A stretch of DNA of 64,000 nucleotides from Acidicapsa acidisoli. Its GTDB lineage: Bacteria > Acidobacteriota > Terriglobia > Terriglobales > Acidobacteriaceae. Positions 1-64,000 of this stretch are shown one piece after another (position 1 is the stretch's first letter; every line of letters starts with the position of its first letter). The translations under genes and the position numbers were made by a program. The notes beneath the pieces are model-generated. The model searched no databases. It had not been told where the DNA came from and saw only the letters and a program-made list of their open reading frames with translations. The stretch spans positions 62,001-126,000 of the forward strand of contig NZ_JAGSYI010000005.1 in NCBI RefSeq assembly GCF_025685625.1, in the 5' to 3' direction.

Positions 1-2645
1 ACGTAATCCACCCGCAATGCCAGGGAACCACTCAACTGCCGCTGCACACCGAAGTTCCACTGCTCGGAATAGGGGTTCTTGATGTGAGGATCAAAGTACC
101 ACTGGTTACTGCCGAATGGTGTCGCAGGCGGGAAGAGTGCGTTTCCGCTCGCCGCAAACGGATTCTGCGCGGTCACAGTCGGCGTAAGCTGGGTGGAGGT
201 TGGAACATTGGTAAGGGAGCCTGCGATCTCCTGCCCGATATCGGGCCAGGAACCCTCAAAATTCTGGGCCATTTGAGTTACCGCAGCCCAGTCATCGTAG
301 ACGATTCCGAAAGCGCCGTGGACTACTGTTTTCTCATCGACTTTGTAGGCAAAGCCCACCCGTGGCCCGTAGTTGGTATGGACGTTGTGGGTGATCTTTC
401 CATTCTGGCTTACGATCACATGGGCCGGCAGTCCCGTTCCAGGGATACAGGGCGCATAGCCTCGAACTGCGCAGAGAGGGGGCAACTGCTGCACGATGAA
501 ATTACCGGTATCCCAATCCATATCGCCGGTTTCGGGCCCTCCATGCTGGCCTACGGTTGCGGCGGTTCCATACCTCGGCAGGAAGGGATAGTCGTAACGC
601 AATCCAAAATTCAAAGTGAGTCGACGCGTTGTCTTCCAGGAATCCTGGAGGAAGGCGCTCAGGAGACCGCCGGGCCGCTCCTGCTCATTCACGTCGCGGC
701 GACTGGCTCCGCTATTGGGAACGTTCAGCAGAAAGGAGGAAAGGGCGTCACCCGTGGGGGTAGAAAGCTCGGGATCGGCTGTTTGCACAGATCCAAAGCC
801 CATTCCAATTTGGGCCAGCGGACTGGCAAAGTTGGCGGTATCGAATCCGATGCCAAACTTGATTTCGTGGCTTCCGCGGATTTCCGTAAAAGTGCCACGC
901 AGTTCATCGGTGTCGGTGGCCTTGGGGGTGTCGTCAATGCTTTCGCTTCCGTTCGCAAATCCGCTGACACCCGGACCTGGGAGCAAGGAACCTCCGTGAG
1001 CCGCGGCAAAGCCGCTCACGAAGCCGCTTGAAAAGCCAACAGTACTGAGAACATCCGCCGTCGAGGCTGTAAAGCGCGTAGTGGAGTCGTCGACAACGGT
1101 TGCGCGTGCAAATTGTATCTGCCCAATGCGGGTCGGGCTGAAGATGTGGACGTAGCTGCCGCCCCAGTCGCGCGCGTCAATAATGTGGTGAGTCGGTAGA
1201 CCTGGCAGTCCTCCAGATTGGTTGACCGTGCTGTTGATAAAGCTATAGCGGAACCACGCCGAATCCCTTGCTCCAAAATTCTGGTCACCGCGGACATTGA
1301 ATTCATTCTGGACCTGAGTTGTCGGGGTGGTATCGAGAGCGTTAGCTGCGCAAAAGCCGCTCGTCTCCAGCTTCAAACAAGGACCTGCCGCCGGGAAGAC
1401 AAACTTTGCCCAGGCGACCATGGCTGGGTTAATCAGGTTGGAGGGAATCTGGTTGCCCGCAAACGCCGGACGCGAGAAAGTGCCGCAGGGGTCACCGGAA
1501 GTCGCAACGCATGTTGTATCAAAGGGATTGTAGATCGGTAGTTGCTGATTGTCCGCCTCATTGCCGGCCAACTCCGCCGCGGTTGGCACCAGCAACTCAT
1601 TATTGCTTGGCGTTGAATACCGGTATCCCTGATATGCGCCGAAGAAAAAGGTCTTGTTCTTGCCGTGATAGAGCTTGGGAATCACGACAGGTCCGCCGCC
1701 CGAGGCGCCAAACTGGTTCTGATGATAGAAGGCCTTAGGGGTGCCCACTGGCAGGAAGTAGTTCTTTGCATCAAAGGCCGTATTGCGGATGTATTCCCAT
1801 GCCGTTCCGTGAAGCTCATTGGTGCCGCTCTTGGTGACCACATTGACCACGCCGCCGAGCACCCCGCCGAACTCCGCACTATCGGTGTGCGAAACCACCT
1901 TGAATTCCTGAATGGCGTCGATAATCGGCGCAACTGCATACGTGCTTTCGATCGACCCGTAGTTATACAAGCCGTCCATCAGAAAGAAGTTGCTGCGGCC
2001 GGTCTGCCCGTTGATCGCGGGGAAAGAGTAATCCGATCCGATAGCGACAGCAGCGCCAAAGCCGCCATTCCCGTTCATTCCCGAATTCTGCCCGACCATG
2101 ATGGGAACCACGCCGGGAGTGAGCGAAAGAAGCGCGGTGAAGTTACGGCCATTCAGAGGGAGATCGTTGACCTGCTTGGTCTCGATCACCGTACCCAGGC
2201 TGGCGCTGGATACATCCAGTTGGGCCGAGGTGGTTGCATCGACCGTGACCACCTGCGTCGCTGTACCAATGGTCAGGGAAAAATCAAAGGTCGCAGTTTG
2301 ATCGACGGTGAGGACAAAGGCATCGGTCTTTTGCGGATTAAAACCATTGGCGTTGGCCTGGATGGTGTATCTACCCGGACTGACGTTGAGAATTACGTAT
2401 TCGCCGGCGTTATTCGTGATCGAAGTGTGCTCGACCGAGGTGTCTGTGTTCTGCAGGACGATGGTTGCGCCGGCAACCACTGCCCCTTTGGGGTCTCGGA
2501 TCACACCGTTCACGGAGGCGGTTGAGACTTGAGCTCGTGCCGAACCCGCAACCAGCAGGAAAAGAAGGCTGAGGAGACTGACCAGGCGCAGTCCGGGAAA
2601 CACACTCCCGGCCTGCCGTAGAAAACCCTTTGTACGATCTTGCAT
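1..2645 (-). CDS. TonB-dependent receptor, Oar-like, with carboxypeptidase-regulatory-like domain (3' end cut by window edge)
   Basis: Outer-membrane receptor, probably for uptake of a glycan or other large substrate. The frame is open from an ATG at 2645 to the window edge, about 881 codons, so the C-terminal strands of the barrel are missing. A signal peptide (residues about 8-38, ending SARA/Q) is followed by a carboxypeptidase-regulatory-like beta sandwich (about 42-125, with VNGVIRDPKGAVV) and then a plug with the NDLPLNGRNFTALLSLTPG pattern and FLMDGLYNYG. Barrel-type aromatic-rich sequence follows, including LNFGLRYDY and GPRVGFAYK. This architecture is expanded in Acidobacteriota. It is divergent from a LacI regulator 424 bp away, which suggests control by a sugar ligand. 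No TonB box was identified and the substrate is unknown. Confidence 0.93.
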   Translation of the reverse strand, partial: MQDRTKGFLRQAGSVFPGLRLVSLLSLLFLLVAGSARAQVSTASVNGVIRDPKGAVVAGATIVLQNTDTSVEHTSITNNAGEYVILNVSPGRYTIQANANGFNPQKTDAFVLTVDQTATFDFSLTIGTATQVVTVDATTSAQLDVSSASLGTVIETKQVNDLPLNGRNFTALLSLTPGVVPIMVGQNSGMNGNGGFGAAVAIGSDYSFPAINGQTGRSNFFLMDGLYNYGSIESTYAVAPIIDAIQEFKVVSHTDSAEFGGVLGGVVNVVTKSGTNELHGTAWEYIRNTAFDAKNYFLPVGTPKAFYHQNQFGASGGGPVVIPKLYHGKNKTFFFGAYQGYRYSTPSNNELLVPTAAELAGNEADNQQLPIYNPFDTTCVATSGDPCGTFSRPAFAGNQIPSNLINPAMVAWAKFVFPAAGPCLKLETSGFCAANALDTTPTTQVQNEFNVRGDQNFGARDSAWFRYSFINSTVNQSGGLPGLPTHHIIDARDWGGSYVHIFSPTRIGQIQFARATVVDDSTTRFTASTADVLSTVGFSSGFVSGFAAAHGGSLLPGPGVSGFANGSESIDDTPKATDTDELRGTFTEIRGSHEIKFGIGFDTANFASPLAQIGMGFGSVQTADPELSTPTGDALSSFLLNVPNSGASRRDVNEQERPGGLLSAFLQDSWKTTRRLTLNFGLRYDYPFLPRYGTAATVGQHGGPETGDMDWDTGNFIVQQLPPLCAVRGYAPCIPGTGLPAHVIVSQNGKITHNVHTNYGPRVGFAYKVDEKTVVHGAFGIVYDDWAAVTQMAQNFEGSWPDIGQEIAGSLTNVPTSTQLTPTVTAQNPFAASGNALFPPATPFGSNQWYFDPHIKNPYSEQWNFGVQRQLSGSLALRVDY

Positions 2646-3068
2646 GGGAAACCTCTCTCAGAGCGTCGTTGGTCTCAAAAAAGTGTCGTTCGGTGACCGT
2701 TCACCCATCCGGTTTTTTCGAAGTTACGAATACGGTGACTATTCCGTATACTTAGGTGGGGCGATCAACTTTTAGCCAAAACGAACGGCGATTGTCAAGA
2801 GAAAAAATCCAACTTTCGGTGGACTATCTTTTCATCCTGAAGCGCGAAAACCGGCAAGAGTGGTCTTCGTTCCCGGAAATAAACTTTGAAGATGGCGGTT
2901 GCAGTTCTGCCAGCTAATTCGCTATAGTGACCGCTTGAGTCAAAGTTTCGTTCAATCGTGCCTCGGAAATCGACCAGAGAAATTGGGATCGTCTGGCGGT
3001 TGCGCCCGGGGATTCTAAAGCTTGAGGTTGGGGCGCAAGCTCAAGAGCAGAGCCGGAGTTCTCTTGAA
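2646..3068. promoter_or_regulatory. Divergent intergenic region between receptor and LacI gene, with ATACGG inverted repeat
   Basis: This 423-bp space separates two divergent genes and should hold both promoters. It is more AT-rich than the flanks. Positions 2730-2749 form an inverted repeat, ATACGG then 8 bp then CCGTAT, about 85 bp upstream of the receptor start. It is a plausible operator, but LacI-family operators are usually compact palindromes with a central CG, so the 8-bp spacer argues against a classical site. No convincing -35/-10 pair was recognised. An open frame continues upstream of the LacI start to 2958 but has no family-like sequence. Confidence 0.4.
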
Positions 3069-4097
3069 ATGACGATTAGAATGAAAGACATAGCGAAGGA
3101 ACTAGGTCTCTCCCAGGCCACGGTTTCCAAGGTCTTGCGCGATCATCCTGATATTGGCGAGACGACCCGCCAGCGGGTGCTCGAACGAGTCAAAGAGTTG
3201 GACTATCAGCCGAATTCCCTCGCGCGCAGCCTGGTCACCGGGCGCAGCTATCTGATTGGCCTTGTTGCACCCAGCCTGCTCCACCCATTCTTCGCTGAAA
3301 TTGCCTTGGCGCTCTCAAGGTCAGTCCGGGACAAGGGCTATTCTCTGATCGTGTCCTCATCGGAGGAAGATCCGGAACTCGAGAAAGAAGAAATTTCGCG
3401 GCTGCTGGGACGCCGTTTGGACGCGCTCATCATTGCCTCCTCCGGGGCGAATCTCGAGCAGTTCGAGAGAATGGACAGCAAGGCTCAGCCCTACGTGCTC
3501 ATTGATCGCGACCTCACCGGCCTGACCGCTAATTTCGTCGGCATCAATGACGAGAAGGCCGGACGCTTGGCGACGGAGCATCTCATCGATATGGGCTGCC
3601 GCCGCGTGGCGCACATTCGGGGGCAGGATAACAGCACGGGCATTGGCAGATTCGAAGGCTACAAACAGGCTCTGCGCCATCACGGGATTCCCTTTCGGGA
3701 AGACTACGTCGTGCGCAGAAGCTACGTGGATACGGAAACGACACGGCAGGGCGCAGAGGCGATGCGGCTTCTTTTAGAACGAGATCCGATGCCCGACGGC
3801 GTATTCTGCTTCAACGATCCGCTCGCCATTGGAGCGATGAGTACCATCCTCGAAGCGGGTCTGAGGATTCCAGAAGACATCGCGCTGATCGGCTGCGGAA
3901 ATCTGCCCAATAACCACTGTCTTCGAGTTGCGCTTTCGAGCATCGACCAACAGAGCCAGATGATCGGCCAGCGCGCCGCCGAATTGGTCCTCAACCTCAT
4001 TGAATCCAAACAGATACCTCGCGCTCGGACCATTATTCTTGAACCGACGCTGGTGGCTCGCTCCTCAACCCAAAGAAAACTGGTCCCAGTCATGTGA
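3069..4097 (+). CDS. LacI-family transcriptional regulator
   Basis: Sugar-responsive DNA-binding regulator. The N-terminus carries the LacI helix-turn-helix (MKDIAKELGLSQATVSKVLR, residues 5-24), followed by the hinge helix YQPNSLARSL. The rest is a periplasmic-binding-like effector domain with the usual landmarks: IGLVAPSL near residue 60, DGVFCFNDPLAIGA near 245 and a closing region SSIDQQSQMIGQRAAELVL. ATG 3069 gives 342 residues, the normal family length; a longer frame from 2958 adds unrelated sequence, and an alternative ATG lies at 3081. No strong ribosome-binding site decides between them. It lies divergent to the receptor gene, its most probable target, and 31 bp before the cytochrome gene on the same strand. 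The effector is unknown. Confidence 0.92.
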   Translation: MTIRMKDIAKELGLSQATVSKVLRDHPDIGETTRQRVLERVKELDYQPNSLARSLVTGRSYLIGLVAPSLLHPFFAEIALALSRSVRDKGYSLIVSSSEEDPELEKEEISRLLGRRLDALIIASSGANLEQFERMDSKAQPYVLIDRDLTGLTANFVGINDEKAGRLATEHLIDMGCRRVAHIRGQDNSTGIGRFEGYKQALRHHGIPFREDYVVRRSYVDTETTRQGAEAMRLLLERDPMPDGVFCFNDPLAIGAMSTILEAGLRIPEDIALIGCGNLPNNHCLRVALSSIDQQSQMIGQRAAELVLNLIESKQIPRARTIILEPTLVARSSTQRKLVPVM

Positions 4098-4128
4098 AAC
4101 TCGTTGAGAATCGAAGCATGGTCTGATC

Positions 4129-5955
4129 ATGAGCTGGAAAGATGCTTCTCCTCGGCGAGGTACTTGTCTGAAACTACGGCGGATAGTATCGGCGGCGTTT
4201 CTGCCCGTCACCCTGACATTTCTGTTCTGGGCAAGCCCGGCGCAGGGACAGAACGACTCCTCCGCAGCTCATACAGGGCAGTCCGAGGAAGGTTATATCG
4301 GCTCACAGGCATGCGCGCGGTGCCATGGGGAGATCTATCGGCGATATTCGCAAACCAGCATGGGGCGTTCTATGTCCCTGGTTACACCGGCATTTCTCGA
4401 AAACATACCAACCTCCGCATCGTTCCTCCACGAGAGACTCAACCGGCGCTTTGAGGTCTACTCCCAAGAGGGAAAGCTCTATCAGACCGAATCCGGAACC
4501 GACGCAGACGGGAAGGAGAGCTTTCGAGACACCCACCAGATCGAGTGGATCATCGGAGCGGGCATGAATGGATTCGGGGCCATTGTCCGCAAGGACAACT
4601 TCCTCTTTCAGGCACCTCTCTCGTTCTATTCCAAGCCGAGGAACTGGTTGCCAACGCCCGGATATGAGTTCACCGATCTGGGATTCAACCGCCCGATCAC
4701 GCCCGGCTGCATCTTCTGTCACAGTGGCCGGCCAAATTCCGTAGCCGGAACCAACGGAAAATTCGAGAGTGAATCTTTCTCGGAGCTCGCCATTGGGTGC
4801 GAACGATGCCATGGTCCCGGAGCCGATCACGCGCAATCGATGCGCCAAACGAGTGCTCTGGCTGAAACCAAATCCGCATCTGCGAAACCTCTCATCAGCC
4901 GGATTGTGAATCCAGCCAACCTTACTCCCTACCTTGCCGACAACATCTGCATGGCCTGCCATCAGACCGGCGATGTGAGAGTTCTCAAGCCAGGAAAGAC
5001 GTATCAGGATGTCCACCCCGGAGTTCCACTCGACGACACGCTCTCGATCCTGCTGGTTCCGCCAACGCGCGAATCACCACCGTCTGCGAACCATGTCGAG
5101 CACTATTACTCCATGACACTGAGCAAGTGCTACCGCGCAAGCCAGGGCCGCATGAGCTGCATTACCTGCCACGATCCTCATGTCGAGCCGTCCCGCGAGG
5201 GGGCCTCCGCGTATTTCGCCAGCAAATGCCTCACTTGTCATACCGATCAAAGCTGCAAGGCGCCTATCGCCACCCGTATGCAGCGAAAACCCGTCAACGA
5301 CTGCATCGGCTGCCATATGCCGAAGCGCGATATACAGGTCATCTCCCACTCCAGCGCCACCAACCACCGCATCGTAGCGACACCAGACGAACCGTTCCCA
5401 GACATCACCTTCCGCCAGACAACCACAGCGCTGCCTGACCTGATCCATCTCAATCCAGCTCCGGGAAAGGAGTCAGTCCCTCTTCCGTTGCTATCCCTGT
5501 TGTCGGCTTACGGAGAACTTGCAGAAAGCAGCCCGGAATACGTCGCGCCCTATCTTCGAGTTCTCGGCCAGTTGGAGCAGAAACAACCGGACGATCCGCT
5601 CGTCCAGGCATCGCTAGGACGTAAGTCCCTGAAGAGCGGAGACTTTCAGACCGCTGTCGTGCATCTCAGGCGTGCCCTGCAGTTGGGAACGCCAGCAGCA
5701 ACCACGTATGCCGATCTAGCCGACGCTCTCGCTCATCTAGGACAAACGGAGGAAGCGCTGTCCCTGATCGAGCAGTCGATCACCCTGGACCCATTCAATC
5801 CCGTTATCCGGAAAATGCTGGTGATCCGCCTGATCGAAACAAAGCAATATGCAAAGGCGCACGACGCTCTCGAACGCTACCTCGAAATCTTCCCCCAGGA
5901 CGATTTCATGCGCAAAATGCTGGCCCGCGCCGAAGGAAAGAATCCGCAGCCGTAA
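4129..5955 (+). CDS. Exported seven-haem cytochrome c with C-terminal TPR repeats
   Basis: Periplasmic or surface electron-transfer protein. A signal peptide ends near SPAQG/Q (residue 40). Seven CxxCH haem-attachment motifs are visible at about residues 62, 194, 224, 275, 344, 367 and 392 (CARCH, CIFCH, CERCH, CMACH, CITCH, CLTCH, CIGCH). Scattered histidines could supply distal ligands. This part resembles the cytochrome c554-like domain. Residues about 470-600 are TPR repeats (for example AVVHLRRALQLG and ALSLIEQSITLDP). The gene converges with a CRTAC1 gene, with 7 bp between the stops. Cytochrome/TPR and CRTAC1 genes are often neighbours in Acidobacteriota and Planctomycetes, but the process is not established. 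The donor and acceptor are unknown. Confidence 0.88.
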   Translation: MSWKDASPRRGTCLKLRRIVSAAFLPVTLTFLFWASPAQGQNDSSAAHTGQSEEGYIGSQACARCHGEIYRRYSQTSMGRSMSLVTPAFLENIPTSASFLHERLNRRFEVYSQEGKLYQTESGTDADGKESFRDTHQIEWIIGAGMNGFGAIVRKDNFLFQAPLSFYSKPRNWLPTPGYEFTDLGFNRPITPGCIFCHSGRPNSVAGTNGKFESESFSELAIGCERCHGPGADHAQSMRQTSALAETKSASAKPLISRIVNPANLTPYLADNICMACHQTGDVRVLKPGKTYQDVHPGVPLDDTLSILLVPPTRESPPSANHVEHYYSMTLSKCYRASQGRMSCITCHDPHVEPSREGASAYFASKCLTCHTDQSCKAPIATRMQRKPVNDCIGCHMPKRDIQVISHSSATNHRIVATPDEPFPDITFRQTTTALPDLIHLNPAPGKESVPLPLLSLLSAYGELAESSPEYVAPYLRVLGQLEQKQPDDPLVQASLGRKSLKSGDFQTAVVHLRRALQLGTPAATTYADLADALAHLGQTEEALSLIEQSITLDPFNPVIRKMLVIRLIETKQYAKAHDALERYLEIFPQDDFMRKMLARAEGKNPQP

Positions 5956-5962
5956 CCCTCTG

Positions 5963-7792
5963 CTAGGGTTTCGGAACCGCGTAAGGCTGTTTTTTGACGA
6001 TGCCTTTGCCCTCCTGGATAGTCACGACCTGCCCTGCGGCGACTCCGGAAAATGCCTCGGTCTTCCCATCGAGCCACCGGACCGACAGATCCGCCGAAGT
6101 CGCCTTGCCGAGGCCAAAGTGCAGCCGGAAATCGCTCTGCGAAATGTAAGATCCGCCACTGCGGACTTCATCCATCTGCTTCTGACCATTCGCAGTCACA
6201 GTAACGCGCGCCCCGATCGCATCGCGATTGCTTGCGGTCAGTGCACGAATCAGGATTGAATGCCCCATCAATGGAGCAGTGTTCCTGAGCAGGGACGGAG
6301 CTTCCCCCATGTTGACGATCACAATCTCTTCGTTGCCGTCATTGTTCAGATCTCCGGTGGCCAGGCCGCGAGACGAATGTGCCTCTGCGATGCCGCTGCC
6401 AGCCATGGGAGACAGATCATAGAACTGCTTGTCGCCACGGTTCCAGTAGACCAATCGCTTTTGTTGAAACGTCTCGCCGGTATGCCCGGAATCTACTTCG
6501 GGATATACATGACCATTAGCCAGAATCAGATCCTGCCATCCATCGTTGTCGATATCGATCGCCGCAGTACCCCATCCCAAATATCTGGTGTTGACCGCAA
6601 GGCCGCTGTCGATCGTTGCATCTGTAAAGTTGTTATCTCCCTGGTTGCGATAGAGAGTATGCGTATCATCGGCGAAGTTGGTCTTAAAGATATCGAATCG
6701 CCCGCTATGGTCGAAATCTGCTGCCGCTACGCCCATTCCTGCCTGCTCGCGGCCTTCGTCGTTGTACGCCACTCCCGCCTGCACCCCGATCTCCTCGAAG
6801 CGCTCTCCTTTCAGGTTATGAAAGTAAAGACTCGCCGTGGAATCGCAGGCGACGAAGATGTCGGGCCAGCCATCGTTGTCGAAATCCGCCACCAGCGGCG
6901 TAAAGCAGTAGTAATTCTTAGGGGTCGTAATGTGCATTCGGTCCGATACGTCGGTGAAGTGGCCGTGCCCGTCATTCTGATACAGAGAGATCGTCTCTCC
7001 AGGCAGGCCACGCGGGCCGCAGATAACCGGCAATCCCTTCCATTCGCACTGCGATCTCTCTCCCGGATGCGGCGTCTTGGCAGGATCGAACTCGATATAG
7101 TGCACCACCATGAGATCCAGGGCGCCGTCCCGATTGAAGTCCAGAAATGCGCAGCCCGTGCTCCAGCGGGTTTTAGCCATGCCAAGCCCACGAGCCTCCG
7201 TCTCATCGCGAAAGGTGCCGTTCCCCTGATTGCGGTAAAGAACGTTCTGGCCCCACTGCGTCATGAACACGTCGACATTTCCGTCGTTATCGATATCCCC
7301 GGCGCAAACTCCCTGCCCCCAGCCTGAGTGAGCCAACCCAGCCTTCGCGGTGACATCCTCAAACTTGAAATTACCGAGGTTGTGGTAGAGCAAAGGGGTC
7401 GGCGAAGTACCATCCTTCTGAAAGCGATCGCCATTGACCAGAAGAATGTCCGGCAAGCCATCGTTGTCGTAGTCGAAAATCGCCACTCCAGTCCCGGTCG
7501 TCTCGACGATGTACTGTTTGTTCTTCGCCGCGCCGGAGACGTTCACGCCAGTCAACCCAGCCTTAGCCGCAATGTCTTCAAAGCGAACCACCGGGGGCTT
7601 CATTCCCGGCGGCAGCGGCTTGGCAGGCGTGGCCGTTCCGTTTCCGGTGGCCACACCCATTTGCGCATAACATGAGCCGCTTATGGCCAGATTCAGGAAC
7701 AATGCGATGGGAAGAATCAACAGACGGATGCGGCCGGGCGCAGCAACGAGACGGTGTATCTCCATATTCAGGCGAATTGTAGCATTGGACAC
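5963..7792 (-). CDS. CRTAC1-family protein with FG-GAP repeats and ASPIC/UnbV C-terminal domain
   Basis: Exported beta-propeller-type protein, probably binding calcium. A signal peptide ends near SCYA/Q. Multiple FG-GAP/VCBS units follow, each with a calcium-loop signature such as DYDNDGLPDI, DIDNDGNVDV, DFNRDGALDL, DFDNDGWPDI, DIDNDGWQDL and DLNNDGNEEI. The last about 80 residues match the ASPIC/UnbV domain (IGARVTVTANGQKQ, EVRSGGSYISQSD, LHFGLGKA). The 609 residues fit the family. The start is at 7792, with an in-frame ATG at 7765 that would shorten the N-region before the hydrophobic core. Tail-to-tail arrangement with the seven-haem TPR cytochrome suggests a shared role, possibly surface binding or electron transfer; this is inference. 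Confidence 0.9.
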   Translation of the reverse strand: MSNATIRLNMEIHRLVAAPGRIRLLILPIALFLNLAISGSCYAQMGVATGNGTATPAKPLPPGMKPPVVRFEDIAAKAGLTGVNVSGAAKNKQYIVETTGTGVAIFDYDNDGLPDILLVNGDRFQKDGTSPTPLLYHNLGNFKFEDVTAKAGLAHSGWGQGVCAGDIDNDGNVDVFMTQWGQNVLYRNQGNGTFRDETEARGLGMAKTRWSTGCAFLDFNRDGALDLMVVHYIEFDPAKTPHPGERSQCEWKGLPVICGPRGLPGETISLYQNDGHGHFTDVSDRMHITTPKNYYCFTPLVADFDNDGWPDIFVACDSTASLYFHNLKGERFEEIGVQAGVAYNDEGREQAGMGVAAADFDHSGRFDIFKTNFADDTHTLYRNQGDNNFTDATIDSGLAVNTRYLGWGTAAIDIDNDGWQDLILANGHVYPEVDSGHTGETFQQKRLVYWNRGDKQFYDLSPMAGSGIAEAHSSRGLATGDLNNDGNEEIVIVNMGEAPSLLRNTAPLMGHSILIRALTASNRDAIGARVTVTANGQKQMDEVRSGGSYISQSDFRLHFGLGKATSADLSVRWLDGKTEAFSGVAAGQVVTIQEGKGIVKKQPYAVPKP

Positions 7793-7875
7793 GCAGCCGC
7801 TTCCGCATCCTCGCCTGCCAGTAGTTTCTCAGTTTGAGATGTCCGCCGTCGGGTCGAACAGCAGCGGCTTCGCAA

Positions 7876-8217
7876 CTATCCCACTTCTCGAGGAAGCTTG
7901 GAAATCTCGTCAGTCAGGGTCTTTGGTATCGGTTCTCCTGGTTGGCGAGGAAACTCAGAGATATCAGTACGTTTGTCGTGAAAGCGATAAAGCTCGAATC
8001 CATCAGAAAAGACCTCTACCTCCGACATTGGCCATGACAGGCAGACAGTGGCCCAGTATCCCTTCGCTACAGCTCTCGGAGGCGCACACCGAGCCCGACA
8101 AATACTCACTAGATCCCGGGCGTTGTCGATTGTGCGTTGATCGAATGGAGCTTGAGTTAGCACAAATGCGAGTTGGGCCTCTACGACTTCCCAACTTAGA
8201 GGAGACAAGCGTTCCAT
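7876..8217 (-). CDS. Hypothetical protein, 113 residues
   Basis: No family was recognised. The translation looks protein-like, with a balanced composition and hydrophobic periodicity (VVEAQLAFVLTQAP and ELYRFHDKRTDISEFP), and it ends in a charged helix (LTDEISKLPREVG). No signal peptide or membrane segment is visible, so it is probably cytoplasmic. It occupies most of a 630-bp gap between the CRTAC1 gene and the large TPR gene. The ATG at 8217 has no clear ribosome-binding site, which lowers confidence. The opposite strand is also open here over 180 codons, but that reading is rich in Arg, Pro and Ser and looks like a shadow. Confidence 0.5.
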   Translation of the reverse strand: MERLSPLSWEVVEAQLAFVLTQAPFDQRTIDNARDLVSICRARCAPPRAVAKGYWATVCLSWPMSEVEVFSDGFELYRFHDKRTDISEFPRQPGEPIPKTLTDEISKLPREVG

Positions 8218-8421
8218 GCTAGGAGATTACAATCTTCGGCCTACTGAGCCAATGCACGTCTACCCTCCGCGCTCCCTGAACCGGCGATGGAGAATATCGG
8301 CTCCTCGCCCGCGCGGGATTCCTGGTCTATCCTGTTCATGCGAATTGCACGGCTCGGGAGGGCAAGCGAAATCCTAGGCGCTAGAGTGAATACCATCGAA
8401 AAATTGCGTTACGGAGCCAGC

Positions 8422-11004
8422 ATGGTTTTGCGTCAGGGTATGACCGAGCTTCTCGACAAGCGAATCTTGAAGCCGGTGCTCACCCTGCTCTGCGCAGCGC
8501 CGCTCTCCGCGGCCGCACAGCAAGCGTCCATCTGCAAAGGCCCCGCGCCCATGGAGCAGACGCTCGCCGCAAGCCCTTCACCCGGAGCCTACGAAGCGCT
8601 GGGGTCTTGGTTCGCGGCTCGGCGTCAGTTCTCATGCGCCTTTTCCGATTTCGAAGCCGCGATTCACCTTGATCCAAAGTCGTGGCAGAGCCACTACGAT
8701 CTCGGCATCGCTCTGTTCAGCAGCGGCAATCCCCAGCGCGCCGCCCATGAACTCGAGACCGCATCCAGCCTCAAACCTGCCTCGCCCCAAATTCTTCTGC
8801 CTCTGGGGGCTTCGCTCAGTGAATTGAATCGGCAGGACGAGGCAATCGATGCCTTCCGGGCTGTTCTGAAAGTCGACCCCAAGTCAATCAAGGCGTTGGA
8901 TGGATTGACCAAGGCGCTGATCGCCCAGAAGCGATATAAAGCCGCGATTGAGGAGTTGAAGAGCGCACCTCCGGATGAAGTCCTGCAACTGAACCTGGCC
9001 GTCGCGTATTCGAAGAACGGTGATCTTGACGACGCACTCAAAGCTCTATCAGCCATCGTCAAAGAACATCCGACATATGCCGAGGCGCATTTAAACCTGG
9101 GCATCGTCTACACCCAGCAAGACCGGTACGGCGAGGCAGCAGAGGAGTTCCATGAGGCCATGCGGCTCGATCCCTCCGACGACGTGGCGCGCCTGTCATA
9201 CGTCAAGGCGCTGGTGGTCCTTGCGCAGTTCGATGCGGCCGCACCAGTGATTCGCGATTATCTGTCGCGCAAGCCGCACGATTTCGACGCGCTGTACTTC
9301 AGCGGCGTGGTGGCAAAGGGGCTGGGCAACAACACGGAAGCTGAGAAATTCCTGCGCAAGGCCGTCGCCATCGACCCAAATCACTTCGACGCCCGCTACA
9401 ACCTCGGCTTCGTTCTGGCCCACCTCGACCGGCCAGCCGAGGCGAGGCCCGAGTTAGAAGCAGCGTTGAAGCTCAATCCGGATTCAAGCAAGGCGCTTTA
9501 TCAGCTTGCATCGGTGCTTCGCGCGCTCGGACTGAAGGACGAAGCCGACAAGGAACTGAGCCGCTTCCAGCAGCAAAAGCAGGAAGGTGTAGAGCAGGTC
9601 GCTGCCACTGTAAAGGCCAACCAGGCCAATCAGGATTTGCAGTCTGGAGAGCCGCAAAAGGCTGCCGAGCTATATCGCGAAGCGATTGCCAAAGACCCCA
9701 GCAACGCACGCACCTACTACAACCTGGCCCTCGCTCTGGATCGCGTGCCGGACTACAACGGCGAGCGAGATGCGCTCCAAAAAGCGGTGGAACTGGATGC
9801 ACAGCTTGCTCCACCCCACAATCAACTCGGGGTGCTCGATCTCGCGTCAAATCAGGCCACAGACGCCGAAAAGCAGTTCAAGAAAGCAATCGAGCTGGAC
9901 CCGCAATATGCTGAAGCGCAAAACAACCTGGGCGTTCTCTACGGGCAGCTAGGCAAGAGCACCGAGGCGGAGCAGTTGTTTCGTCAGGCCACAGAGAACA
10001 ATCCTCAGTACGGTCAGGCCTTCGCCAATCTGGGCCTGATTCTGGCCAGCGAATCGAGGTTTCCCGAGGCTGGCCAGACGCTCGCAAACGCAGTACAGCT
10101 TGATCCCCGCAACACCGGCGCGCTCAGCGCCTACGGCATGGTCCTGGTGCGCCTGAACAGGGCCAGCGAGGCGCTGACTTACTTTCGTAAAGTGACGGAG
10201 CTGGATCCAAAATCGCCCGGTTCCCATCTGAACCTGGGCATCGCCGAGGCAGATCAGTTCGATCTGAAAGACGCACTCGCGGAGTTCTCCGAGGCCGTTC
10301 AACTGGACACCAGCAACGCCGTGGCGCACTACAACAAGGGCCGTGTGCTTCTCGATCTGCAACGAAACAGCGAGGCAAAACCGGAGCTGGAAGAGGCCAC
10401 GCGGCTTGATCCCAGCTCGGCCGATGCATGGTATCTGCTGGGCTTGATCTCCAGGCAGGCAGGGGGCACAGACGAATCGATCCGCCAGTTTGAGAAGTCG
10501 CTCGCCGCAAACCCGGACAACGCCGAGGCCGACTTCATGCTGGGGCAGGAACTGCAGCGCAAGGGCGACACTGCCGGAGCCATCGAGCGCTGGCGCAAAG
10601 CCATCGAGATCCGTCCGCAATACAACGAAGCCTACTACAGCCTTTCCCGGCTGCTGATGAAATCAGACCCGGAGGAGGCCAAGCGGCTTCAGGAGCGATT
10701 TCAGGAGTTGCAAACGCAGCAGCACATCATGGATCGCGCTCAAACATTGGGCAACTTCGCGCTTGCATCCGCAGATGCACACGACTGGCCGCAGGCCGTG
10801 TCGCAACTCAAAGAGGCCATCGAGACCTGCGGCAAATGCAGCGTACTCCCCCAGCTCCACAAGGATCTGGGCCTGATCTATTGCCACTCAGGCGACTACA
10901 AGAATGGCCGCGTGGAACTGCTCGCAGCACAAAAACTGTCACCCGGCGACGAAGACGTTCAAAAGGCGCTCCGCCTTCTGGAGCCGTCAAACAAGCCTCA
11001 ATAA
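8422..11004 (+). CDS. Large exported TPR-repeat protein
   Basis: Scaffold protein of about 860 residues. The ATG at 8422 is preferred because GGAG at 8413-8416 lies 5 bp upstream; the frame is open further upstream to 8287 without a good site. The N-terminus has a signal peptide (KPVLTLLCAAPLSAAAQQ). Nearly all the remainder is consecutive 34-residue TPR units, many with the consensus ending LDP: AIHLDPKSWQSHYDLGIALF, AMRLDPSDDVARLSYVKALV, AVAIDPNHFDARYNLGFVLA and others, well over fifteen. A small cysteine cluster (ETCGKCS) sits near the C-terminus. It may organise exported complexes, perhaps with the neighbouring cytochrome and CRTAC1 proteins. It overlaps the convergent IclR gene by 7 bp at the 3' end. 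Confidence 0.88.
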   Translation: MVLRQGMTELLDKRILKPVLTLLCAAPLSAAAQQASICKGPAPMEQTLAASPSPGAYEALGSWFAARRQFSCAFSDFEAAIHLDPKSWQSHYDLGIALFSSGNPQRAAHELETASSLKPASPQILLPLGASLSELNRQDEAIDAFRAVLKVDPKSIKALDGLTKALIAQKRYKAAIEELKSAPPDEVLQLNLAVAYSKNGDLDDALKALSAIVKEHPTYAEAHLNLGIVYTQQDRYGEAAEEFHEAMRLDPSDDVARLSYVKALVVLAQFDAAAPVIRDYLSRKPHDFDALYFSGVVAKGLGNNTEAEKFLRKAVAIDPNHFDARYNLGFVLAHLDRPAEARPELEAALKLNPDSSKALYQLASVLRALGLKDEADKELSRFQQQKQEGVEQVAATVKANQANQDLQSGEPQKAAELYREAIAKDPSNARTYYNLALALDRVPDYNGERDALQKAVELDAQLAPPHNQLGVLDLASNQATDAEKQFKKAIELDPQYAEAQNNLGVLYGQLGKSTEAEQLFRQATENNPQYGQAFANLGLILASESRFPEAGQTLANAVQLDPRNTGALSAYGMVLVRLNRASEALTYFRKVTELDPKSPGSHLNLGIAEADQFDLKDALAEFSEAVQLDTSNAVAHYNKGRVLLDLQRNSEAKPELEEATRLDPSSADAWYLLGLISRQAGGTDESIRQFEKSLAANPDNAEADFMLGQELQRKGDTAGAIERWRKAIEIRPQYNEAYYSLSRLLMKSDPEEAKRLQERFQELQTQQHIMDRAQTLGNFALASADAHDWPQAVSQLKEAIETCGKCSVLPQLHKDLGLIYCHSGDYKNGRVELLAAQKLSPGDEDVQKALRLLEPSNKPQ

Positions 11005-11861
11005 CTAACTTGTCTTGCGCTTGTTTTGCGCCTCGATATTGCTTGTTTCGAACCAGGCTTCGAATATTTACCGCCGATGGCGGCCGTAATATCCATCGCC
11101 GCCCGATGAAGCGCCTTGATCACATCAGCCTCACGGCAGGAACCCCTAAGATGTTCGATGTAAGGGACAGTAATCGCGCCAAGAGGCCTGCCTCGATCAT
11201 CAAAAACCGGGAAGCTGATATTAATCACGCCTTTCACAAGATAGCTCGCACGGCGCTCGTATCCGACCTTGCGCAGACGATCAAGATGCAATGCCAGATT
11301 ACGAGGAGACTTCTTCCCCGTCTCGCGTCTCCAATTGTCGATCGTGCGCAAACGCTCCGCAGCGTCCTGGTGAGCCATGATCACGTAGCCGCTGGATGAA
11401 TCCATGATGTCAACCGTGGAGCCCAATTTCACATAGAACCCTTGATTGGACGGCGCATTCACTTGAGCCAGAATGACAACGTGATCGCTCTCGATGCTCC
11501 CCATGTGACAGGACTGAGCGGTATCGTGCGCGAGCCTTTGCATGATCGGCAACGCATCCGCGATCAGGCGCTCGGTCGGCGGATGCTCCTGCACAAGCTT
11601 GAATAACTTGAGCGTCAGAGAGTAACGATCCTGCGTTATCTGGGCGATGTATCCTCGGCGCTCAAGGCAAACGAGCATCCGAAATATCTCTGAGACAGTC
11701 CGGTTCAATTCGCGAGCCAGTTGACTCTTCGTCGCTCCCGCGGAATCGTGAGCCAGATACTCAATGATATCCAGCCCCTTGTCCAGCGCTGGAGTTGCAT
11801 ATTTCACTGCCTTCGCTGCACCCGTAGCGGACTTTGCCACTCGTTTGACCGTCATACTCAT
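10998..11861 (-). CDS. IclR-family transcriptional regulator
   Basis: Metabolite-sensing regulator. After a Lys/Ala-rich N-terminal tail (residues 1-20) comes the winged helix-turn-helix (ALDKGLDIIEYLAHDSAGAT through LARELNRTVSEIFRMLVCLE and RRGYIAQ), then the IclR effector domain with FPVFDDRGRPLGAITVPYI and a C-terminal helix before a basic tail. At 287 residues it is slightly long because of both tails. It is divergent from a GH29 alpha-L-fucosidase gene 184 bp away, so control of fucoside use is a reasonable inference. The effector is not predictable from sequence. Confidence 0.9.
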   Translation of the reverse strand: MSMTVKRVAKSATGAAKAVKYATPALDKGLDIIEYLAHDSAGATKSQLARELNRTVSEIFRMLVCLERRGYIAQITQDRYSLTLKLFKLVQEHPPTERLIADALPIMQRLAHDTAQSCHMGSIESDHVVILAQVNAPSNQGFYVKLGSTVDIMDSSSGYVIMAHQDAAERLRTIDNWRRETGKKSPRNLALHLDRLRKVGYERRASYLVKGVINISFPVFDDRGRPLGAITVPYIEHLRGSCREADVIKALHRAAMDITAAIGGKYSKPGSKQAISRRKTSARQVSY

Positions 11862-12045
11862 CCGTTGCCTCTGTGATATCCCAACATCCTAAACGGAGGA
11901 AGGACCGACCCGTCACCTGAATAGGACTTTCCTTCGATCTTCGCGCGCGCTTCTGCGGATTCTCTCGATAATTTGCCAGTTCCGCTGGTGAACAAACTAT
12001 TTCATATATAATTCTCGCGCCATCGCCAGGCCACCGGGAGGAACC
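11862..12045. promoter_or_regulatory. Divergent promoter region of IclR and alpha-L-fucosidase genes
   Basis: This 184-bp space separates two divergent genes. Next to the fucosidase is an AT-rich stretch (TTCATATATAATTCTC, 12001-12016) that could hold a -10 element. The Shine-Dalgarno GGGAGG at 12036-12041 lies 4 bp before the TTG start. No palindromic IclR operator was recognised. Confidence 0.4.
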
Positions 12046-13491
12046 TTGAAGACATATCGCTGCACAGTCGCGGCCGTTGCTCTGCTGCTAGCCTCACACG
12101 CGCTCCACTCGCCCGCACAGACAGAGGGCCATCGCATCGCCACTAATCAGGATCATTCCGTAGCCGCGATTCAGGATACAGAAACCGCCGCGCAGCGCGA
12201 CGCCCGCATGGCATGGTGGCGCGAGGCCCGCTTCGGCATGTTCATCCACTGGGGACTCTATTCCATTCCCGCCGGCACCTGGAACGGCAAACAAATCCCC
12301 GGCATCGGCGAGTGGATCATGAACTCAGCCTCCATTCCGGTCGCCGACTACAAGGCGCTCGCCTCCCAGTTCAATCCAACGGCATTCAGCGCACACGACA
12401 TCGTTGCGCTGGCGAAGGCCGCCGGCATGAAGTACATCGTCATCACGGCAAAGCATCACGATGGCTTCGCGATGTTCGATTCAAAGGCAGATCCCTTCAA
12501 CATCGTCGCGGCGACGCCCTTCCATCGCGATCCTCTTCGTGAACTGGCTGAGGAATGCCGAAAGCAAGGCGTCAAGCTCGGCTTTTATTACTCGCAGGAC
12601 CAGGACTGGACAGCGCCCGGAGGCGCGGCCTACAAGAGGGGCAATCATGACCGGCCCAATCATCACTGGGACCCCTCACAGGACGGCGACTTCGCTTCCT
12701 ATCTCCACACCAAGGCGATTCCGCAGATGAAGGAACTGCTCACCAACTATGGCGACTTTCCCGTGGTCATCTGGTTCGATACGCCCACGCCAGACATGAC
12801 GCCTGCACTGGCGGGCGAGATCGTTGCTCTGCTTAATCAGCACCCCAACCTGATCTGGAACAACCGCCTCGGCGGCGGCTACAAGGGTGACACCGAAACA
12901 CCGGAGCAATTCATTCCGGCCCAGGGCTATCCCGGACGCGATTGGGAAGCCTGCATGACCATGAACGACACCTGGGGATATAAGTCCTACGACACCAACT
13001 TCAAGTCCACGGAGACGCTTCTGCGGAACCTCATCGACATCGCCAGCAAGGGCGGCAATTATCTGCTGAATATCGGTCCTGACTCTAAGGGCAATGTTCC
13101 ACCCGCCGAGATCGAACGGCTCCAGCAGGTTGGCAAATGGCTCGCCGTGAACGGCGAAGCGATCTACGGCACGCACGCGACGCTCTTCGGCAGCGAAGCT
13201 GGCAGCTTCAGCACAGCCGAAAAGGACAAGGAAGGCAAGCCGAAGTTCATCCCCACATGGAACTGGCGCTCTACGACCACGGACGACGCCATCTACATCG
13301 AACTCTTCAGTTGGCCCAAGGGCAGCTTCCACCTCGACAAGCTTCCGCGCACGGTCACCAGCGCGTATCTACTCGCCGATAAATCGAAGAAGCCTCTCAA
13401 GATCACAAACAGCGCAGGCGGAATCGACATCGCACTACCGGTGCAGGCGCTCGATCCAATCGCAACAGTGCTCGTGCTGAAGACAAAGTAG
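12046..13491 (+). CDS. Exported alpha-L-fucosidase, glycoside hydrolase family 29
   Basis: Retaining exo-enzyme releasing L-fucose from glycans. The start is TTG 12046, supported by GGGAGG 4 bp upstream and an immediate signal peptide (CTVAAVALLLASHALHSPAQ). Family hallmarks are WWREARFGMFIHWGLYS (residues about 56-72), the KHHDGFAMFDS motif, LGFYYSQDQDW, the nucleophile Asp in VVIWFDTP (about residue 246), and LLNIGPDSKGNVPP. The C-terminal about 100 residues are beta-rich. At 481 residues it is normal length. A periplasmic location next to an IclR regulator suggests scavenging of fucosylated polymers. The exact linkage preference is unknown. Confidence 0.93.
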   Translation: MKTYRCTVAAVALLLASHALHSPAQTEGHRIATNQDHSVAAIQDTETAAQRDARMAWWREARFGMFIHWGLYSIPAGTWNGKQIPGIGEWIMNSASIPVADYKALASQFNPTAFSAHDIVALAKAAGMKYIVITAKHHDGFAMFDSKADPFNIVAATPFHRDPLRELAEECRKQGVKLGFYYSQDQDWTAPGGAAYKRGNHDRPNHHWDPSQDGDFASYLHTKAIPQMKELLTNYGDFPVVIWFDTPTPDMTPALAGEIVALLNQHPNLIWNNRLGGGYKGDTETPEQFIPAQGYPGRDWEACMTMNDTWGYKSYDTNFKSTETLLRNLIDIASKGGNYLLNIGPDSKGNVPPAEIERLQQVGKWLAVNGEAIYGTHATLFGSEAGSFSTAEKDKEGKPKFIPTWNWRSTTTDDAIYIELFSWPKGSFHLDKLPRTVTSAYLLADKSKKPLKITNSAGGIDIALPVQALDPIATVLVLKTK

Positions 13492-13687
13492 GTTTCAGAG
13501 AATCCAGAGCAAAGCCAACCTTCAGTCAATGAAACCCATACCAGCACACCCGCCTCGACTCCGGGGGCGGGATGCAATCAATCCCCGCAGTCAGGAAATC
13601 GACACACGTCATGTTTTACGTTCCATTGCTGAAAGCGCAAGAACGCCACCGGGAACGCAAGTAAAACCACTTATTTTGGGAATTAGA

Positions 13688-13763
13688 TGGTGGACCCGGT
13701 GGGAATCGAACCCACAACCTGTCGATTAAGAGTCGAATGCTCTGCCAGTTGAGCTACAGGTCC
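13688..13763 (-). tRNA. tRNA-Lys, anticodon CTT
   Basis: A complete cloverleaf can be drawn on the minus strand. The acceptor stem is GGACCTG pairing with CGGGTCC (one T-G wobble), followed by an encoded CCA at 13688-13690. The D arm is GCTC...GAGC. The anticodon stem TTCGA/TCGAC (outermost pair imperfect) closes the loop CTCTTAA, with CTT at 13728-13730 on the complement. The T arm contains GGTTCGATTCC. Length is 76 nt. It stands alone, downstream of two minus-strand exported-protein genes and convergent with the fucosidase. Confidence 0.95.
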
Positions 13764-13885
13764 ATTTGGAAGGATGAAGCAGGCAGCCGGGAGGCCAGCC
13801 TCAGCGCGAACGGCCCGAATCCGCCGTCCACTTGAAGAGTTTACCACATTCTTTTTTCCTATCCAATCTGGGCCAGAAACGGCGC

Positions 13886-15661
13886 TCAGAACGTGAACGC
13901 CAAGCCGCCCCGAACGCACCGCTGGGCCTGCGCGAAGTAGAGGCGAGACCCATCGCTTGTCAGGAAGGGTTGATAGCCCTCGGCCAGCAGGTTGCGCAGA
14001 TCCACCTGAGCCTCAACGCCTCCCGGCCCCTGCCGGTTCACCCAGATCGGTTGGCGAATATAAACATTCAGATAAGGCTCACTGGCGTCCACCGCGAACG
14101 GGGCCACCTGTGTAACCGTCGATTCCGGTTGCCACCGGTAGCTCGCCCGCCAGCGGGTGCCAGTCCCCTCCGCCGTTCCCGAAAGGGCGATCGAATACAT
14201 CTGTGCGCGGCGCGAGTGCGCCCCCTGAACAATAGTCGCCACATCCTCGGGCTTGGTCGTCGCCTGCATCACCAGCGCGTCGCCACTGGCATAGCTCAGC
14301 TTGACCCGATTGTGTCCCGGCAGCCGGCTTTCCACCGAAGCCAGCATTCCAGTCGTCGAATAGTTCGGTCCCGCCGTCCGCAGAAGCCCGCTCGCGCCAT
14401 CGACCAGCATCCACTGACCGGCATCCGCACTCGCGTTCAAGTGGCCGAATCCCTCGATCATCGGATTCTCCAGCGTGTCCCCATAGAACACCAACTGCAC
14501 CTCAGCAGGCCCCGCACTGGTCGACCAACCCAGTTCCTGGTGAAGCCCATGCTCTAGCACCAGTGCGCCATTGCGCTCACTCAGCACCGGCAGCCATTGC
14601 CCCGGAAGCGACTCCCCACCCTCGGGATCGGCCGTCCGCGCCGTGGCAACCCTATATTCCAGCGCGCCCTGTCCATGGTGCAGCGTCACGCTGGCAAACG
14701 GCAGAGCGGCAAACACCGCCGATCCGCTCTGAAACCCATCGCCGACTCGCGCCATAACCTGGTCAGATCCCGCCTCGGCCTCTAGGCTGTCCAGCAGTTG
14801 CAGTGATTCCCACGAACGCAGCGCCACCGCCTCAAGCCCTTGCTGACTGCCCGACCCCGCCTCCGGATCCACCATCACAGCCGCCAGTGTCTGCACCGAA
14901 CTGGATCCCATCCCGGAGTTCGCCATCTCCTGTCGGAAACCAAGCATCGCATCCATCAGCCCTGCAGCGTCCGGAGCAGCCTCCGCGCTCAAAGCAATCC
15001 GGCGCCGTGCGGAAGTGTCCTCCTGCATCGCCATCGAAATTTGTTGCGAACCAGACCCAAACCGCTTGTCACCTGCCGTGGTAATTACGCGCACACGCCG
15101 CTTGCTCGCTGCGCCGCGCCTCGTCTCAGCCGAGCCGTCCCACACCAGAATCGGCGAACCATCTTCCTGCCAGCGCAGCAACGGACGGCTCTCCGCCGTT
15201 CGCAGCGTCCACGCCCAATCCTCGTCGCCCCGAGGCCGCGCCCTGCGCATCTGCGGAGCAAACTGCATCAGGTCGTAGAGGCTTTCCATGGTCAAATTGA
15301 CAATGGTATTGGCGCGAATACGCAGATTCTGCTTCAGGGTCGGAATGAACGAGCCGCCCATCGCCTTCAGAGCATATTGGCCTGGCAGTATCGAAGCTAT
15401 GCTGTAGTTGCCTTTGCCGTCAGTGAATACACGGGCTGCAAGGCTCGAGTCGCCGCGCAACAGCTCGACCGCAATCCCCACCTGCGGCGTCCCCGCAGTG
15501 TCACAAACCACTCCCGCCACAGTTCCACTTGTGACGGTGCTCGCCCCGAACGCGGCTTCGGAATAGCTTAGACACCCCAGGATGGCCAGCGTAGAAAACG
15601 CTACTAGCATTTGCGTCGCTACGTATCGCGCTGTTACGAGTTGTTGGAAAGTACTCTTCAC
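13886..15661 (-). CDS. Exported protein with carboxypeptidase-regulatory-like domain; outer-membrane-like C-terminus
   Basis: Unrecognised as a whole. A signal peptide (residues about 18-39, ending FGA) precedes a carboxypeptidase-regulatory-like domain (about 45-125: GTVAGVVCDTAGTPQVGIAV, GNYSIASILPGQYALKA). The middle is basic then low-complexity. The C-terminal about 220 residues alternate polar and hydrophobic residues (VQLVFYGDTLENP, VKLSYASGD, WRASYRWQPES) and the protein ends in AFTF; a terminal Phe after amphipathic strands is typical of outer-membrane barrels. It looks like a shortened relative of the Oar-type receptors that lacks an obvious plug. It lies 116 bp downstream of the GWxTD gene on the same strand, so co-transcription is possible. 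Confidence 0.72.
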   Translation of the reverse strand: MKSTFQQLVTARYVATQMLVAFSTLAILGCLSYSEAAFGASTVTSGTVAGVVCDTAGTPQVGIAVELLRGDSSLAARVFTDGKGNYSIASILPGQYALKAMGGSFIPTLKQNLRIRANTIVNLTMESLYDLMQFAPQMRRARPRGDEDWAWTLRTAESRPLLRWQEDGSPILVWDGSAETRRGAASKRRVRVITTAGDKRFGSGSQQISMAMQEDTSARRRIALSAEAAPDAAGLMDAMLGFRQEMANSGMGSSSVQTLAAVMVDPEAGSGSQQGLEAVALRSWESLQLLDSLEAEAGSDQVMARVGDGFQSGSAVFAALPFASVTLHHGQGALEYRVATARTADPEGGESLPGQWLPVLSERNGALVLEHGLHQELGWSTSAGPAEVQLVFYGDTLENPMIEGFGHLNASADAGQWMLVDGASGLLRTAGPNYSTTGMLASVESRLPGHNRVKLSYASGDALVMQATTKPEDVATIVQGAHSRRAQMYSIALSGTAEGTGTRWRASYRWQPESTVTQVAPFAVDASEPYLNVYIRQPIWVNRQGPGGVEAQVDLRNLLAEGYQPFLTSDGSRLYFAQAQRCVRGGLAFTF

Positions 15662-15777
15662 GGTTTTGGGTTAACAGTTTGCGACCCGGCATTTTCCGAT
15701 AAAAGACTTCTCCTCAAGTGGCGCATCAATTCGGTCGACCTGATCCATTGCCCGGTCATACCGTTCGGGGGTGTCAT

Positions 15778-17616
15778 CTATTCCACGACAAAAGGGGCTG
15801 ACTGCGCAATCTCCTGTTTCGAGATTTCGTCGTTCACCCGGATCGTCACCTTGTACTTGCCCGGCTGCAATCCTGCCAAAGCCACGCTTCGCTCCATCGT
15901 CAACTGGTCGCTGTGCGCGCTCAGATCCTTCGATTCCTCGTGCGTTTCGAGAAGCAGCTTGTCCGACGCCGAATCGCGAATCTCATAAGTCACGGTCGCC
16001 GCGTTGCTCTTGGTCTTGTCATCGATGCCCAGGTTATAAACCTGCATCCAGAAATTCAGCTTCTGGCTGCGGGTAAACTTCACCGGCGTCGCCGGATTCG
16101 GGCTCACGCGCGGACGAACATACATGTTGCCGATGATAAAGCTGCCCGTTCCAATCGTCTGGCTCGGAACCGCATACATGCTGTCGGCCAGAATCAGCGA
16201 AGAGGTCGCCAACTTTTCGTCGTCATACTTGGGCACGTTGATGCTCTGCGCGTAAATTCCCACGTGATCCGGATTATTCACGTCCTTGATGCCGATATCG
16301 ACGCGGTACGCTCCCGGACGCAGCGGCAGAGCCTTCCAGTAAACCGACTGCTTCTCCAGCGTCTGCGAAAGCAGCTCCGAAGGTTCGGTAATCTCCACCG
16401 TGTCCTCGAATGTCTGCACCGGCTTGTGCGTGATCGTCGAGACTTTGCCCAGGATGTTCACGACGCCCTTGGAAACCCCGTCCTTCGTGCTGAAGGTCAC
16501 GTCTTTGTTCTTGATCTGCAAGGTGATCGGGACCAGCACCGTATCCTCGGTCACGCGAACAAAGTCTGTGCGGACATCAAACGGGAAGATCGGCCCGGTG
16601 AGCAGCTTGTGATCCGAGATGAAGCTCTCCAGATCCTTGAATTTGACCGGAGGAGGAGCAAAGATCTTGGCCGCCAGCTCAATGCGGTCGAACTCCTTGC
16701 CTTCCTGGCCAGCCGACAGCGGCCCGTTGCCCAGGTTCTCGATCCCGCCCTTGAAGCGATCGGCCTTCTTGGCCATGCCCATCTGCTCGTAGAGCGTTTC
16801 GCCGCCGCCTGGCACGCGCAGCAGAGCATCCTTTTCCGATCGATCGATCGTAAAGTGGTAATCACCGCACTGGCAGGTATCGACGAATTCCAGGTCGATG
16901 TTGTCGCCGATGCCCTCAAGATAGCGGTAATGCCAGACCTCAAACGGGAACGTCGAAGTCTCGCCGCCGCCTTCTTCCATCGGCCGCTCGTAGCTGCCGC
17001 CCGAGGGGTGCGAATCGATCGAGTCCGGCTTCCCGAACGAGATATAGATGTGGCCCCGGTCGGTCTTCCAACCCGGCTTGCCCGCCGCAAAGTGCTCATT
17101 CGCATAAGCAATGCGCCGGTAGTGCTCCTCACGGAACTCGTTATCCTGCGAATCCGGATCGGGGTTGCGGCGCAGCCAGAACTGTTCGATGAAAGCATCC
17201 CGCTCCTCATCGTTGCTCAGGTTCTTGAACGCCTTCTTCTCCTCATCCGAGATGATCCAGACCACATCCTCGTTCAGCCATGTCTTGTAGGTAGTGGAAA
17301 GCTCCTGTTTCAACTGCTTCTGGCGACTAAACCGCTGCTTATCCGAGAGCGGCCGTTTCAGCGGATCGGCGTCGTCCGGCTTGTCCAGTTTCTTCCGCGA
17401 AGCATCCTGTGCGCTGTCCGAACCCGCATCCGCGGCTGCCCCGGCCGGCGCGCTTGCTCCCACCGCAGGCGTAGCCGGCTCCTGCCACCCCGCTCCGCCG
17501 GGCATGCCAGATCCCAGGAGCCAGGCCGGCGCAAAGCCAAGCAAACCAACTCCAACTGCAAATACCGACGCCTTGCTTGCCGCCCCGCGAAAAGTCCTTC
17601 GAACAGTCTGCTTCAT
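15778..17616 (-). CDS. GWxTD-domain exported protein
   Basis: The hallmark is the domain WLNEDVVWIISDEEKKAF...FWLRRNPDPDSQDNEFREEH...GKPGWKTDRGHIYISFGKPD (residues about 115-210), with GWKTD as the name-giving motif. An N-terminal hydrophobic segment (residues about 16-37) acts as a signal peptide, followed by an Ala/Pro/Gly-rich linker to about residue 85. The C-terminal half is beta-rich, with Ig-like stretches such as LPLRPGAYRVDIGIKD and LAGLQPGKYKVTIRVND. GWxTD proteins are common in Acidobacteriota and Bacteroidetes, and their function is unresolved. It is divergent from the efflux-adaptor gene (266 bp apart) and upstream of the barrel-like exported protein. Confidence 0.88.
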   Translation of the reverse strand: MKQTVRRTFRGAASKASVFAVGVGLLGFAPAWLLGSGMPGGAGWQEPATPAVGASAPAGAAADAGSDSAQDASRKKLDKPDDADPLKRPLSDKQRFSRQKQLKQELSTTYKTWLNEDVVWIISDEEKKAFKNLSNDEERDAFIEQFWLRRNPDPDSQDNEFREEHYRRIAYANEHFAAGKPGWKTDRGHIYISFGKPDSIDSHPSGGSYERPMEEGGGETSTFPFEVWHYRYLEGIGDNIDLEFVDTCQCGDYHFTIDRSEKDALLRVPGGGETLYEQMGMAKKADRFKGGIENLGNGPLSAGQEGKEFDRIELAAKIFAPPPVKFKDLESFISDHKLLTGPIFPFDVRTDFVRVTEDTVLVPITLQIKNKDVTFSTKDGVSKGVVNILGKVSTITHKPVQTFEDTVEITEPSELLSQTLEKQSVYWKALPLRPGAYRVDIGIKDVNNPDHVGIYAQSINVPKYDDEKLATSSLILADSMYAVPSQTIGTGSFIIGNMYVRPRVSPNPATPVKFTRSQKLNFWMQVYNLGIDDKTKSNAATVTYEIRDSASDKLLLETHEESKDLSAHSDQLTMERSVALAGLQPGKYKVTIRVNDEISKQEIAQSAPFVVE

Positions 17617-17882
17617 ACGGTTGTCCTACTCCTGCAATCCCCTTATTCTACGGTCGCGCGCGGGGTCGGGCAAGGATTGGAGTACCTGTTTGACACTTAT
17701 GTGGGAGAAACGTCACCCCCTCGACGACCGGAAAGCCCAAATTCCGCGAATCCCGCTCACCGAGAGGCCGCTCCGGCGCACTTAACCCTTGGCTGTCCCC
17801 CATTTCCCTGTCTTTTTCCGGGAACCCTCAGTCTATTCATTGCGTACACTGTGAGCGGAGACTTCCTTACCACAATCGAGAT

Positions 17883-19259
17883 ATGAAAAAAGTCATTGGC
17901 ATCATTCTTGCGGTCCTGGTGATAGCGGGCCTTGTGTCCTTCATGGTCTGGAAGGCCCAGTCCGGCTACACCAGCGTCCTCACAGGCAAAGTGGTCCGGC
18001 AGGACCTCGCGACCGTGGTCAGCGGCACCGGTCAGATCAAGCCCAAAACCTACGTCAACGTCGGCGCAACCTCCTTCGGGCGAATCACCCACCTCGAAGT
18101 GAAGGAAGGCGACCACGTCACCAAGGGTCAGGTCCTCGCCCGCGTCGAGAACGTGCAGCCTGAGGCGAACGTAGACGCCCAGCAGGCCATGATCGCCTCA
18201 TCCAAGACCGACGTCGCCTCCTATATCGCCGCCGAAGCAACCGCCAAGGCCAACGTGGAACACGCCCAGGCCGATCTCGAGCAAAAACGGCTGGATTGGG
18301 AGCGCGCCCAGGCCCTGTACAAGGGCGGCATTATGGCCAAGCAGGATTTTGACGCTAAGAAAGCCGCCTACGATCTCGCCGTCGCCACCCTGTCGCAGTG
18401 CAACGCAGCCGTGGTCCAGGCAAAGGCCCAGACGGAGTCCGCCAAAGCCAAGGTCACCAACAACCAGGCCACCCTCCGCTCCAACATGGATGCTCTGGAC
18501 AAGACTGTCTCCGTCGCACCCTTCGACGGCATCGTGACCAATCTTCCCGTGCGCGAGGGTGAAACCGTCGTCGTTGGCATCCAGAACGCCGAAGGCTCCA
18601 CGCTGATGACGCTCGCCGACATGAGCGTCATCACCGCAGAGGTCAAAGTCGACGAAACCGACATCGTCAACATCCAGCTTGGCCAGCCCGCCGACGTCAC
18701 CGTGGACGCCCTGCCCGGCCGCGTCTTCAAAGGCCACGTGACCCTCGTCGGCGATCAGGCCATCCTGCGCTCCACCGGCGTGGCCACATCGCAAAGCACC
18801 ACAGGCACCGAAGAGGCCAAAGACTTTAAGGTCGTTATCACCCTCGACGCGCCTGACAAGGATCTGCGTCCGGGCCTCTCGACCACCGCCAAGATCACCA
18901 CCGCACGCAAGTCCAGCATTCTCACCCTGCCCATTCAGGCCCTCACAAACTCCGTGCCCGAGCAATTGGATACCAACGGCAAGGTCGTACTAGCCGCATC
19001 GACTACCTCTTCTAACAACAAACCGGCCGCTCCCGTACAAGGCGTCTACGTCCTCAAGACCATCAACGGCAAACTGCGTTCCGTCTTCGTTCCTGTCAAG
19101 ACCGGAATCACCGGCGCAACCGACATCGAGGTCCTCTCCGGCATCCAGGAGGGCCAGGAGATCGTAATCGGCCCGTTCAAGACCCTCCGCGCACTCAAGA
19201 GCGGCGCGCTGCTCAAACGCGACGTCGCCAAACCCACGGCAGTAACTCCGGCAAGCTGA
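17883..19259 (+). CDS. MacA-like periplasmic adaptor of an ABC or RND efflux system (HlyD/membrane-fusion family)
   Basis: Bridges an inner-membrane transporter to an outer-membrane channel. An uncleaved N-terminal anchor (MKKVIGIILAVLVIAGLVSF) is followed by the half-lipoyl motif (GRITHLEVKEGDHVTKGQVLARVE), a long helical hairpin of about 100 residues rich in Ala, Lys and Gln, the second lipoyl half (APFDGIVTNLPVREGETVV), a beta-barrel domain and a membrane-proximal domain ending in VLSGIQEGQEIVIG. At 458 residues it is typical. The MacB-like ATPase follows 79 bp later, but no permease gene lies between or after them. The substrate is unknown. Confidence 0.9.
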   Translation: MKKVIGIILAVLVIAGLVSFMVWKAQSGYTSVLTGKVVRQDLATVVSGTGQIKPKTYVNVGATSFGRITHLEVKEGDHVTKGQVLARVENVQPEANVDAQQAMIASSKTDVASYIAAEATAKANVEHAQADLEQKRLDWERAQALYKGGIMAKQDFDAKKAAYDLAVATLSQCNAAVVQAKAQTESAKAKVTNNQATLRSNMDALDKTVSVAPFDGIVTNLPVREGETVVVGIQNAEGSTLMTLADMSVITAEVKVDETDIVNIQLGQPADVTVDALPGRVFKGHVTLVGDQAILRSTGVATSQSTTGTEEAKDFKVVITLDAPDKDLRPGLSTTAKITTARKSSILTLPIQALTNSVPEQLDTNGKVVLAASTTSSNNKPAAPVQGVYVLKTINGKLRSVFVPVKTGITGATDIEVLSGIQEGQEIVIGPFKTLRALKSGALLKRDVAKPTAVTPAS

Positions 19260-19338
19260 ACGGGGAGAATCCGTTACTGGCGAGGGAACGTCAAAGCTTC
19301 AACCGAACCGGGCATTACACTGAGAAGGAATCGACAGG

Positions 19339-20088
19339 ATGGCAACAAAAACAATGACCACCATCGAGCCGGCCGCCGACACTTCAACCCAGCGCGACAT
19401 GATAGTCGTCGAAGACCTGTGGAAGACCTACGACATGGGCTCCGAGCAGCAGGTCAGCGCCCTTCGCGGCATCTCGCTCAGGATCAAGGCCAATGAGTAC
19501 GTCGCCATCATGGGCCCCTCCGGCTCCGGCAAGTCAACCTTCATGAACCTGATCGGCTGCCTCGATTCGCCCTCCAAAGGCAACTACTGGCTCAACAACC
19601 AGCTCGTAAGCGCCCTGGACGACGACGAACTGGCCCGCATCCGTAACAAGGAAATCGGCTTCGTCTTTCAAACTTTCAACCTGCTTGCCCGCGCCACAGC
19701 CCTGCACAACGTCGAACTGCCGCTCATCTATAACGGCACACCCGCCGCCGAACGCATCGAGCGCGCTAAAGACGCTTTGCGCAACGTCAACCTCGAAGCG
19801 CGCATGAACCACAAGCCAAACGAGCTCTCCGGCGGTCAGCGCCAGCGCGTCGCCATCGCCCGCGCCCTGGTGAACAGCCCCTCCATCATCCTCGCCGACG
19901 AGCCCACCGGCAATCTCGATTCCAAGACCGGCGTAGAGATCATGGCCCTTTTCGACGACCTTCAGGCCAAGGGAAACACCATCGTTCTCGTAACCCACGA
20001 GCCCGACATCGCCGAATACGCCCATCGCGTCGTCCACATTCGCGATGGCGAAATCGCCTCCGACGAACCCTCCAAGCGCTTCCGCTAA
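19339..20088 (+). CDS. ABC transporter ATP-binding protein, MacB/LolD type
   Basis: ATPase subunit energising an efflux or lipoprotein-release permease. Walker A GPSGSGKS (residues 59-66), Q-loop [10 protein letters not shown], signature LSGGQ (153-157), Walker B IILADEP (173-179) and the H-switch VLVTHEP are all intact. The 250-residue length fits a stand-alone LolD/MacB ATPase, not the fused MacB with its own membrane domain. A roughly 20-residue leader rich in Thr precedes the domain. It lies downstream of the MacA-like adaptor in an apparent operon; the matching FtsX-like permease must be encoded elsewhere or be absent. A strong hairpin repeat follows 28 bp after the stop. Confidence 0.93.
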
Positions 20089-20115
20089 CCCGATTCGACC
20101 GCAAATCACAGCTCA

Positions 20116-20153
20116 GGATTACCCAGGTCTCGACTCTGAGACCTGGGTAATCC
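20116..20153. repeat. Palindromic repeat, 16-bp perfect stem (CCAGGTCTC family)
   Basis: GGATTACCCAGGTCTC (20116-20131), a 6-nt loop (GACTCT) and the exact complement GAGACCTGGGTAATCC (20138-20153). A second copy of the core is at 30956-30979. No T-tract follows, so it is not a standard intrinsic terminator, though it could still affect transcript ends after the ATPase gene. Confidence 0.8.
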
Positions 20154-20178
20154 CACTCCCGAAATAAGTCCGCACCTC

Positions 20179-20204
20179 TATTCCCTGATCCCTATTCCCT
20201 GTTC
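20179..20204. repeat. Degenerate tandem TTCCCTG heptamer tract
   Basis: The stretch reads as near-tandem units of TATTCCCTG, ATCCCTA and TTCCCTG. A matching tract is at 21371-21402 before msrP. It is non-coding and lies between the palindromic repeat and the Fis-type protein gene. Confidence 0.6.
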
Positions 20205-20283
20205 TCAAGTTCCCGCCAGCCTCGCCGATACGTCCGCTAACGGCATTCAATTTCGCCTGAAATCGGCGGCAAGTGCGGCTCTC

Positions 20284-21267
20284 ATGGACAACGGCTCACA
20301 ATTTCTCTCGACAAACCACCTGCCGAATCCACACCGCCCCGGCATCCCAGGTTCTGGGCAATTCGCGCCCCTTGCGTCCGCCCAGTTCATCGGCGTCAGC
20401 ACCCCCTTGCGTCGCCTCCTGCTCCAGGCCGAAATCACCGCTCCCCGGCTCCAGCTCGCTGCCCTGGAAGGCGAAGCCGGAACTGGAAAATACCTCCTCG
20501 CTCAGACCATCCATCGCCTCTCGCAGTGCGCCGACCTTCCCTTTCGCCGTCACGATGCACGCGAATGGCTGGCCAACGACACCGATCCAACCGAAATGTC
20601 CGGCATTCTTTATCTTGATCGCGTCGACCTGCTCGCTCCCATCGGTCAGGGCCTGCTCCTCAACTTCGTCAAAACCCTGCAAGCTGACGCCCTGCCGAAC
20701 TTCCTGCTCCTCGCCTCATCGCACTGCCCATTGCGCCTTTTGGCCGGGCAACGCCTGTTCCTGCCTGACCTCGCCTTCCGCCTCTCCGCCGTCCGCTTCT
20801 CGATCCCGCCACTGCGCGACCACCGCGAAGACATTGCTCCCATCTCACAAGTGCTCATCGACCGAGTCTGTCGCCGCTATCAGCAACCAGCCGCCATACT
20901 GGCCCCTGGAACTCTGCCCCGCCTTCTCCAGCACACCTGGCCGGGCAATATCCGCGAACTCGCCTCCGTAATCGAATCCGCTGTTCTCGACTCAACCTCC
21001 GGCATCATCCGGCCCACGGACCTCGCGCGCCTGATCCCCGGAGAAGCTGCTCCATCCGCATCTTCCGCCCCGATTTTGTCGCCGCAAACAGAACCGCCCG
21101 GCAACCTGTCACTCGACGCAGCGATTCAGTCCCATCTCAAACTCGTACTCGATCTCAATCGCGGCAATAAGCTCCGCGCCGCGCGCCAGTTAGGCATCAG
21201 CCGGTCTACTCTGTACCGCCTTCTCGCCGGCGAAAAGACATCCTCGATTCCCCCTTTACCTGCCTGA
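20284..21267 (+). CDS. AAA+/Fis-type regulator resembling sigma-54 activators but lacking GAFTGA
   Basis: The order of elements follows sigma-54 activators: Walker A GEAGTGK (residues 63-69), Walker B-like GILYLDRVD (107-115), an arginine-finger region with FRLSAVRFSIPPLRDHREDI, the TWPGNIREL motif (218-226) and a Fis helix-turn-helix at the C-terminus (KLRAARQLGISRSTLYRLL). Only about 38 residues separate Walker A from Walker B, and the GAFTGA loop that contacts sigma-54 is absent. The AAA+ part is therefore shortened, and classical sigma-54 activation is unlikely. There is no receiver domain. It may act as a sigma-70-type regulator in the manner of TyrR; this is inference. It stands alone before msrP. 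Confidence 0.85.
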   Translation: MDNGSQFLSTNHLPNPHRPGIPGSGQFAPLASAQFIGVSTPLRRLLLQAEITAPRLQLAALEGEAGTGKYLLAQTIHRLSQCADLPFRRHDAREWLANDTDPTEMSGILYLDRVDLLAPIGQGLLLNFVKTLQADALPNFLLLASSHCPLRLLAGQRLFLPDLAFRLSAVRFSIPPLRDHREDIAPISQVLIDRVCRRYQQPAAILAPGTLPRLLQHTWPGNIRELASVIESAVLDSTSGIIRPTDLARLIPGEAAPSASSAPILSPQTEPPGNLSLDAAIQSHLKLVLDLNRGNKLRAARQLGISRSTLYRLLAGEKTSSIPPLPA

Positions 21268-21370
21268 GCCTTTCCTGCAATCTTTCCGCTCCTGCTCGAC
21301 GTTCCTGTAACGCGATCACAATCCGCGTAGTCTAATGAACGTGTTCCGAGCCTTGGAAAAAGGGGGCTTT

Positions 21371-21402
21371 CCTGTTCCCTATTCCCTGGCCCCTGTTCCC
21401 TG
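21371..21402. repeat. Degenerate tandem TTCCCTG tract, second copy
   Basis: Several units of GTTCCCT, ATTCCCTG and GTTCCCTG lie directly before msrP, ending 8 bp upstream of its ATG at 21411. This is the same motif as 20179-20204. It occupies the space where the msrP ribosome-binding site would be expected, and only GAGGT at 21402-21406 resembles one. Confidence 0.55.
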
Positions 21403-21410
21403 AGGTCCCC

Positions 21411-22397
21411 ATGCTGATCCGCAAACCCAATTCGCTCTCTGGCTCCGATATTCCGTCTTCCGAGATCACTCCAAAAGAAAAATGGCTCAATCGGCGCAGC
21501 TTCCTCACGGCCGCTGCCGCCGCTGGCGCAGTCGCTCTCGCAAGCGACCGCCTGGGCGAGATCCTCGCACCCTCCGGCTCCGTCCACGCCGCAGGAAAGC
21601 TCCAGACAGTGAAAAGCCCGCTGTCGACCACCGGCGAAGAGCTCACCAGCCTCCAGGACATCACGCACTACAACAATTTCTACGAATTCGGCGTCGAAAA
21701 GAACCAGCCCGCCCAAAACGCACAGGTGTTGCCCACACGCCCCTGGTCCATCAAGGTCACCGGCCTCGTCAAAAGCCCCAAAACCTTCGACATCGACTCT
21801 CTGCTCAAACTCCGCCCGCTCGAAGACCGCACCTACCGCTTCCGCTGCGTCGAGGGCTGGAGCATGGTCATTCCCTGGGTCGGCTACTCCCTGTCCGAAC
21901 TCATCAAAGAGTGCGAGCCTCTCTCCAACGCCAAATACGTCCAGTTCCTCAGCTACTTCGACAAGAAAGTCGAGAAGTGGCAGAGCGAAAGCCAGATCTT
22001 CTGGCCTTATTCCGAGGGTTTGCGCATGGACGAAGCGATGAACCCCCTGACACTCTTGACGATGGGCCTTTACGACGACGAACTCCCCAAACAGGACGGC
22101 GCCCCGGTCCGCATCATCGTCCCCTGGAAATACGGCTTCAAGTCCGCCAAATCCATCGTCCAGATCAAGTTCGTGGAAAAACAACCCCCCACGACCTGGA
22201 ATGACCTAGCCGCCAATGAATACGGCTTCTACTCCAACGTCAACCCCAACGTCGACCACCCTCGCTGGAGCCAGAAGACCGAACGCCGCATAGGCCAGCC
22301 CTTCTACGCCCAACGCCACCCGACGCTGATGTTCAACGGCTACGGCGACCAGGTAGCCTCTCTCTACAACGGCATGGACCTCCGCAAGTACTACTAA
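21411..22397 (+). CDS. msrP: Protein-methionine-sulfoxide reductase, molybdopterin catalytic subunit MsrP (YedY)
   Basis: Periplasmic enzyme that reduces methionine sulfoxide in exported proteins. The Tat signal is [18 protein letters not shown] (residues 27-44). The molybdenum-ligating Cys146 is in the conserved [11 protein letters not shown]. Other family stretches are [12 protein letters not shown] and [18 protein letters not shown], with the C-terminus ending in GMDLRKYY. Its 328 residues match the family. The haem-binding membrane partner msrQ follows 113 bp downstream, with a palindromic repeat in between. Electrons are expected to come from the quinone pool through MsrQ. Confidence 0.96.
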
Positions 22398-22430
22398 GTT
22401 CTCCAGGAAGCGGACCATTCCACAACTCTG

Positions 22431-22473
22431 GGTGCCCCATCCTTGGCGCGTTTTCTGCGCCTAGGGTGGGATA
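22431..22473. repeat. GTGCCCCATCC-type palindromic repeat, copy 1
   Basis: GGTGCCCCATCCTTGGCGC, then a T-rich loop, then GCGCCTAGGGTGGGATACC forms an imperfect hairpin with inner GGCGC/GCGCC and outer CCCATCC/GGGTGGG arms. It lies between msrP and msrQ. A related element is at 23157-23197 just after msrQ. Confidence 0.65.
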
Positions 22474-22510
22474 CCACAAAACTCGAAGCGCTCACATTTC
22501 GCCAAGGGCC

Positions 22511-23131
22511 ATGAACAAACCCATCCTGATCACTCTGAAAGTCCTGACCTGGATCGCCTGCCTCTACCCGCTTGCGATCCTCGCCTACGGAGCCGTCACC
22601 AACAACCTCGGCCCCGACCCCACCGGCAGAATTGAGTTCTCCACCGGCAATACGGCGCTGAATCTGCTCGTCATCTCACTCGCCATTACACCCTTGCGAA
22701 AGCTCTTCGCCCGGCTCAGCTGGCTCATCAAATTCCGCCGCCTCCTCGGCCTCTTCGCCTTTTTCTACGCCTCAATCCATCTGGTAGCCTACATCGGCCT
22801 CTACGCCTATTTCGACCCGAACACGATCATTCAGGACGTCGCCAAACGGCGCTTCATCACCGCCGGCGTCACTGCATGGCTGCTGCTCGTTCCGCTGGCG
22901 CTCACTTCCACCACCGGCTCAATACGCCGCCTGGGCGGCAAACGCTGGAACCAGCTCCACAAACTCGTCTATATCGCTGTCTGCCTGGGAATTCTGCACT
23001 ACTGGTGGCAAGTCAAGACCGGCGTCCTCGCCCCGCTCTGGATCACCATCATCATGGCCATCCTCTTCCTAGCCCGTCCGGCCATCGACTGGTGGAAATC
23101 CCGAAGAAACCCAGTCATTCGCCCCGCCTGA
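22511..23131 (+). CDS. msrQ: MsrQ (YedZ) haem-binding membrane subunit of MsrPQ
   Basis: Inner-membrane b-type cytochrome that passes quinol electrons to MsrP. ATG 22511 is chosen because the first transmembrane helix begins just after it (ITLKVLTWIACLYPLAILAY). About six helices are visible. Conserved family features include NTALNLLVISLAITPLRKLF, FRRLLGLFAFFYASIHLVAY with a haem-ligand His, and WNQLHKLVYIAVCLGILHYWW with further histidines. The 206-residue length is normal. It follows msrP on the same strand, and the repeat at 22431-22473 lies in the gap, so the two may still be co-transcribed. Confidence 0.94.
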   Translation: MNKPILITLKVLTWIACLYPLAILAYGAVTNNLGPDPTGRIEFSTGNTALNLLVISLAITPLRKLFARLSWLIKFRRLLGLFAFFYASIHLVAYIGLYAYFDPNTIIQDVAKRRFITAGVTAWLLLVPLALTSTTGSIRRLGGKRWNQLHKLVYIAVCLGILHYWWQVKTGVLAPLWITIIMAILFLARPAIDWWKSRRNPVIRPA

Positions 23132-23156
23132 CCCTTTCCATCCACGACAAACGCCA

Positions 23157-23197
23157 GTGCCCCATCCCTAACGCGCATTGCGTCAAGGATGAGGCAC
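23157..23197. repeat. GTGCCCCATCC-type palindromic repeat, copy 2
   Basis: GTGCCCCATCCCTAACGCG, a short loop and CGTCAAGGATGAGGCAC form an imperfect inverted repeat whose outer arm TGCC(CC)ATCC pairs with GGATGAGGCA. It is related to the element at 22431-22473. Its position just downstream of msrQ and before the convergent small membrane-protein gene would suit a transcript-end structure. Confidence 0.6.
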
Positions 23198-23234
23198 TTT
23201 GTATCCATTCAATCCGGGTTACATCAGGCAATTC

Positions 23235-23579
23235 CTAAGCCGCAGCCACGTACCGTCCTAATCCCCTCCGGCTCCGCCCTTCAAAGAACCACAAGCCCCA
23301 GAGAACAGCCAGCAAAAGCGTCTCTTCGATGAAAAACCGGCCCCAATGAAAGTAACTGAATACCCGCCCTGAAAGAGAACTCGCCGCCTGCAAATGCCAC
23401 CACCAGCCCACCATCTTCTCGAAGCCGCCCGAAAGCAGGTCAAAAAGGGAACGAAAAACAAACAGCAGCTCGAACCCCAGCAGCAGACAGAGAAACAGAC
23501 GCCTCAGTCCCTGCAGCATAAATATCGATAACGTCAGGGCCATTCTGCCGGCCGTCGTGGCCATTGCCAATCCGTCCAT
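23235..23579 (-). CDS. Small membrane protein of unknown function, coupled to rnhB
   Basis: No family recognised. There are 114 residues with about three hydrophobic segments: MALTLSIFMLQGLRRLFLCL, LLGFELLFVFRSLFDLL and FFIEETLLLAVLWGLWFF. The C-terminus is Arg/Gly-rich. The ATG at 23579 lies 3 bp after the rnhB stop, and GGGAG inside the end of rnhB is about 8 bp upstream, so translation is probably coupled. It would be the last gene of the rplS-rnhB segment. Nothing in the sequence suggests a link with RNase HII function. Confidence 0.68.
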   Translation of the reverse strand: MDGLAMATTAGRMALTLSIFMLQGLRRLFLCLLLGFELLFVFRSLFDLLSGGFEKMVGWWWHLQAASSLSGRVFSYFHWGRFFIEETLLLAVLWGLWFFEGRSRRGLGRYVAAA

Positions 23580-23582
23580 AGC

Positions 23583-24266
23583 TCAATCTCCCATCAGAGT
23601 GAATTCGAAGCCAGCCTGACCGCAAATCTGTGCAACCGGTTCAAAACTTCTCCGGTGCAGCTCCGTAACTCCTAGACGTTTGAGAGCCGCCCGATGCTCA
23701 ACCGAACCATACCCCTTGTTTCGCGCCAAGCCATACCCCGGAAACCGCCCGTCCAGCTCACACATCATCCGATCCCGATACACCTTCGCAATCACGCTCG
23801 CCGCGGCAATCGAAAGACTCCGCTCATCTCCTTGGACGACGGTCCGCTGAAAACAGTCCCACTCGATCCGCTGATTTCCATCAATCAGCAAACAATCCGG
23901 CTCCCGTTCGAGCCGCGAAACCGCCAGCCTCATCGCCAACCGCGAAGCCTGCAGAATATTGATCCGGTCGATCGTCGCCACATCCACCTCGGCAATCGCC
24001 CATGCCACTGCCTTGGCCCGAATGCGCTCGTCAAATCGCTCCCGTTCCCGCTCGTTGAGCTTCTTCGAGTCGGTCAGTCCTCGTAGCCTGCAGCCTTCAG
24101 GCAGAATTACCGCCGCAGCCACCACCGGCCCAAAGAGCGGTCCGCGCCCAACCTCATCCACCCCCGCGATCCACTGAGCGCCATCCGCCCGAGCCGCCCG
24201 CTCAAACTCCCACCCGCAGACCCACTCCGGCGCTGCAGCCTTCTTCGAGACACTCAGCCTTCCCAT
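23583..24266 (-). CDS. rnhB: Ribonuclease HII
   Basis: Removes RNA from RNA-DNA hybrids and single ribonucleotides from DNA. The catalytic acidic motif IAGVDEVGRGPLFGPVVAAA and the second-site DSKKL are intact, followed by LLIDGN and IAAASVIAKVYRDRMM. The C-terminus has GYGSVEHRAALKRLGVTELHRRSF. ATG 24266 (MGRLSVSKK) is preferred over a TTG at 24290 because neither has a clear ribosome-binding site and the shorter form fits the family (about 227 residues). It is downstream of rplS in the usual rplS-rnhB order, separated from it by a terminator and a two-hairpin repeat, so it may have its own promoter. Confidence 0.95.
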   Translation of the reverse strand: MGRLSVSKKAAAPEWVCGWEFERAARADGAQWIAGVDEVGRGPLFGPVVAAAVILPEGCRLRGLTDSKKLNERERERFDERIRAKAVAWAIAEVDVATIDRINILQASRLAMRLAVSRLEREPDCLLIDGNQRIEWDCFQRTVVQGDERSLSIAAASVIAKVYRDRMMCELDGRFPGYGLARNKGYGSVEHRAALKRLGVTELHRRSFEPVAQICGQAGFEFTLMGD

Positions 24267-24319
24267 GCATCCAGTATAAGAACACCCCAAGAGGAAAACT
24301 CTGTGTGGTGAGTCAGTCT

Positions 24320-24384
24320 GAAGGGTACGGGCTTTAGCCCGTACATTAAGCCCAGCAATATAAAAGGGCTTTAGCCCCTGAGGG
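24320..24384. repeat. Two-hairpin dispersed repeat, copy A
   Basis: GAAGGGTACGGGCTTTAGCC followed by CGTAC gives hairpin 1 (TACGGGCTTTAGCCCGTA). After about 20 bp hairpin 2 (GGGCTTTAGCCC) closes with CTGAGGG at 24384. It lies between rplS and rnhB. It is related to the copies at 27029, 32927, 38694 and 40076. Confidence 0.85.
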
Positions 24385-24435
24385 TCGGTCTATTTTCAAA
24401 CTGCCCCGCTACCGAACTCAGACTCGGGCAAACGC

Positions 24436-24461
24436 GAAAAAGCCCCGGCAAACGCCGAGGC
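24436..24461 (-). terminator. Intrinsic terminator of rplS
   Basis: Read on the minus strand, GCCTCGGC, loop GTTT and GCCGGGGC form an 8-bp stem with one T-G wobble, followed directly by TTTTTC. It is 37 bp beyond the rplS stop and in the right orientation. Confidence 0.82.
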
Positions 24462-24497
24462 CTTCCGAAAATCTGAAATCTAAAGGAGCGAGGAGAC

Positions 24498-24857
24498 CTA
24501 AGCCCGGTCTCGCGCCACTTCCTTCATGCGGGCAGCCTTACCACGCAATCCGCGAATGTAGAACAGCTTGGCGCGACGAACCCGGTAGCTGCGAATCTTC
24601 TCCACCTTGTCCACAACCTTGGAGTTGAAGGGGAAAATGCGCTCGACACCCTGGCCAAAGCTCATCTTGCGTACCGTGAAGCTGCCCTCGGGACCATTCT
24701 TGATGGCGATCACGAGTCCTTCGAAGGCCTGAAGACGCTCTTTGTCGCCTTCCTTGATCTTCACCTGCACGCGAATCTGGTCACCGGCCTTGAATTCCGG
24801 CAAATCGGTACGCTTCAGCTTCTCCGCCAAGCGCTGCATTACGGGATGAATAGACAT
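24498..24857 (-). CDS. rplS: Large-subunit ribosomal protein bL19
   Basis: Structural protein of the 50S subunit at the 30S interface. The whole 119-residue sequence matches the family: [43 protein letters not shown]-type strands, [20 protein letters not shown] and a C-terminus [20 protein letters not shown]. The last residues ([10 protein letters not shown]) complete a normal length. It belongs to the rpsP-rimM-trmD-rplS group, but here a NIPSNAP gene and an opposite-strand permease separate it from trmD. An intrinsic terminator follows. Confidence 0.97.
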
Positions 24858-24952
24858 GCTCTGCTACTTTCCTGCTCGCCTACGCATCTCGCAGGCTGAG
24901 TGTTGAATTCAGAACTCTCAGTTTACCAGAGAATTCACTTCCACGCCCATAC

Positions 24953-25267
24953 TTACCACTGAATCCGCCCATCCGAATCGTCCACCAGGACCACGTCATA
25001 CTTCTCCAGCATCGGCATCAACACATTCTCCAACTCACTTTTCCAGAGCTCGCCCTCATAAAACTTCGCCTTCATCGGCTCCCGCGACGCCAGATCGGGA
25101 AATCCCCGCATGAAAAAGAACACATCCGGGTCTTCTACCGAAAGAAATGGCCCCAGAATCTTCATCCCGAACTCCTCATGCGCCGGCACTGACTTTGCCC
25201 GAAACACTTCCAGAAACTCAGAGCGTTTCCCCGGCTTCGTCTTGTAGGTGCGCATTTCGATAATCAT
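24953..25267 (-). CDS. NIPSNAP-family protein
   Basis: Small dimeric alpha/beta-barrel-type protein, 104 residues. The opening MIIEMRTYKTKPGKRSEFLEVF, central GPFLSVEDPDVFFFMRGFPDL and LKYDVVL-like C-terminal strand (MLEKYDVVLVDD) match the NIPSNAP/ferredoxin-like fold. The biochemical role of bacterial members is unclear. It is on the same strand as rplS, 95 bp upstream of it, and divergent from the lactate permease gene by 116 bp. It is not a usual member of this ribosomal operon, so it may be an insertion. Confidence 0.85.
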   Translation of the reverse strand: MIIEMRTYKTKPGKRSEFLEVFRAKSVPAHEEFGMKILGPFLSVEDPDVFFFMRGFPDLASREPMKAKFYEGELWKSELENVLMPMLEKYDVVLVDDSDGRIQW

Positions 25268-25383
25268 TTACACCGCCGATCCCGCTCCATTTTCCATTCT
25301 GTCGCGATCCCGGAGAGAACTTTCCTCTCAACCCGCGGCATACGTTAGCATGGGTTGCCCGTCGCATTCCAGCTCAAAGCACA

Positions 25384-27006
25384 ATGAACTCGCCCTGGCC
25401 CCAGCCTCTGGACCCGCTCCACTCTGTTGCGCTCTCCGCGCTCGCAGCCTCCCTGCCGCTCGTGGTCGTCCTCATCCTGATGGGCGCGCTCCGCAAGAGC
25501 GGCCTCTTCGCCTCCCTCTGCGGATTCCTATCCGCTATCCTTCTTGCGCTATTCCTCTGGCGCATGCCCGCGTCCCTCGTTCTGTGGAGCGCCATCTACG
25601 GCGTCGTCTACGCTCTCTGGCCCATCCTCTGGATCGTCTTCACCGCCCTCTGGCTCTACAACCTCACCCAGGACACAGGAAAATTCGAGCTCCTCCGCCG
25701 CTGGATGGAGCAGCACGCCACCCGCGACAGCAGCATTCAGGCCGTCCTCGTAGCCTTCTGCTTCGGCGCGCTGCTCGAAGGCACCGCCGGCTTCGGAGCA
25801 CCAGTCGCCGTCACCGCCTGTCTGCTCGTTGGCCTCGGCCATCCCGCGCGCAGAGCCGTCCTCGTCGCACTTATCGCCAACACCGCCCCAGTCGCCTTCG
25901 GAGCACTCGGCATCCCCACCATCGCTCTCGCCGGAGTCACCGGACTCGACCTCGCGAAGCTCTCCGCCATGACCGGCAGGCAGGTCCCATTCCTGTCGCT
26001 GCTGCTCCCCGCCTACCTGATCTGCGTTGTCTCAGGCATCCAGGGACTCCGCAAAAACTGGCCAGTTGCGCTCATCTCCGGCCTCAGCTTTGCCCTGACC
26101 CAGTTCCTCGTCTCCAACTTCTGGGGTCCATACATCACCGATGTGCTGGCAGCTTCCATCTCCATTTTGGTGACCGTTACATTCCTCAAAATCCGGCCTC
26201 CAATAGAGCTTGGGCCAAATTCACCTGCCCGCGTATTGGAGCCAGTACCTTCCGAAACTCCATTCCCGCCATTGACACAAGGGGAATCCATCGCCGCATG
26301 GCTTCCCTGGGTCATGCTCTCCGTTGTCGTGATCCTATGGTCCTGGTTCAAGCTCCTGCCTTTGGCCCAGTCCATCCTGCCAGTCCCCAGCCTGCACAAC
26401 GCGGTTCTGATCACCCTCTATCAAAAGCCCTACGCCGCGCTCTACACCTTCCAGCCGCTCGGCCCCGGCACGGCCGTGCTCGCAGCCACGATTCTCACCG
26501 CGCTCTGCCTTCGTGTACCCGGCAAAGTGTTCCTCATATCCGGCGCAAAAACCTTTCGCCAGTTGCGCATCCCCGCAATGACCGTCATGGCTATCGTGGG
26601 ACTCGCCTATCTCTATAACTATTCCGGAATGGCCTACACCCTGGGCGCAACCTTCGCCCGCGTCGGTCCCGCATTCCCACTCCTCAGCGGATTCCTCGGC
26701 TGGATCGCCTGTTTCCTGACCGGCAGCGACACCGCCAGCAACCTTCTCTTCGGCAATCTCCAGGTCGCCGCCGCTCACCAGCTCCATCTAAACCCCATCC
26801 TGCTCGCCGTCACCAACTCCTCCGGAGCAGTCGCAGGCAAGATGGTCTCCCCGCAAAACATCGCCGTCGGGGTCATCACCGTCGGCCTCATCGGTCAGGA
26901 AGGCAAAATCCTCCGCTCGGCATTCTGGCACAGCATCCTGCTCGCCGCCGTCATCAGCCTCATCGCCTTCGCCCAGGCCTACTGGTTCCCCTGGATGATC
27001 CCTTGA
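25384..27006 (+). CDS. L-lactate permease family (LctP/LldP) transporter
   Basis: Inner-membrane proton-linked uptake of lactate or a related hydroxy acid. There are 540 residues with about twelve or more hydrophobic helices. Family stretches include the N-terminal helix pair LAASLPLVVVLILMGALRKS, the signature FGALLEGTAGFGAPVAVTA (residues about 122-140), NTAPVAFGALGIP, and near the C-terminus FLTGSDTASNLLFGNLQ and SSGAVAGKMVSPQNIAVG. The gene is on the strand opposite to the flanking rplS/NIPSNAP and trmD genes, converging on trmD with a two-hairpin repeat between the stops. No lactate dehydrogenase gene is nearby. Confidence 0.93.
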   Translation: MNSPWPQPLDPLHSVALSALAASLPLVVVLILMGALRKSGLFASLCGFLSAILLALFLWRMPASLVLWSAIYGVVYALWPILWIVFTALWLYNLTQDTGKFELLRRWMEQHATRDSSIQAVLVAFCFGALLEGTAGFGAPVAVTACLLVGLGHPARRAVLVALIANTAPVAFGALGIPTIALAGVTGLDLAKLSAMTGRQVPFLSLLLPAYLICVVSGIQGLRKNWPVALISGLSFALTQFLVSNFWGPYITDVLAASISILVTVTFLKIRPPIELGPNSPARVLEPVPSETPFPPLTQGESIAAWLPWVMLSVVVILWSWFKLLPLAQSILPVPSLHNAVLITLYQKPYAALYTFQPLGPGTAVLAATILTALCLRVPGKVFLISGAKTFRQLRIPAMTVMAIVGLAYLYNYSGMAYTLGATFARVGPAFPLLSGFLGWIACFLTGSDTASNLLFGNLQVAAAHQLHLNPILLAVTNSSGAVAGKMVSPQNIAVGVITVGLIGQEGKILRSAFWHSILLAAVISLIAFAQAYWFPWMIP

Positions 27007-27028
27007 ATTGGCAAAACATCCTGAATTT

Positions 27029-27093
27029 GAAGGGTACGGACTTTAGTCCGCACATAGACCAGCAGAAATCAGCGCGGCTTTAGCCGCTGAGGG
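27029..27093. repeat. Two-hairpin dispersed repeat, copy B, with compensatory stem changes
   Basis: Same plan as the copy at 24320, but hairpin 1 is CGGACTTTAGTCCG and hairpin 2 is GCGGCTTTAGCCGC. In each stem both arms have changed together, so pairing is kept. It lies between the convergent lactate permease and trmD genes. Confidence 0.85.
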
Positions 27094-27100
27094 ATACACT

Positions 27101-27937
27101 CTAAATCTCGTCCACGAGTTCAACCCGCAGCCGTTCAAGAACCTTCCGGTCCTCTGCACTCAATTGAGCCTGTGCCAGCAAATCCGGCCGGTTCCTGAGC
27201 GTCTTCCGCAACTGCTGCTCCCGCCGCCATTTCCGCACCGCCGCGTGATCCCCACCCATCAGCACCTCCGGCACAGCAACCCCGCGAAACTCGGCCGGCC
27301 GCGTGTAATGCGGATAATCCAGCAACCCACCCGCCCCATGCTGCGACCGCGGAACCCCCTCCACATCTACTGAAGAAGTAATCGCCGCATCTCCGGCCCC
27401 AAAGCTCTCAAACTCGCTCGAAGCCTCATTCCCCAACACCCCCGGCACAAGCCGCATTACTGCGTCCAATACCACCGCAGCCGCCAGCTCCCCGCCGCTC
27501 AACACATAATCCCCAATCGAGAGCTCGCGGTCGCAGTACATCTCATTCACACGCTCGTCTACACCTTCATACCGCCCACAGATGAGCACGACGCGATCCA
27601 GCCCGGCCAACTCCCGCGCCACCGTCTGCGTAAACGGCCGTCCCTGCGCCGAAAGCAGGACCACGGTCTCACGCAATCGCGTCGCATCGTCCCGATCCGC
27701 CACCGGAACCACTCCCAGCGCGGCCAACCCTTCGGCCAGCGGCTCCGCCTTCAGCACCATCCCTTCGCCGCCGCCAAAAGGCCGATCGTCCACCGTCCGA
27801 TGCCGATCATGGGTAAATTCCCGAAGATCCCGGACCCCAATCCCAACCAGTCCGTTCTTCTGCGCACGGCTTACCACTCCATGCTCAAAGAACCCGCGAA
27901 ACATCTCCGGAAAAATCGTAAGAATCTCAAATCGCAT
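27101..27937 (-). CDS. trmD: tRNA (guanine-N1-)-methyltransferase
   Basis: Methylates G37 of tRNAs that read CNN codons, using S-adenosylmethionine, which prevents frameshifting. The SPOUT knot region is visible (VVLICGRYEGVDERV and ELSIGDYVLSGGELAA, residues about 113-150). Other landmarks are the N-terminal MRFEILTIFPEMFRGFFEHG and DDRPFGGGEGMVL. The C-terminal domain carries YTRPAEFRG. A length of 278 is slightly long owing to a tail. In the canonical operon it follows rimM directly; here two opposite-strand genes intervene, so it needs its own promoter within or upstream of 27938-28036. Confidence 0.97.
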   Translation of the reverse strand: MRFEILTIFPEMFRGFFEHGVVSRAQKNGLVGIGVRDLREFTHDRHRTVDDRPFGGGEGMVLKAEPLAEGLAALGVVPVADRDDATRLRETVVLLSAQGRPFTQTVARELAGLDRVVLICGRYEGVDERVNEMYCDRELSIGDYVLSGGELAAAVVLDAVMRLVPGVLGNEASSEFESFGAGDAAITSSVDVEGVPRSQHGAGGLLDYPHYTRPAEFRGVAVPEVLMGGDHAAVRKWRREQQLRKTLRNRPDLLAQAQLSAEDRKVLERLRVELVDEI

Positions 27938-28036
27938 TCGCTGTCAATACCACCAATACCCTAGTTACTCCTTTGAATATACGCATTTTGGGCTCCAAGA
28001 TTTATCTCATCCATGCTCTACTTAGGACCAATCATT

Positions 28037-29218
28037 ATGCCCGATCTGGAAACCTATTTAGCACGCTGGCAGTCAGCCGGGATTCTCGACCGCGAGAGTG
28101 ACGCCGGCCTCATCGCCCGCATGCGCACCCTCGAAGCAGCGGAAAAGAAGCCTACTGGCCTCCGCTGGCAGGGCCTCATCGCACTCATCCTGGGAGCCAT
28201 CCTGCTCGCCTGCGGCGTCGTACTCTTCGTCTCCGCTCACTGGGACCAGATCAGCCCATTGGCCCGCTTCGCGCTCGTCCTCGCGATGGTATCCGTCTTC
28301 CACTTATGCGGCGCAATCAGCCGCAGCGATTTCCACAGCCTCTCCACCACACTCCACGCCGTGGGAACCATCTCCACGGGCGCAGCCATCGCCCTCGTCG
28401 GTCAGATCTTCAACATGCAGGAGCATTGGCCAGCCGCCATCCTGCTCTGGGCCATCGCCGCCTTCGCCGGCTGGGCACTCCTCCACGACCAGGCCCAGCA
28501 AACCCTGACCCTGCTCCTGTTCCCCGCCTGGCTCATCTCCGAACTAGCCTACGCCGCCGAAGGCTACGTCGGGGCTGAAGTCTACCTCGGCCGAATCCTC
28601 ATCGTCTGGGCCACCCTGTATCTGACAATCTTCCTTAGTTCCCGCCGCAAAGCCGTCCGCGGAATCCTCTTCACCGCTGCAGCCATCGCCGCATTCGTCG
28701 GCACAGATTTGATGTTTTGGAGCTGGCGCTCCTGGACGGGTCACACAACCTTCCTGCCTCTCAGCGCCCGCATCTGGGACTGGGGCGTCATCGCTGCCGT
28801 CCCGATCTTCTTCACCTTGTTCCGTCGTCGCGAAAGCCTGGTTCCTGTACTCGCCGCGATCTTGTTCGCGATAATCTTGCCCTGGTGCAACCGGCTTCTT
28901 TGGACGCCGTTCGACCGTCGCTTCTATAGCGATTCACCGAACCTCGCCGGCTTTGCGCTAACAGCAGCCTTCGCAATCTTCATGAGCTGGTGGGGCGTAC
29001 GCAACACCTCCCGCGCACTCGTAAATCTCAGTATGACCGGGTTTGCCGTCGTAGTTATGTTCTTCTACTTCAGCGACATCTTCGACAAAGTTGGCCGCTC
29101 CATCGGCCTCATCGGCCTCGGAATCCTCTTCCTCGCCGGCGGCTGGCTCCTCGAAAAAACCCGCCGCCGCCTGATCGACCGCTTTGCGGAATCCACCGGT
29201 CTGCCGGAGACCGCATGA
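28037..29218 (+). CDS. DUF2157 membrane protein
   Basis: A polytopic membrane protein of about 393 residues. The N-terminal soluble part (MPDLETYLARWQSAGILDRE) is the DUF2157 start and is followed by about ten hydrophobic helices, the family stretch GQIFNMQEHWPAAILLWA and a C-terminal helix IGLIGLGILFLAGGWLLEK. ATG 28037 is preferred to 28013 because AGGA lies upstream of it. The stop overlaps the ATG of the GDYXXLXY gene (ATGA), the usual arrangement for this pair. The function is unknown in all known members. It lies between trmD and rimM on the opposite strand. Confidence 0.88.
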   Translation: MPDLETYLARWQSAGILDRESDAGLIARMRTLEAAEKKPTGLRWQGLIALILGAILLACGVVLFVSAHWDQISPLARFALVLAMVSVFHLCGAISRSDFHSLSTTLHAVGTISTGAAIALVGQIFNMQEHWPAAILLWAIAAFAGWALLHDQAQQTLTLLLFPAWLISELAYAAEGYVGAEVYLGRILIVWATLYLTIFLSSRRKAVRGILFTAAAIAAFVGTDLMFWSWRSWTGHTTFLPLSARIWDWGVIAAVPIFFTLFRRRESLVPVLAAILFAIILPWCNRLLWTPFDRRFYSDSPNLAGFALTAAFAIFMSWWGVRNTSRALVNLSMTGFAVVVMFFYFSDIFDKVGRSIGLIGLGILFLAGGWLLEKTRRRLIDRFAESTGLPETA

Positions 29219-29793
29219 GCCTCGCCCGCACCTCGCTCGCGCTCCTCGTGATTCAACTGGGCCTGGTCTCGTCTATCGCGGCCAAGTACCTGCTCGACCG
29301 CTCCGTCAGCCCCCGCGTCTGGACCAGCGCCGTCGCCTACGACCCGTCAATGATAATGCGCGGACGCTACCTCAGCACCCAACTCAAAATCGACGCCTGC
29401 GGCATCAATCTCCCAATCGCGAAGACAAATACGAATGTCCCACCGGGCGACCAGACCTATTTTGATCCGGAAAACACGGGAACCATCACCGGCCAGCTCC
29501 CTGTCATGGTGGGAGTTAAAAACGGCCAGCTGGCCGTGCTGCGCATCGCAAAATCGCACGAAGAAGCGCATAGCCAGTCGATTACCCTGCGTAAAAGCGC
29601 GCTGTGCAATGACGCCGTTCTCTGGACGCCAGTCGATTTCTACCTCTCAGAAACCGCCAAATCGCCCTTCCCGCTCCAGAAGGGCCAGGAACTCTGGGTC
29701 GAAGTCACAGTACCATCCAGCGGTCCACCACGACCCATCAGCCTCGCCATCAAATCAGCCGACGGTCAATGGCAACCGCTTAACTACCGGTAG
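29215..29793 (+). CDS. GDYXXLXY-type protein, partner of DUF2157
   Basis: A 192-residue protein with an N-terminal membrane anchor (LALLVIQLGLVSSIAAKYLL) and an extracytoplasmic beta-rich domain. The family motif region is MIMRGRYLSTQLKI, where GRYLSTQL stands for GDYxxLxY; Asp is Arg and the last Tyr is Lys here. The C-terminal WVEVTV and hydrophobic strands fit the family. The ATG at 29215 overlaps the upstream stop. Its 3' end overlaps that of the convergent rimM by 14 bp. Function is unknown; the two proteins are presumed to form a membrane complex. Confidence 0.85.
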   Translation: MSLARTSLALLVIQLGLVSSIAAKYLLDRSVSPRVWTSAVAYDPSMIMRGRYLSTQLKIDACGINLPIAKTNTNVPPGDQTYFDPENTGTITGQLPVMVGVKNGQLAVLRIAKSHEEAHSQSITLRKSALCNDAVLWTPVDFYLSETAKSPFPLQKGQELWVEVTVPSSGPPRPISLAIKSADGQWQPLNYR

Positions 29794-30379
29794 AAACCTG
29801 CACCTCAACCAATCCCTCAGGCAGCGCCATCTCCACACGCTTCCCATCTGGATCAATCCGACGCAGATAAGCCTTAGCAAACGGCACCAGAATCTCCGCA
29901 CCTCCTGCGCTTTTCACCACCAGCAGCGCCACCGGCCCAGCATCCCGATCCACATCCTCGATCACGCCGATACATCGCGCCGAATCCGCCGCAACATCGA
30001 AAAGCGAGCATCCAATGAGATCGCCAACATAGACCTCATCCTCACCCAACGGCATCCGCTCCGCACGCGGAATCGCCACTACCATGCCGCGCAGCATCTC
30101 CGCCTCGGTAATCGAGTCCACCCCGGTAAAATGGAGCACAATCCCACCCGCCTGCCCCTTGTTCATCCAGTAAGAATCGAGCACCATTTCGCGCGCACTT
30201 TCGCCAGCCGATCCAGTTCCGGAAAGCCCCGTCCCGGAAAGCAACCAGACCCGCTTACGCTCCGCAAATTTTTCAGGAAAATCAGTAAGAATTTCGGCCA
30301 GAACCTCGCCTTTGCGACCCTGAGCCTTGCGAATCCGAGCCAGCCAGACCCAAGCCTGCCCACTCACCTGGTCAGCCAT
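29780..30379 (-). CDS. rimM: 16S rRNA processing protein RimM
   Basis: Assembly factor for the 30S head that binds ribosomal protein S19. The N-terminal barrel starts WVWLARIRKAQGRKGEVLAE (the A-R-x-x-KxxGxKGE pattern). The PRC-barrel-like C-terminal domain includes VYVGDLIGCSLFD, GVIEDVDRDAGPVALLVV and ILVPFAKAYLRRID. ATG 30379 has GGGAG 8 bp upstream and gives 199 residues. It follows khpA in the canonical order. Its 3' end overlaps the convergent GDYXXLXY gene. Confidence 0.95.
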   Translation of the reverse strand: MADQVSGQAWVWLARIRKAQGRKGEVLAEILTDFPEKFAERKRVWLLSGTGLSGTGSAGESAREMVLDSYWMNKGQAGGIVLHFTGVDSITEAEMLRGMVVAIPRAERMPLGEDEVYVGDLIGCSLFDVAADSARCIGVIEDVDRDAGPVALLVVKSAGGAEILVPFAKAYLRRIDPDGKRVEMALPEGLVEVQVSTGS

Positions 30380-30495
30380 CAACGAACTCCCAGCAAAACC
30401 CAGCCGGAGCAATCCGCCCCGTCACAATGCCCCGAACCGTGGTCATCCCAGTGCCGCCCGAGCGGTCAGCACCCTGAGCAATCAGCTCCGGACTG

Positions 30496-30759
30496 CTAGT
30501 CCTCTTCTTCCAGGATGTCCAGCGTGTACCGGTGATGGACCTTCATGCTCACCGCACCCAGGATCGTACGCACCGATCGCGCCGTCCGCCCCTGTTTGCC
30601 GATCACCTTGCCCACATCCTGCGGCGCAACCTTCAGCCTCAGAACAGTGTTCTCTTCGCGGTTCACAGTTTCCACTTCCACCGCATCCGGCTCATCTACC
30701 AGCGCCCGAGCAATTTCGCGCACCAGATCGTCCACAGCAAGCATATCCAATTGGGTCAT
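30496..30759 (-). CDS. khpA: KH-domain RNA-binding protein KhpA
   Basis: Small RNA-binding protein of 87 residues (KhpA/YlqC type). The single KH domain has the GxxG loop in VGKVIGKQGRTARSVRTI (residues about 49-66). The first half is acidic (LVREIARALVDEPDAVEVE) and the tail is EEED. It sits between rpsP and rimM, as in many bacteria. In Firmicutes it works with KhpB/Jag in cell-division and RNA regulation; whether this applies here is unknown. Confidence 0.95.
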   Translation of the reverse strand: MTQLDMLAVDDLVREIARALVDEPDAVEVETVNREENTVLRLKVAPQDVGKVIGKQGRTARSVRTILGAVSMKVHHRYTLDILEEED

Positions 30760-30955
30760 GCACGTACTCCATCCCCAAAGCTTCCGGATATTCCAGACGA
30801 TTTCCGCCTAAGAAACATACCGCACAAAAACGAGCTTTGTCTTAGGGCGAAATAGTATCAGCAGAACTGCATCGCCGCCAGCAAATCCCGATTTTCGCAA
30901 CAGCCCCGACTCCGGCTGGCATCAGGTCCATTCAGAATTATGGAAAACGGGTGCT

Positions 30956-30979
30956 CCAGGTCTCGATTTTGAGACCTGG
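30956..30979. repeat. Palindromic repeat, CCAGGTCTC family, copy 2
   Basis: CCAGGTCTC (30956-30964), a 6-nt loop GATTTT and GAGACCTGG (30971-30979). It shares the stem of the element at 20116-20153 and lies 3 bp beyond the rpsP stop. Confidence 0.78.
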
Positions 30980-30982
30980 GCC

Positions 30983-31237
30983 TTAAGCAGCTACAGTTGC
31001 CGGAGCAGCAGCCGGGAACTTCTCCACCAGCTTCGCCACGCGATCCGAAAGCTGCGCACCCACGCTCACCCAGTACTTGATGCGCTCGTGCTCGAGGTTC
31101 ACCGTCGCCGGGTTGGTCCGGGGATTGTAGGTGCCCACTACTTCGATCGAACGCCCATTGCGAGCGCGATCCTTTTCAATTACAACGACACGATAATACG
31201 GCTTCTTGGTGGCGCCAACGCGCGCCAAACGAATCAT
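30983..31237 (-). CDS. rpsP: Small-subunit ribosomal protein bS16
   Basis: Structural 30S protein. The opening MIRLARVGATKKPYYRVVV and the following SIEVVGTYNPRTNPATVNLE and RIKYWVSVGAQLSDRVAKL stretches are diagnostic. ATG 31237 is used; a GTG two codons upstream is possible. The C-terminus is an Ala/Pro tail. It is the first gene of the set rpsP-khpA-rimM-trmD-rplS-rnhB. Confidence 0.97.
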   Translation of the reverse strand: MIRLARVGATKKPYYRVVVIEKDRARNGRSIEVVGTYNPRTNPATVNLEHERIKYWVSVGAQLSDRVAKLVEKFPAAAPATVAA

Positions 31238-31389
31238 GACCACGGCGATACATTTCCTTTCAATTCCCGAATCTCGTTTGTGTACCGATGTAATTTGCGT
31301 CGTGCGTCAGTCGCGCACGGCCAGGCAGAGACTCCACCCGCAAAGAACACAACGTCTAAGTATCGCTGAAATTTGCCTTTTTGGGCAAA

Positions 31390-32076
31390 TCAGTCATGGC
31401 GAATCTCAAATGCGCGGCAAAAAGCCTCCGCCACCCGGCTCCCAAGCTCCACTCCGTCTGTCTCCTTCAGAAGCTCGCACCCTGCCTCCTTAGCCTTTCG
31501 GATCGACTTTGCCGTTCCCAGAATACTTTGCCCTGCGCCGCCTTTACCCTGTCCGGCACCCTCAAAATGCCTGCCGAAAATGTGCTTGTACATCATCGGG
31601 CCAAGCAGCAGGGCGAAGCAGACATCCATATCCATCCCTTCAGGCAGTCGTCCACCGGCCATCGCTCCCATCAGAATCCGCCGAATCCGCTGCTTCGGCA
31701 TCTCCATCACCCGCGACCGCCACGCATCTCCAAATTCCTGATGCGTCGCCGAATACGCCACCATCTGCGGCATCAGCCGTTTCTGGTCCTCAGGGCGCGC
31801 ATTGCGCGGCTTGTCATTCAACACTCTCGCCAGATCCGTAAAGAGATCGCCGCAATCCTCCTCGGCGACATTCTCTTCGATACCCACCACGAGCAACAAA
31901 ACTTCCATCAGCAGAGCATCCCGTCCCCGCCAATGCTTATAGATCGTCGCCTTGCTCACCCCCGAGGCCGCGGCAATCGCGTCCATGCTTGAGGCCTCAA
32001 TACCCTTTTTGACAAACAACTCCAGCGCAGCTTCCAATACCCGGTTGTGCGCGTCCGTACTCCTCGTTCTTCCCAT
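31390..32076 (-). CDS. TetR-family regulator, last gene of an ABC-2 exporter operon
   Basis: Transcriptional repressor. The helix-turn-helix is RVLEAALELFVKKGIEASSM through IAAASGVSKATIYKHWRGRDALL (residues about 12-58). The C-terminal ligand-binding region is helical and contains the TetR_C-type MDMDVCFALLLGPMMYKHIF. At 228 residues it is a normal size. It lies 41 bp downstream of the ABC-2 permease gene on the same strand and probably regulates the exporter operon. The ligand is unknown. Confidence 0.9.
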   Translation of the reverse strand: MGRTRSTDAHNRVLEAALELFVKKGIEASSMDAIAAASGVSKATIYKHWRGRDALLMEVLLLVVGIEENVAEEDCGDLFTDLARVLNDKPRNARPEDQKRLMPQMVAYSATHQEFGDAWRSRVMEMPKQRIRRILMGAMAGGRLPEGMDMDVCFALLLGPMMYKHIFGRHFEGAGQGKGGAGQSILGTAKSIRKAKEAGCELLKETDGVELGSRVAEAFCRAFEIRHD

Positions 32077-32117
32077 CCTTCAGTCGTATCCCCTGAGCCT
32101 TACCTGAATCTCGATCC

Positions 32118-32864
32118 CTAGACTTCAATTTTGGAAAAGCTGTACGCCCCCAGACTCAGAAACAACAGCGCCACTCCCGCCAGCACCGCACCGTCCGTCA
32201 CCGGCCCAAAATGCGCCATCCCCAGCAGCGCCGAACGCATCCCATCGATCCCATACGCCAGCGGATCGGCCGAAGTGATCCAGCCCATCACGCGGGGAAG
32301 GTTATTCAACGGAAACAGCGCCCCGGAAAGAAAAAAGATCGGCAGCACCAGGAAGTTCATCGTCATCTGAAATCCCTGCATATCCTTGAGCGCCGACCCG
32401 ATCGTCGTCCCAAGCGCAGCAAAAACAACAGCAATCATCAACATGAACAGCAGCCCCACCGGCACCATCGCCAGACTCACCGGCCGAAATCCCGCAACCA
32501 GGCACACAATCGCCACCAGCAATCCCTGCAGCATAGCTACGGTCGCCCCACCCAACGTGCGGCCAGCCATAATGAGTATTCGCGGCACCGGCGCCACCAG
32601 TGTCTCTTTCAAAAACCCGAACTGCCGGTCCCACAGCAACCCCATACCCGAAAAGATGGAAGAAAACAACACCGTCATCCCAATCACACCCGGCGCCAGA
32701 AACTGCAAATAGCTCCCATGGCCCGCCTGCGCGTAGACCGGCCCCATACCAAAGCCCAGCGCCAGCAGATACAACACCGGCTGTCCCAGCGAAGCGATCA
32801 TCTGCGCCCGCGACCGCGTATACCGCTTCAACTCCCGCAGCCAAAGAATGTAAATCACACCCAT
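32118..32864 (-). CDS. ABC-2 type exporter permease
   Basis: Membrane subunit of a DrrB-like drug or lipid exporter. ATG 32864 is preferred, with GGAGG 9 bp upstream; an earlier ATG at 32906 is possible. The protein begins MGVIYILWLRELKRYTRSR, the usual amphipathic start, and has six helices. The family motif region is GVIGMTVLFSSIFSGMGLLW followed by FGFLKETLVAPVPR. The C-terminal third contains LPIFFLSGALFPLNNLP. The ATPase gene is immediately upstream, with a two-hairpin repeat between them. Confidence 0.9.
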   Translation of the reverse strand: MGVIYILWLRELKRYTRSRAQMIASLGQPVLYLLALGFGMGPVYAQAGHGSYLQFLAPGVIGMTVLFSSIFSGMGLLWDRQFGFLKETLVAPVPRILIMAGRTLGGATVAMLQGLLVAIVCLVAGFRPVSLAMVPVGLLFMLMIAVVFAALGTTIGSALKDMQGFQMTMNFLVLPIFFLSGALFPLNNLPRVMGWITSADPLAYGIDGMRSALLGMAHFGPVTDGAVLAGVALLFLSLGAYSFSKIEV

Positions 32865-32926
32865 AACCCGCTTCCTCCAATTGCCGATCTGCGTTCCCTG
32901 ATCCATTGTCCAGAGTGGTAAGTCTT

Positions 32927-32992
32927 GAAGGGTACGGGCTTTAGCCCGTACATTGGCTCATCTCTTACGCCGAGGGCTTTAGCCCCTGAGGG
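32927..32992. repeat. Two-hairpin dispersed repeat, copy C
   Basis: GAAGGGTACGGGCTTTAGCC with CGTAC completes hairpin 1; about 20 bp later GGGCTTTAGCCCCTGAGGG completes hairpin 2. It lies inside the exporter operon, between the ATPase and permease genes. Confidence 0.85.
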
Positions 32993-32996
32993 AATA

Positions 32997-33791
32997 TCAC
33001 CGTCTCCACATCTGCGCAAACTGCCGCATCATCGCCGCCGGATCGGCACTCTCGTCTCGAATCTCCGTCCCCGTCAGCGCCAGAAACGCCTCTTCCAGCG
33101 TCTCGGTCCCAGTCCGCTCCTTGATCTCCGCTGGAGTGCCCAGAGCCACCCCCTTGCCGTGATCGATCACCGCGACCCGGTGCGCCACCCGCTCAGCCTC
33201 ATCCATGTAATGCGTGGTCAGAAAAACCGTGACCTGCTCCTGCTCATTCAACTGCTTCACCTGCGCCCAGAGCTGGTTCCGGCTCTGCGGATCGAGCCCC
33301 AGCGTCGGCTCATCCAGAAACAGAATCTTCGGCGTATGCAGAAATCCCCGCGCAATCTCCAGCCGCCTCTTCATCCCGCCCGAATACTTCTTTACCTGCA
33401 CATCCCGCCTGTCCCAAAGCTCAAAGAGCTTCAGCAAATTCTCAATTCGCTCCCGCGCCTGCCGCCGCGGCACGTGATACAACACACCGTGCAGTTCCAG
33501 ATTCTCCTGCCCGGTCATATCCCCGTCCAGGCTCGGGTCCTGAAAGACAATGCCAAAACTCTTCCGCGCCAGATGCTTGTTCGCCGCCCCATCCATCGCA
33601 TTCAGCCCATCCAGCCAGATCTTCCCGGAAGTAGGCTGCATCAGCGTCGTCAACATCTTGATCGTGGTCGTCTTCCCCGCCCCATTCGGCCCCAGAAAAG
33701 CAAAAATCTCACCCTTGCCGACATCGAAGGAGATATTGTCCACCGCCGTAAAGCTGCCAAAACTCTTGCTCAGATTCTCCACACGAATCAT
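32997..33791 (-). CDS. ABC-2 exporter ATP-binding protein (DrrA-like)
   Basis: ATPase of a drug or lipid exporter. Walker A is GPNGAGKTT, the Q-loop GIVFQDPSLDGDMTGQENL, signature YSGGMKRR, Walker B ILFLDEPTLGLDP and the H-switch VFLTTHYMDEAERV. This combination is the DrrA/daunorubicin-resistance type. ATG 33791 (MIRVENLSKSFG) has GGAGG upstream and fits the family; the frame is open further upstream to 33902, but that extension is unlikely to be coding. It is the first gene of the ATPase-permease-TetR operon. Confidence 0.94.
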   Translation of the reverse strand: MIRVENLSKSFGSFTAVDNISFDVGKGEIFAFLGPNGAGKTTTIKMLTTLMQPTSGKIWLDGLNAMDGAANKHLARKSFGIVFQDPSLDGDMTGQENLELHGVLYHVPRRQARERIENLLKLFELWDRRDVQVKKYSGGMKRRLEIARGFLHTPKILFLDEPTLGLDPQSRNQLWAQVKQLNEQEQVTVFLTTHYMDEAERVAHRVAVIDHGKGVALGTPAEIKERTGTETLEEAFLALTGTEIRDESADPAAMMRQFAQMWRR

Positions 33792-33918
33792 GGCCCATCC
33801 GCCTCCGCCAATAACAATACTGAACGGTTTAGTTTTTGGGAAGACGAATTTTGCTTTCTTTGTGGAAATCGCGAACAAAGTTTTCGGGCCGATCGTACGC
33901 ATTGTTCGCTACTGGCGT

Positions 33919-34851
33919 TCAACGAGCCTCTCGGCTCTCGGCAGGAAACAAAAACCGCAGCAGCGGCCCAACCCGCAGCGCCCAGCTCCCCTCATCATGC
34001 GTCCCGCCGCGCACCCTCTCAAAGTGCAGCGTCTCCCCATCCCGCCAGCCATTCGCCAGCAGCCGCTTGGCCAGCAGCTCGGCATCCCGCAGCGTCATCC
34101 GCCCCTCGTGATCCCCGGCATCCAGCCAGATGCGCGGCCTGTGTTCCAGCAGTGGTGCGGTCTCGTTCACAATCCCCAGAATGCTCTTGTGGTTCCACCA
34201 CACGCTCGGCGAGAGCACCGCCAGCCGCCCAAACGACTCCGCGTTTTTCAACCCCAGATACAGAGAAACCAGCCCGCCCAGCGAAGACCCGCCCAGCCCC
34301 GTCCCATCGCGGTCCACCCGCACCCGGTAGTGTTCAGCAATCCACGGCATCAACTCCAGCAGCAGCAGCTCTCCGTACGAATCCGCCTCGCCGCCGCCCA
34401 TCTGCCAGTCCCGCTCCGGCGTGTACTCCGCCAGCCGCCGGTCGCCGGTGTTGTAGATGCCCACAATCACCAGCGGCTCAATCTCGCCCGCCTCAATCCC
34501 GGCATCGGCAGCCTCGCGCACCATCCAAGTCCGCCCCTTGATATAAGAAGTCGCCGGATCGAACAGATTCTGCCCATCATGCAGATACAGCACAGGATAG
34601 CGGTGATCCCGTTCCGCGTCATACCCCGGAGGCAGATACACAATCAGATCCCGCCGATCCGGCAGAATCCGGCTCCGAAATCCCCGATGAACCCTCAGCC
34701 GCGGGTGCGGAGTCTGCGCCGGAACCTCATCCGCAGGCGCATGCCAACCCGGCCGCCATATCTGCGATTCCGGGGATGCATCCTGCTCACCGCCTTGTTC
34801 CGCCTCCAAGCCCGCCGTCCTTCCTTTCCGTCTCCGCACACTTTTCTTCAT
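33919..34851 (-). CDS. Alpha/beta-hydrolase esterase, enterochelin-esterase-like
   Basis: Putative serine esterase (Esterase D/Fes-like). The core includes RDLIVYLPPGYD, YPVLYLHDGQNLFD, and the nucleophile elbow GLGGSSLGG (Ser180). The acidic residue is probably in WLDAGDHEG and the His in GGTHDEGSWA. The N-terminal about 40 residues are basic and acidic low-complexity sequence without a clear signal peptide, so it may be cytoplasmic. It is divergent from another esterase gene, 113 bp apart. The substrate is unknown. Confidence 0.85.
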   Translation of the reverse strand: MKKSVRRRKGRTAGLEAEQGGEQDASPESQIWRPGWHAPADEVPAQTPHPRLRVHRGFRSRILPDRRDLIVYLPPGYDAERDHRYPVLYLHDGQNLFDPATSYIKGRTWMVREAADAGIEAGEIEPLVIVGIYNTGDRRLAEYTPERDWQMGGGEADSYGELLLLELMPWIAEHYRVRVDRDGTGLGGSSLGGLVSLYLGLKNAESFGRLAVLSPSVWWNHKSILGIVNETAPLLEHRPRIWLDAGDHEGRMTLRDAELLAKRLLANGWRDGETLHFERVRGGTHDEGSWALRVGPLLRFLFPAESREAR

Positions 34852-34964
34852 CGGCGTCCGATCGGCTTGCGCCGCTGCCCGTCGTCCATTTTTCCCGGAC
34901 CCGTGGATGTTACAGTATCAAAAACGGCAGCCCGACCGATACGCTCCGAGGTGCATAACCCCGC

Positions 34965-35675
34965 ATGAATCGCGAATATCACAAGTGGTATTCCTCCCGG
35001 CTCGGCCGCGACATGGAACTGCTCGTCTTCGGCCACGCCGGCGTCCCGGTCATGGTCTTCCCCACCTCCGGCGGTCGTTTTTTTGAGTTCGAAGATCGCG
35101 GAATGGTTGCAGCTCTCGCCGGAAAAATCGACGCCGGCCAGACCCAGCTCTACTGCGTCGACACCGTCGACATGGAAAGCTGGTACAACCACGACGTCCC
35201 GCCCCGCTGGCGAATCGCCCGCCACATCCAGTACGAGGACTACCTCATCCACGAAGTCGTCCCCCTCGTCCGCCAGAAAAACCAGGACGCCCACCTCGTC
35301 GCCCTCGGCTGCAGCTTCGGCGGATACCACGCCACCAACATCGCCTTCCGCCATCCCGACATCTTCACGGGCCTGCTCTCCATGTCCGGAGCCTTCGACA
35401 TGACCCGATTCCTCCAGGGCTACTACGACCAGGACGTCTACTTCAACATCCCTCCCGCCTACCTCGCCAACCTCTCCGATCCCTGGTTCTTCGACCGCTA
35501 CCGGCAGAACACCTACGTCCTCGGCACCGGCTGGGACGACCAATGCCTTGGCGACAACCAGCACCTCGACGGCATCCTCAGCCACAAAGGCATTCCCCAC
35601 AAGCTCTTCATCTGGGGCACATTCAACTCCCACGACTGGCCCACCTGGATGAAAATGGTCAACGAATACCTCTGA
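34965..35675 (+). CDS. Esterase-family alpha/beta hydrolase
   Basis: A 236-residue serine esterase without a signal peptide. The sequence opens MNREYHKWYSSRLGRDMELL and has VMVFPTSGGRFFEFED. The nucleophile is in LGCSFGGY (Ser117). A closing GTFNSHDWPTWM probably supplies the catalytic His. It resembles the cytoplasmic S-formylglutathione-hydrolase/Esterase D-type group common in Acidobacteriota. It is divergent from the esterase at 33919-34851, and no promoter elements were identified in the 113-bp gap. Confidence 0.85.
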   Translation: MNREYHKWYSSRLGRDMELLVFGHAGVPVMVFPTSGGRFFEFEDRGMVAALAGKIDAGQTQLYCVDTVDMESWYNHDVPPRWRIARHIQYEDYLIHEVVPLVRQKNQDAHLVALGCSFGGYHATNIAFRHPDIFTGLLSMSGAFDMTRFLQGYYDQDVYFNIPPAYLANLSDPWFFDRYRQNTYVLGTGWDDQCLGDNQHLDGILSHKGIPHKLFIWGTFNSHDWPTWMKMVNEYL

Positions 35676-35852
35676 CGGCCGGTTCGTCGAAGTTCGAATC
35701 CCGATAGCAGATACGCGAAAGCGCGGAGTTCATTTTTCCTGAATACCCATAGGGGGCATGGGCATCCATTCAATAAAGGGTCCTTCGCCGTAACTCGAGG
35801 AACCCGCATCGAGTCCAAGACCCAGGAAAGTTCCGGGCATCCAAGGAATTGT

Positions 35853-37832
35853 ATGAGCAGAAATACCCTAAAATCACGTACAAGAACTAGACCCTTAAGC
35901 CGTCGCCGTTTCCTTCAAACCATCGCCTCCGCCGGCGCGATCACAGCATTGGATTGGCAAGGATTGCCAGCCTTCGCAAATACCCCCCAGGCCAGGCCCG
36001 GCATGATCGAGGGCAACCACTTCGAACTGGCAATTGAATCCGTCCCGGTCAACATCACCGGCCATCAAAGGATCTCAACCGCAATCAACGGCTCGACACC
36101 CGGCCCGACACTTCGCTGGCGCGAAGGCGATACCATTACAGCCTCCGTCACCAACCGGCTTAAAGTGCCCACTTCCATCCATTGGCACGGCATGCGAATC
36201 CCCACCGGCATGGACGGCGTTCCCGGCCTCAGTTTCCCCGGCATCGCCCCAGGCCAGACCTTCGTCTACAGCTTCCCAGTGCTCCAGAACGGCACTTATT
36301 GGTACCACAGCCACAGCGGCTTTCAGGAGCAAACAGGCCTCATCGGCGCAATCATCATCGATCGCAAGGAAAAAGACCCCATCGAATTCGACCGCGAATA
36401 CGTCATCTTGCTCTCCGACTGGTCCGACTCCAATCCGCAAACCATCTACAGCAACCTGAAACAGGACAGCGATTACTACAACTACCATCGCCCCTCGCTC
36501 GCAAGCTTCCTCTCGGAAGCAAAGCAAAAGGGCTTCGGCTCCACGCTCTCAGAGCGCCTCATGTGGGCTCGCATGAACATGAGCCCCGGCGACATCGCCG
36601 ACGTCACCGGCGCCACCTACACCTTTCTCATCAACGGACAAGCGCCAAACACCAACTGGACCGGCCTCTTCCAGTCCGGCGAGCGAATCCGCCTCCGCTT
36701 CATCAACGGCTCCTCGATGACCTTCTTCGACATTCGCATCCCCGGCCTGCCCATGACCGTCGTCCAGTCCGACGGCAACGATGTCGAACCAGTCACCGTC
36801 GATGAATTCCGCATAGGTCTGGCCGAAACCTACGACGTCATCGTGCAACCCAAAGAAGACTCCGCCTACACCATCTTCGCCCAGACCGAAGACCGCAGCG
36901 GCTACGCGCGCGGCACCCTCGCCACCCGCGAAGGCATGATCGCACCCGTTCCCGCAATGGACCCCCGCCCGACTCGAACCATGATGGACATGGGAATGGA
37001 CATGTCAAAAATGGCGCGGATGTCAGGAATGTCCGGCATGAAGATGGCAGGTATGGACATGTCATCGATGCCCGGCATGAAGAAGGACAGCAAGGCAGAC
37101 ATGCAAGGAATGGATATGTCCTCCATGCAAGGCATGAAGATGGACGGCCACGACATGCCAGACAAGAAGATGCAAAACAACGCCGGACTAGGAATGATGC
37201 CCGGAATGAAGATGGGCAGCCGAGACGGCAAAACGCCATTCCCGCAACCCGGCCCATCCACCATGCCCATCATCCCCGATGCCGCGACCTCTGCCACCAA
37301 CATGAATTCTGCCAACTCAACCCCAGTGAAAATGCACCCGGGGCCAAAAGTCGCAATGGTAGCAACGAGCACCTCCGGTCAGTTGAGCAACCCCGGCGCG
37401 GGACTCGACAACAACGGCCGCCGCGTCCTCACCTACTCCGACCTGCGCGCCCGCTACCGCGGCGTCGATCAAAGACCGCCCAACCGCGAAATCGAGTTGC
37501 ACCTCACCGGCAACATGGAACGCTTCATCTGGGGCTTCAACGGACAGACCTACCCCAACGCCGACCCAATCAATCTGAAGCTCGGCGAGCGAGTCCGCAT
37601 CATCCTCATCAACGACACCATGATGGAACACCCCATTCACCTCCACGGCCTGTGGAGCGAACTAGAAAACGGCCACGGCGAATTCAACCCCTATAAACAC
37701 ACCATCATCGTCAAGCCCGCCGAGCGCGTCAGCTATCTCGTCAGCGCAGACACACCGGGAGAATGGGCCTACCACTGCCACCTTCTGTTCCACATGACCT
37801 CAGGCATGTTCAGAAAAGTGGTGGTCTCGTGA
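35853..37832 (+). CDS. copA: Multicopper oxidase CopA, Tat-exported, with Met-rich insert
   Basis: Periplasmic copper oxidase, expected to oxidise Cu(I) and confer copper tolerance. The Tat signal is RRRFLQTIASAGAITALD (residues 17-34). Copper ligands are visible in HWHGMR (110-115), WYHSHSG (150-156), HPIHLHGLW and the C-terminal HCHLLFHMTSGM. Between the second and third cupredoxin domains, at about residues 370-455, is a Met/Asp/Lys-rich insert with many MxGM and MDMSSM units, the Cu(I)-binding region typical of PcoA/CopA. At 659 residues it is slightly long because of that insert. Its stop overlaps the GTG of copB. Confidence 0.95.
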   Translation: MSRNTLKSRTRTRPLSRRRFLQTIASAGAITALDWQGLPAFANTPQARPGMIEGNHFELAIESVPVNITGHQRISTAINGSTPGPTLRWREGDTITASVTNRLKVPTSIHWHGMRIPTGMDGVPGLSFPGIAPGQTFVYSFPVLQNGTYWYHSHSGFQEQTGLIGAIIIDRKEKDPIEFDREYVILLSDWSDSNPQTIYSNLKQDSDYYNYHRPSLASFLSEAKQKGFGSTLSERLMWARMNMSPGDIADVTGATYTFLINGQAPNTNWTGLFQSGERIRLRFINGSSMTFFDIRIPGLPMTVVQSDGNDVEPVTVDEFRIGLAETYDVIVQPKEDSAYTIFAQTEDRSGYARGTLATREGMIAPVPAMDPRPTRTMMDMGMDMSKMARMSGMSGMKMAGMDMSSMPGMKKDSKADMQGMDMSSMQGMKMDGHDMPDKKMQNNAGLGMMPGMKMGSRDGKTPFPQPGPSTMPIIPDAATSATNMNSANSTPVKMHPGPKVAMVATSTSGQLSNPGAGLDNNGRRVLTYSDLRARYRGVDQRPPNREIELHLTGNMERFIWGFNGQTYPNADPINLKLGERVRIILINDTMMEHPIHLHGLWSELENGHGEFNPYKHTIIVKPAERVSYLVSADTPGEWAYHCHLLFHMTSGMFRKVVVS

Positions 37833-38623
37833 AGAACGCGATCAAGCTCCTTCGGATAACTGCATTCATCCTCTTCGTGGCCGCCTTCAACCAACACGCA
37901 AACGCGCAGGCAACACCCCCCGACGCCCCCGACACAGGACCAACGCCAGCCATCACGCAGCCCATGAAGTCCATGCCCGAAATGGAGAATCATGTCTTCC
38001 TGCACGCCATGCTCGACCAGTTCGAGGGCCGCACCAACACCCAGAGCACCGCATTCCGCTGGGACGGCGAAGCCTGGACCGGCACCGACATGAACCGCCT
38101 CTGGATCAAGTCCGAAGGCACCATCGACAAGGGCTCCATGAGCGACGGCGATCACGAAGCCCTCTACGACCGTCCCATCCCGCACATGCGTTACTTCGAC
38201 GCACAAGCCGGCCTCCGCGCCGACCTCGACTCAGGCCCAACCCGCCTCTGGGCCGCATTCGGCATCGAAGGCCTGTCTCCGTACTCCTTCGAAATCGCGC
38301 CCACTCTCTACATCAGCGACGGCGGCCATATCGGCGGAAGAATCGAAGGCTCCAAAGACCTGTTGATCACGCAGCGATTGATCCTCCAACCCCAGGCGGA
38401 GCTGAACTTCTACAGCAAAGACGATCCCGGCCGCAAGCTCGGATCAGGCCTCTCCGATCTCGACTCCGGCCTGCGCCTGCGCTACGAAATCAACCGCAAA
38501 TTCGCTCCCTACATCGGCTATGTCTACACCGGCGAATACGGCGACACCGCCACCTACACGCGTCAGTCCGGAGAACCCACCAGCTCATCCACCTTCGTCT
38601 TCGGACTCCGCCTGTGGCGCTAA
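37829..38623 (+). CDS. copB: Copper resistance outer-membrane protein CopB
   Basis: Outer-membrane barrel partner of CopA. The GTG at 37829 overlaps the copA stop (GTGA), so translation is likely coupled. It has 264 residues. A signal peptide (LLRITAFILFVAAFNQHANAQ) precedes a Met-containing segment (MKSMPEMENH) and the conserved RWDGEAWTGTDMNRLWIKSEG. Barrel strands follow (GIEGLSPYSFEIAPTLYIS, LRLRYEINRKFAPYIGYVY), and the protein ends FVFGLRLWR. This is shorter than Pseudomonas CopB because the Met-rich N-region is small. Without a local copRS or copCD, it is a minimal module. Confidence 0.94.
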   Translation: MKNAIKLLRITAFILFVAAFNQHANAQATPPDAPDTGPTPAITQPMKSMPEMENHVFLHAMLDQFEGRTNTQSTAFRWDGEAWTGTDMNRLWIKSEGTIDKGSMSDGDHEALYDRPIPHMRYFDAQAGLRADLDSGPTRLWAAFGIEGLSPYSFEIAPTLYISDGGHIGGRIEGSKDLLITQRLILQPQAELNFYSKDDPGRKLGSGLSDLDSGLRLRYEINRKFAPYIGYVYTGEYGDTATYTRQSGEPTSSSTFVFGLRLWR

Positions 38624-38693
38624 CCTGAACCCACTGCATCCAGCCGCAAGTCAAACATCAGAGGATCTCCGTCTTGGCGCAGCAAAGTCCTTT

Positions 38694-38794
38694 GAAGGGT
38701 ACGGGCTTTAGTGAAGATACCGGCTTTAGTGAAGGGTACGGGCTTTAGCCCGTACATAACCATCGCCAATCATCGGGGCTTTAGCCCCTGAGGG
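38694..38794. repeat. Two-hairpin dispersed repeat, copy D, with extra partial arms
   Basis: A full element ends at 38794 but is preceded by two truncated left arms: GAAGGGTACGGGCTTTAGT, GAAGATACCGGCTTTAGT and then the complete GAAGGGTACGGGCTTTAGCC. This looks like local tandem growth of the first half. It lies between copB and the DUF1697 gene. Confidence 0.82.
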
Positions 38795-38889
38795 TCAATA
38801 TCCTCAAATGATCCACTGCCAATTCAGAGGTTGACCATCCCATCCCGGCTTGCATAATCTCGGACCATCTCTCGCAACGAGGAGCAGCC

Positions 38890-39402
38890 ATGCCCGCCTA
38901 CATCGCCCTTCTTCGCGCCGTAAACGTCGGCGGCACCGGCAAGCTCCCCATGACCGAACTCAAATCCATGTGCGAGCAAGCCGGCTTCACAAAAGTGAAG
39001 ACCTACATCGCCAGCGGCAACGTAGTCTTCCAAAGCAAACTCACCGAAGCAAAGGTGAAATCGACCCTAGAAGCCGCCCTCGCCGGCTACGCTGGAAAAC
39101 CCGTCGGCGTCCTCGTCCGAACCGCCCCCGAAATGGCCGCCGTCCTCGCCGCCAATCCCTTCGCGCAGATGCCCGGCAACCGCACCGTAGCAATCTTCCT
39201 CGACACGCCACCCCCAGCCAACGCTTTCGAAACCATCTCCAACCAGACCACCGAGCAACTCCAGCCCGGCCTGCGCGAAATCTACGCCTACTACCCCGAC
39301 GGCCAGGGCAATTCCAAACTCAAAATCCCCGCAGCCAAAACCGGCACAGCCCGCAACATGAACACCGTAGCCAAGCTCGCCGAAATGGCTCAGAATCTAT
39401 AA
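38890..39402 (+). CDS. DUF1697 protein
   Basis: A 170-residue protein. It begins MPAYIALLRAVNVGGTGKLP, the diagnostic start of the DUF1697 family, with TELKSMCEQAGFTKVKTYIA, SGNVVF and VGVLVRTAPEMAAVLAANPF. The family function is unknown. It ends KTGTARNMNTVAKLAEMAQ, also conserved. It is upstream of and on the same strand as the DinB gene, 58 bp apart, which may be an operon. Confidence 0.92.
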   Translation: MPAYIALLRAVNVGGTGKLPMTELKSMCEQAGFTKVKTYIASGNVVFQSKLTEAKVKSTLEAALAGYAGKPVGVLVRTAPEMAAVLAANPFAQMPGNRTVAIFLDTPPPANAFETISNQTTEQLQPGLREIYAYYPDGQGNSKLKIPAAKTGTARNMNTVAKLAEMAQNL

Positions 39403-39460
39403 ATCCACACCCTCGCACCCGGAGTTACTCTAAAATCAGGCCGATCGCGGAGAACCAACA

Positions 39461-39958
39461 ATGCCCGAACTCAACCCCTACGCCAAGTTCCTCGACTCCC
39501 GTCCAGTCCCTGAAATCATCGCTTCCACCCCCGCAATCCTCGAAGCCCTCGCCGAATCCATCGGACCCGACCGCATCGCCCTCCCACCCGCGCCCGGCAA
39601 ATGGACCCCGGCCGAAATCCTCTGCCATCTCGCCGACACCGAAGTAGCCTTCGGCTTCCGCCTTCGCCAGACCCTCGCCGAAGATCACCACATCCTCCAA
39701 CCGTTCGACCAGGACAAATGGGCCGCCACCTACCACGGCGTCACCGCGCGGCAAGCCCTCAACGCATTCACCGCCATGCGCGAGTGGAACCTGATCCTCA
39801 TTCGCAAAGCCCCGCAATCCTCTGCCAAAAAGCCCGTCACCCACCCCGAACGCGGCACCATGACCTTCTCCACCCTCATCGAAACCATGGCCGGCCACGA
39901 CCTGAACCACATCGCCCAACTCCAAAAGCTCGTCCCCATCACCTCCGCAAAAGTCTAG
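39461..39958 (+). CDS. DinB-family protein
   Basis: A 165-residue four-helix-bundle protein with likely metal ligands. The conserved pattern is WTPAEILCHLADTEVAF (residues 47-63), LRQTLAEDHHILQPFDQDKW and the C-terminal MAGHDLNHIAQLQKL; the histidines in these motifs are the usual metal ligands. Family members include bacillithiol and mycothiol transferases as well as many uncharacterised proteins. It follows DUF1697 by 58 bp on the same strand. No thiol pathway genes are nearby. Confidence 0.9.
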   Translation: MPELNPYAKFLDSRPVPEIIASTPAILEALAESIGPDRIALPPAPGKWTPAEILCHLADTEVAFGFRLRQTLAEDHHILQPFDQDKWAATYHGVTARQALNAFTAMREWNLILIRKAPQSSAKKPVTHPERGTMTFSTLIETMAGHDLNHIAQLQKLVPITSAKV

Positions 39959-40030
39959 TTCGGAGAGTCGTAACAGGGGTTCATCACAGAAAAGGTCCTA
40001 TAAGCGCATTCAAGGGTGTGCGTAACGCTG

Positions 40031-40140
40031 TGAGGAGTACGGCCTTCAGCTTTGCAAGGTACGGGCCTCAGCTTTGAAGGGTACGGGCTTCAGCCCGTAC
40101 ATAAAGACCACAAAACCTGCCGGGCTTTAGCCCCTGAGGG
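40031..40140. repeat. Two-hairpin dispersed repeat, copy E, with degraded extra arms
   Basis: A complete element at 40076-40140 (hairpin 1 is CGGGCTTCAGCCCG with a TTCA loop instead of TTTA). Upstream are two decayed left arms, GAGTACGGCCTTCAGCTTT and AAGGTACGGGCCTCAGCTTT. It lies in the 351-bp gap between DinB and the DUF4139 gene. The remainder of the gap shows nothing recognisable. Confidence 0.8.
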
Positions 40141-40309
40141 AATACCGGCTAGGATTCCCTGTTTATCTCCGCGAAGAACATAACCACCACACCCACAACT
40201 CAGGAAAATCTCCACCAGCGGGAACCATTTTTCGTCGCGCGTTGTCCAAGCCAATAGCAGTTCCAGGCTCGTTTCACCCACATCGCCGAACCGCTGTCGA
40301 GGAGGCCTC

Positions 40310-42517
40310 ATGCGCCACGCTCTCGCCCTTTTGTGCGCCTTATCAGTAACTTGCGCCATCGCCCAACAGCCCGCTCCAATTACCAAATCTTCCTTAGTCG
40401 CAAACGCGCTTGCCACCCCCGCAACGGTCAAAGACCTTCCAGTTCACCAGGTCGTCCTCTATAAAAACGGCATCGGCTACTTCGAGCACTCCGGCGCCAT
40501 CACCGGCAACCAGCAGGTGGCCATCGATTTCACCTCCGAACAGTTGAACGACGTGCTGCAATCCCTGACCGCCCTCGACAGCAAAGACGGAAAAGTAAGC
40601 GCAGTCAGCTACAACTCCACGATGCCCATCGACCAGCAATTGAAGACGCTCGCCCTCGGCCTGCCGGATTATCCTCCCACAATCGCTGTCTACCACGCGC
40701 TTCGCGGGCAGCGCGTCGAAGTCACCGGCGCAGGCACGCCTCTGACAGGCAGGCTCGTGAACATTGAATTTCGCAGGGAGACGGACAAGAACGGCGCAAC
40801 CTCCGAGGATCATCACTTCCTGATCGTCGCGACCGATTCGGGAGCGCTGCGCACCGCCGAGCTCACCGATTCCGTCTCCGTGCGCATGATCGACCCATCC
40901 CTGCAAAAGCAATTTGCCGATTACCTCGGCATCATCGCCTCGACGCAGAACCAGCAGGTGCGCCACCTCACGCTCGAAGATCGCGGCGAGGGTCAGCGCG
41001 AACTGCGCGTCAGCTACATCAGCGGAGTCCCGGTCTGGAAATCCACCTACCGCATCGTCTTTCCCCGCGACTCCACCAGCAACGCCATCCTGCAAGGCTG
41101 GGCCGTAGTCGATAACACCATCGGCTCCGACTGGGACAACGTCCAACTCTCGCTCGTCGCCGGAGCACCGCAAAGCTTCATCCAGCCTCTAAGCCAACCC
41201 CTGTACCTCCGTCGCCCGGAAATCGCCATCTCCACCACCGCCATGACCACCCCACAAACCCACGAAGCCGCTGAGATGAACCAGATGCAGGTCGTCCCCA
41301 ATATGGTCAAGATGGGGATGGATGCAGCCCCGCCAGCCTCAGTCGGCGTAGCAGGCATGCAAGGGATTGGCTCCGGCTCAGCGGGAGGCGTCATTGGCTC
41401 CTTGTTCAGCAACGCACCCCCCGTCACCGTCAGCTCAGGCTACGGTGGCAACTCTGGAGGCGGCATGCGCCGGATTGGAAGCGGCGTATATGACGTAACC
41501 AGCGCCCTGACGCAAGGCGACGTCAACACCAACACCTTCGACGACTTCTTCCAGTACAACCTCGCCCAACCCGTAACCATCCACAAAAACGAGTCCGCGA
41601 TGGTCCCCATCCTCCAGGAAAACCTTCCCGCCGAGCGCGTCACCCTATGGAGCCAATCCGAACGAACCCCATTCCGCGCCATCTGGCTAGAAAACACCTC
41701 CAAACTCACCTTCGACCGCGGCAGCTTCTCCATCTTCGAGAGCGGCGTCTTCGCCGGCCAAGGCCTCCTCGACCCCATCCACCCCGGCGAAAAGCGCCTG
41801 CTTTCCTACGCCGCCGATCAGCCCATCCGCGTCAAGCAGCATCCCGAAGAAGGCAAACGCGAAATTCGCAGCGTCAGCATCACCACGCGCGGCCTCGTCA
41901 AGAAGACTTACGCCGCCGAGAGCCGGATGACCTATGACGCCATCAACTCTGCAGAAGACCCACGCGTCGTCGTCATCGAAGTACAACGCCGCCCCAACCG
42001 CAACCTCTCGCCCGAATGCAAAGCCGCCGAGACAGCTCCCAGCCTCTACAGGTTCCGCCTGCCCGTCGCATCGCATCAGACCGCGTCGCTCCTCTTCGCC
42101 GACGAAGGCCCTGAGTACGAATACTGGCAAATCAACGAAGACATCGACCAGGTCGTCCCGCTCCAACGTCTCTCCGAAGAAGTCCCGGCTTTGCAGGACA
42201 AACTGAAGCCGCTCTATTCCGCCCAGCAATCCATCATCGAAATGAAGGCCAGACTCCACGAACTGGAGCAAAAGAGCACCTCGCTCACCAGCGACGAAAC
42301 CCGCGCCCGCGAAAATCTCACCGCACTCAAAGGCAACGACGCCGCCAAGCGCTTCGTGGAGGAACTGAATCAAGCCGAAGACAACCTGCAATCCACCCAA
42401 AAAGAAATCGCCGCCCTCACAGAAAAAGAAAAAGCCGCAGTAGAATCCCTCCGCCAGACTCTTCTCACCGTAGACATAGCGTGGAACTCCCCGGCCGCAA
42501 CCCCAGCAGCCCAATAA
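40310..42517 (+). CDS. Exported DUF4139-domain protein with C-terminal coiled coil
   Basis: A 735-residue exported protein. A signal peptide (HALALLCALSVTCAIAQQ) is followed by the DUF4139 region: VHQVVLYKNGIGYFEHSG, LRVSYISGVPVWKSTYRIVF, VVDNTIGSDWDNVQLSLVAG and a C-terminal core FDRGSFSIFESGVFAG. The last about 110 residues form a coiled coil rich in Glu, Lys, Leu and Ala. A Gly/Met-rich loop occurs near residues 330-390 (GGNSGGGMRR). Family function is unknown; members contain Ig-like folds and are seen in bacteria and fungi. It stands alone. Confidence 0.85.
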   Translation: MRHALALLCALSVTCAIAQQPAPITKSSLVANALATPATVKDLPVHQVVLYKNGIGYFEHSGAITGNQQVAIDFTSEQLNDVLQSLTALDSKDGKVSAVSYNSTMPIDQQLKTLALGLPDYPPTIAVYHALRGQRVEVTGAGTPLTGRLVNIEFRRETDKNGATSEDHHFLIVATDSGALRTAELTDSVSVRMIDPSLQKQFADYLGIIASTQNQQVRHLTLEDRGEGQRELRVSYISGVPVWKSTYRIVFPRDSTSNAILQGWAVVDNTIGSDWDNVQLSLVAGAPQSFIQPLSQPLYLRRPEIAISTTAMTTPQTHEAAEMNQMQVVPNMVKMGMDAAPPASVGVAGMQGIGSGSAGGVIGSLFSNAPPVTVSSGYGGNSGGGMRRIGSGVYDVTSALTQGDVNTNTFDDFFQYNLAQPVTIHKNESAMVPILQENLPAERVTLWSQSERTPFRAIWLENTSKLTFDRGSFSIFESGVFAGQGLLDPIHPGEKRLLSYAADQPIRVKQHPEEGKREIRSVSITTRGLVKKTYAAESRMTYDAINSAEDPRVVVIEVQRRPNRNLSPECKAAETAPSLYRFRLPVASHQTASLLFADEGPEYEYWQINEDIDQVVPLQRLSEEVPALQDKLKPLYSAQQSIIEMKARLHELEQKSTSLTSDETRARENLTALKGNDAAKRFVEELNQAEDNLQSTQKEIAALTEKEKAAVESLRQTLLTVDIAWNSPAATPAAQ

Positions 42518-42552
42518 ACCTGAAGCTACTCGATAACTCCACAATCCAAGAC

Positions 42553-42594
42553 GCGAATCCGTGACATAGCGCCAGCGCTATCTCCCGGATTCGC
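42553..42594. other. Nested hairpin after the DUF4139 gene
   Basis: GCGAATCCG (42553-42561) pairs with CGGATTCGC (42586-42594) around an inner hairpin ATAGCGC (42566-42572)/GCGCTAT (42575-42581). No T-tract follows, so it is not a standard terminator. It starts 35 bp beyond the DUF4139 stop and may be a structured repeat. Confidence 0.6.
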
Positions 42595-42707
42595 GCCAGA
42601 ATCCTAGGCACAAACAGCCATATATTACGCAAATAGAACTCAAGGAAAACAAACCACATACAACCCTTCCAGCTTGACTTATTTCGCCCCTCAACAACCT
42701 CTCAAAT

Positions 42708-42723
42708 TGTTCCACGTGGAACA
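42708..42723. promoter_or_regulatory. Candidate parS centromere site
   Basis: TGTTCCACGTGGAACA is a perfect 16-bp palindrome. It differs from the B. subtilis parS consensus TGTTTCACGTGAAACA only in the T-to-C and matching A-to-G change, one on each arm. It lies in a gene-free stretch between the DUF4139 and ATP-grasp genes. It would bind ParB and help segregate the origin region. parA and parB are not in the window. Confidence 0.6.
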
Positions 42724-42823
42724 TCGCATTGTTCCGCACCAGCAACGCCACTCTTCCACACGTCTCAAATTGCCCAATATTTCCAATTTCGTGCCATAGA
42801 CTAGAGGCACGGAGGCGGCAACG

Positions 42824-43837
42824 ATGAAAAAAATAGGCGTTCTGTTTGGAATGGAAAACAGCTTTCCCGGTGCATTGGTAGAGCGAATCAACTCCCTGCA
42901 CGTCGACGGCATCACAGCCGAGTTTGTCGAGACCAGCGCCGTCCATCTCGACAAAGCCCCACCCTATTCCGTGATCGTCGACCGCATCTCGCACGACATT
43001 CCTTTCTATCGTGCCTATCTCAAGCACGCCGCCCTCAACGGAACGGTGATCATCAACAATCCCTTCTGGTGGTCCGCCGACGACAAGTTCTTCAACTATT
43101 CGCTCGCCGATAAGATGGGTGTCGCAATTCCTCCAACCGTAATCCTGCCACACAAGAAACACCCCGAGGGCACGACGGATCGGTCGATGCGCAACCTCGA
43201 ATACCCGCTCAACTGGGATGCTGTTTTCAACTACGTCGGCGAACACGGCTTCATGAAACCAGTCGATGGTGGCGGTTGGCGCGACGTCTATCACATCCAC
43301 AATCGCGAAGAGTTCTTCCACGCCTACGACCAGTCGCGCGACCTCTGCATGCTGTATCAAAAGGCCGTCGATTTCAAAGAGTATTTCCGCTGTTACGTCG
43401 TCGGCCAGAAGAAGGTCCACATCATGCCTTACGACCCGCGTAATCCGCACCACGAACGCTACATCCTGAATCCGCCAAAGTACGACAAGAAGCTGCTCAA
43501 GCGGGTTGAGCAGGATGCCTTGAAACTCTGCCAGGCCCTCGGCTATGACCTGAACACCGTCGAGTTCGCCGTCGAAAACGGCATTCCCTACGCCATCGAC
43601 TTCATGAATCCTGCACCCGATGCCGACCTGCACTCAGTCGGTGAAGCAAACTTCGAGTGGATCGTTTCAGAGGTTGCAGCGCTGGCTATCGCGAAGGCCC
43701 AAAAGGCTCCTCACGTTCTCGAACTGCGCTGGTCAGCTTTTCTCGGCGCCACTCCAGCGCCTGCTCCAAAGCTGAAAAAGAAGTCGCCCGCGAAGAAGAA
43801 AGCCAAGGCCGAACGAGCCGAAGTCGGCGTTGGATAA
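42824..43837 (+). CDS. ATP-grasp-type ligase-like protein with lysine-rich C-terminal tail
   Basis: Putative carboxylate-amine or amide-forming ligase, 337 residues. The N-terminal MKKIGVLFGMENSFPGALVERI and the region FMKPVDGGGWRDVYHI (residues about 144-160) suggest an ATP-grasp fold. Metal and ATP ligands are probable in VEFAVENGIPYAIDFMNPAPD (about 246-266). The last about 30 residues are Lys/Ala-rich (LKKKSPAKKKAKAERAE), like histone-H1 tails; they may bind nucleic acid or simply be disordered. The substrate is unknown. A carboxylate-amine ligase gene lies 3 kb away on the same strand. Confidence 0.78.
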   Translation: MKKIGVLFGMENSFPGALVERINSLHVDGITAEFVETSAVHLDKAPPYSVIVDRISHDIPFYRAYLKHAALNGTVIINNPFWWSADDKFFNYSLADKMGVAIPPTVILPHKKHPEGTTDRSMRNLEYPLNWDAVFNYVGEHGFMKPVDGGGWRDVYHIHNREEFFHAYDQSRDLCMLYQKAVDFKEYFRCYVVGQKKVHIMPYDPRNPHHERYILNPPKYDKKLLKRVEQDALKLCQALGYDLNTVEFAVENGIPYAIDFMNPAPDADLHSVGEANFEWIVSEVAALAIAKAQKAPHVLELRWSAFLGATPAPAPKLKKKSPAKKKAKAERAEVGVG

Positions 43838-43846
43838 CGGTGTGAT

Positions 43847-45352
43847 CTATAACTGGCCCGTGGCCGCTAACTGCCCGTACCAGAGGCCGGAGTCTTTGAC
43901 GACTCGTTTCTGGCTGCGGTAATCCACATAAGTCAGCCCGTAGCGTTGGGTGTAACCATCCGTCCATTCGAAGTTATCCAACAGGCTCCATGCATGATAG
44001 GCACGCACCCTGGCTCCATCGTGAATGGCGCGCGCCAGCTCGCTCAAGTGCCCGCGAAAGAATGCTATTCTTCGCGTATCCGGCACATGCCCACCCTCAG
44101 CGTCGTAAGGAGTGTCGTTGTAACAACAGCCGCTCTCTGTAATTTCGATAATCGGCTTGTTGTATTCGCGGGTAATCTGCATCACTAAGTCATAAATTCC
44201 ATGAGGATAGATTTCCAACCCAGCTTCAGTTAGTGGATGGTCGGTTGGCATAATCGCGTGAAAGCGCGTGTAGGGATCGCGCCCATTTGCATCCGGTGCG
44301 TCCGACTCCGTCTCGGTGCCAAATCGCGCCGGGCCTGCGGAGCCGGTGTTCTTAGCATCCGAAATAACTCGCCGGGTGTAGTAATGGAATCCAACCCAAT
44401 CCAGCGGCGCCTTCATGATCTTGTCATCGCCGGCTTTATATCCCATCAGTTCAAATGGAGTTTCGCCCACAAACGCCTTCGGATACTCGCCTTTCATCGC
44501 GGCTTCGAGGAAATAGAGGTTATTCATGGCGTGGTAACGCGCAGTCGCCGCAATATCGGCTTCGCTGTCGGTCTTTGGATAACCCGGAGCCATGCTGTAG
44601 GCGCTGCCTACTGTTGCCTTGGAAGAAGCGGCTTTGATAGCTCGCGAACACTCGCCCTGCGCCAGCGCCACGGTGTGCGCGGCCTTGATAAACAGCCCAT
44701 ATTCGGCGCGGCCCGGCGGATGAATGCCGATTCCGTAACCATAGTAAGTAAAGGCCCACGGCATATTGAATGGAGCCCAAACAGCGATGCGGTCGCCGAG
44801 AGCTTTGGCTAAGATTCCGGCGTAATCAGCGAAGTAGCCGGCAAGATCGCGGTTGGGCCAGCCGCCACGGTCTTCGAGGCCTTGCGGCAGGTCCCAGTGA
44901 TAGAGCGTGCAGAATGGCCGAATGCCCGCTTCCAGCAGAGCATCGACGTAGCGGCTGTAGTAATCCAGCCCCTTTGGATTGGCTGGGCCTGTGCCCGATG
45001 GCTGAATGCGCGACCAGGAGATAGAGAAGCGGCCGCTCTTCTGATTGAGTTGTTTCAGAATGGCGATATCTTCGCGGTATCGATGATAGGAGTCGCAGGC
45101 GACATCGCCGGTCGCTGCGCCTTTGATCTTGCCGACAGTATGCGTGTAGCGATCCCAGATCGATTCGGCCTTACCGTCCTCATCCCATGCGCCTTCGATC
45201 TGATAGGAAGCAGTCGCCATGCCCCAAAGGAAATCCTTCGGAAATTGCGCTCTGGATTCAGCGAAAGCATGGCGCGACAACAGCGAACCAGCGGCTAAGG
45301 CTGAAGAAGCGGCAAGAAAGCGGCGTCGATCCAGTTGATCAAGTTGATCCAT
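43847..45352 (-). CDS. GH1-family protein, Tat-exported, with altered acid/base residue
   Basis: Glycoside hydrolase family 1 fold of 501 residues. A Tat signal (DRRRFLAASSALAAGSLLS, residues 8-26) directs it to the periplasm. Fold signatures are FLWGMATASYQIEGAWDEDG, RFSISWSRIQPSG and CTLYHWDLPQGLEDRGGW. The nucleophile motif is present as EITESG (Glu406, with Ser407 in place of the usual Asn). The acid/base motif TFNEP reads APFNMP, so the catalytic Glu is Met197 (codon at 44762-44764). It is probably not an ordinary beta-glucosidase and may be a pseudoenzyme, lectin-like binder or transglycosidase. It is downstream of alkB, 80 bp apart. Confidence 0.88.
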   Translation of the reverse strand: MDQLDQLDRRRFLAASSALAAGSLLSRHAFAESRAQFPKDFLWGMATASYQIEGAWDEDGKAESIWDRYTHTVGKIKGAATGDVACDSYHRYREDIAILKQLNQKSGRFSISWSRIQPSGTGPANPKGLDYYSRYVDALLEAGIRPFCTLYHWDLPQGLEDRGGWPNRDLAGYFADYAGILAKALGDRIAVWAPFNMPWAFTYYGYGIGIHPPGRAEYGLFIKAAHTVALAQGECSRAIKAASSKATVGSAYSMAPGYPKTDSEADIAATARYHAMNNLYFLEAAMKGEYPKAFVGETPFELMGYKAGDDKIMKAPLDWVGFHYYTRRVISDAKNTGSAGPARFGTETESDAPDANGRDPYTRFHAIMPTDHPLTEAGLEIYPHGIYDLVMQITREYNKPIIEITESGCCYNDTPYDAEGGHVPDTRRIAFFRGHLSELARAIHDGARVRAYHAWSLLDNFEWTDGYTQRYGLTYVDYRSQKRVVKDSGLWYGQLAATGQL

Positions 45353-45432
45353 GAAAACCTCTCCATGGATCGGGAATCTTAGCAGCGGTAGATAGCGTAG
45401 TCAAACGTTTTACTTAGGTCGCATGAAACTAG

Positions 45433-46065
45433 CTAGGCGATTTTGCGGAAGGTCAGGTTATAGCGATATGGACCAGTAAGTGGATGGCAGCCGGGTTTTA
45501 GCGGCTGTACGCCATGGAAGCGCATCCGCGATGGGCCTCCCCAGACGATCACGTCGCCATGTTCGAGCAGGATGCGGCGGGGCTTGTCGATGCGCTGCAG
45601 GCCGCCAAGCAGGAAGATGCATTCGAGCCCGAAGGAGACAGAGACGATTGGCTGCTGCAGGTCGCATTCGTGCCGGTCCTGATGCAAGCCGAGCTTGGTG
45701 CCTGCCTGATAGCGATTGACGTGGCAGGCATCTGGGCGAAAGCGCGGAAAGCCCGAGCGCACTGCGCACCGGATCGCGAAATCATAGAGCAATCGGGGCA
45801 TGGGCGGCCATGAGAGGACGCGCTGGGGATTGTTCGGGTCCCAGCGGTTAGCGAAGGCGCGGGGATCGCCGCAATCTGTCACCATAACCCCCATCGGCAG
45901 ACCACTTGGAGTTACAGCGTGGTGTAGAGGCGCTGCAGCGATGATGGTTTCGACTGCGGCGAAGAACTCCTTGTCCTCGGGGAGAGCCAATCCGCGCATC
46001 AGGACCGCGCCCGGAAAGACTTCCTCGTGTGTTGGCTCCACTTCGAGCTGGGAGAAGAGGTTCAT
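45433..46065 (-). CDS. alkB: Alpha-ketoglutarate-dependent dioxygenase AlkB
   Basis: Repairs 1-methyladenine and 3-methylcytosine in DNA by oxidative demethylation. The Fe(II) ligands are His128 and Asp130 (LHQD) and His184 (RFHGV). The 2-oxoglutarate site is the RYNLTFR motif (Arg201 and Arg207). The nucleotide-recognition lid residues near the N-terminus (residues about 55-80: LPMGVMVTDCGD) fit the E. coli type. Length 210 is normal. It is minus-strand, upstream of the GH1 gene; no ada gene is nearby. Confidence 0.95.
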   Translation of the reverse strand: MNLFSQLEVEPTHEEVFPGAVLMRGLALPEDKEFFAAVETIIAAAPLHHAVTPSGLPMGVMVTDCGDPRAFANRWDPNNPQRVLSWPPMPRLLYDFAIRCAVRSGFPRFRPDACHVNRYQAGTKLGLHQDRHECDLQQPIVSVSFGLECIFLLGGLQRIDKPRRILLEHGDVIVWGGPSRMRFHGVQPLKPGCHPLTGPYRYNLTFRKIA

Positions 46066-46530
46066 CGCTTCACTCTTTAAGAATAAACCAAAAGGCGAAA
46101 ATTAGGCGAAAATAATTTACGTCAGAGGATTCGTGATTTGAGGGCGGCCTGCTGCGTCCCCACGAAGTTCCTTCCGGACGGGCGGATATTGCGCGGATCA
46201 AGCGGGTCAAGAGGATCAATCTGTCGAGGTCTAGAACTGGAAAGCGGGGCCCGGCTTGCGGACAATCTATGATCTGGCCGCGGCTCTGGGCGTCACAATT
46301 TCAGAGCTTACGCCTGGGGTGAACTGAGCTACCGGACAGTCATCTTTTGCAGCTCATCCATTTCGCTGACTCGCAGGAAAACCGGGCAAAGAAATACTGC
46401 CAACCAGAACACACTTTAACCATAAATTACTGGAAAGTCATGGCCCTCTGGCTTTGGTGAGCGACCTAATAGGTCAGAGACCTAGCCTCCGCCGCCAAGA
46501 GACGGGATGCTCGACGAAGACGATGGCTGA
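46066..46530. other. Intergenic region with a decayed XRE-type remnant and no intact gene
   Basis: There is no long convincing frame. It starts with a short direct repeat (AGGCGAAAAT twice near 46094-46112). A fragment resembling the C-terminal half of an XRE helix-turn-helix domain is at 46235-46327. The remainder shows nothing recognisable. Confidence 0.6.
46235..46327 (+). pseudogene. Remnant of an XRE-family helix-turn-helix regulator
   Basis: Translation in frame gives NWKAGPGLRTIYDLAAALGV and then TISELTPGVN before a stop. This resembles the second half of an XRE domain (the Gly-Pro-x-LRTIYxLAxALGVxxxEL pattern). An in-frame stop lies just upstream, and the N-terminal half is not found in frame, so the gene is broken. 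Confidence 0.45.
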
Positions 46531-46710
46531 CTACCCGACCCTCAGGCGCATATATTTTTCTTCACAGCAATCCCGCTTACAGATATAGAAGGCGTTGCTC
46601 TGAAGAATCATGATTGATTTCAAGTCATGCTTTCCGCACATTGCGCATTGAACAACAGGTTCGGACGACCAGGCAAAGAAAGACTTCAGAACAGCATACA
46701 GTTCAGTCAC
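46531..46710 (-). CDS. Small Cys-rich protein, probable zinc ribbon, 59 residues
   Basis: No family recognised. The minus strand reads from a GTG at 46710 with a G-rich ribosome-binding site (GGGGGG, 5 bp upstream) to TAG at 46531. Residues 23-26 are CAMC and residues about 43-48 contain CKRDCC, giving a CxxC-x16-C-x3-CC arrangement that could bind zinc. The start is VTELYAVLKSFFAWSSEP and the tail is YMRLRVG. It lies between alkB and the carboxylate-amine ligase gene. It is a candidate for a small regulator or metal carrier; this is inference. Confidence 0.58.
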   Translation of the reverse strand: MTELYAVLKSFFAWSSEPVVQCAMCGKHDLKSIMILQSNAFYICKRDCCEEKYMRLRVG

Positions 46711-47041
46711 GAGTACCCCCCTGATAGAGTTATTTCCCTCTAGCTTTGATGGGTGAGTCGAAATATTACATAGTTATGACAGTGTCGCGCAAGTGCTGAT
46801 GTGATGACAGATTTGAGTTTCCTGTCGATACTCGGGTTATTCCCAGACGAGCATCTTGACCAACCATTCCTCGGTTCGCTTCTGGGAACACTCGCGCCTG
46901 CGAAACAGGACGAAATGCGGGACGGGCATCGTCGGGTGGAGTTCCCAGTTGCCGGGCTTTTGACGCGGCGTTAGCGGAGAATTTTCCTGTTGCGGCATTA
47001 CAATTGGCGAAAGCTCTGAAAAATGTTCTTCGGGAGATGCA
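46711..47041. other. Intergenic region upstream of the carboxylate-amine ligase gene
   Basis: This 331-bp gap holds the divergent promoters of the small Cys-rich gene and the ligase gene. The ribosome-binding site GGGAG of the ligase gene ends about 6 bp before ATG 47042. The minus strand has two open frames here that look like shadows. Nothing else was recognised. Confidence 0.5.
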
Positions 47042-48148
47042 ATGCGGCCATCGTTCACGCTCGGCATTGAAGAGGAGTACCAGACTATCGATCCGGTGAC
47101 CCGCGATCTGCGCTCTCACATTGCGACGGAGATGCTTTCGCAGGGCAAGATGCGGCTGGAGGAGCGGGTCAAGGCTGAGATGCACCAGTCCGTTGTCGAA
47201 GTCGGCACGCGGGTCTGCGAGAACATCGAGTGCGCCCGCCTGGATCTGTACGACCTGCGGCGGGAGATGATCCGGCTGGCGAAGGAAAACAACCTGACGC
47301 TGGTGGCTGGGGCGACGCATCCTTTTGCGGATTGGCGGACGCAGGAGATTTATCCCGATCCGCGCTATCGCCAGGTGGTGAAGGATCTGCAGTTAGTTGC
47401 GCGGTCCAACCTGATCTTTGGGTTGCATGTGCATGTGGGGATCGAGGATCGCGAAGTGGCGATTCGGATCATGAATTCGATGCGCTACTTTCTGCCGCAT
47501 ATCATGGCGCTAACGACCAATTCTCCCTTCTGGCTTGGGCTTAATACCGGGTACAAGGGTTATCGGGCGAAGGTATTCGAGAACTTCCCGCGCACTGGCA
47601 TTCCGGACGCGTTTGCGAGTTATTCGGAGTACGACAACTATGTGAATCTGCTGGTGAAGACGAACTGCATCGATAACGGGAAGAAGATTTGGTGGGATAT
47701 TCGTCCGCATCCTTACTTCAGCACGATTGAGGTGAGGGCCTGCGATATTCCGCTGCGCGCGTCGGAGTCGATTGCCGTTGCCGCGTTGATCCAGGCTACG
47801 GCTGCGTATCTTTATCGATTGCATGAGTCGAATCAGGACTTTCGCCAGTACGCACGGCCCTTGCTGATGGAGAACAAGTTCCGCGCGGTGCGCTATGGAC
47901 TGGATGGCAATCTGATCGACTTCGGCAAAGAGGCCGAGGTGCCGGAACGTGACCTGATCCGTGAATATCTCGACCTGATAGATCCTGTGGTGGATGAGTT
48001 GGGCAGCCGCACCGCGATCAATGGTGTTCGCCACATACTGGAAACCGGCACTGGCGCTGACCGGCAGCTAGAGGTGTTTGCAAAAACTGGCGACCTCAAA
48101 GCTGTGGTTGACTACATGGCGCAGGAGACTGCGGCCGGGTTGTTTTGA
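47042..48148 (+). CDS. Carboxylate-amine ligase, YbdK / glutamate-cysteine ligase GCS2 family
   Basis: ATP-dependent gamma-glutamyl-type ligase of 368 residues. The start is MRPSFTLGIEEEYQTIDP with the EEEY metal and ATP motif. VEVGTRVC is conserved (residues about 52-59). GLHVHVGIEDREVAIRIMN is the histidine motif, with LTTNSPFWLGLNTGYKGYR and WWDIRPHPYFSTIEVRACD further on. These match the YbdK/GCS2 family; E. coli YbdK has weak glutamate-cysteine ligase activity. A neighbouring ATP-grasp gene and the absence of a gshB gene suggest another amide-forming role. Confidence 0.93.
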   Translation: MRPSFTLGIEEEYQTIDPVTRDLRSHIATEMLSQGKMRLEERVKAEMHQSVVEVGTRVCENIECARLDLYDLRREMIRLAKENNLTLVAGATHPFADWRTQEIYPDPRYRQVVKDLQLVARSNLIFGLHVHVGIEDREVAIRIMNSMRYFLPHIMALTTNSPFWLGLNTGYKGYRAKVFENFPRTGIPDAFASYSEYDNYVNLLVKTNCIDNGKKIWWDIRPHPYFSTIEVRACDIPLRASESIAVAALIQATAAYLYRLHESNQDFRQYARPLLMENKFRAVRYGLDGNLIDFGKEAEVPERDLIREYLDLIDPVVDELGSRTAINGVRHILETGTGADRQLEVFAKTGDLKAVVDYMAQETAAGLF

Positions 48149-48631
48149 GCGGGCGATCCAGCGGGATATTGGCGCGGAAACATGGAATGCTACTACCCGG
48201 GGGTAGGGGGGTACTACATTTTTCCTCGTAAGCCATTTGTATTCTGCCAGTTGTACAACAAATTATGCCGCTAAAATGCCGTTTTATGGGCGTTTAATGC
48301 GCTTAAAAAGCACAATAAAATTCCCTCCCTGAAGATATTGGCAGGGCAGTTCGGTCGAAGATCAGGCCCGCGAAATACTGGCGCCTGACTTCAGTGTGCC
48401 CGATTGGCAAGTAATTCTACGCAAGTTGGGTCTGGGGCTGAAAACGCTCTGAGCTCTGCGTGGCGCAACTTGAGCCGTGATTGGATTGTGCCTGAATGAG
48501 TGACAGGGGGAGCTCAGGACATCGGAATTTGAGATCGCTTCTAAAGTCCTTATCCAGAAAGTCAACAGAGGCAACGGATTGCGTGTGACTTGAGAAATTA
48601 GGCGCCAGAGAAGAAGGATTTTCTGAATCGC
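48149..48631. other. Intergenic region, AT-rich, no gene recognised
   Basis: Most of a 550-bp gap. Close to the ligase stop is a G-rich stretch at 48193-48221 (ACTACCCGGGGGTAGGGG pattern) that could fold. A 100-bp AT-rich tract follows at about 48230-48330. No promoter was identified with confidence. The reverse frame at 48362-48574 is open over 70 codons, but its composition is not gene-like. Confidence 0.5.
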
Positions 48632-48647
48632 TAGACCGACCGGTCTA
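48632..48647. promoter_or_regulatory. Candidate TetR-type operator upstream of the SDR gene
   Basis: TAGACC, GACC and GGTCTA form a perfect 6-bp inverted repeat with a 4-bp spacer, 52 bp upstream of the SDR start. This arm pattern resembles operators of several TetR repressors (NemR-like type). The TetR gene is downstream in the same cluster, so autoregulation through this site is plausible. Confidence 0.6.
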
Positions 48648-48698
48648 CTCTATCAATGCGGCACGAAAAAAATCCCGGAAATTCAGGAGTATTACACC

Positions 48699-49493
48699 AT
48701 GTCAGCACTCAAAGGCACAGCGCTTATCACGGGCGCTTCTACCGGCATCGGCGCTGTCTACGCTGATCGCTTTGCAAAACGCGGTTACGATCTTATTCTT
48801 GTTGCTCGCAGCGAGGAGAAGCTCGCTGAAGTTGCCGCACGATTGAAGTCCACCGGCCGCAGGATCGAGACGATCTCTGCCGACCTAACGAAGAAGGAAG
48901 ACGTTCAGCGCGTGGCAGAGCGATTGAGCACCGATCCCACAATCACTGCGCTAGTTAACAACGCCGGTGCGGCCAGCGTAGCGAAGCTGCTCGACGCAAA
49001 GATCGACGATCTCGAGGACATGATCTATCTAAATGTCATCGCGTTGACGCGGTTGGCCCATGCCGCTCTGCCGGGTTTCGTGGCGCGCAAAAACGGACTT
49101 CTCATCAACATCGCCTCTGTCGTCGCCCTTGCGCCGGAGCTTCTGAACGGGAGCTACAGCGGCTCCAAGGCTTACGTTGTGAACTTCACGCAAGCACTGA
49201 AGAACGAAGTGGAAGGCAAGGGCGTGACCGTGCAGGCGGTGTTACCGGGAGCGACTGCAACGCCTTTGTGGGAAAAGGCCGGCCGCCCGGTAGAGCATCT
49301 GCCGAGCGAGATCGTGATGACGGCTGAGGATATGGTGAATGCAGCCCTCGCCGGCCTCGACCGGCATGAGCTGATTACCATTCCATCTCTACCTGATGTT
49401 GCGGACTGGGAGAAGTACGAGGCGGCACGCAAAGCCCTGGGTCCGAACCTTTCCCGTCAGAAACCGGCGGCTCGTTATGGGATTCAGTGCTGA
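48699..49493 (+). CDS. Short-chain dehydrogenase/reductase
   Basis: NAD(P)-dependent oxidoreductase of 264 residues. The nucleotide-binding motif is TGASTGIGAVYADRFAKRG. LVNNAGAA is the NNAG stretch, and SYSGSKAYVVNFTQ contains the catalytic Tyr and Lys. GVTVQAVLPGATATPLW is the usual following segment. It belongs to the classical YqjQ/DltE-like SDR group. It is preceded by a TetR-type operator and followed by a TetR gene, with CAGGAG in front of its start. The substrate is unknown. Confidence 0.93.
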   Translation: MSALKGTALITGASTGIGAVYADRFAKRGYDLILVARSEEKLAEVAARLKSTGRRIETISADLTKKEDVQRVAERLSTDPTITALVNNAGAASVAKLLDAKIDDLEDMIYLNVIALTRLAHAALPGFVARKNGLLINIASVVALAPELLNGSYSGSKAYVVNFTQALKNEVEGKGVTVQAVLPGATATPLWEKAGRPVEHLPSEIVMTAEDMVNAALAGLDRHELITIPSLPDVADWEKYEAARKALGPNLSRQKPAARYGIQC

Positions 49494-49595
49494 GCCTGTT
49501 CAGGATGCCTTCTGCCGTTCTGGCTCTCGCTGCTGCGCCGCGAGGGCCATTCGGTCTTTCCACGCCACTCAAGGAAGAGCCGCGAGGAGCCTGTT

Positions 49596-50207
49596 ATGAC
49601 AGAAAAATCGACGCGTGATCGTTTAATCGACGTGGGCCTTACGCTGATGCATCAGAACGGATACAACGCCATCGGGCTGAGCGACATTCTGAAGGCGGCA
49701 GATGTGCCGAAGGGCTCTTTTTATCACCATTTCGGTAGCAAAGAAGACTTTGCCGCGGCTGCGTTGGAAAGGTATGTCGCGCACGAAGGAGAACATACGG
49801 CAACCGTTCTGAACGACTCGAAGACGCCGCCGTTGAAACGCCTGAAGCGTTATTTCAGCGATCTTGTGAAGACCTACGGCCAGAAGGGACGGATTCCCGG
49901 GTGCATGATGGGTCGCTTCACTCTGGAGATGGCGGCGGAAAGTCCACAGTTGAGGAAACAGATCAGCGTCTCTTTCGCGCGTTGGCAAGACAAGATCGCG
50001 GCCGTCGTACAACAGGCGGTCGAACAGAAAGAGCTTCCCGCGGATACAGATCCCGAGTTGCTGGCTGGTTTTCTACTCAACAGCTGGGAAGGAGCGCTCT
50101 TACGTTCTCAGGCAGAAAAGAGTGACGCATCGCTCGAAACCTTCATGCGCTACGTCTTCGATGGCTTGTTGACAAAGGAACCATTGGGCAACGCGGCAAC
50201 CCGCTGA
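49596..50207 (+). CDS. TetR-family repressor (LmrA/NemR/AcuR-like)
   Basis: A 203-residue repressor. The helix-turn-helix is RLIDVGLTLMHQNGYNAIGL, then ILKAADVPKGSFYHHFGSKEDF (residues about 8-52); KGSFYHHF is the recognition segment of this subgroup. The C-terminal core IPGCMMGRFTLEMAAESPQL contains Cys and Met pairs that in NemR-type proteins sense electrophiles; that is family knowledge, not shown here. It lies 102 bp after the SDR gene on the same strand and probably controls it. Confidence 0.93.
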   Translation: MTEKSTRDRLIDVGLTLMHQNGYNAIGLSDILKAADVPKGSFYHHFGSKEDFAAAALERYVAHEGEHTATVLNDSKTPPLKRLKRYFSDLVKTYGQKGRIPGCMMGRFTLEMAAESPQLRKQISVSFARWQDKIAAVVQQAVEQKELPADTDPELLAGFLLNSWEGALLRSQAEKSDASLETFMRYVFDGLLTKEPLGNAATR

Positions 50208-50319
50208 TCGCCTGATTATCAGTGCGTCGCCGAAAGAATCCGGCGGTGCTATTTCATTTACTCGGAGGACGGCTTTCTCAGCCGTCTGACAAACTGTGTT
50301 CACCAACAAGGGAGAAGCA

Positions 50320-50787
50320 ATGTCTACGATTCATCTGCACCATACAACTACCCTCATGCCCGAGCAGTACATAGCCGGGCTCACTGACTTCGGACCGGGC
50401 CGCTCGAAGCTGTTTGGCAACAGCGCCGACGAGTACCTGGAGGTGCATCAGCGAGACCGCACGCATGCTGACGTCACCGAAGGCTCTGGCGGCGTCTGGG
50501 AGCGACTGCATTATGACTGGTCCGATCCTCGCCGCGTCGTTCTCACGACGACAGACTCCAACGTGTGGGGAGGCGCCTCGGGCCACGTTTACACCTTCAC
50601 GCGCCGCCCCAACGGCACTACCGATATTGACGTGGTTGTCGTTCGCGACGGCAAGAACCTCAAGGGGTGGCTGCTAGGCTTCGTGCTTGGGAGCATCGGC
50701 AAGGGCGTTTTGGAAAAGGCGTTTGTAAACAGTGTCAAGGCAATCGAGGCCCGGAACAGCGCGACGAAAGAGGAACGCGCTGCATGA
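50320..50787 (+). CDS. SRPBCC-family (START/Bet v1-like) protein
   Basis: A 155-residue helix-grip-fold protein that usually binds a hydrophobic ligand. ATG 50320 has GGGAG 6 bp upstream. The sequence (FGPGRSKLFGNSADEYLEVH, WERLHYDWSDPRRVVLTTTD) fits polyketide-cyclase/SRPBCC-type proteins. The C-terminal amphipathic helix is VLEKAFVNSVKAIEARN. It lies 112 bp after the TetR gene and may be the third gene of the TetR-controlled cluster. The ligand is unknown. Confidence 0.82.
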   Translation: MSTIHLHHTTTLMPEQYIAGLTDFGPGRSKLFGNSADEYLEVHQRDRTHADVTEGSGGVWERLHYDWSDPRRVVLTTTDSNVWGGASGHVYTFTRRPNGTTDIDVVVVRDGKNLKGWLLGFVLGSIGKGVLEKAFVNSVKAIEARNSATKEERAA

Positions 50788-50888
50788 GGGTACTGGCGAC
50801 TTACAGGCTCCGTGTAACGGGGAAAAGCAGATTCCCTCCGGGAATGACAGACAGAAAGGCAACGGCAAAAGCAACAACGGTTGCAATG

Positions 50889-50921
50889 CACAACAGCCTG
50901 CGGATGCCGCAGGCTGTTGTG
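50889..50921. other. Perfect 15-bp hairpin between convergent genes
   Basis: CACAACAGCCTGCGG, loop ATG, CCGCAGGCTGTTGTG. It lies between the SRPBCC gene and the receptor gene on the other strand, which converge. It could terminate transcription from both sides, although no clear T-tract follows on either strand. Confidence 0.65.
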
Positions 50922-50950
50922 GTCTTGCCGGGTTGTTGTGAGCTGTTCTG

Positions 50951-53900
50951 TTAGTAAATGATCTTCAGGCCGAACTGGACTATGCGCGGCTCGAAGGTGC
51001 TGGAGATTTGGCCACCGCTGGTGGGCAGGCCGCCGGTGATCGCGGAGAGACCTGGCGTTGCGCCGGTGCTCAGGGTGTCGCCGGTGGTACCCTGGGTGCC
51101 GCTGATGGTGCTGGGCAGATAGAGGTTGGTGTGGTTGAAGAGGTTGTAGATCTCGGTGCGGAACTCGATCTTCAGGCTCTCGATGGGAGTGCTGAATTTC
51201 TTGTTGATGTCGAGGTCGGTTTCATTGAAGGCCGGAGTGCGGCCCTGGTTGCGGGATGAATTGCCGAAGGGGCTGAGGACGGTAACGCCGGTTGCGTCGT
51301 GAATAGGCGGCAGCACGAAGGCGTTGTAGTTGATGTAGTTGACGTAGCCGGTGTTGGCGGCGCGGCTGGAACGGCCCTGCGTGACCTTTTGGCCAGGCAC
51401 GAAATCGGGGCGATACTCGTTGGCTCCGCGGTAGGTGGCTGAGATCTGTTGCGAGACCTGCTGCGCGCTGTTGGGCGTGTAGGTGAGATTGAATGGGGTG
51501 CCTGCCTGGGCGGTGTTGATGGCGCTGATCTGCCATCCGCCGAGGACTGTGTCTTCGGCTCCGTTGATGCCGGAGAGGAACTTGCGGCCGTGTCCGAAGG
51601 GCAGCTCATAGACGAGGCTGGTGACGTTGGCGATGGGCAGGTTGTAATCCGATTGCCCGTAGTCGGCCTTGATGTTGTTGGCGTCCTGGGGCGAGGGGGT
51701 GTTGCCTTCGAGCGAGGCGCTGGCGTTGTCGAGCGAGTGCTCCCAGCTGAAGGAGTTGAGCAGGGTGAGGCCGGCGACCATGCGCTGTTCGTAGCGGACC
51801 TGGAGGGCGTTGTAGTTGGACCAGAATTCGTTGAGCGCTTCGGTGATGTCGCTGGGCCAGTTGCCGTAAGGACGGGTGAAGCCGAGCGACGGGTTCTTCT
51901 GGTTGCCGTTGAGGAAGCCTTGCAGCTTGACGCCGTGGTTGCCGACGTAGGCGATGTCGATGAGGGAGTTCTTGGCGAGCTGTTGCTGGATGCTCAGGAA
52001 GTAGCTCTCGACGTAGCTGTCGCGGGTGTTTTTGGGAACCCAGGTGATGTTGTCGGTGGCCTTGTTGAAGGTGGTTACGAGACCTGAAGGGAAGCCCTGG
52101 CTGGCCGTGGCGTAGCAGCTTGGGGTGGTTGAGCCCACAGCGATGATCTGCGACGGAAGCGGCGAAGCGCATTGGTCGGTGGTGCTGGGCTTGATCTGGG
52201 TGACAGCGGCGAACTGCGCCTGAGGGGCGTTGATGCCGAGGATGTCGCCCGAGCCAGCGCGGGTGTAGTGGACGAAGCCCGTGCCGAAGCCGCCGCGGAT
52301 GGCTGTTTTGGGAGTCGCGGCAAAGGCGAAGCCAATGCGCGGGGAAAAGTCTGCGTAGTCTGGATCGACGAGCGTCTTGCCGTAGACGCCGCCGTAGTTG
52401 ACGGGGGTGATTCCGTTGGCCGCGACTGCGCCGGGGGTGGTGGTGAGGACGGTCTGAGAGGTCGGGTCGAAGTTGGAGATGTTGTTCTTCCACTCAGAGT
52501 AGGGTGAGCCGTATTCCCAACGAACGCCCAGATTGAGCGTCAGCTTGGGGCTGACCTTCCAGTCGTCCTGAGCGTAGGCGCTGTCGAGGGTCTGGCGAAG
52601 GTGCGCTACGAAGTAGTTGGCGAGCTGGTAGCTGGTGGTGGTGCCGAAGAGGAAGTCCGCCCAGTAGGTATCGGAGACGGGCGCGGTTGGGGCTGCGGTG
52701 CCGGTGCTGGTGGTGGAGCAAAGCGCCGAGGTGGCGGCGTCACAGAGGCTGTAGCCGCTGCCGTAGGTCCAGGAACCGTAGAGCGGGTTGTTGTCGTTGA
52801 CGGCCATCCAGATGTGCTCGTATTCGTAGCCGAACTTGAGGGAGTGGTTGCCTTTGACCCAGGTGTAGTTGACTTTGGGATCGAGCAATGCCGGGTTTTG
52901 CCACTGGGGATTGGTGCTCTGACGGCCGAAGCCGCTGAAGCCGGTGATTCCGACGGATGGGAGACCGCCGGCGACGATTGGGTTTGTGGGGAGTCCGGGA
53001 ATCTGGAACGCGTTGTCGCCGATGGATAGGTTGAATTTGCCGGCCTTGGTGCGCGAGATGCCGACGCGGGCATCCAGGACCTTGTTGGGACCGAAGAGGT
53101 GGGTGTAACCGAGGGCAACCTGCTGGTCGAGGATGCGGATGGTGCCGTTGGTCTGGCCGTCCAATGGCAGCGGGATGGTGACGTGATTGACGCCGGTCTC
53201 CTTGCGGTCGCTGATGCGCAGGAACCAGGAGTTGTTGGCGTTCTGCTGGTAGTCGAGGCGGAGATCGCCTTTATCGGCGTTATCGGTGAAGGGCGCCTGC
53301 ACCGAATAATCGTTGGTATTGAGGCCGGTGGTTGACAGGCCGGCAGACGGGAGGGAGATCTGCTTGAAGTAGCCGACGATCTGCGCGGAGAGCGGGTCCA
53401 TGGCGGTGGTGGGAATCGAGGTACCGGCCTGGTAGATGGCGCCGGTGACTGGGTTTCGTACGGGCACGACCAGGTTGCCGTTCAGCTCATTTTGAGTGGG
53501 CAATGTGAGTACGGTGAGCGGCGTCAGATCCTGACGGAAGCCTTCGTAGTCGAGAAAGAAGAAGAGTTTGTCTTTCTGGATCGGACCGCCGAAGTTCATG
53601 CCGAACTGGTTGCGGTTGAAGGCAGGCTTCTTGAACGGAGTTACTGCGCCGGTGTTGCTGACGACGTTGGGCTTGAAGAAGCCTGCGGCATTCAGATCGG
53701 TGTTGCGGAGGAAGTCGTAGGCTGTGGCGTGAAAAGCGTTCGTTCCGGAAGCGGAGGCGACGTTGATGGTGGCCCCAGAGGAACGGCCGTACTCGGCGCT
53801 CTCGTTGTTCGTCACGACCTGGAACTCGGCGACGGAGTCAGGCGCGATGGCGATGATCTGGTTGTCGAAGCCTTGATTGCTTTCGCCGTAGGCGTTGTTG

Positions 53901-54517
53901 TCCATGCCGTCGAGCAGGAAGTTGTTGAACATGCTGCGCTGGCCGTTGACGTTGTATGCGCCCTCGCGCACAAGGCTGCTGATGGAGCTGGTGGTGGCCG
54001 CGGTGGGCGCCTGACGGCTGCCGGTGACGAGCGCGAGCAGGTCGGAGTAATTGCGGCTCACGAGCGGAAGCGCTTCGCTTTGATAGTTGGTGATGGTCTG
54101 GCCGCGTTGGCTGGTGTCGGTTTCGAGCGACAGCGCGACGTCGTTGACTTCGACGGTGCTATCGGAACCGCCGACCTTGAGTGAAAGATCGATGCGGGTA
54201 CGGCCGGAAACGGAGACGCTGATGTTTTCCGCGACTGCGGTGGAGAAGCCCTGCGACTCTGCCTTGACGGTGTAGACGCCGACACGCAGCGAGGGGAACT
54301 CGTATTCGCCGGAGGAGTTTGTGGTGGTGGTGGCGACGATGCCTGTAGCGGTGTTGGTAGCGGAGACGGATGCGCCGGGAACGATGGCTCCCGAACTGTC
54401 GTGGATGGCGCCGACAATGCTGCCGTCCTCAAACTGAGCTCTTACTATATTTGCGCTAAGTAAGAAGATCAGGCCTGCCAAAAAGGAAAAGGAAATGTTT
54501 CTTAGAATACGTGTCAT
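50951..54517 (-). CDS. TonB-dependent receptor, Oar-like, with carboxypeptidase-regulatory-like domain
   Basis: Complete outer-membrane receptor of about 1188 residues. ATG 54517 is used because the hydrophobic signal (ISFSFLAGLIFLLSANIVRA) follows at once; an upstream start at 54643 would add 42 residues. The carboxypeptidase-regulatory-like domain is GSIVGAIHDSSGAIVPGA. The plug shows the EALPLVSRNYSDLLALVTG and FLLDGMDNNAY patterns, and ESAEYGRSSGATINVASASG. Barrel motifs include LNLGVRWEYG and FSPRIGFAFA, and the C-terminus is IVQFGLKIIY, ending in the usual aromatic residue. The substrate is unknown. Confidence 0.95.
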   Translation of the reverse strand: MTRILRNISFSFLAGLIFLLSANIVRAQFEDGSIVGAIHDSSGAIVPGASVSATNTATGIVATTTTNSSGEYEFPSLRVGVYTVKAESQGFSTAVAENISVSVSGRTRIDLSLKVGGSDSTVEVNDVALSLETDTSQRGQTITNYQSEALPLVSRNYSDLLALVTGSRQAPTAATTSSISSLVREGAYNVNGQRSMFNNFLLDGMDNNAYGESNQGFDNQIIAIAPDSVAEFQVVTNNESAEYGRSSGATINVASASGTNAFHATAYDFLRNTDLNAAGFFKPNVVSNTGAVTPFKKPAFNRNQFGMNFGGPIQKDKLFFFLDYEGFRQDLTPLTVLTLPTQNELNGNLVVPVRNPVTGAIYQAGTSIPTTAMDPLSAQIVGYFKQISLPSAGLSTTGLNTNDYSVQAPFTDNADKGDLRLDYQQNANNSWFLRISDRKETGVNHVTIPLPLDGQTNGTIRILDQQVALGYTHLFGPNKVLDARVGISRTKAGKFNLSIGDNAFQIPGLPTNPIVAGGLPSVGITGFSGFGRQSTNPQWQNPALLDPKVNYTWVKGNHSLKFGYEYEHIWMAVNDNNPLYGSWTYGSGYSLCDAATSALCSTTSTGTAAPTAPVSDTYWADFLFGTTTSYQLANYFVAHLRQTLDSAYAQDDWKVSPKLTLNLGVRWEYGSPYSEWKNNISNFDPTSQTVLTTTPGAVAANGITPVNYGGVYGKTLVDPDYADFSPRIGFAFAATPKTAIRGGFGTGFVHYTRAGSGDILGINAPQAQFAAVTQIKPSTTDQCASPLPSQIIAVGSTTPSCYATASQGFPSGLVTTFNKATDNITWVPKNTRDSYVESYFLSIQQQLAKNSLIDIAYVGNHGVKLQGFLNGNQKNPSLGFTRPYGNWPSDITEALNEFWSNYNALQVRYEQRMVAGLTLLNSFSWEHSLDNASASLEGNTPSPQDANNIKADYGQSDYNLPIANVTSLVYELPFGHGRKFLSGINGAEDTVLGGWQISAINTAQAGTPFNLTYTPNSAQQVSQQISATYRGANEYRPDFVPGQKVTQGRSSRAANTGYVNYINYNAFVLPPIHDATGVTVLSPFGNSSRNQGRTPAFNETDLDINKKFSTPIESLKIEFRTEIYNLFNHTNLYLPSTISGTQGTTGDTLSTGATPGLSAITGGLPTSGGQISSTFEPRIVQFGLKIIY

Positions 54518-55345
54518 ATTGCTTAAGATAGGCAGAAACCAATAGGCGATTTTTAATCTACGGTTAACAGAATTTGAATTCTGCGTTGTCTGGCGTGCAA
54601 AACCTGGTTCGCAAGCTGTCGGCGATCGCGGCATCCGTCCCAAAAGCTACGGAGTTTAATCGTCGAGCTGCTGGAGAGAGCGCGGCGATGACCGGATACG
54701 ATCAGCTACGGTCCGATTGGATCTCCGAACGGTAGAAAAACGGCGCCCATGTCCGGCTCCAGTTTTGGGCAGCCTCCTAATTTCTCCTGAACCCGGGAAA
54801 AAGCCAGCATATCGGCTGCATGAGTGACTCAGCCCGTTACCAAGAACCAACAATTATTGGTTTTCGCGCATTCGGAGCGTGGCGAATAGTCTAATCAATA
54901 GTGACTTCGCAGATTTCACCGCTTTCAGGTATATACTGGTTCGCGTTCGGCTTCCCGTGCTCGCCGATTAAAGCCGCTCACGAACTGCAGGGCCCCCAAG
55001 CAGAAAGATCGGCGACCTCGATTCCCTAAGATTCCTTCCAAACCAGACGTTTGACGCGCGCTCAAAGATGGGCATGTTGCGGGGCGTAAGCGTCGAGAAC
55101 ATCAACGACAGAACGTGTGAATTCAGGAATATGATTCGTGGCTCCGCTAGGAGAGAAGCGAATTGCCTCCCCGATCATTCCGTGAGAGCTTCTCCAAGCT
55201 GCCCGTGAATCCCGTTTAGAAGCTCACGACTTGCAGGAGAGGCTCACTTTGCAAAAGGTATCGAACGCCACGCCTTCGGGAACATGTGATTTTGCTGGCT
55301 GACGCTCGCATTCAGCGATTTAGTTGAACGCAAAGGAGGAAAGAC
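54518..55345. other. Gene-free region with the receptor and VOC gene promoters
   Basis: An 828-bp gap between divergent genes. An inverted repeat AACCAA, 6 bp, TTGGTT is at 54845-54862. A strong ribosome-binding site GGAGGAAAG lies just before the VOC start at 55346. Frames here look non-coding. No tRNA or other RNA was recognised. Confidence 0.5.
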
Positions 55346-56041
55346 ATGGCAAATACGACGTATGAAATTCAATCTAACGACGCCGCCAGCGATGCTGGCG
55401 TTGCGAAAGTCGACATGAAGTTCGAAATCGTCGTTATCCCCGTCTCGGATGTCGATCGCGCGAAGGAGTTCTACGGGAGGCTCGGGTGGCGACTCGACGC
55501 CGACTACGACAACGGTAAGGATTATCGTGTGATTCAGTTCACACCACCTGGCTCCGGGTGCTCCGTCATCTTCGGGAAGAACGTCACCGGGGCGGCTCCC
55601 GGCTCAGCCCAGGGCCTTTATCTGATCGTCGACGACATCGAGACCGCGCGCAAGAATCTGCTCCGTCATAGCGTTGAGGTCAGCGAAGTATTCCACGGCG
55701 CTGCAGACGTGTACTCCGGCCCGGACGAGCCCTACCTGTTTGGACGGATTCGAGTCAACGGCCCTGATCCCGAGCATCGCAGCTACCGCTCGTTCGCCTC
55801 GTTCAGAGATCCGGACGGGAACGGCTGGCTGTTCCAGGAAATCACGACGCGGCTTCCGGGTCGCATCGACAACACGGCGACGACCTTTGCATCAGCGAAC
55901 GATCTGGCAAACGCGTTTCGGCGTGCGGAGGCCGCCCACGGCGAGCACGAGAAGCGCATCGGGCAGCGCGACGCGAACTGGGCAGACTGGTATGCCGCTT
56001 ACATGGTGGCTGAACAGTCAGGCAAAGAGCTGCCACAATGA
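55346..56041 (+). CDS. VOC-family (glyoxalase/bleomycin-resistance-like) protein
   Basis: A 231-residue protein with a vicinal-oxygen-chelate domain in the first two thirds: FEIVVIPVSDVDRAKEFYGR, LGWRLDADYDNG and FRDPDGNGWLFQEI, where the Glu in the last motif is a usual metal ligand. The C-terminal about 60 residues (FRRAEAAHGEHEKRIGQRD through WADWYAAYMVAEQ) form an added helical domain found in some longer VOC proteins. GGAGGAAAG lies directly upstream. It is followed by an SDR gene 72 bp away on the same strand. Confidence 0.88.
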   Translation: MANTTYEIQSNDAASDAGVAKVDMKFEIVVIPVSDVDRAKEFYGRLGWRLDADYDNGKDYRVIQFTPPGSGCSVIFGKNVTGAAPGSAQGLYLIVDDIETARKNLLRHSVEVSEVFHGAADVYSGPDEPYLFGRIRVNGPDPEHRSYRSFASFRDPDGNGWLFQEITTRLPGRIDNTATTFASANDLANAFRRAEAAHGEHEKRIGQRDANWADWYAAYMVAEQSGKELPQ

Positions 56042-56113
56042 ACGACTCCGCTGGGAGCTACATCGTTCCCGGCGAGACGTCAAGGCTCTCGATCGCGGGT
56101 TCCTGGAGGAATC

Positions 56114-56896
56114 ATGAAACTCACAGGCAAGAAGGCTCTCATTACCGGAGGAAACAGCGGGATCGGCCTGGCCACAGCCCGCCTTTTCATCTCTGAAGGC
56201 GCTGAAGTCGCAATTACGGGTCGCGATCAACAGACACTCGATGAAGCGGTCGCCAAGCTGGGATCGAAGGCACAGGGCTATCGCGCCGACGTTACGGTTG
56301 CGGAGGACCGCAAGAAGCTCTTCGCTGAACTCGCCAAAGACTTTGGCAAACTTGACATCGTCTTCGCCAATGCAGGCATTTCTGGCAGGACGCCGACTGG
56401 CACGACCGACGAAGCCATCTTCGAAAGGGTAGTCCACACCAATCTCAACGGTGCTTTCTTTACCGTCAATTCAGCCGCTCCTCTCATGAACGACAACGGC
56501 AGCATCATCTTCAACGGATCGGTGCACAATTATCTCGGTCAACCAGGCGTGGCTGCCTATGCTGCCACGAAAGGCGGACTCGTCTCGATGGCGCGATCCA
56601 TCGCTGCGGATCTTGCACCGCGCAAAATTCGCGTGAACGTGGTGGCTCCGGGAGCGACGAAGACTCCCATCTGGAAACGCGGGCCGCGCGCCGATGCCAC
56701 TCAAGAGGAATCCGCAAAACTTTCCGACTTCTTCTCTTCCGCAGTTCCGCTGGGCCGCTGGGGCGAGCCAGAGGAATTAGCGAAGGCTGTGCTTTTTCTT
56801 GCCTCGGACGATTCATCGTACATTAATGCGGTCGAGCTGATGGTTGACGGCGGATTGACCGGCGCTCCCTTCGGAGCCCCCATTCTTCGCGGATGA
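56114..56896 (+). CDS. SDR-family oxidoreductase
   Basis: NAD(P)-dependent reductase of 260 residues. The nucleotide motif is ITGGNSGIGLATARLFISEG. IVFANAGIS is the NAG stretch. The active-site Tyr and Lys are in AAYAATKGGLVSMARSIAAD. IRVNVVAPGATKTPIW and a C-terminal SYINAVELMVDGGLTGA follow. It is the classical FabG/glucose-dehydrogenase-like type. It lies 72 bp after the VOC gene and upstream of the CMD-like gene, an apparent detoxification operon. The substrate is unknown. Confidence 0.93.
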   Translation: MKLTGKKALITGGNSGIGLATARLFISEGAEVAITGRDQQTLDEAVAKLGSKAQGYRADVTVAEDRKKLFAELAKDFGKLDIVFANAGISGRTPTGTTDEAIFERVVHTNLNGAFFTVNSAAPLMNDNGSIIFNGSVHNYLGQPGVAAYAATKGGLVSMARSIAADLAPRKIRVNVVAPGATKTPIWKRGPRADATQEESAKLSDFFSSAVPLGRWGEPEELAKAVLFLASDDSSYINAVELMVDGGLTGAPFGAPILRG

Positions 56897-57004
56897 CACC
56901 GGAGTGCGTTTTGGGGAGTCACCCCTGAATCGCATCACCAAACGCGCTTTCCGCACCCTCTTAGCCGGAAGCGCTTTACAAAAAACCGAAAAGGAGCCAC
57001 TCAC

Positions 57005-57310
57005 ATGTTTGATATGAGGAATCTCACTAAGCTCAAGAAGCTCGATGAGAATGCGCCTGATGTGATGAAAGCCTTCTGGGCCTTTAATGCAGAGTTGTTC
57101 AAAGACGGCGCCATCGATGTCCTGCACAAGCAGCTGATGGCGGTGGCGGTCGCGCTGACAACGCAGTGTCCTTACTGCATTGAGTTGCATATGAAAGATG
57201 CGCGTCGGGCCGGAGCAAATGACACGATGCTGACGGAAGCGGCCATGGTCGCCGCCGCAATGCGGGCAAACGCGACGGTCACCCACGCGTCGCACTTGTT
57301 CAAAGAGTAA
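57005..57310 (+). CDS. Carboxymuconolactone decarboxylase-like (AhpD-type) protein
   Basis: A 101-residue helical protein. The active CxxC with the following His is CPYCIELH (residues 55-62), the thiol-redox motif of AhpD-like members, where peroxidase-linked disulfide reduction is known. The rest, including WAFNAELFKDGAIDVLHKQL and AAAMRANATVTHASHLF, fits the family. It is the third gene after VOC and SDR, 108 bp downstream of the latter. Decarboxylase activity is unlikely; a role in thiol redox defence is inferred. Confidence 0.9.
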   Translation: MFDMRNLTKLKKLDENAPDVMKAFWAFNAELFKDGAIDVLHKQLMAVAVALTTQCPYCIELHMKDARRAGANDTMLTEAAMVAAAMRANATVTHASHLFKE

Positions 57311-57744
57311 CGGGGAGCAAATGTCTTGAAGCAAAGATGTTGATGCCCCATGTATTCGAGTGAGGGTTTGGACCGCCCGGCTAGTGGAGCAAAAAGCTAA
57401 GAGTACTGGAAAGTCTTGATTGGCCCTTTACCTCCGTAGCTTCGCTCTCAATCATCCTATTCACCGCCGAGGGTCGGCTCCGTCAGCGGAACGGATTTCG
57501 GCAACGGCTAAAAGTGTGGCTAAAGGGCCAGATTTTCAATTCGCGCATGCTCGGTCGAGGCACTCATCGAGCAGTGTGGGCGGAGAGGTACCCGAGGTTC
57601 CAGGTTCAGCGCGGACGGCGGAAAGCTCGGAAATGAGCTTCCCTCCCGCCCTACTGATTGTTCGGCGACAATGCCGGATTCTCCCGCTTGTGATGCTGGA
57701 GGCGGGAGCTTCCAATCCTGTCTTTCCGCTGTGACGCACTCAAA
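57311..57744. other. Intergenic region, nothing recognised
   Basis: A 434-bp gap between the CMD-like gene and the convergent esterase gene. Both strands have short open frames (57420-57734 plus and 57536-57739 minus) with Arg/Ser/Pro-rich translations and no start signals. No terminator with a T-tract was identified. Confidence 0.5.
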
Positions 57745-58881
57745 TCAGTGCTTTGCGCCGGCGATGGGGTAACCCTGCCAGAGATATTCGAGGGCTTCGG
57801 GCAGCGTTTGCTGTTTTACGGCGCGGTCGGTGTGGCCAGCGTTCCGGGCGAAGACGAATTGATAATGGTAGCCCTTGGCGGCTAGCACTTTGGCCATCTC
57901 TTCATTGGCTACAACCCAGTCGTGCATGTTGTCGCGCATGACGTTTGGATTGTAGAGGTCTCGGTCGCCTACTTCCATCCAGATTCGCAGTGGTTTGGCC
58001 GGGGTGGTTGGGATGAGATGCTCATGGAACTCCCATGCGCCGTGGGGGGTTTGGGGATTTGAGGGCCACTGCTGGTTTACGTAGGTGCCCGAATACGTCA
58101 GAACGCGATGGTAAAGCTCAGGGTGATACCAGGCCATGATCAGGGCGCAGGAGCCTCCGGAGCTTCCACCCATGGTTGCGCGGCCATCGGGATCTTTGGT
58201 CAGCTTGACGTGGGCCTGGGACTCGACGAGGGGAAGAACTTCTTGCTCGACGAACTCGGCATAGCGGCCGGACATGGTGTCGTATTCGAGGCCGCGCTCG
58301 CTGCCCTGGGCGTCGCCGCTACCGTTACCGATGGAGATGGCGATCATCACGGGGACGCGATGCTCTGCGATGAGGCCATCGAGAGCGGTGAACAGAGCAC
58401 GATCAGGCCCGTCCGCGCCGACGATGAAGGGCGCGACTGTGCCGGGAACGTACTGTTTAGGGACGTAGACGGCTACGTGGCGCGTGTACGGAGCGGGATG
58501 GCTGGTGGTTACGATGAGTTTGGCTGGATCGGTCGGATCGGGAGTGCCGAAGGTGTTTGGGTCGCGGGCGATTCCCGGGAAGAACTTGCTATCGGCTGAG
58601 TTCATGGTGAACTCGACTACAGTGCCCTGCGGGACGCTGTCCTTGGGCTGCATGTCGGGCGCTGGGTTATGGGTGGGACCGAGGATGAAGTTTCCGTCGG
58701 CGTCCGGTGGGGCGTTTGTGCCGTCGGGCAGTTCTTTGGCTGCGACATACCCGGGCGTGTGGGGGTCGCGAGTGGGTGGGGTCGGGCGCGCGGGTGGCGC
58801 CTGGGAGATGGCCGGGGCTGCCGTCAGAGCGAGAACCAGGGCGATGCTCAACAGACGGACCAACGGGGATTTCATTTTCAT
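57745..58881 (-). CDS. Exported esterase, alpha/beta-hydrolase (enterochelin-esterase-like)
   Basis: A 378-residue exported serine hydrolase. ATG 58881 (with another at 58875) is preferred to an upstream frame start at 58977 because the signal peptide (LVRLLSIALVLALTAAPAIS) begins just after it. The Pro-rich linker PPARPTPPTRDPHTPG follows. The nucleophile elbow is MGGSSGGSCAL and the His is in RNAGHTDRAV. The N-terminal beta-sandwich-like part (EFTMNSADSKFFPG) is typical of such esterases with a carbohydrate-binding-like domain. It may deacylate plant polymers; this is inferred. Confidence 0.87.
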   Translation of the reverse strand: MKMKSPLVRLLSIALVLALTAAPAISQAPPARPTPPTRDPHTPGYVAAKELPDGTNAPPDADGNFILGPTHNPAPDMQPKDSVPQGTVVEFTMNSADSKFFPGIARDPNTFGTPDPTDPAKLIVTTSHPAPYTRHVAVYVPKQYVPGTVAPFIVGADGPDRALFTALDGLIAEHRVPVMIAISIGNGSGDAQGSERGLEYDTMSGRYAEFVEQEVLPLVESQAHVKLTKDPDGRATMGGSSGGSCALIMAWYHPELYHRVLTYSGTYVNQQWPSNPQTPHGAWEFHEHLIPTTPAKPLRIWMEVGDRDLYNPNVMRDNMHDWVVANEEMAKVLAAKGYHYQFVFARNAGHTDRAVKQQTLPEALEYLWQGYPIAGAKH

Positions 58882-59058
58882 CGCGGCGAGTTTCCTTCCG
58901 GCGTTCTGGGAGATGGTTGCGTTCTGAAACCAAATTGTATTGGATCGCCTTCTTCGCGGCTTACACGGACTGGCCATTTCAATTGCGTGAATTTTCCGTT
59001 ACGCTCGAAAGATACGGCTCGATTGCCGAATTGATATTCATCGAGGTTTTACCCGCTC

Positions 59059-60099
59059 ATGACCACTGCCGATCTGTTGCGAATGCCCTACCCTGCCGAA
59101 TTTACGGCGGGCGCCCAATCTGCGGTGACGACCTGTCTGCGGATTGAACCGTCGGAGAAGGTGACGCTGATTACAGATCGCGCGACAGAGCAGATTGCCG
59201 CCTCCATTGGCGAACAACTTGCCGCACGCGGCTGCGAGTGGAATGCGTTTCTTTTGGAAGACCTTGCGCCGCGGCCTCTGATTGATATGCCGGCGGCGGT
59301 GTTGGCCGATATGGAGAGTTCGCAGGTATCGATCTTTGCCGTCCAGGTGCAACAGAATGAGCTGCATTCGCGCATGCAGATGACGGATGTCGTCAATCGA
59401 CGGCGGATGCGCCATGCGCACATGGTCAACATTACACCCGAGATCATGTGCCAGGGGATGCGGGCTGACTTTAACCTCGTGGACCGGCTCTCGCAGCAGG
59501 TTCTGGAACGGGTGCGCAAGGCAACGCGGATTCGCGCTACGACGGCGGCAGGAACGGATATCACGGCGGAGATGAATCCGGGATACAAGTGGTTCAAGAC
59601 GAGCGGCATTATCAGTCCGGAAAAATGGGGCAATCTGCCGGGCGGGGAATGCTTTACCTCTCCGGGCGAGGTGAACGGGAGATTTGTGGTGGACGGCGTG
59701 GTGGGGGATTGGCTGTGTGCGCGCTATGGGCTGCTGCATGCAACTCCGCTGACGATCGAGATTGCCGAGAACAGGATCGTAAGTTGCTGCAGCGTAAACA
59801 AGGCGCTCGAAGCGGATTTCTGGGCCTACACGCACACCGACGAGAACTCGGATCGGGTAGGGGAATTTGCCATCGGGACGAATCTCGGGGTGGAGCGGGT
59901 CATCGGTAATATTCTGCAAGATGAGAAGTTTCCGGGTATCCATATCGCCTTTGGGAACCCGTATGGCGAACATACGGGCGCGCCGTGGCGCTCCGGTACA
60001 CACATCGATGTAGTTGGATTGGGATTCAATATCTGGCTTGATTCGGAAGCCGGGCAGGAGCAGATCATGCGCGACGGGCGGTTTTTGATCGCGGCTTGA
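59059..60099 (+). CDS. M29-type aminopeptidase (aminopeptidase T/AmpS-like)
   Basis: Two-metal aminopeptidase of 346 residues. Metal-ligand motifs are LPGGECFTSPGEVNGRFV (residues about 193-210, Glu), RVGEFAIGTNLG (Glu), KFPGIHIAFGNPYG (His) and SGTHIDVV (His and Asp). These correspond to the M29 family pattern. The N-terminal part is a Rossmann-like domain (KVTLITDRATEQIAASIGEQ). There is no signal peptide, so it is cytoplasmic. It is followed by the aldo/keto reductase gene 162 bp away. Confidence 0.85.
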   Translation: MTTADLLRMPYPAEFTAGAQSAVTTCLRIEPSEKVTLITDRATEQIAASIGEQLAARGCEWNAFLLEDLAPRPLIDMPAAVLADMESSQVSIFAVQVQQNELHSRMQMTDVVNRRRMRHAHMVNITPEIMCQGMRADFNLVDRLSQQVLERVRKATRIRATTAAGTDITAEMNPGYKWFKTSGIISPEKWGNLPGGECFTSPGEVNGRFVVDGVVGDWLCARYGLLHATPLTIEIAENRIVSCCSVNKALEADFWAYTHTDENSDRVGEFAIGTNLGVERVIGNILQDEKFPGIHIAFGNPYGEHTGAPWRSGTHIDVVGLGFNIWLDSEAGQEQIMRDGRFLIAA

Positions 60100-60261
60100 T
60101 GTTTTCCATCCAGTATCCTTCAATCCAGAATGTGGAGAGATTTGCGGGCTATCAAAGCATGACGCTATTTCTTAATCAGACATCAATGTGATTGCGGGAA
60201 GCTGTGGAGGATCTGAGTTTCTGCAGCGGATCGAGTTCCCCGGGCATCTACTACTTCGTAT

Positions 60262-61242
60262 ATGACTACTACTACTTCCCCTTCTTTGCATAAGCTCGGC
60301 AATTCTGATCTTCACCTGACTCCGATCGGCTTTGGCGCGTGGGCCATCGGCGGCGGCAACTGGGATTTCGCGTGGGGCCCCCAGAATGACGACGAATCCA
60401 TTCGCGCGATTCATCAGGCGCTCGACGAAGGTATTAACTGGATCGACACTGCGGCAATCTACGGCCTGGGGCACTCGGAAGAGATTGTCGCCAAGGCGGT
60501 TAAAACGAGTTCGCATAAGCCGCTGGTCTTTACCAAGTGCGCGATGCGCTGGGACGAAAACCGGACGATCTACCGATCGATCACGGCCGCCAGCGTGCAA
60601 GAAGAGCTGGACGCTTCGCTGCGGCGGCTCGGTGTAGAAACAATCGATTTGTACCAGATTCACTGGCCGAATCCGGACGCAGAGATCGAAGAGGGTTGGG
60701 CCGAACTGGCGCGGCAGCAGAAGGCCGGGAAGATTCGCTGGATCGGAATCTCCAACTTTAATGTAGAGCAGATGAAGCGGGTGCAGGCGATTGCGCCGAT
60801 CACCAGCTTGCAGCCGCCGTATTCGATGCTGAGGCCAGCTGTTGAACAGGAAATTTTGCCGTATTGCCTGGCCAACGGCATTGGCGTCATCAACTACTCC
60901 CCGATGGTCAGCGGTTTGCTCACGGGACGCATGAGCGCGGAGCGGGTCGCGGCGATGCCTTCGGATGACTGGCGCCGTAAGGCGGTGGAGTTCAACGAAC
61001 CTCGCCTGAGCCGGAATCTGCGTCTTGTCGAACTGCTGCGCAAGATTGGGTCGGCGCACGGCGTGGAGCCGGGCGTAGTCGCTGTCGCGTGGACACTCCA
61101 TCACCCTGCGATTACGGCTGCTATTGTTGGCGGACGAAGCCCCGAGCAGGTCAAGGGACTTGCGCCAGCTCTGCATTTCCGATTAAACGACGAGGAATTT
61201 TCCAATATTGGGAAATTCCTGGTGGAGAATCCGGTAGCGTAG
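60262..61242 (+). CDS. Aldo/keto reductase
   Basis: NADPH-dependent reductase of 326 residues. The tetrad is visible: Asp and Tyr in INWIDTAAIYGLGHSEE, Lys in LVFTKCAMRW and His in YQIHWPNPD. The cofactor-binding part is SPMVSGLLTGRMS with a C-terminal IVGGRSPEQV. The TIM-barrel order is complete. The family is like YajO/Tas or AKR11 types with broad aldehyde and ketone substrates. It stands alone and is followed by a strong terminator. Confidence 0.93.
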   Translation: MTTTTSPSLHKLGNSDLHLTPIGFGAWAIGGGNWDFAWGPQNDDESIRAIHQALDEGINWIDTAAIYGLGHSEEIVAKAVKTSSHKPLVFTKCAMRWDENRTIYRSITAASVQEELDASLRRLGVETIDLYQIHWPNPDAEIEEGWAELARQQKAGKIRWIGISNFNVEQMKRVQAIAPITSLQPPYSMLRPAVEQEILPYCLANGIGVINYSPMVSGLLTGRMSAERVAAMPSDDWRRKAVEFNEPRLSRNLRLVELLRKIGSAHGVEPGVVAVAWTLHHPAITAAIVGGRSPEQVKGLAPALHFRLNDEEFSNIGKFLVENPVA

Positions 61243-61253
61243 TTCCTAAACGG

Positions 61254-61290
61254 AAAAGGCCCGAACCTCGCTGAGGTTCGGGCCTTTCTT
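61254..61290 (+). terminator. Intrinsic terminator, bidirectional
   Basis: AAAA, then GGCCCGAACCTC, loop GCT, GAGGTTCGGGCC and TTTCTT. The 12-bp perfect stem is flanked by A- and T-runs, so it can work for the aldo/keto reductase gene and for the convergent minus-strand gene. Confidence 0.92.
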
Positions 61291-61306
61291 GCGAAGACGG
61301 GAATTG

Positions 61307-61837
61307 TTACATTGCTGCGACGAAGTCAGGAAGGACGACCGCAGCGTGATCCTGAAGCAGCGCAGTCATGCGAGCTGCCATGCCGCTGTAGATATTCGCG
61401 GCGCGGAAGGCATTGACCTTGACTCCCTCGGTGGCCTGGCTCAGGGCATACTGGGCGAGGGCCATCAGGACGCAAAGGCGAATCTGCATTGCATCGCTAC
61501 GCAACGTCTCAAGAACCATCGGGTCAATCGGGTTGGACCCGGGAATCATGTTGCGGTTGGCGTAATCAGCCATTTCCAGCAAGACACGGGCATTCTGGTA
61601 GATGGCCCAAAGACCGCGGGGGCCGTCCAGACGTTGCCAGATGTCGTCGGTAGTTGCGGTGAGCCCCTCTTTCCAGAGGAACTGCTCGCTCAAGTCGCGG
61701 GCGCTCCAGTCGGAACGGAGCTGACACAGCAGGCTATCCCAGCTTTGGGTATTGCGGCGACGCATGTTGCCACGCCACTTACCGAAATAGACCAGCAAGG
61801 CACTGACGATTGCGATTTGGAGCAATGGAAGCAGCAT
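61307..61837 (-). CDS. Membrane-anchored protein of unknown function, 176 residues
   Basis: No family recognised. The first 20 residues are one transmembrane helix (LLPLLQIAIVSALLVYFGKW). The following soluble part is mostly helical (SWDSLLCQLRSDWSARDLSE, LWAIYQNARVLLEMADYANR, MQIRLCVLMALAQYALSQAT) and looks like a four-helix or TPR-like bundle. The ATG overlaps the stop of the upstream gene (TAATG), so the pair is translationally coupled. It ends near a bidirectional terminator. Confidence 0.75.
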   Translation of the reverse strand: MLLPLLQIAIVSALLVYFGKWRGNMRRRNTQSWDSLLCQLRSDWSARDLSEQFLWKEGLTATTDDIWQRLDGPRGLWAIYQNARVLLEMADYANRNMIPGSNPIDPMVLETLRSDAMQIRLCVLMALAQYALSQATEGVKVNAFRAANIYSGMAARMTALLQDHAAVVLPDFVAAM

Positions 61838-62625
61838 TACCTAATCCTTTTCTTGGGGCGTTCGGCTGAAAGATCACCCAGCGCAACTCTACCTGCTCGT
61901 GCGCCTCCACTCATTAGTAGCAGAAGTTGCTGCATTTGTGGACTGAATTCTTTGCGTTCTTGCTCTTTTGTTGCAAAGCTCAGTACCCAATAGGACAATG
62001 AACCAATGTAACTGACGGACAATGCCTGATCTGGCCAGTGGTATTCGGGGCCTTTGCCCTGATGAGAATGCAGCAGGGACACAATCAGACTGACGATCGA
62101 ATAGAAGCCGAGGCCAGTTGCGATTTGCAATTCGCGGTCGCGCCAGCCGATCGAAAGCAACTGGCTAAAGCTGGCCATTATCAGGAAGCATGCTACGCGC
62201 AGGATGGCGACAGTCTCCTGCATTTGAAAGAGAACTACATTCAAGCCGGTAAAATTCTGCGGCAGGGCCATGCCTGCCAGAGGCCAAATCGCAAGACCTG
62301 CGAGAGCAATCAACAGATTCAGAACAACCAACGACCCTCGCGGTAGAGAGGGTCGTACCGGGCTTAAAACCGACCAAGCCAATTCCACGAGCACGGTAAA
62401 TTGCAGAAGCGAATCAACGATTGCCTGGCCTATATAGTACCGGCCATACACAAACGGAGACATCTTCCAAAGAATCAGGGACGATGCCAGATCGCTGGCC
62501 AGCGTCCAAATCACATACGTACAGAAACACGGCAGCGTACGCCATGTCTTGCGGCGCAGAAGCAGGCCGCTGACAACAGCTTCTCCGACGATTGACACGA
62601 TGAGAATCGTGGAGTCGAGAGTCAC
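61837..62625 (-). CDS. Polytopic membrane protein of unknown function, 262 residues
   Basis: No family recognised. About seven hydrophobic helices are visible, for example TILIVSIVGEAVVSGLLL, YVIWTLASDLASSLILW, AIVDSLLQFTVLVELAWSVL, LVVLNLLIALAGLAIWPLAG and ILRVACFLIMASFSQLLS. The C-terminus is a basic cytoplasmic tail (SAERPKKRIR). It couples to the 176-residue protein through a TAATG overlap. It is downstream of the repeat-peptide gene, 149 bp away. The layout is reminiscent of a small sensor or transport unit, but no evidence assigns a function. Confidence 0.75.
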   Translation of the reverse strand: MTLDSTILIVSIVGEAVVSGLLLRRKTWRTLPCFCTYVIWTLASDLASSLILWKMSPFVYGRYYIGQAIVDSLLQFTVLVELAWSVLSPVRPSLPRGSLVVLNLLIALAGLAIWPLAGMALPQNFTGLNVVLFQMQETVAILRVACFLIMASFSQLLSIGWRDRELQIATGLGFYSIVSLIVSLLHSHQGKGPEYHWPDQALSVSYIGSLSYWVLSFATKEQERKEFSPQMQQLLLLMSGGARAGRVALGDLSAERPKKRIR

Positions 62626-62774
62626 TGTTTACCTCCTGGACAGAATTGCGTATGCAACCTTCCAAACAGAGTTTAGCAGTCTTGGCATTTTGTCAATCTA
62701 CAACTAAAGCGTTTCTCAAGTTACCAATGTGGCGCAGCCGGGACCGACCCAGCAAAAAGCGGCCACTAATACTG

Positions 62775-63062
62775 TTACGAGAGAGAAGTTACGGCCGTTG
62801 CGGCAAATTGAATCGAACCACCAGCAGGTGCGGGCGAACCAGGGCCAGCTACGAGCGTGTTAGAGGTCGGGGCAAATTGAATCGAGCCACCAGCAGGTGC
62901 GGGCGAACCAGGGCCAGCTACGAGCGTGTTAGAAGTCGGGGCAAATTGAATCGAGCCACCAGCAGGTGCGGGCGAACCAGGGCCGGCAAAGGCGGTGGCG
63001 GCGCTTGCAATAAGGACTACGGTAGCTAATACACACGAATTGGAAACAAATACATTCTTCAT
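62775..63062 (-). CDS. Secreted protein with three 23-residue tandem repeats
   Basis: A 95-residue protein not matching a known family. A signal peptide (SNSCVLATVVLIASAATAFA) is followed by three repeats each beginning GPGSPAPAGGSIQFA and continuing PTSNTLVA (the last ends differently). The mature part is about 70 residues, low in charge and rich in Gly, Pro, Ala and Ser, with no Cys. It could be a cell-surface or biofilm protein, a peptide precursor cut between repeats, or a substrate of the neighbouring enzyme. AAGGAG lies upstream of the start. Uncertain role. Confidence 0.78.
   Translation of the reverse strand: MKNVFVSNSCVLATVVLIASAATAFAGPGSPAPAGGSIQFAPTSNTLVAGPGSPAPAGGSIQFAPTSNTLVAGPGSPAPAGGSIQFAATAVTSLS
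62802..62985. repeat. Tandem 69-bp repeats within the secreted-protein gene
   Basis: Three units of exactly 69 bp period (starts near 62802, 62871 and 62940) with very few differences. They encode the 23-residue repeat of the secreted protein. Two full units are followed by a partial third. Low divergence suggests recent amplification. Confidence 0.9.
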
Positions 63063-63245
63063 TGGAAAATCTCCTTGTAAATTTCAAGCTAGGGAAAGAG
63101 TAACCTAAATGATGTGTTCGGGATACCACCAAAGTCGCAATTTTGTAAAAAAAGCCCTAAATCGGCTTCCCTTTCCCGCCAAAGCGTGGTAATACACTTG
63201 CGCGCAACAAAACATTGGTACTTTTGAAGATTTGAGGAGTTACCC
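63063..63245. promoter_or_regulatory. Divergent promoter region between the repeat-peptide gene and the 63246 gene
   Basis: A 183-bp space between divergent starts. AAGGAG sits next to the repeat-peptide start and GAGGAG 7 bp before the GTG at 63246. The middle is AT-rich (TTTTGTAAAAAAAGCCC near 63142). No clear operator was found. Confidence 0.45.
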
Positions 63246-64000
63246 GTGATCCACGATCTAAGAGACGAGTTCAACGAAAAGTACCGGCCTGAGAGGTACC
63301 AATCTCTGTTACGTCACCTGGACGAAAGGGCCGGTACAAGGGTGGAGTTTCGCGTGGCAGAAACGCCTGTCTTTCTCCCGCAGGGAATGCTGGAGGAGAT
63401 GGCGTCCGCAGGGATGCGGTTGACGCAACGGCTGCTGCGCTGGCCTGAATATCTGGCCGCTGCACGGAACTCGATCCCGAGGAACTTTCTGGTTGCAGGC
63501 GAATCAGGCAGCGCGGTTTTTCCGCATCCGAACTTTCTGACAGCGGACTTTGCGCTGGTCGAGACTGGGTCGGCAGAATTGGCGCCTCGCCTGGTGGAGA
63601 TTCAGGCCTTCCCATCGGTGTTTGCCTACCAGGCGATGCTGACCGAGGAATACAGGCAGGTCTTCGGGCTTCCGGACGATCTTGGCGTCTTTCTCGGAGG
63701 GATGGACAAGGACAGCTTCTGGGATCAATTCGGCAAGACTGTGCTGGGCAATCACGCGCCGGAAAGTGTGGTGTTGACGGAGGTCGACCCGCGGCACCAG
63801 AAGACGCTCCCCGATTTTCTGTTGACTGCTCGACAGCTCGGAATCTCAGTGGTGGATATCGCCACGCTCGTGCCGATTGGAAATAAGCTGCATTACAGAA
63901 ATGACCGAGATCAGTTGATTCCTATCCATCGCATCTATAACCGGGCGATCGCGGATGAGATGATCGGGCGCAACGTGGAACTGCCGTTCGATCTCACGGC
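63246..64000 (+). CDS. Conserved-looking hypothetical protein, possible pre-ATP-grasp/circularly permuted ATP-grasp type (3' end cut)
   Basis: The GTG at 63246 has GAGGAG 7 bp upstream; the frame is open to the edge (251 codons seen). No family was recognised with confidence. The segment ADFALVETGSAELAPRLVEI, followed by QAFPSVFAYQ (residues about 100-130), resembles the Asp...Glu-x-Asn substrate-site pattern of circularly permuted ATP-grasp enzymes, and HRIYNRAIADEM near the edge could be a pre-ATP-grasp helix. It is divergent from the secreted repeat-protein gene, which may be its substrate. The C-terminal part, not visible, would decide. Confidence 0.55.
   Translation, partial: MIHDLRDEFNEKYRPERYQSLLRHLDERAGTRVEFRVAETPVFLPQGMLEEMASAGMRLTQRLLRWPEYLAAARNSIPRNFLVAGESGSAVFPHPNFLTADFALVETGSAELAPRLVEIQAFPSVFAYQAMLTEEYRQVFGLPDDLGVFLGGMDKDSFWDQFGKTVLGNHAPESVVLTEVDPRHQKTLPDFLLTARQLGISVVDIATLVPIGNKLHYRNDRDQLIPIHRIYNRAIADEMIGRNVELPFDLT

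Follow-up and report, generated by a model that had tools for sequence, protein, structure and literature searches.

What is the role of a secreted protein that repeats one short proline-rich unit and is encoded between two membrane proteins and a divergent enzyme? We addressed this question for a gene in the window, by which we mean the whole 64,000-nucleotide stretch of DNA analysed. The gene occupies 62775-63062 on the minus strand and encodes 95 residues, as the first-pass annotation had it. Its product starts with a segment that, judged from its sequence, resembles a signal peptide (MKNVFVSNSCVLATVVLIASAATAFA, 62985-63062, minus strand) and whose last residues, AFA, stand immediately before the first repeat unit. 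Unit 1, GPGSPAPAGGSIQFAPTSNTLVA, is encoded at 62916-62984 and unit 2, at 62847-62915, has the identical peptide sequence, both on the minus strand. The annotation had counted three repeats of 23 residues. Two full units are indeed present, but the third is limited to its first 15 residues (GPGSPAPAGGSIQFA, 62802-62846, minus strand) and is followed by the C-terminal tail ATAVTSLS and the stop codon (62775-62801, minus strand). The exact 69-bp DNA period with few changes, also claimed, was recovered by Tandem Repeats Finder at 62802-62984, with 2.7 copies, 98% matches and no indels. The two full units differ only synonymously (pS 0.048, pN 0.000), the gene is single-copy in its own 7.1-Mb genome besides two weak, chance-level matches, and orthologues with other unit sequences occupy the same slot in sister species; the repeat is therefore not a product of chance. 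The unit has no charged residues and is without Asp, Glu, Lys and Cys, and no dibasic cleavage sites were seen in the protein sequence between the units. At the level of sequence, this is a precursor with a Sec-type signal in which one short proline-rich peptide occurs several times.

The precursor gene is the first of a three-gene unit. It is followed on the minus strand by a gene for a 262-residue seven-helix membrane protein (mem262, 61837-62625), which we propose as the peptide sensor, and by a gene for a 176-residue membrane-anchored helical protein (p176, 61307-61837), a proposed partner predicted to consist of an N-terminal membrane helix and a helical domain. The last two genes have one base in common and are the coupled pair of the first-pass annotation. 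The divergent enzyme that it had noted is also there, starting at 63246 on the plus strand; it is 424 residues long and runs past the window end, so that the window holds its start only (63246-64000), and its full-length gene is found at L004:5246-6520. An aldo/keto reductase gene (60262-61242, plus strand; PF00248, E 1.1e-79) is a conserved flank outside the unit and served as our yardstick of synteny and divergence. No Pfam or NCBIfam model reached its cut-off for the precursor, mem262, p176 or the enzyme, and scans of four proteins with PADLOC and PHROGs gave nothing at E<=0.01. The ice nucleation protein repeat (PF00818) was rejected for the precursor, with 15.9 bits against a gathering cut-off of 27. 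We identified no kinase, regulator or downstream signalling gene in the unit. A long GC-rich palindrome with A and T runs on either side was spotted by eye at 61255-61287, where the reductase and p176 genes converge; it is absent from the terminator scan output and is perhaps a two-way terminator. Elsewhere in the window, two short tandem repeats, at 38693-38748 (18 bp) and 40037-40094 (22 bp), have the word GTACGGGCTT in common.

The repeat protein is a weak query. It retrieved no relative from genome contigs, and its matches among 150 relatives were mostly unrelated low-complexity ORFs. Orthologues were traced via the neighbour genes instead; searches of 150 genomes each found the enzyme in 48 and p176 in 26. 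When genome contigs were searched with a p176 profile, 93 relatives were confirmed; the best 80 loci, all from Acidobacteria, were analysed. The locus is present in Acidicapsa dinghuensis 4GSKX, Occallatibacter savannae AB23 and Paracidobacterium acidisoli 4G-K13, among others. In most near relatives p176 follows mem262 on the same strand, and in sister species a secreted tandem-repeat protein built from another unit fills the slot between the 262-residue gene and the enzyme. The seven-helix gene was found in 63 of the 80 p176 loci, in one of them (L147) only as a 62-residue fragment. At nine of the 63 it begins no more than 130 nt from the contig start, and the upstream slot is not readable. 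The remaining 54 slots, counted by eye, are all filled, 52 with a proline-rich unit or array and two (L195, L197) with a mini-peptide. Some of these 54 loci are redundant (L154 and L155 are the same in sequence), 13 of them have a contig that starts inside the array, leaving the signal outside the available sequence, and L155 and L159 are broken up by runs of N.

The unit sequence varies between species. For instance, G004 carries 16 copies of GPTLPMPNPKDIHFVAEN, the arrays of G002 and G011 are based on GPASPAPKPGSNF, and G014 carries five copies of FGPGIPAPLPQSKGYATTG. The core usually reads xPxxPxP. Proline stands at position 2 in 51 of 51 loci, at position 5 in 44 and at position 7 in 50; the set consists of the window and 50 of the 52 proline-rich loci, L147 and L155 being omitted because they lack a usable seven-helix gene or array.

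The pairing of peptide and seven-helix genes was also seen with an automatic rule, by which 63 of 99 seven-helix genes have a proline-rich secreted ORF 20-260 nt ahead of them, vs 34 of 415 control genes. This rule is crude. Its signal criterion is home-made and many control matches look spurious, one of them (L178) being an array read backwards; it also misses second tandem copies, short upstreams and one genus group whose peptide is too low in proline. The seven-helix family was found in 29 of 396 genomes of the phylum, all within the window's taxonomic family. For its distant members at L218-L220, L225, L227, L232-L236 and L242, no p176 was found downstream, yet a gene for a secreted peptide lies upstream. 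Since distant members keep the peptide gene without p176, the peptide and the seven-helix protein look like the core pair. No upstream peptide was visible at the distant seven-helix genes L217, L224, L226, L229 and L238. Two further members of the family lie in the window's own genome, one (L110, G000:C3:109000-115500) with p176 and a gene for a 53-residue secreted proline-rich peptide, and the other (L229, G000:C1:571500-576500) being among those with no peptide seen. Eight loci (L128, L141, L143, L144, L154, L155, L184 and L180) have two seven-helix genes in a row on one strand, the second being the more divergent. p176 also occurs in other settings, as 17 of the 80 p176 loci (L157, L158, L164 and L173 among others) are without the seven-helix gene, or 14 of 77 when L129, L133 and L189, which have too little upstream DNA, are excluded. 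Several of these loci lie near a gene that, recognised from its sequence, we take to encode a protein like the release-factor methyltransferase PrmC.

The first-pass annotation had left it open whether the gene encodes a multi-core peptide precursor or a surface repeat protein, and copy number bears on this choice. Arrays range from one unit (L127, L151) to 16 (G004). The single-unit versions consist of the signal and 16-18 residues. In the mini-versions (L195, L197 and L091) the signal is followed by 10-15 mostly hydrophobic residues without the proline-rich core, namely SPLLYLLGVFKGIFY, TEIWRWIMSL and SPLQYLLDVWRLG. Among the more distant seven-helix relatives, the upstream slot is often filled with small genes for secreted peptides, in some cases two to four in tandem. 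There are four such genes in G079 (L231; one contains an undetermined stretch), three in G060 (L116), and two each in L225 and L236. The tandem genes before a seven-helix gene are nearly identical and encode 39-59 residues. Three tandem peptide genes in L223 (G027) and one in L221 lie downstream of the seven-helix gene rather than upstream. Two in-frame PQVMGGSNPR units occur at both L222 and L237, and G049 carries a second array, made up of four units (L111). In 23 of 44 arrays a triplet that loosely resembles AxA stands ahead of unit 1, separated from it by a spacer in some cases. Of the 63 seven-helix loci, 28 have a contig end no more than 2.5 kb away on the array side, vs 7 on the opposite side. 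Contigs thus tend to break at arrays, so real copy numbers probably often exceed those that we read; conversely, the array may explain why assemblies break at the locus.

The units differ within arrays in a way that points to selection. Synonymous divergence between units exceeded 0.02 in 38 of 39 arrays, and pN was below pS in all of these 38, with a median ratio of 0.07; in the 16 units of G004, pS is 0.406 and pN 0.003. When units were chosen by an exact seven-residue core, which biases core pN downward, the pooled core pN was 0.006 vs a pS of 0.235 (ratio 0.02), and the rest of the unit gave 0.036 vs 0.283. With a relaxed choice, core pN was below pS in 37 of 38 arrays, with a median ratio of 0. 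The pooled core pN/pS of 0.106 under this choice is inflated by several of the 10 added "units" that look like spacer or leader (four in L160 and one each in L147, L178 and L184), and the per-array result is the safer one. Synonymous differences in a near-constant protein indicate that the units are not merely fresh products of slippage. As read from these substitution patterns, every unit copy is under selection and its protein sequence is largely retained.

Proline-rich tandem repeats are common in cell-surface proteins, and the intact chain could serve as a spacer or fibre in the envelope, assembled or anchored by the two membrane proteins. The long arrays in some species, such as the 16 units of G004, and the missing dibasic sites between the window units agree with such a role. 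However, the single-unit and mini-versions extend merely 10-18 residues past the signal, some relatives use separate tandem genes rather than a longer chain, each unit is constrained, and no sorting motif was recognised. We consider an envelope role unlikely. The single-unit versions, the mini-versions and the small tandem genes that replace in-frame repeats favour a multi-copy peptide precursor over a surface repeat protein.

A precursor with several cores next to an ATP-grasp-like enzyme could also belong to a ribosomally synthesized and modified peptide (RiPP) pathway, in which the enzyme modifies the cores before export. The enzyme lies divergently upstream in 23 of the 34 loci that have at least 2.5 kb of upstream sequence, a count that includes a fragment (L127) and two weak cases (L155 and L167, 33-36% identity). 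ATPgrasp_ST matched 8 of 29 enzyme members weakly (best E 0.00092), a PBY1-like chain gave a weak match (E 0.057), and no ATP-grasp profile matched the window's own enzyme. The enzyme is probably a divergent ATP-grasp protein, judging from these matches. However, the enzyme search gave nothing at E<=1e-10 in G022 and G033, two near-complete genomes in which the other genes are present, and the enzyme sits on a different contig from the unit in G054 and G079. The macrocyclisation known from graspetides and lanthipeptides uses Asp, Glu, Lys or Cys, and a graspetide core has Ser/Thr or Lys plus Asp/Glu; the window unit offers none of Asp, Glu, Lys and Cys. A RiPP pathway is therefore very improbable in our view, although the enzyme possibly modifies the peptide in some species. 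The expectation that four genes would co-occur elsewhere thus held in part. The peptide, seven-helix and p176 genes are found together in other genomes, but the ATP-grasp-like enzyme, with no match in G022 and G033 at the above threshold, is a frequent neighbour and not an obligatory fourth member.

A structural model was made of mem262, the proposed receiver of the peptide. The AlphaFold2 model, built with 54 family sequences, has a pLDDT of 88.9 and a pTM of 0.81 and consists of seven long helices and a C-terminal helix. Charge and hydropathy suggest that the N-terminus is outside and the C-terminus inside. With loop limits set manually, the mean column identity is 0.15, 0.18 and 0.36 in predicted outer loops 1-3 and 0.38, 0.63 and 0.75 in predicted inner loops 1-3. 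Among polar residues, E81 is invariant and R143 and Q155 are near-invariant. Nearly all among the Foldseek matches listed are GPCRs or LYCHOS, none at E<=0.001 and LYCHOS no better than E 0.02. The structural aligner placed the seven-helix domain of LYCHOS/GPR155 at Z 13.8 (210 residues, rmsd 4.5, 6-10% identity), and many GPCRs among the matches listed at Z 11-12, a range (below about 13) in which helical bundles may share a general arrangement only. Most solved seven-helix structures are GPCRs. No microbial rhodopsin was among the matches listed by either program for mem262, a Pfam scan of 54 family members gave no GPCR family at E<=0.1, and a PDB profile search with mem262 gave no GPCR at E<=10. 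We describe the mem262 model as GPCR-like in its helix arrangement, which may be generic, and do not call the protein a GPCR. The seven-helix protein appears to be a new one. The p176 model, a membrane helix and a helical bundle, is of moderate confidence (pLDDT 75.7). Its PDB matches are generic helical ones, none at E<=0.001, and profile searches of the PDB with mem262 and p176 gave nothing meaningful.

The seven-helix protein could instead be a dedicated processor or exporter of the peptide, as AgrB is for AgrD, with the sensor encoded elsewhere. Constant adjacency and co-diversification are also expected of a substrate and its processor, and the few conserved polar residues noted above could be viewed in the same way. 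However, no protease family matched, no catalytic motif was recognised, and the variability is mainly on the outer side with the conserved surfaces on the inner side. We regard a processor as quite unlikely, and a sensor that meets the peptide outside the membrane as the better reading.

Comparisons within the genus locate the variability of mem262 more closely, residues 1-130 being far more variable than residues 131-240. In the pair G013/G014, the first half of the seven-helix gene has 32% identity and a pS of 0.785, a value that misalignment at this level of identity may inflate, and the second half has 85% (pS 0.53). The other genes of this pair have 91% (p176, pS 0.43), 83% (enzyme, 0.32) and 96% (aldo/keto reductase, 0.28). 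We took as close the 20 of 66 genus pairs with an aldo/keto reductase pS below 0.60. These pairs share ancestry and are not independent. Their pS averages 0.80 over the first half of the seven-helix gene, a value that misalignment may again inflate, vs 0.51 and 0.49 in the flanking genes, and every one of the 20 has a higher value in the first half than in either flank. All genes are level (pS 0.68-0.77) in the remaining 46 distant pairs. G002 and G011, which have a common unit, show no divergence peak. From these sequence comparisons, a peak beside the array would fit replacement of an allele block, in which alleles of a matched pair are exchanged.

A family-wide co-variation of the peptide core and the first half of mem262 was unsupported. 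In a partial Mantel test on 51 loci, with relatedness removed, the core and the first half gave a partial r of 0.009 (861 of 2000 permutations as high), and the tie of the core to the conserved second half was slightly stronger (0.112; 32 of 2000 as high). In the pair G007/G008, 9 of 10 core residues are identical, yet the first-half identity is only 37%.

Diversification and apparent allele replacement suit toxin/immunity pairs as well as ligand/receptor pairs. The peptide could thus be a polymorphic one of the bacteriocin type, and the seven-helix protein, with or without p176, its matched immunity protein. That the peptides are small and secreted, some with a hydrophobic C-terminus, agrees with this idea. 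However, the window unit is uncharged, the PADLOC models gave no match, no killing or export gene was recognised in the unit, and a 262-residue seven-helix protein with conserved inner loops would be an unusual immunity protein. A bacteriocin is in our judgement improbable, and a peptide that acts as a ligand remains our preferred reading.

Upstream of the precursor gene lies a conserved bipartite cis-element (63095-63136, minus strand). At a cut-off score of 8, 36 of 46 loci have this 44-bp element, which lies 27-93 nt ahead of the precursor start, the top of 920 shuffled controls being 6.7; the matrix was trained on the same 46 regions and the 36 is not an independent count. The other 10 regions score 8 or less; in three of them (L148, L152 and L160) a similar sequence seems to be present in a shifted register. 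The window's own genome has one strong match, the element itself (E 1.7e-7), and the next best is at E 0.14. Each of seven relatives has one match at E<=0.1; six of these matches reach E<=3.2e-4, and the seventh, in G004, is weak (E 0.07). All six strong matches lie at the array, five by coordinates and the sixth (G480:C46) before the array start; the weak one lies away from it. The element looks private to this operon, as far as its sequence matches tell. It was also considered as the mark of a regulon, which one strong site in the own genome and one match per relative do not support. Scans for sigma-70-type promoters and terminators gave nothing above chance.

Combining these data, we propose that the locus encodes a multi-copy secreted peptide that is sensed by the seven-helix protein, a reading to which we assign a probability of roughly one half. 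The precursor would be exported by its Sec-type signal. After export, the units would probably be released as separate peptides of ~13-23 residues, as the single-unit and tandem-gene versions suggest, and additional copies would raise the peptide dose. The variable outer half of the seven-helix protein is probably where the peptide is sensed, and p176 together with the conserved inner loops and tail may pass the signal onward. The species-specific units and the replaceable first half of mem262 would then make up matched types, comparable to fungal pheromones and receptors or to staphylococcal agr. A more specific picture is conceivable, and we offer it tentatively. It is a peptide-pheromone system of the Acidobacteriaceae that resembles the fungal ones, with a multi-copy linear proline-rich peptide, a GPCR-like receptor of a new family, several such pairs in some genomes, and types swapped between strains by recombination. 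The locus family is a ready natural set of candidate peptide/receptor types. Our searches of open-licence PMC papers listed no such system.

How does the locus compare with known systems? It shares with graspetide clusters the ATP-grasp-like enzyme that adjoins a multi-core-looking precursor in many loci; unlike in those clusters, the enzyme here is not obligatory, the precursor has a Sec-type signal, and the unit is without acidic and lysine residues. mem262 has its seven helices arranged similarly to those of the GPCR fold represented by LYCHOS/GPR155, but it is bacterial and has 6-10% identity. In the staphylococcal agr system, one study (PMC8768832) describes a variable agrBDC region that is linked with itself and not with agrA, which goes with the flanks. 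Here, the peptide array and the putative receptor's first half diverge from their flanks. In contrast to agr, our unit has no AgrB, histidine kinase or response regulator, its peptide is of the Sec type, proline-rich and multi-copy, and co-variation is not proved; neither an AgrB protease nor an AgrC/AgrA pair appeared when the unit's proteins were scanned against Pfam and NCBIfam.

Fungal pheromones and their GPCRs, of which the alpha-factor of S. cerevisiae is one example, offer the other comparison. As described in PMC6342294, the P-factor of S. pombe is a 23-residue peptide that its precursor carries in 4-8 tandem repeats, with Mam2 as its receptor, and the M-factor is encoded by three redundant single-copy genes. 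The points of likeness are a secretory precursor with a short peptide in tandem or redundant genes, a diverse peptide and a seven-helix protein (PMC6342294). Our locus differs in that it is bacterial, from a diderm, and has the peptide and seven-helix genes in a single unit; neither a G protein nor Kex-type sites were identified, the receptor is putative, and no sequence relationship is shown. If the seven-helix protein is the sensor, the locus would represent an independent bacterial version of the fungal logic of a multi-copy peptide and a seven-helix receptor, in an abundant group of soil bacteria. The system belongs to neither the fungal pheromone/GPCR systems nor agr, and both are its nearest working models.
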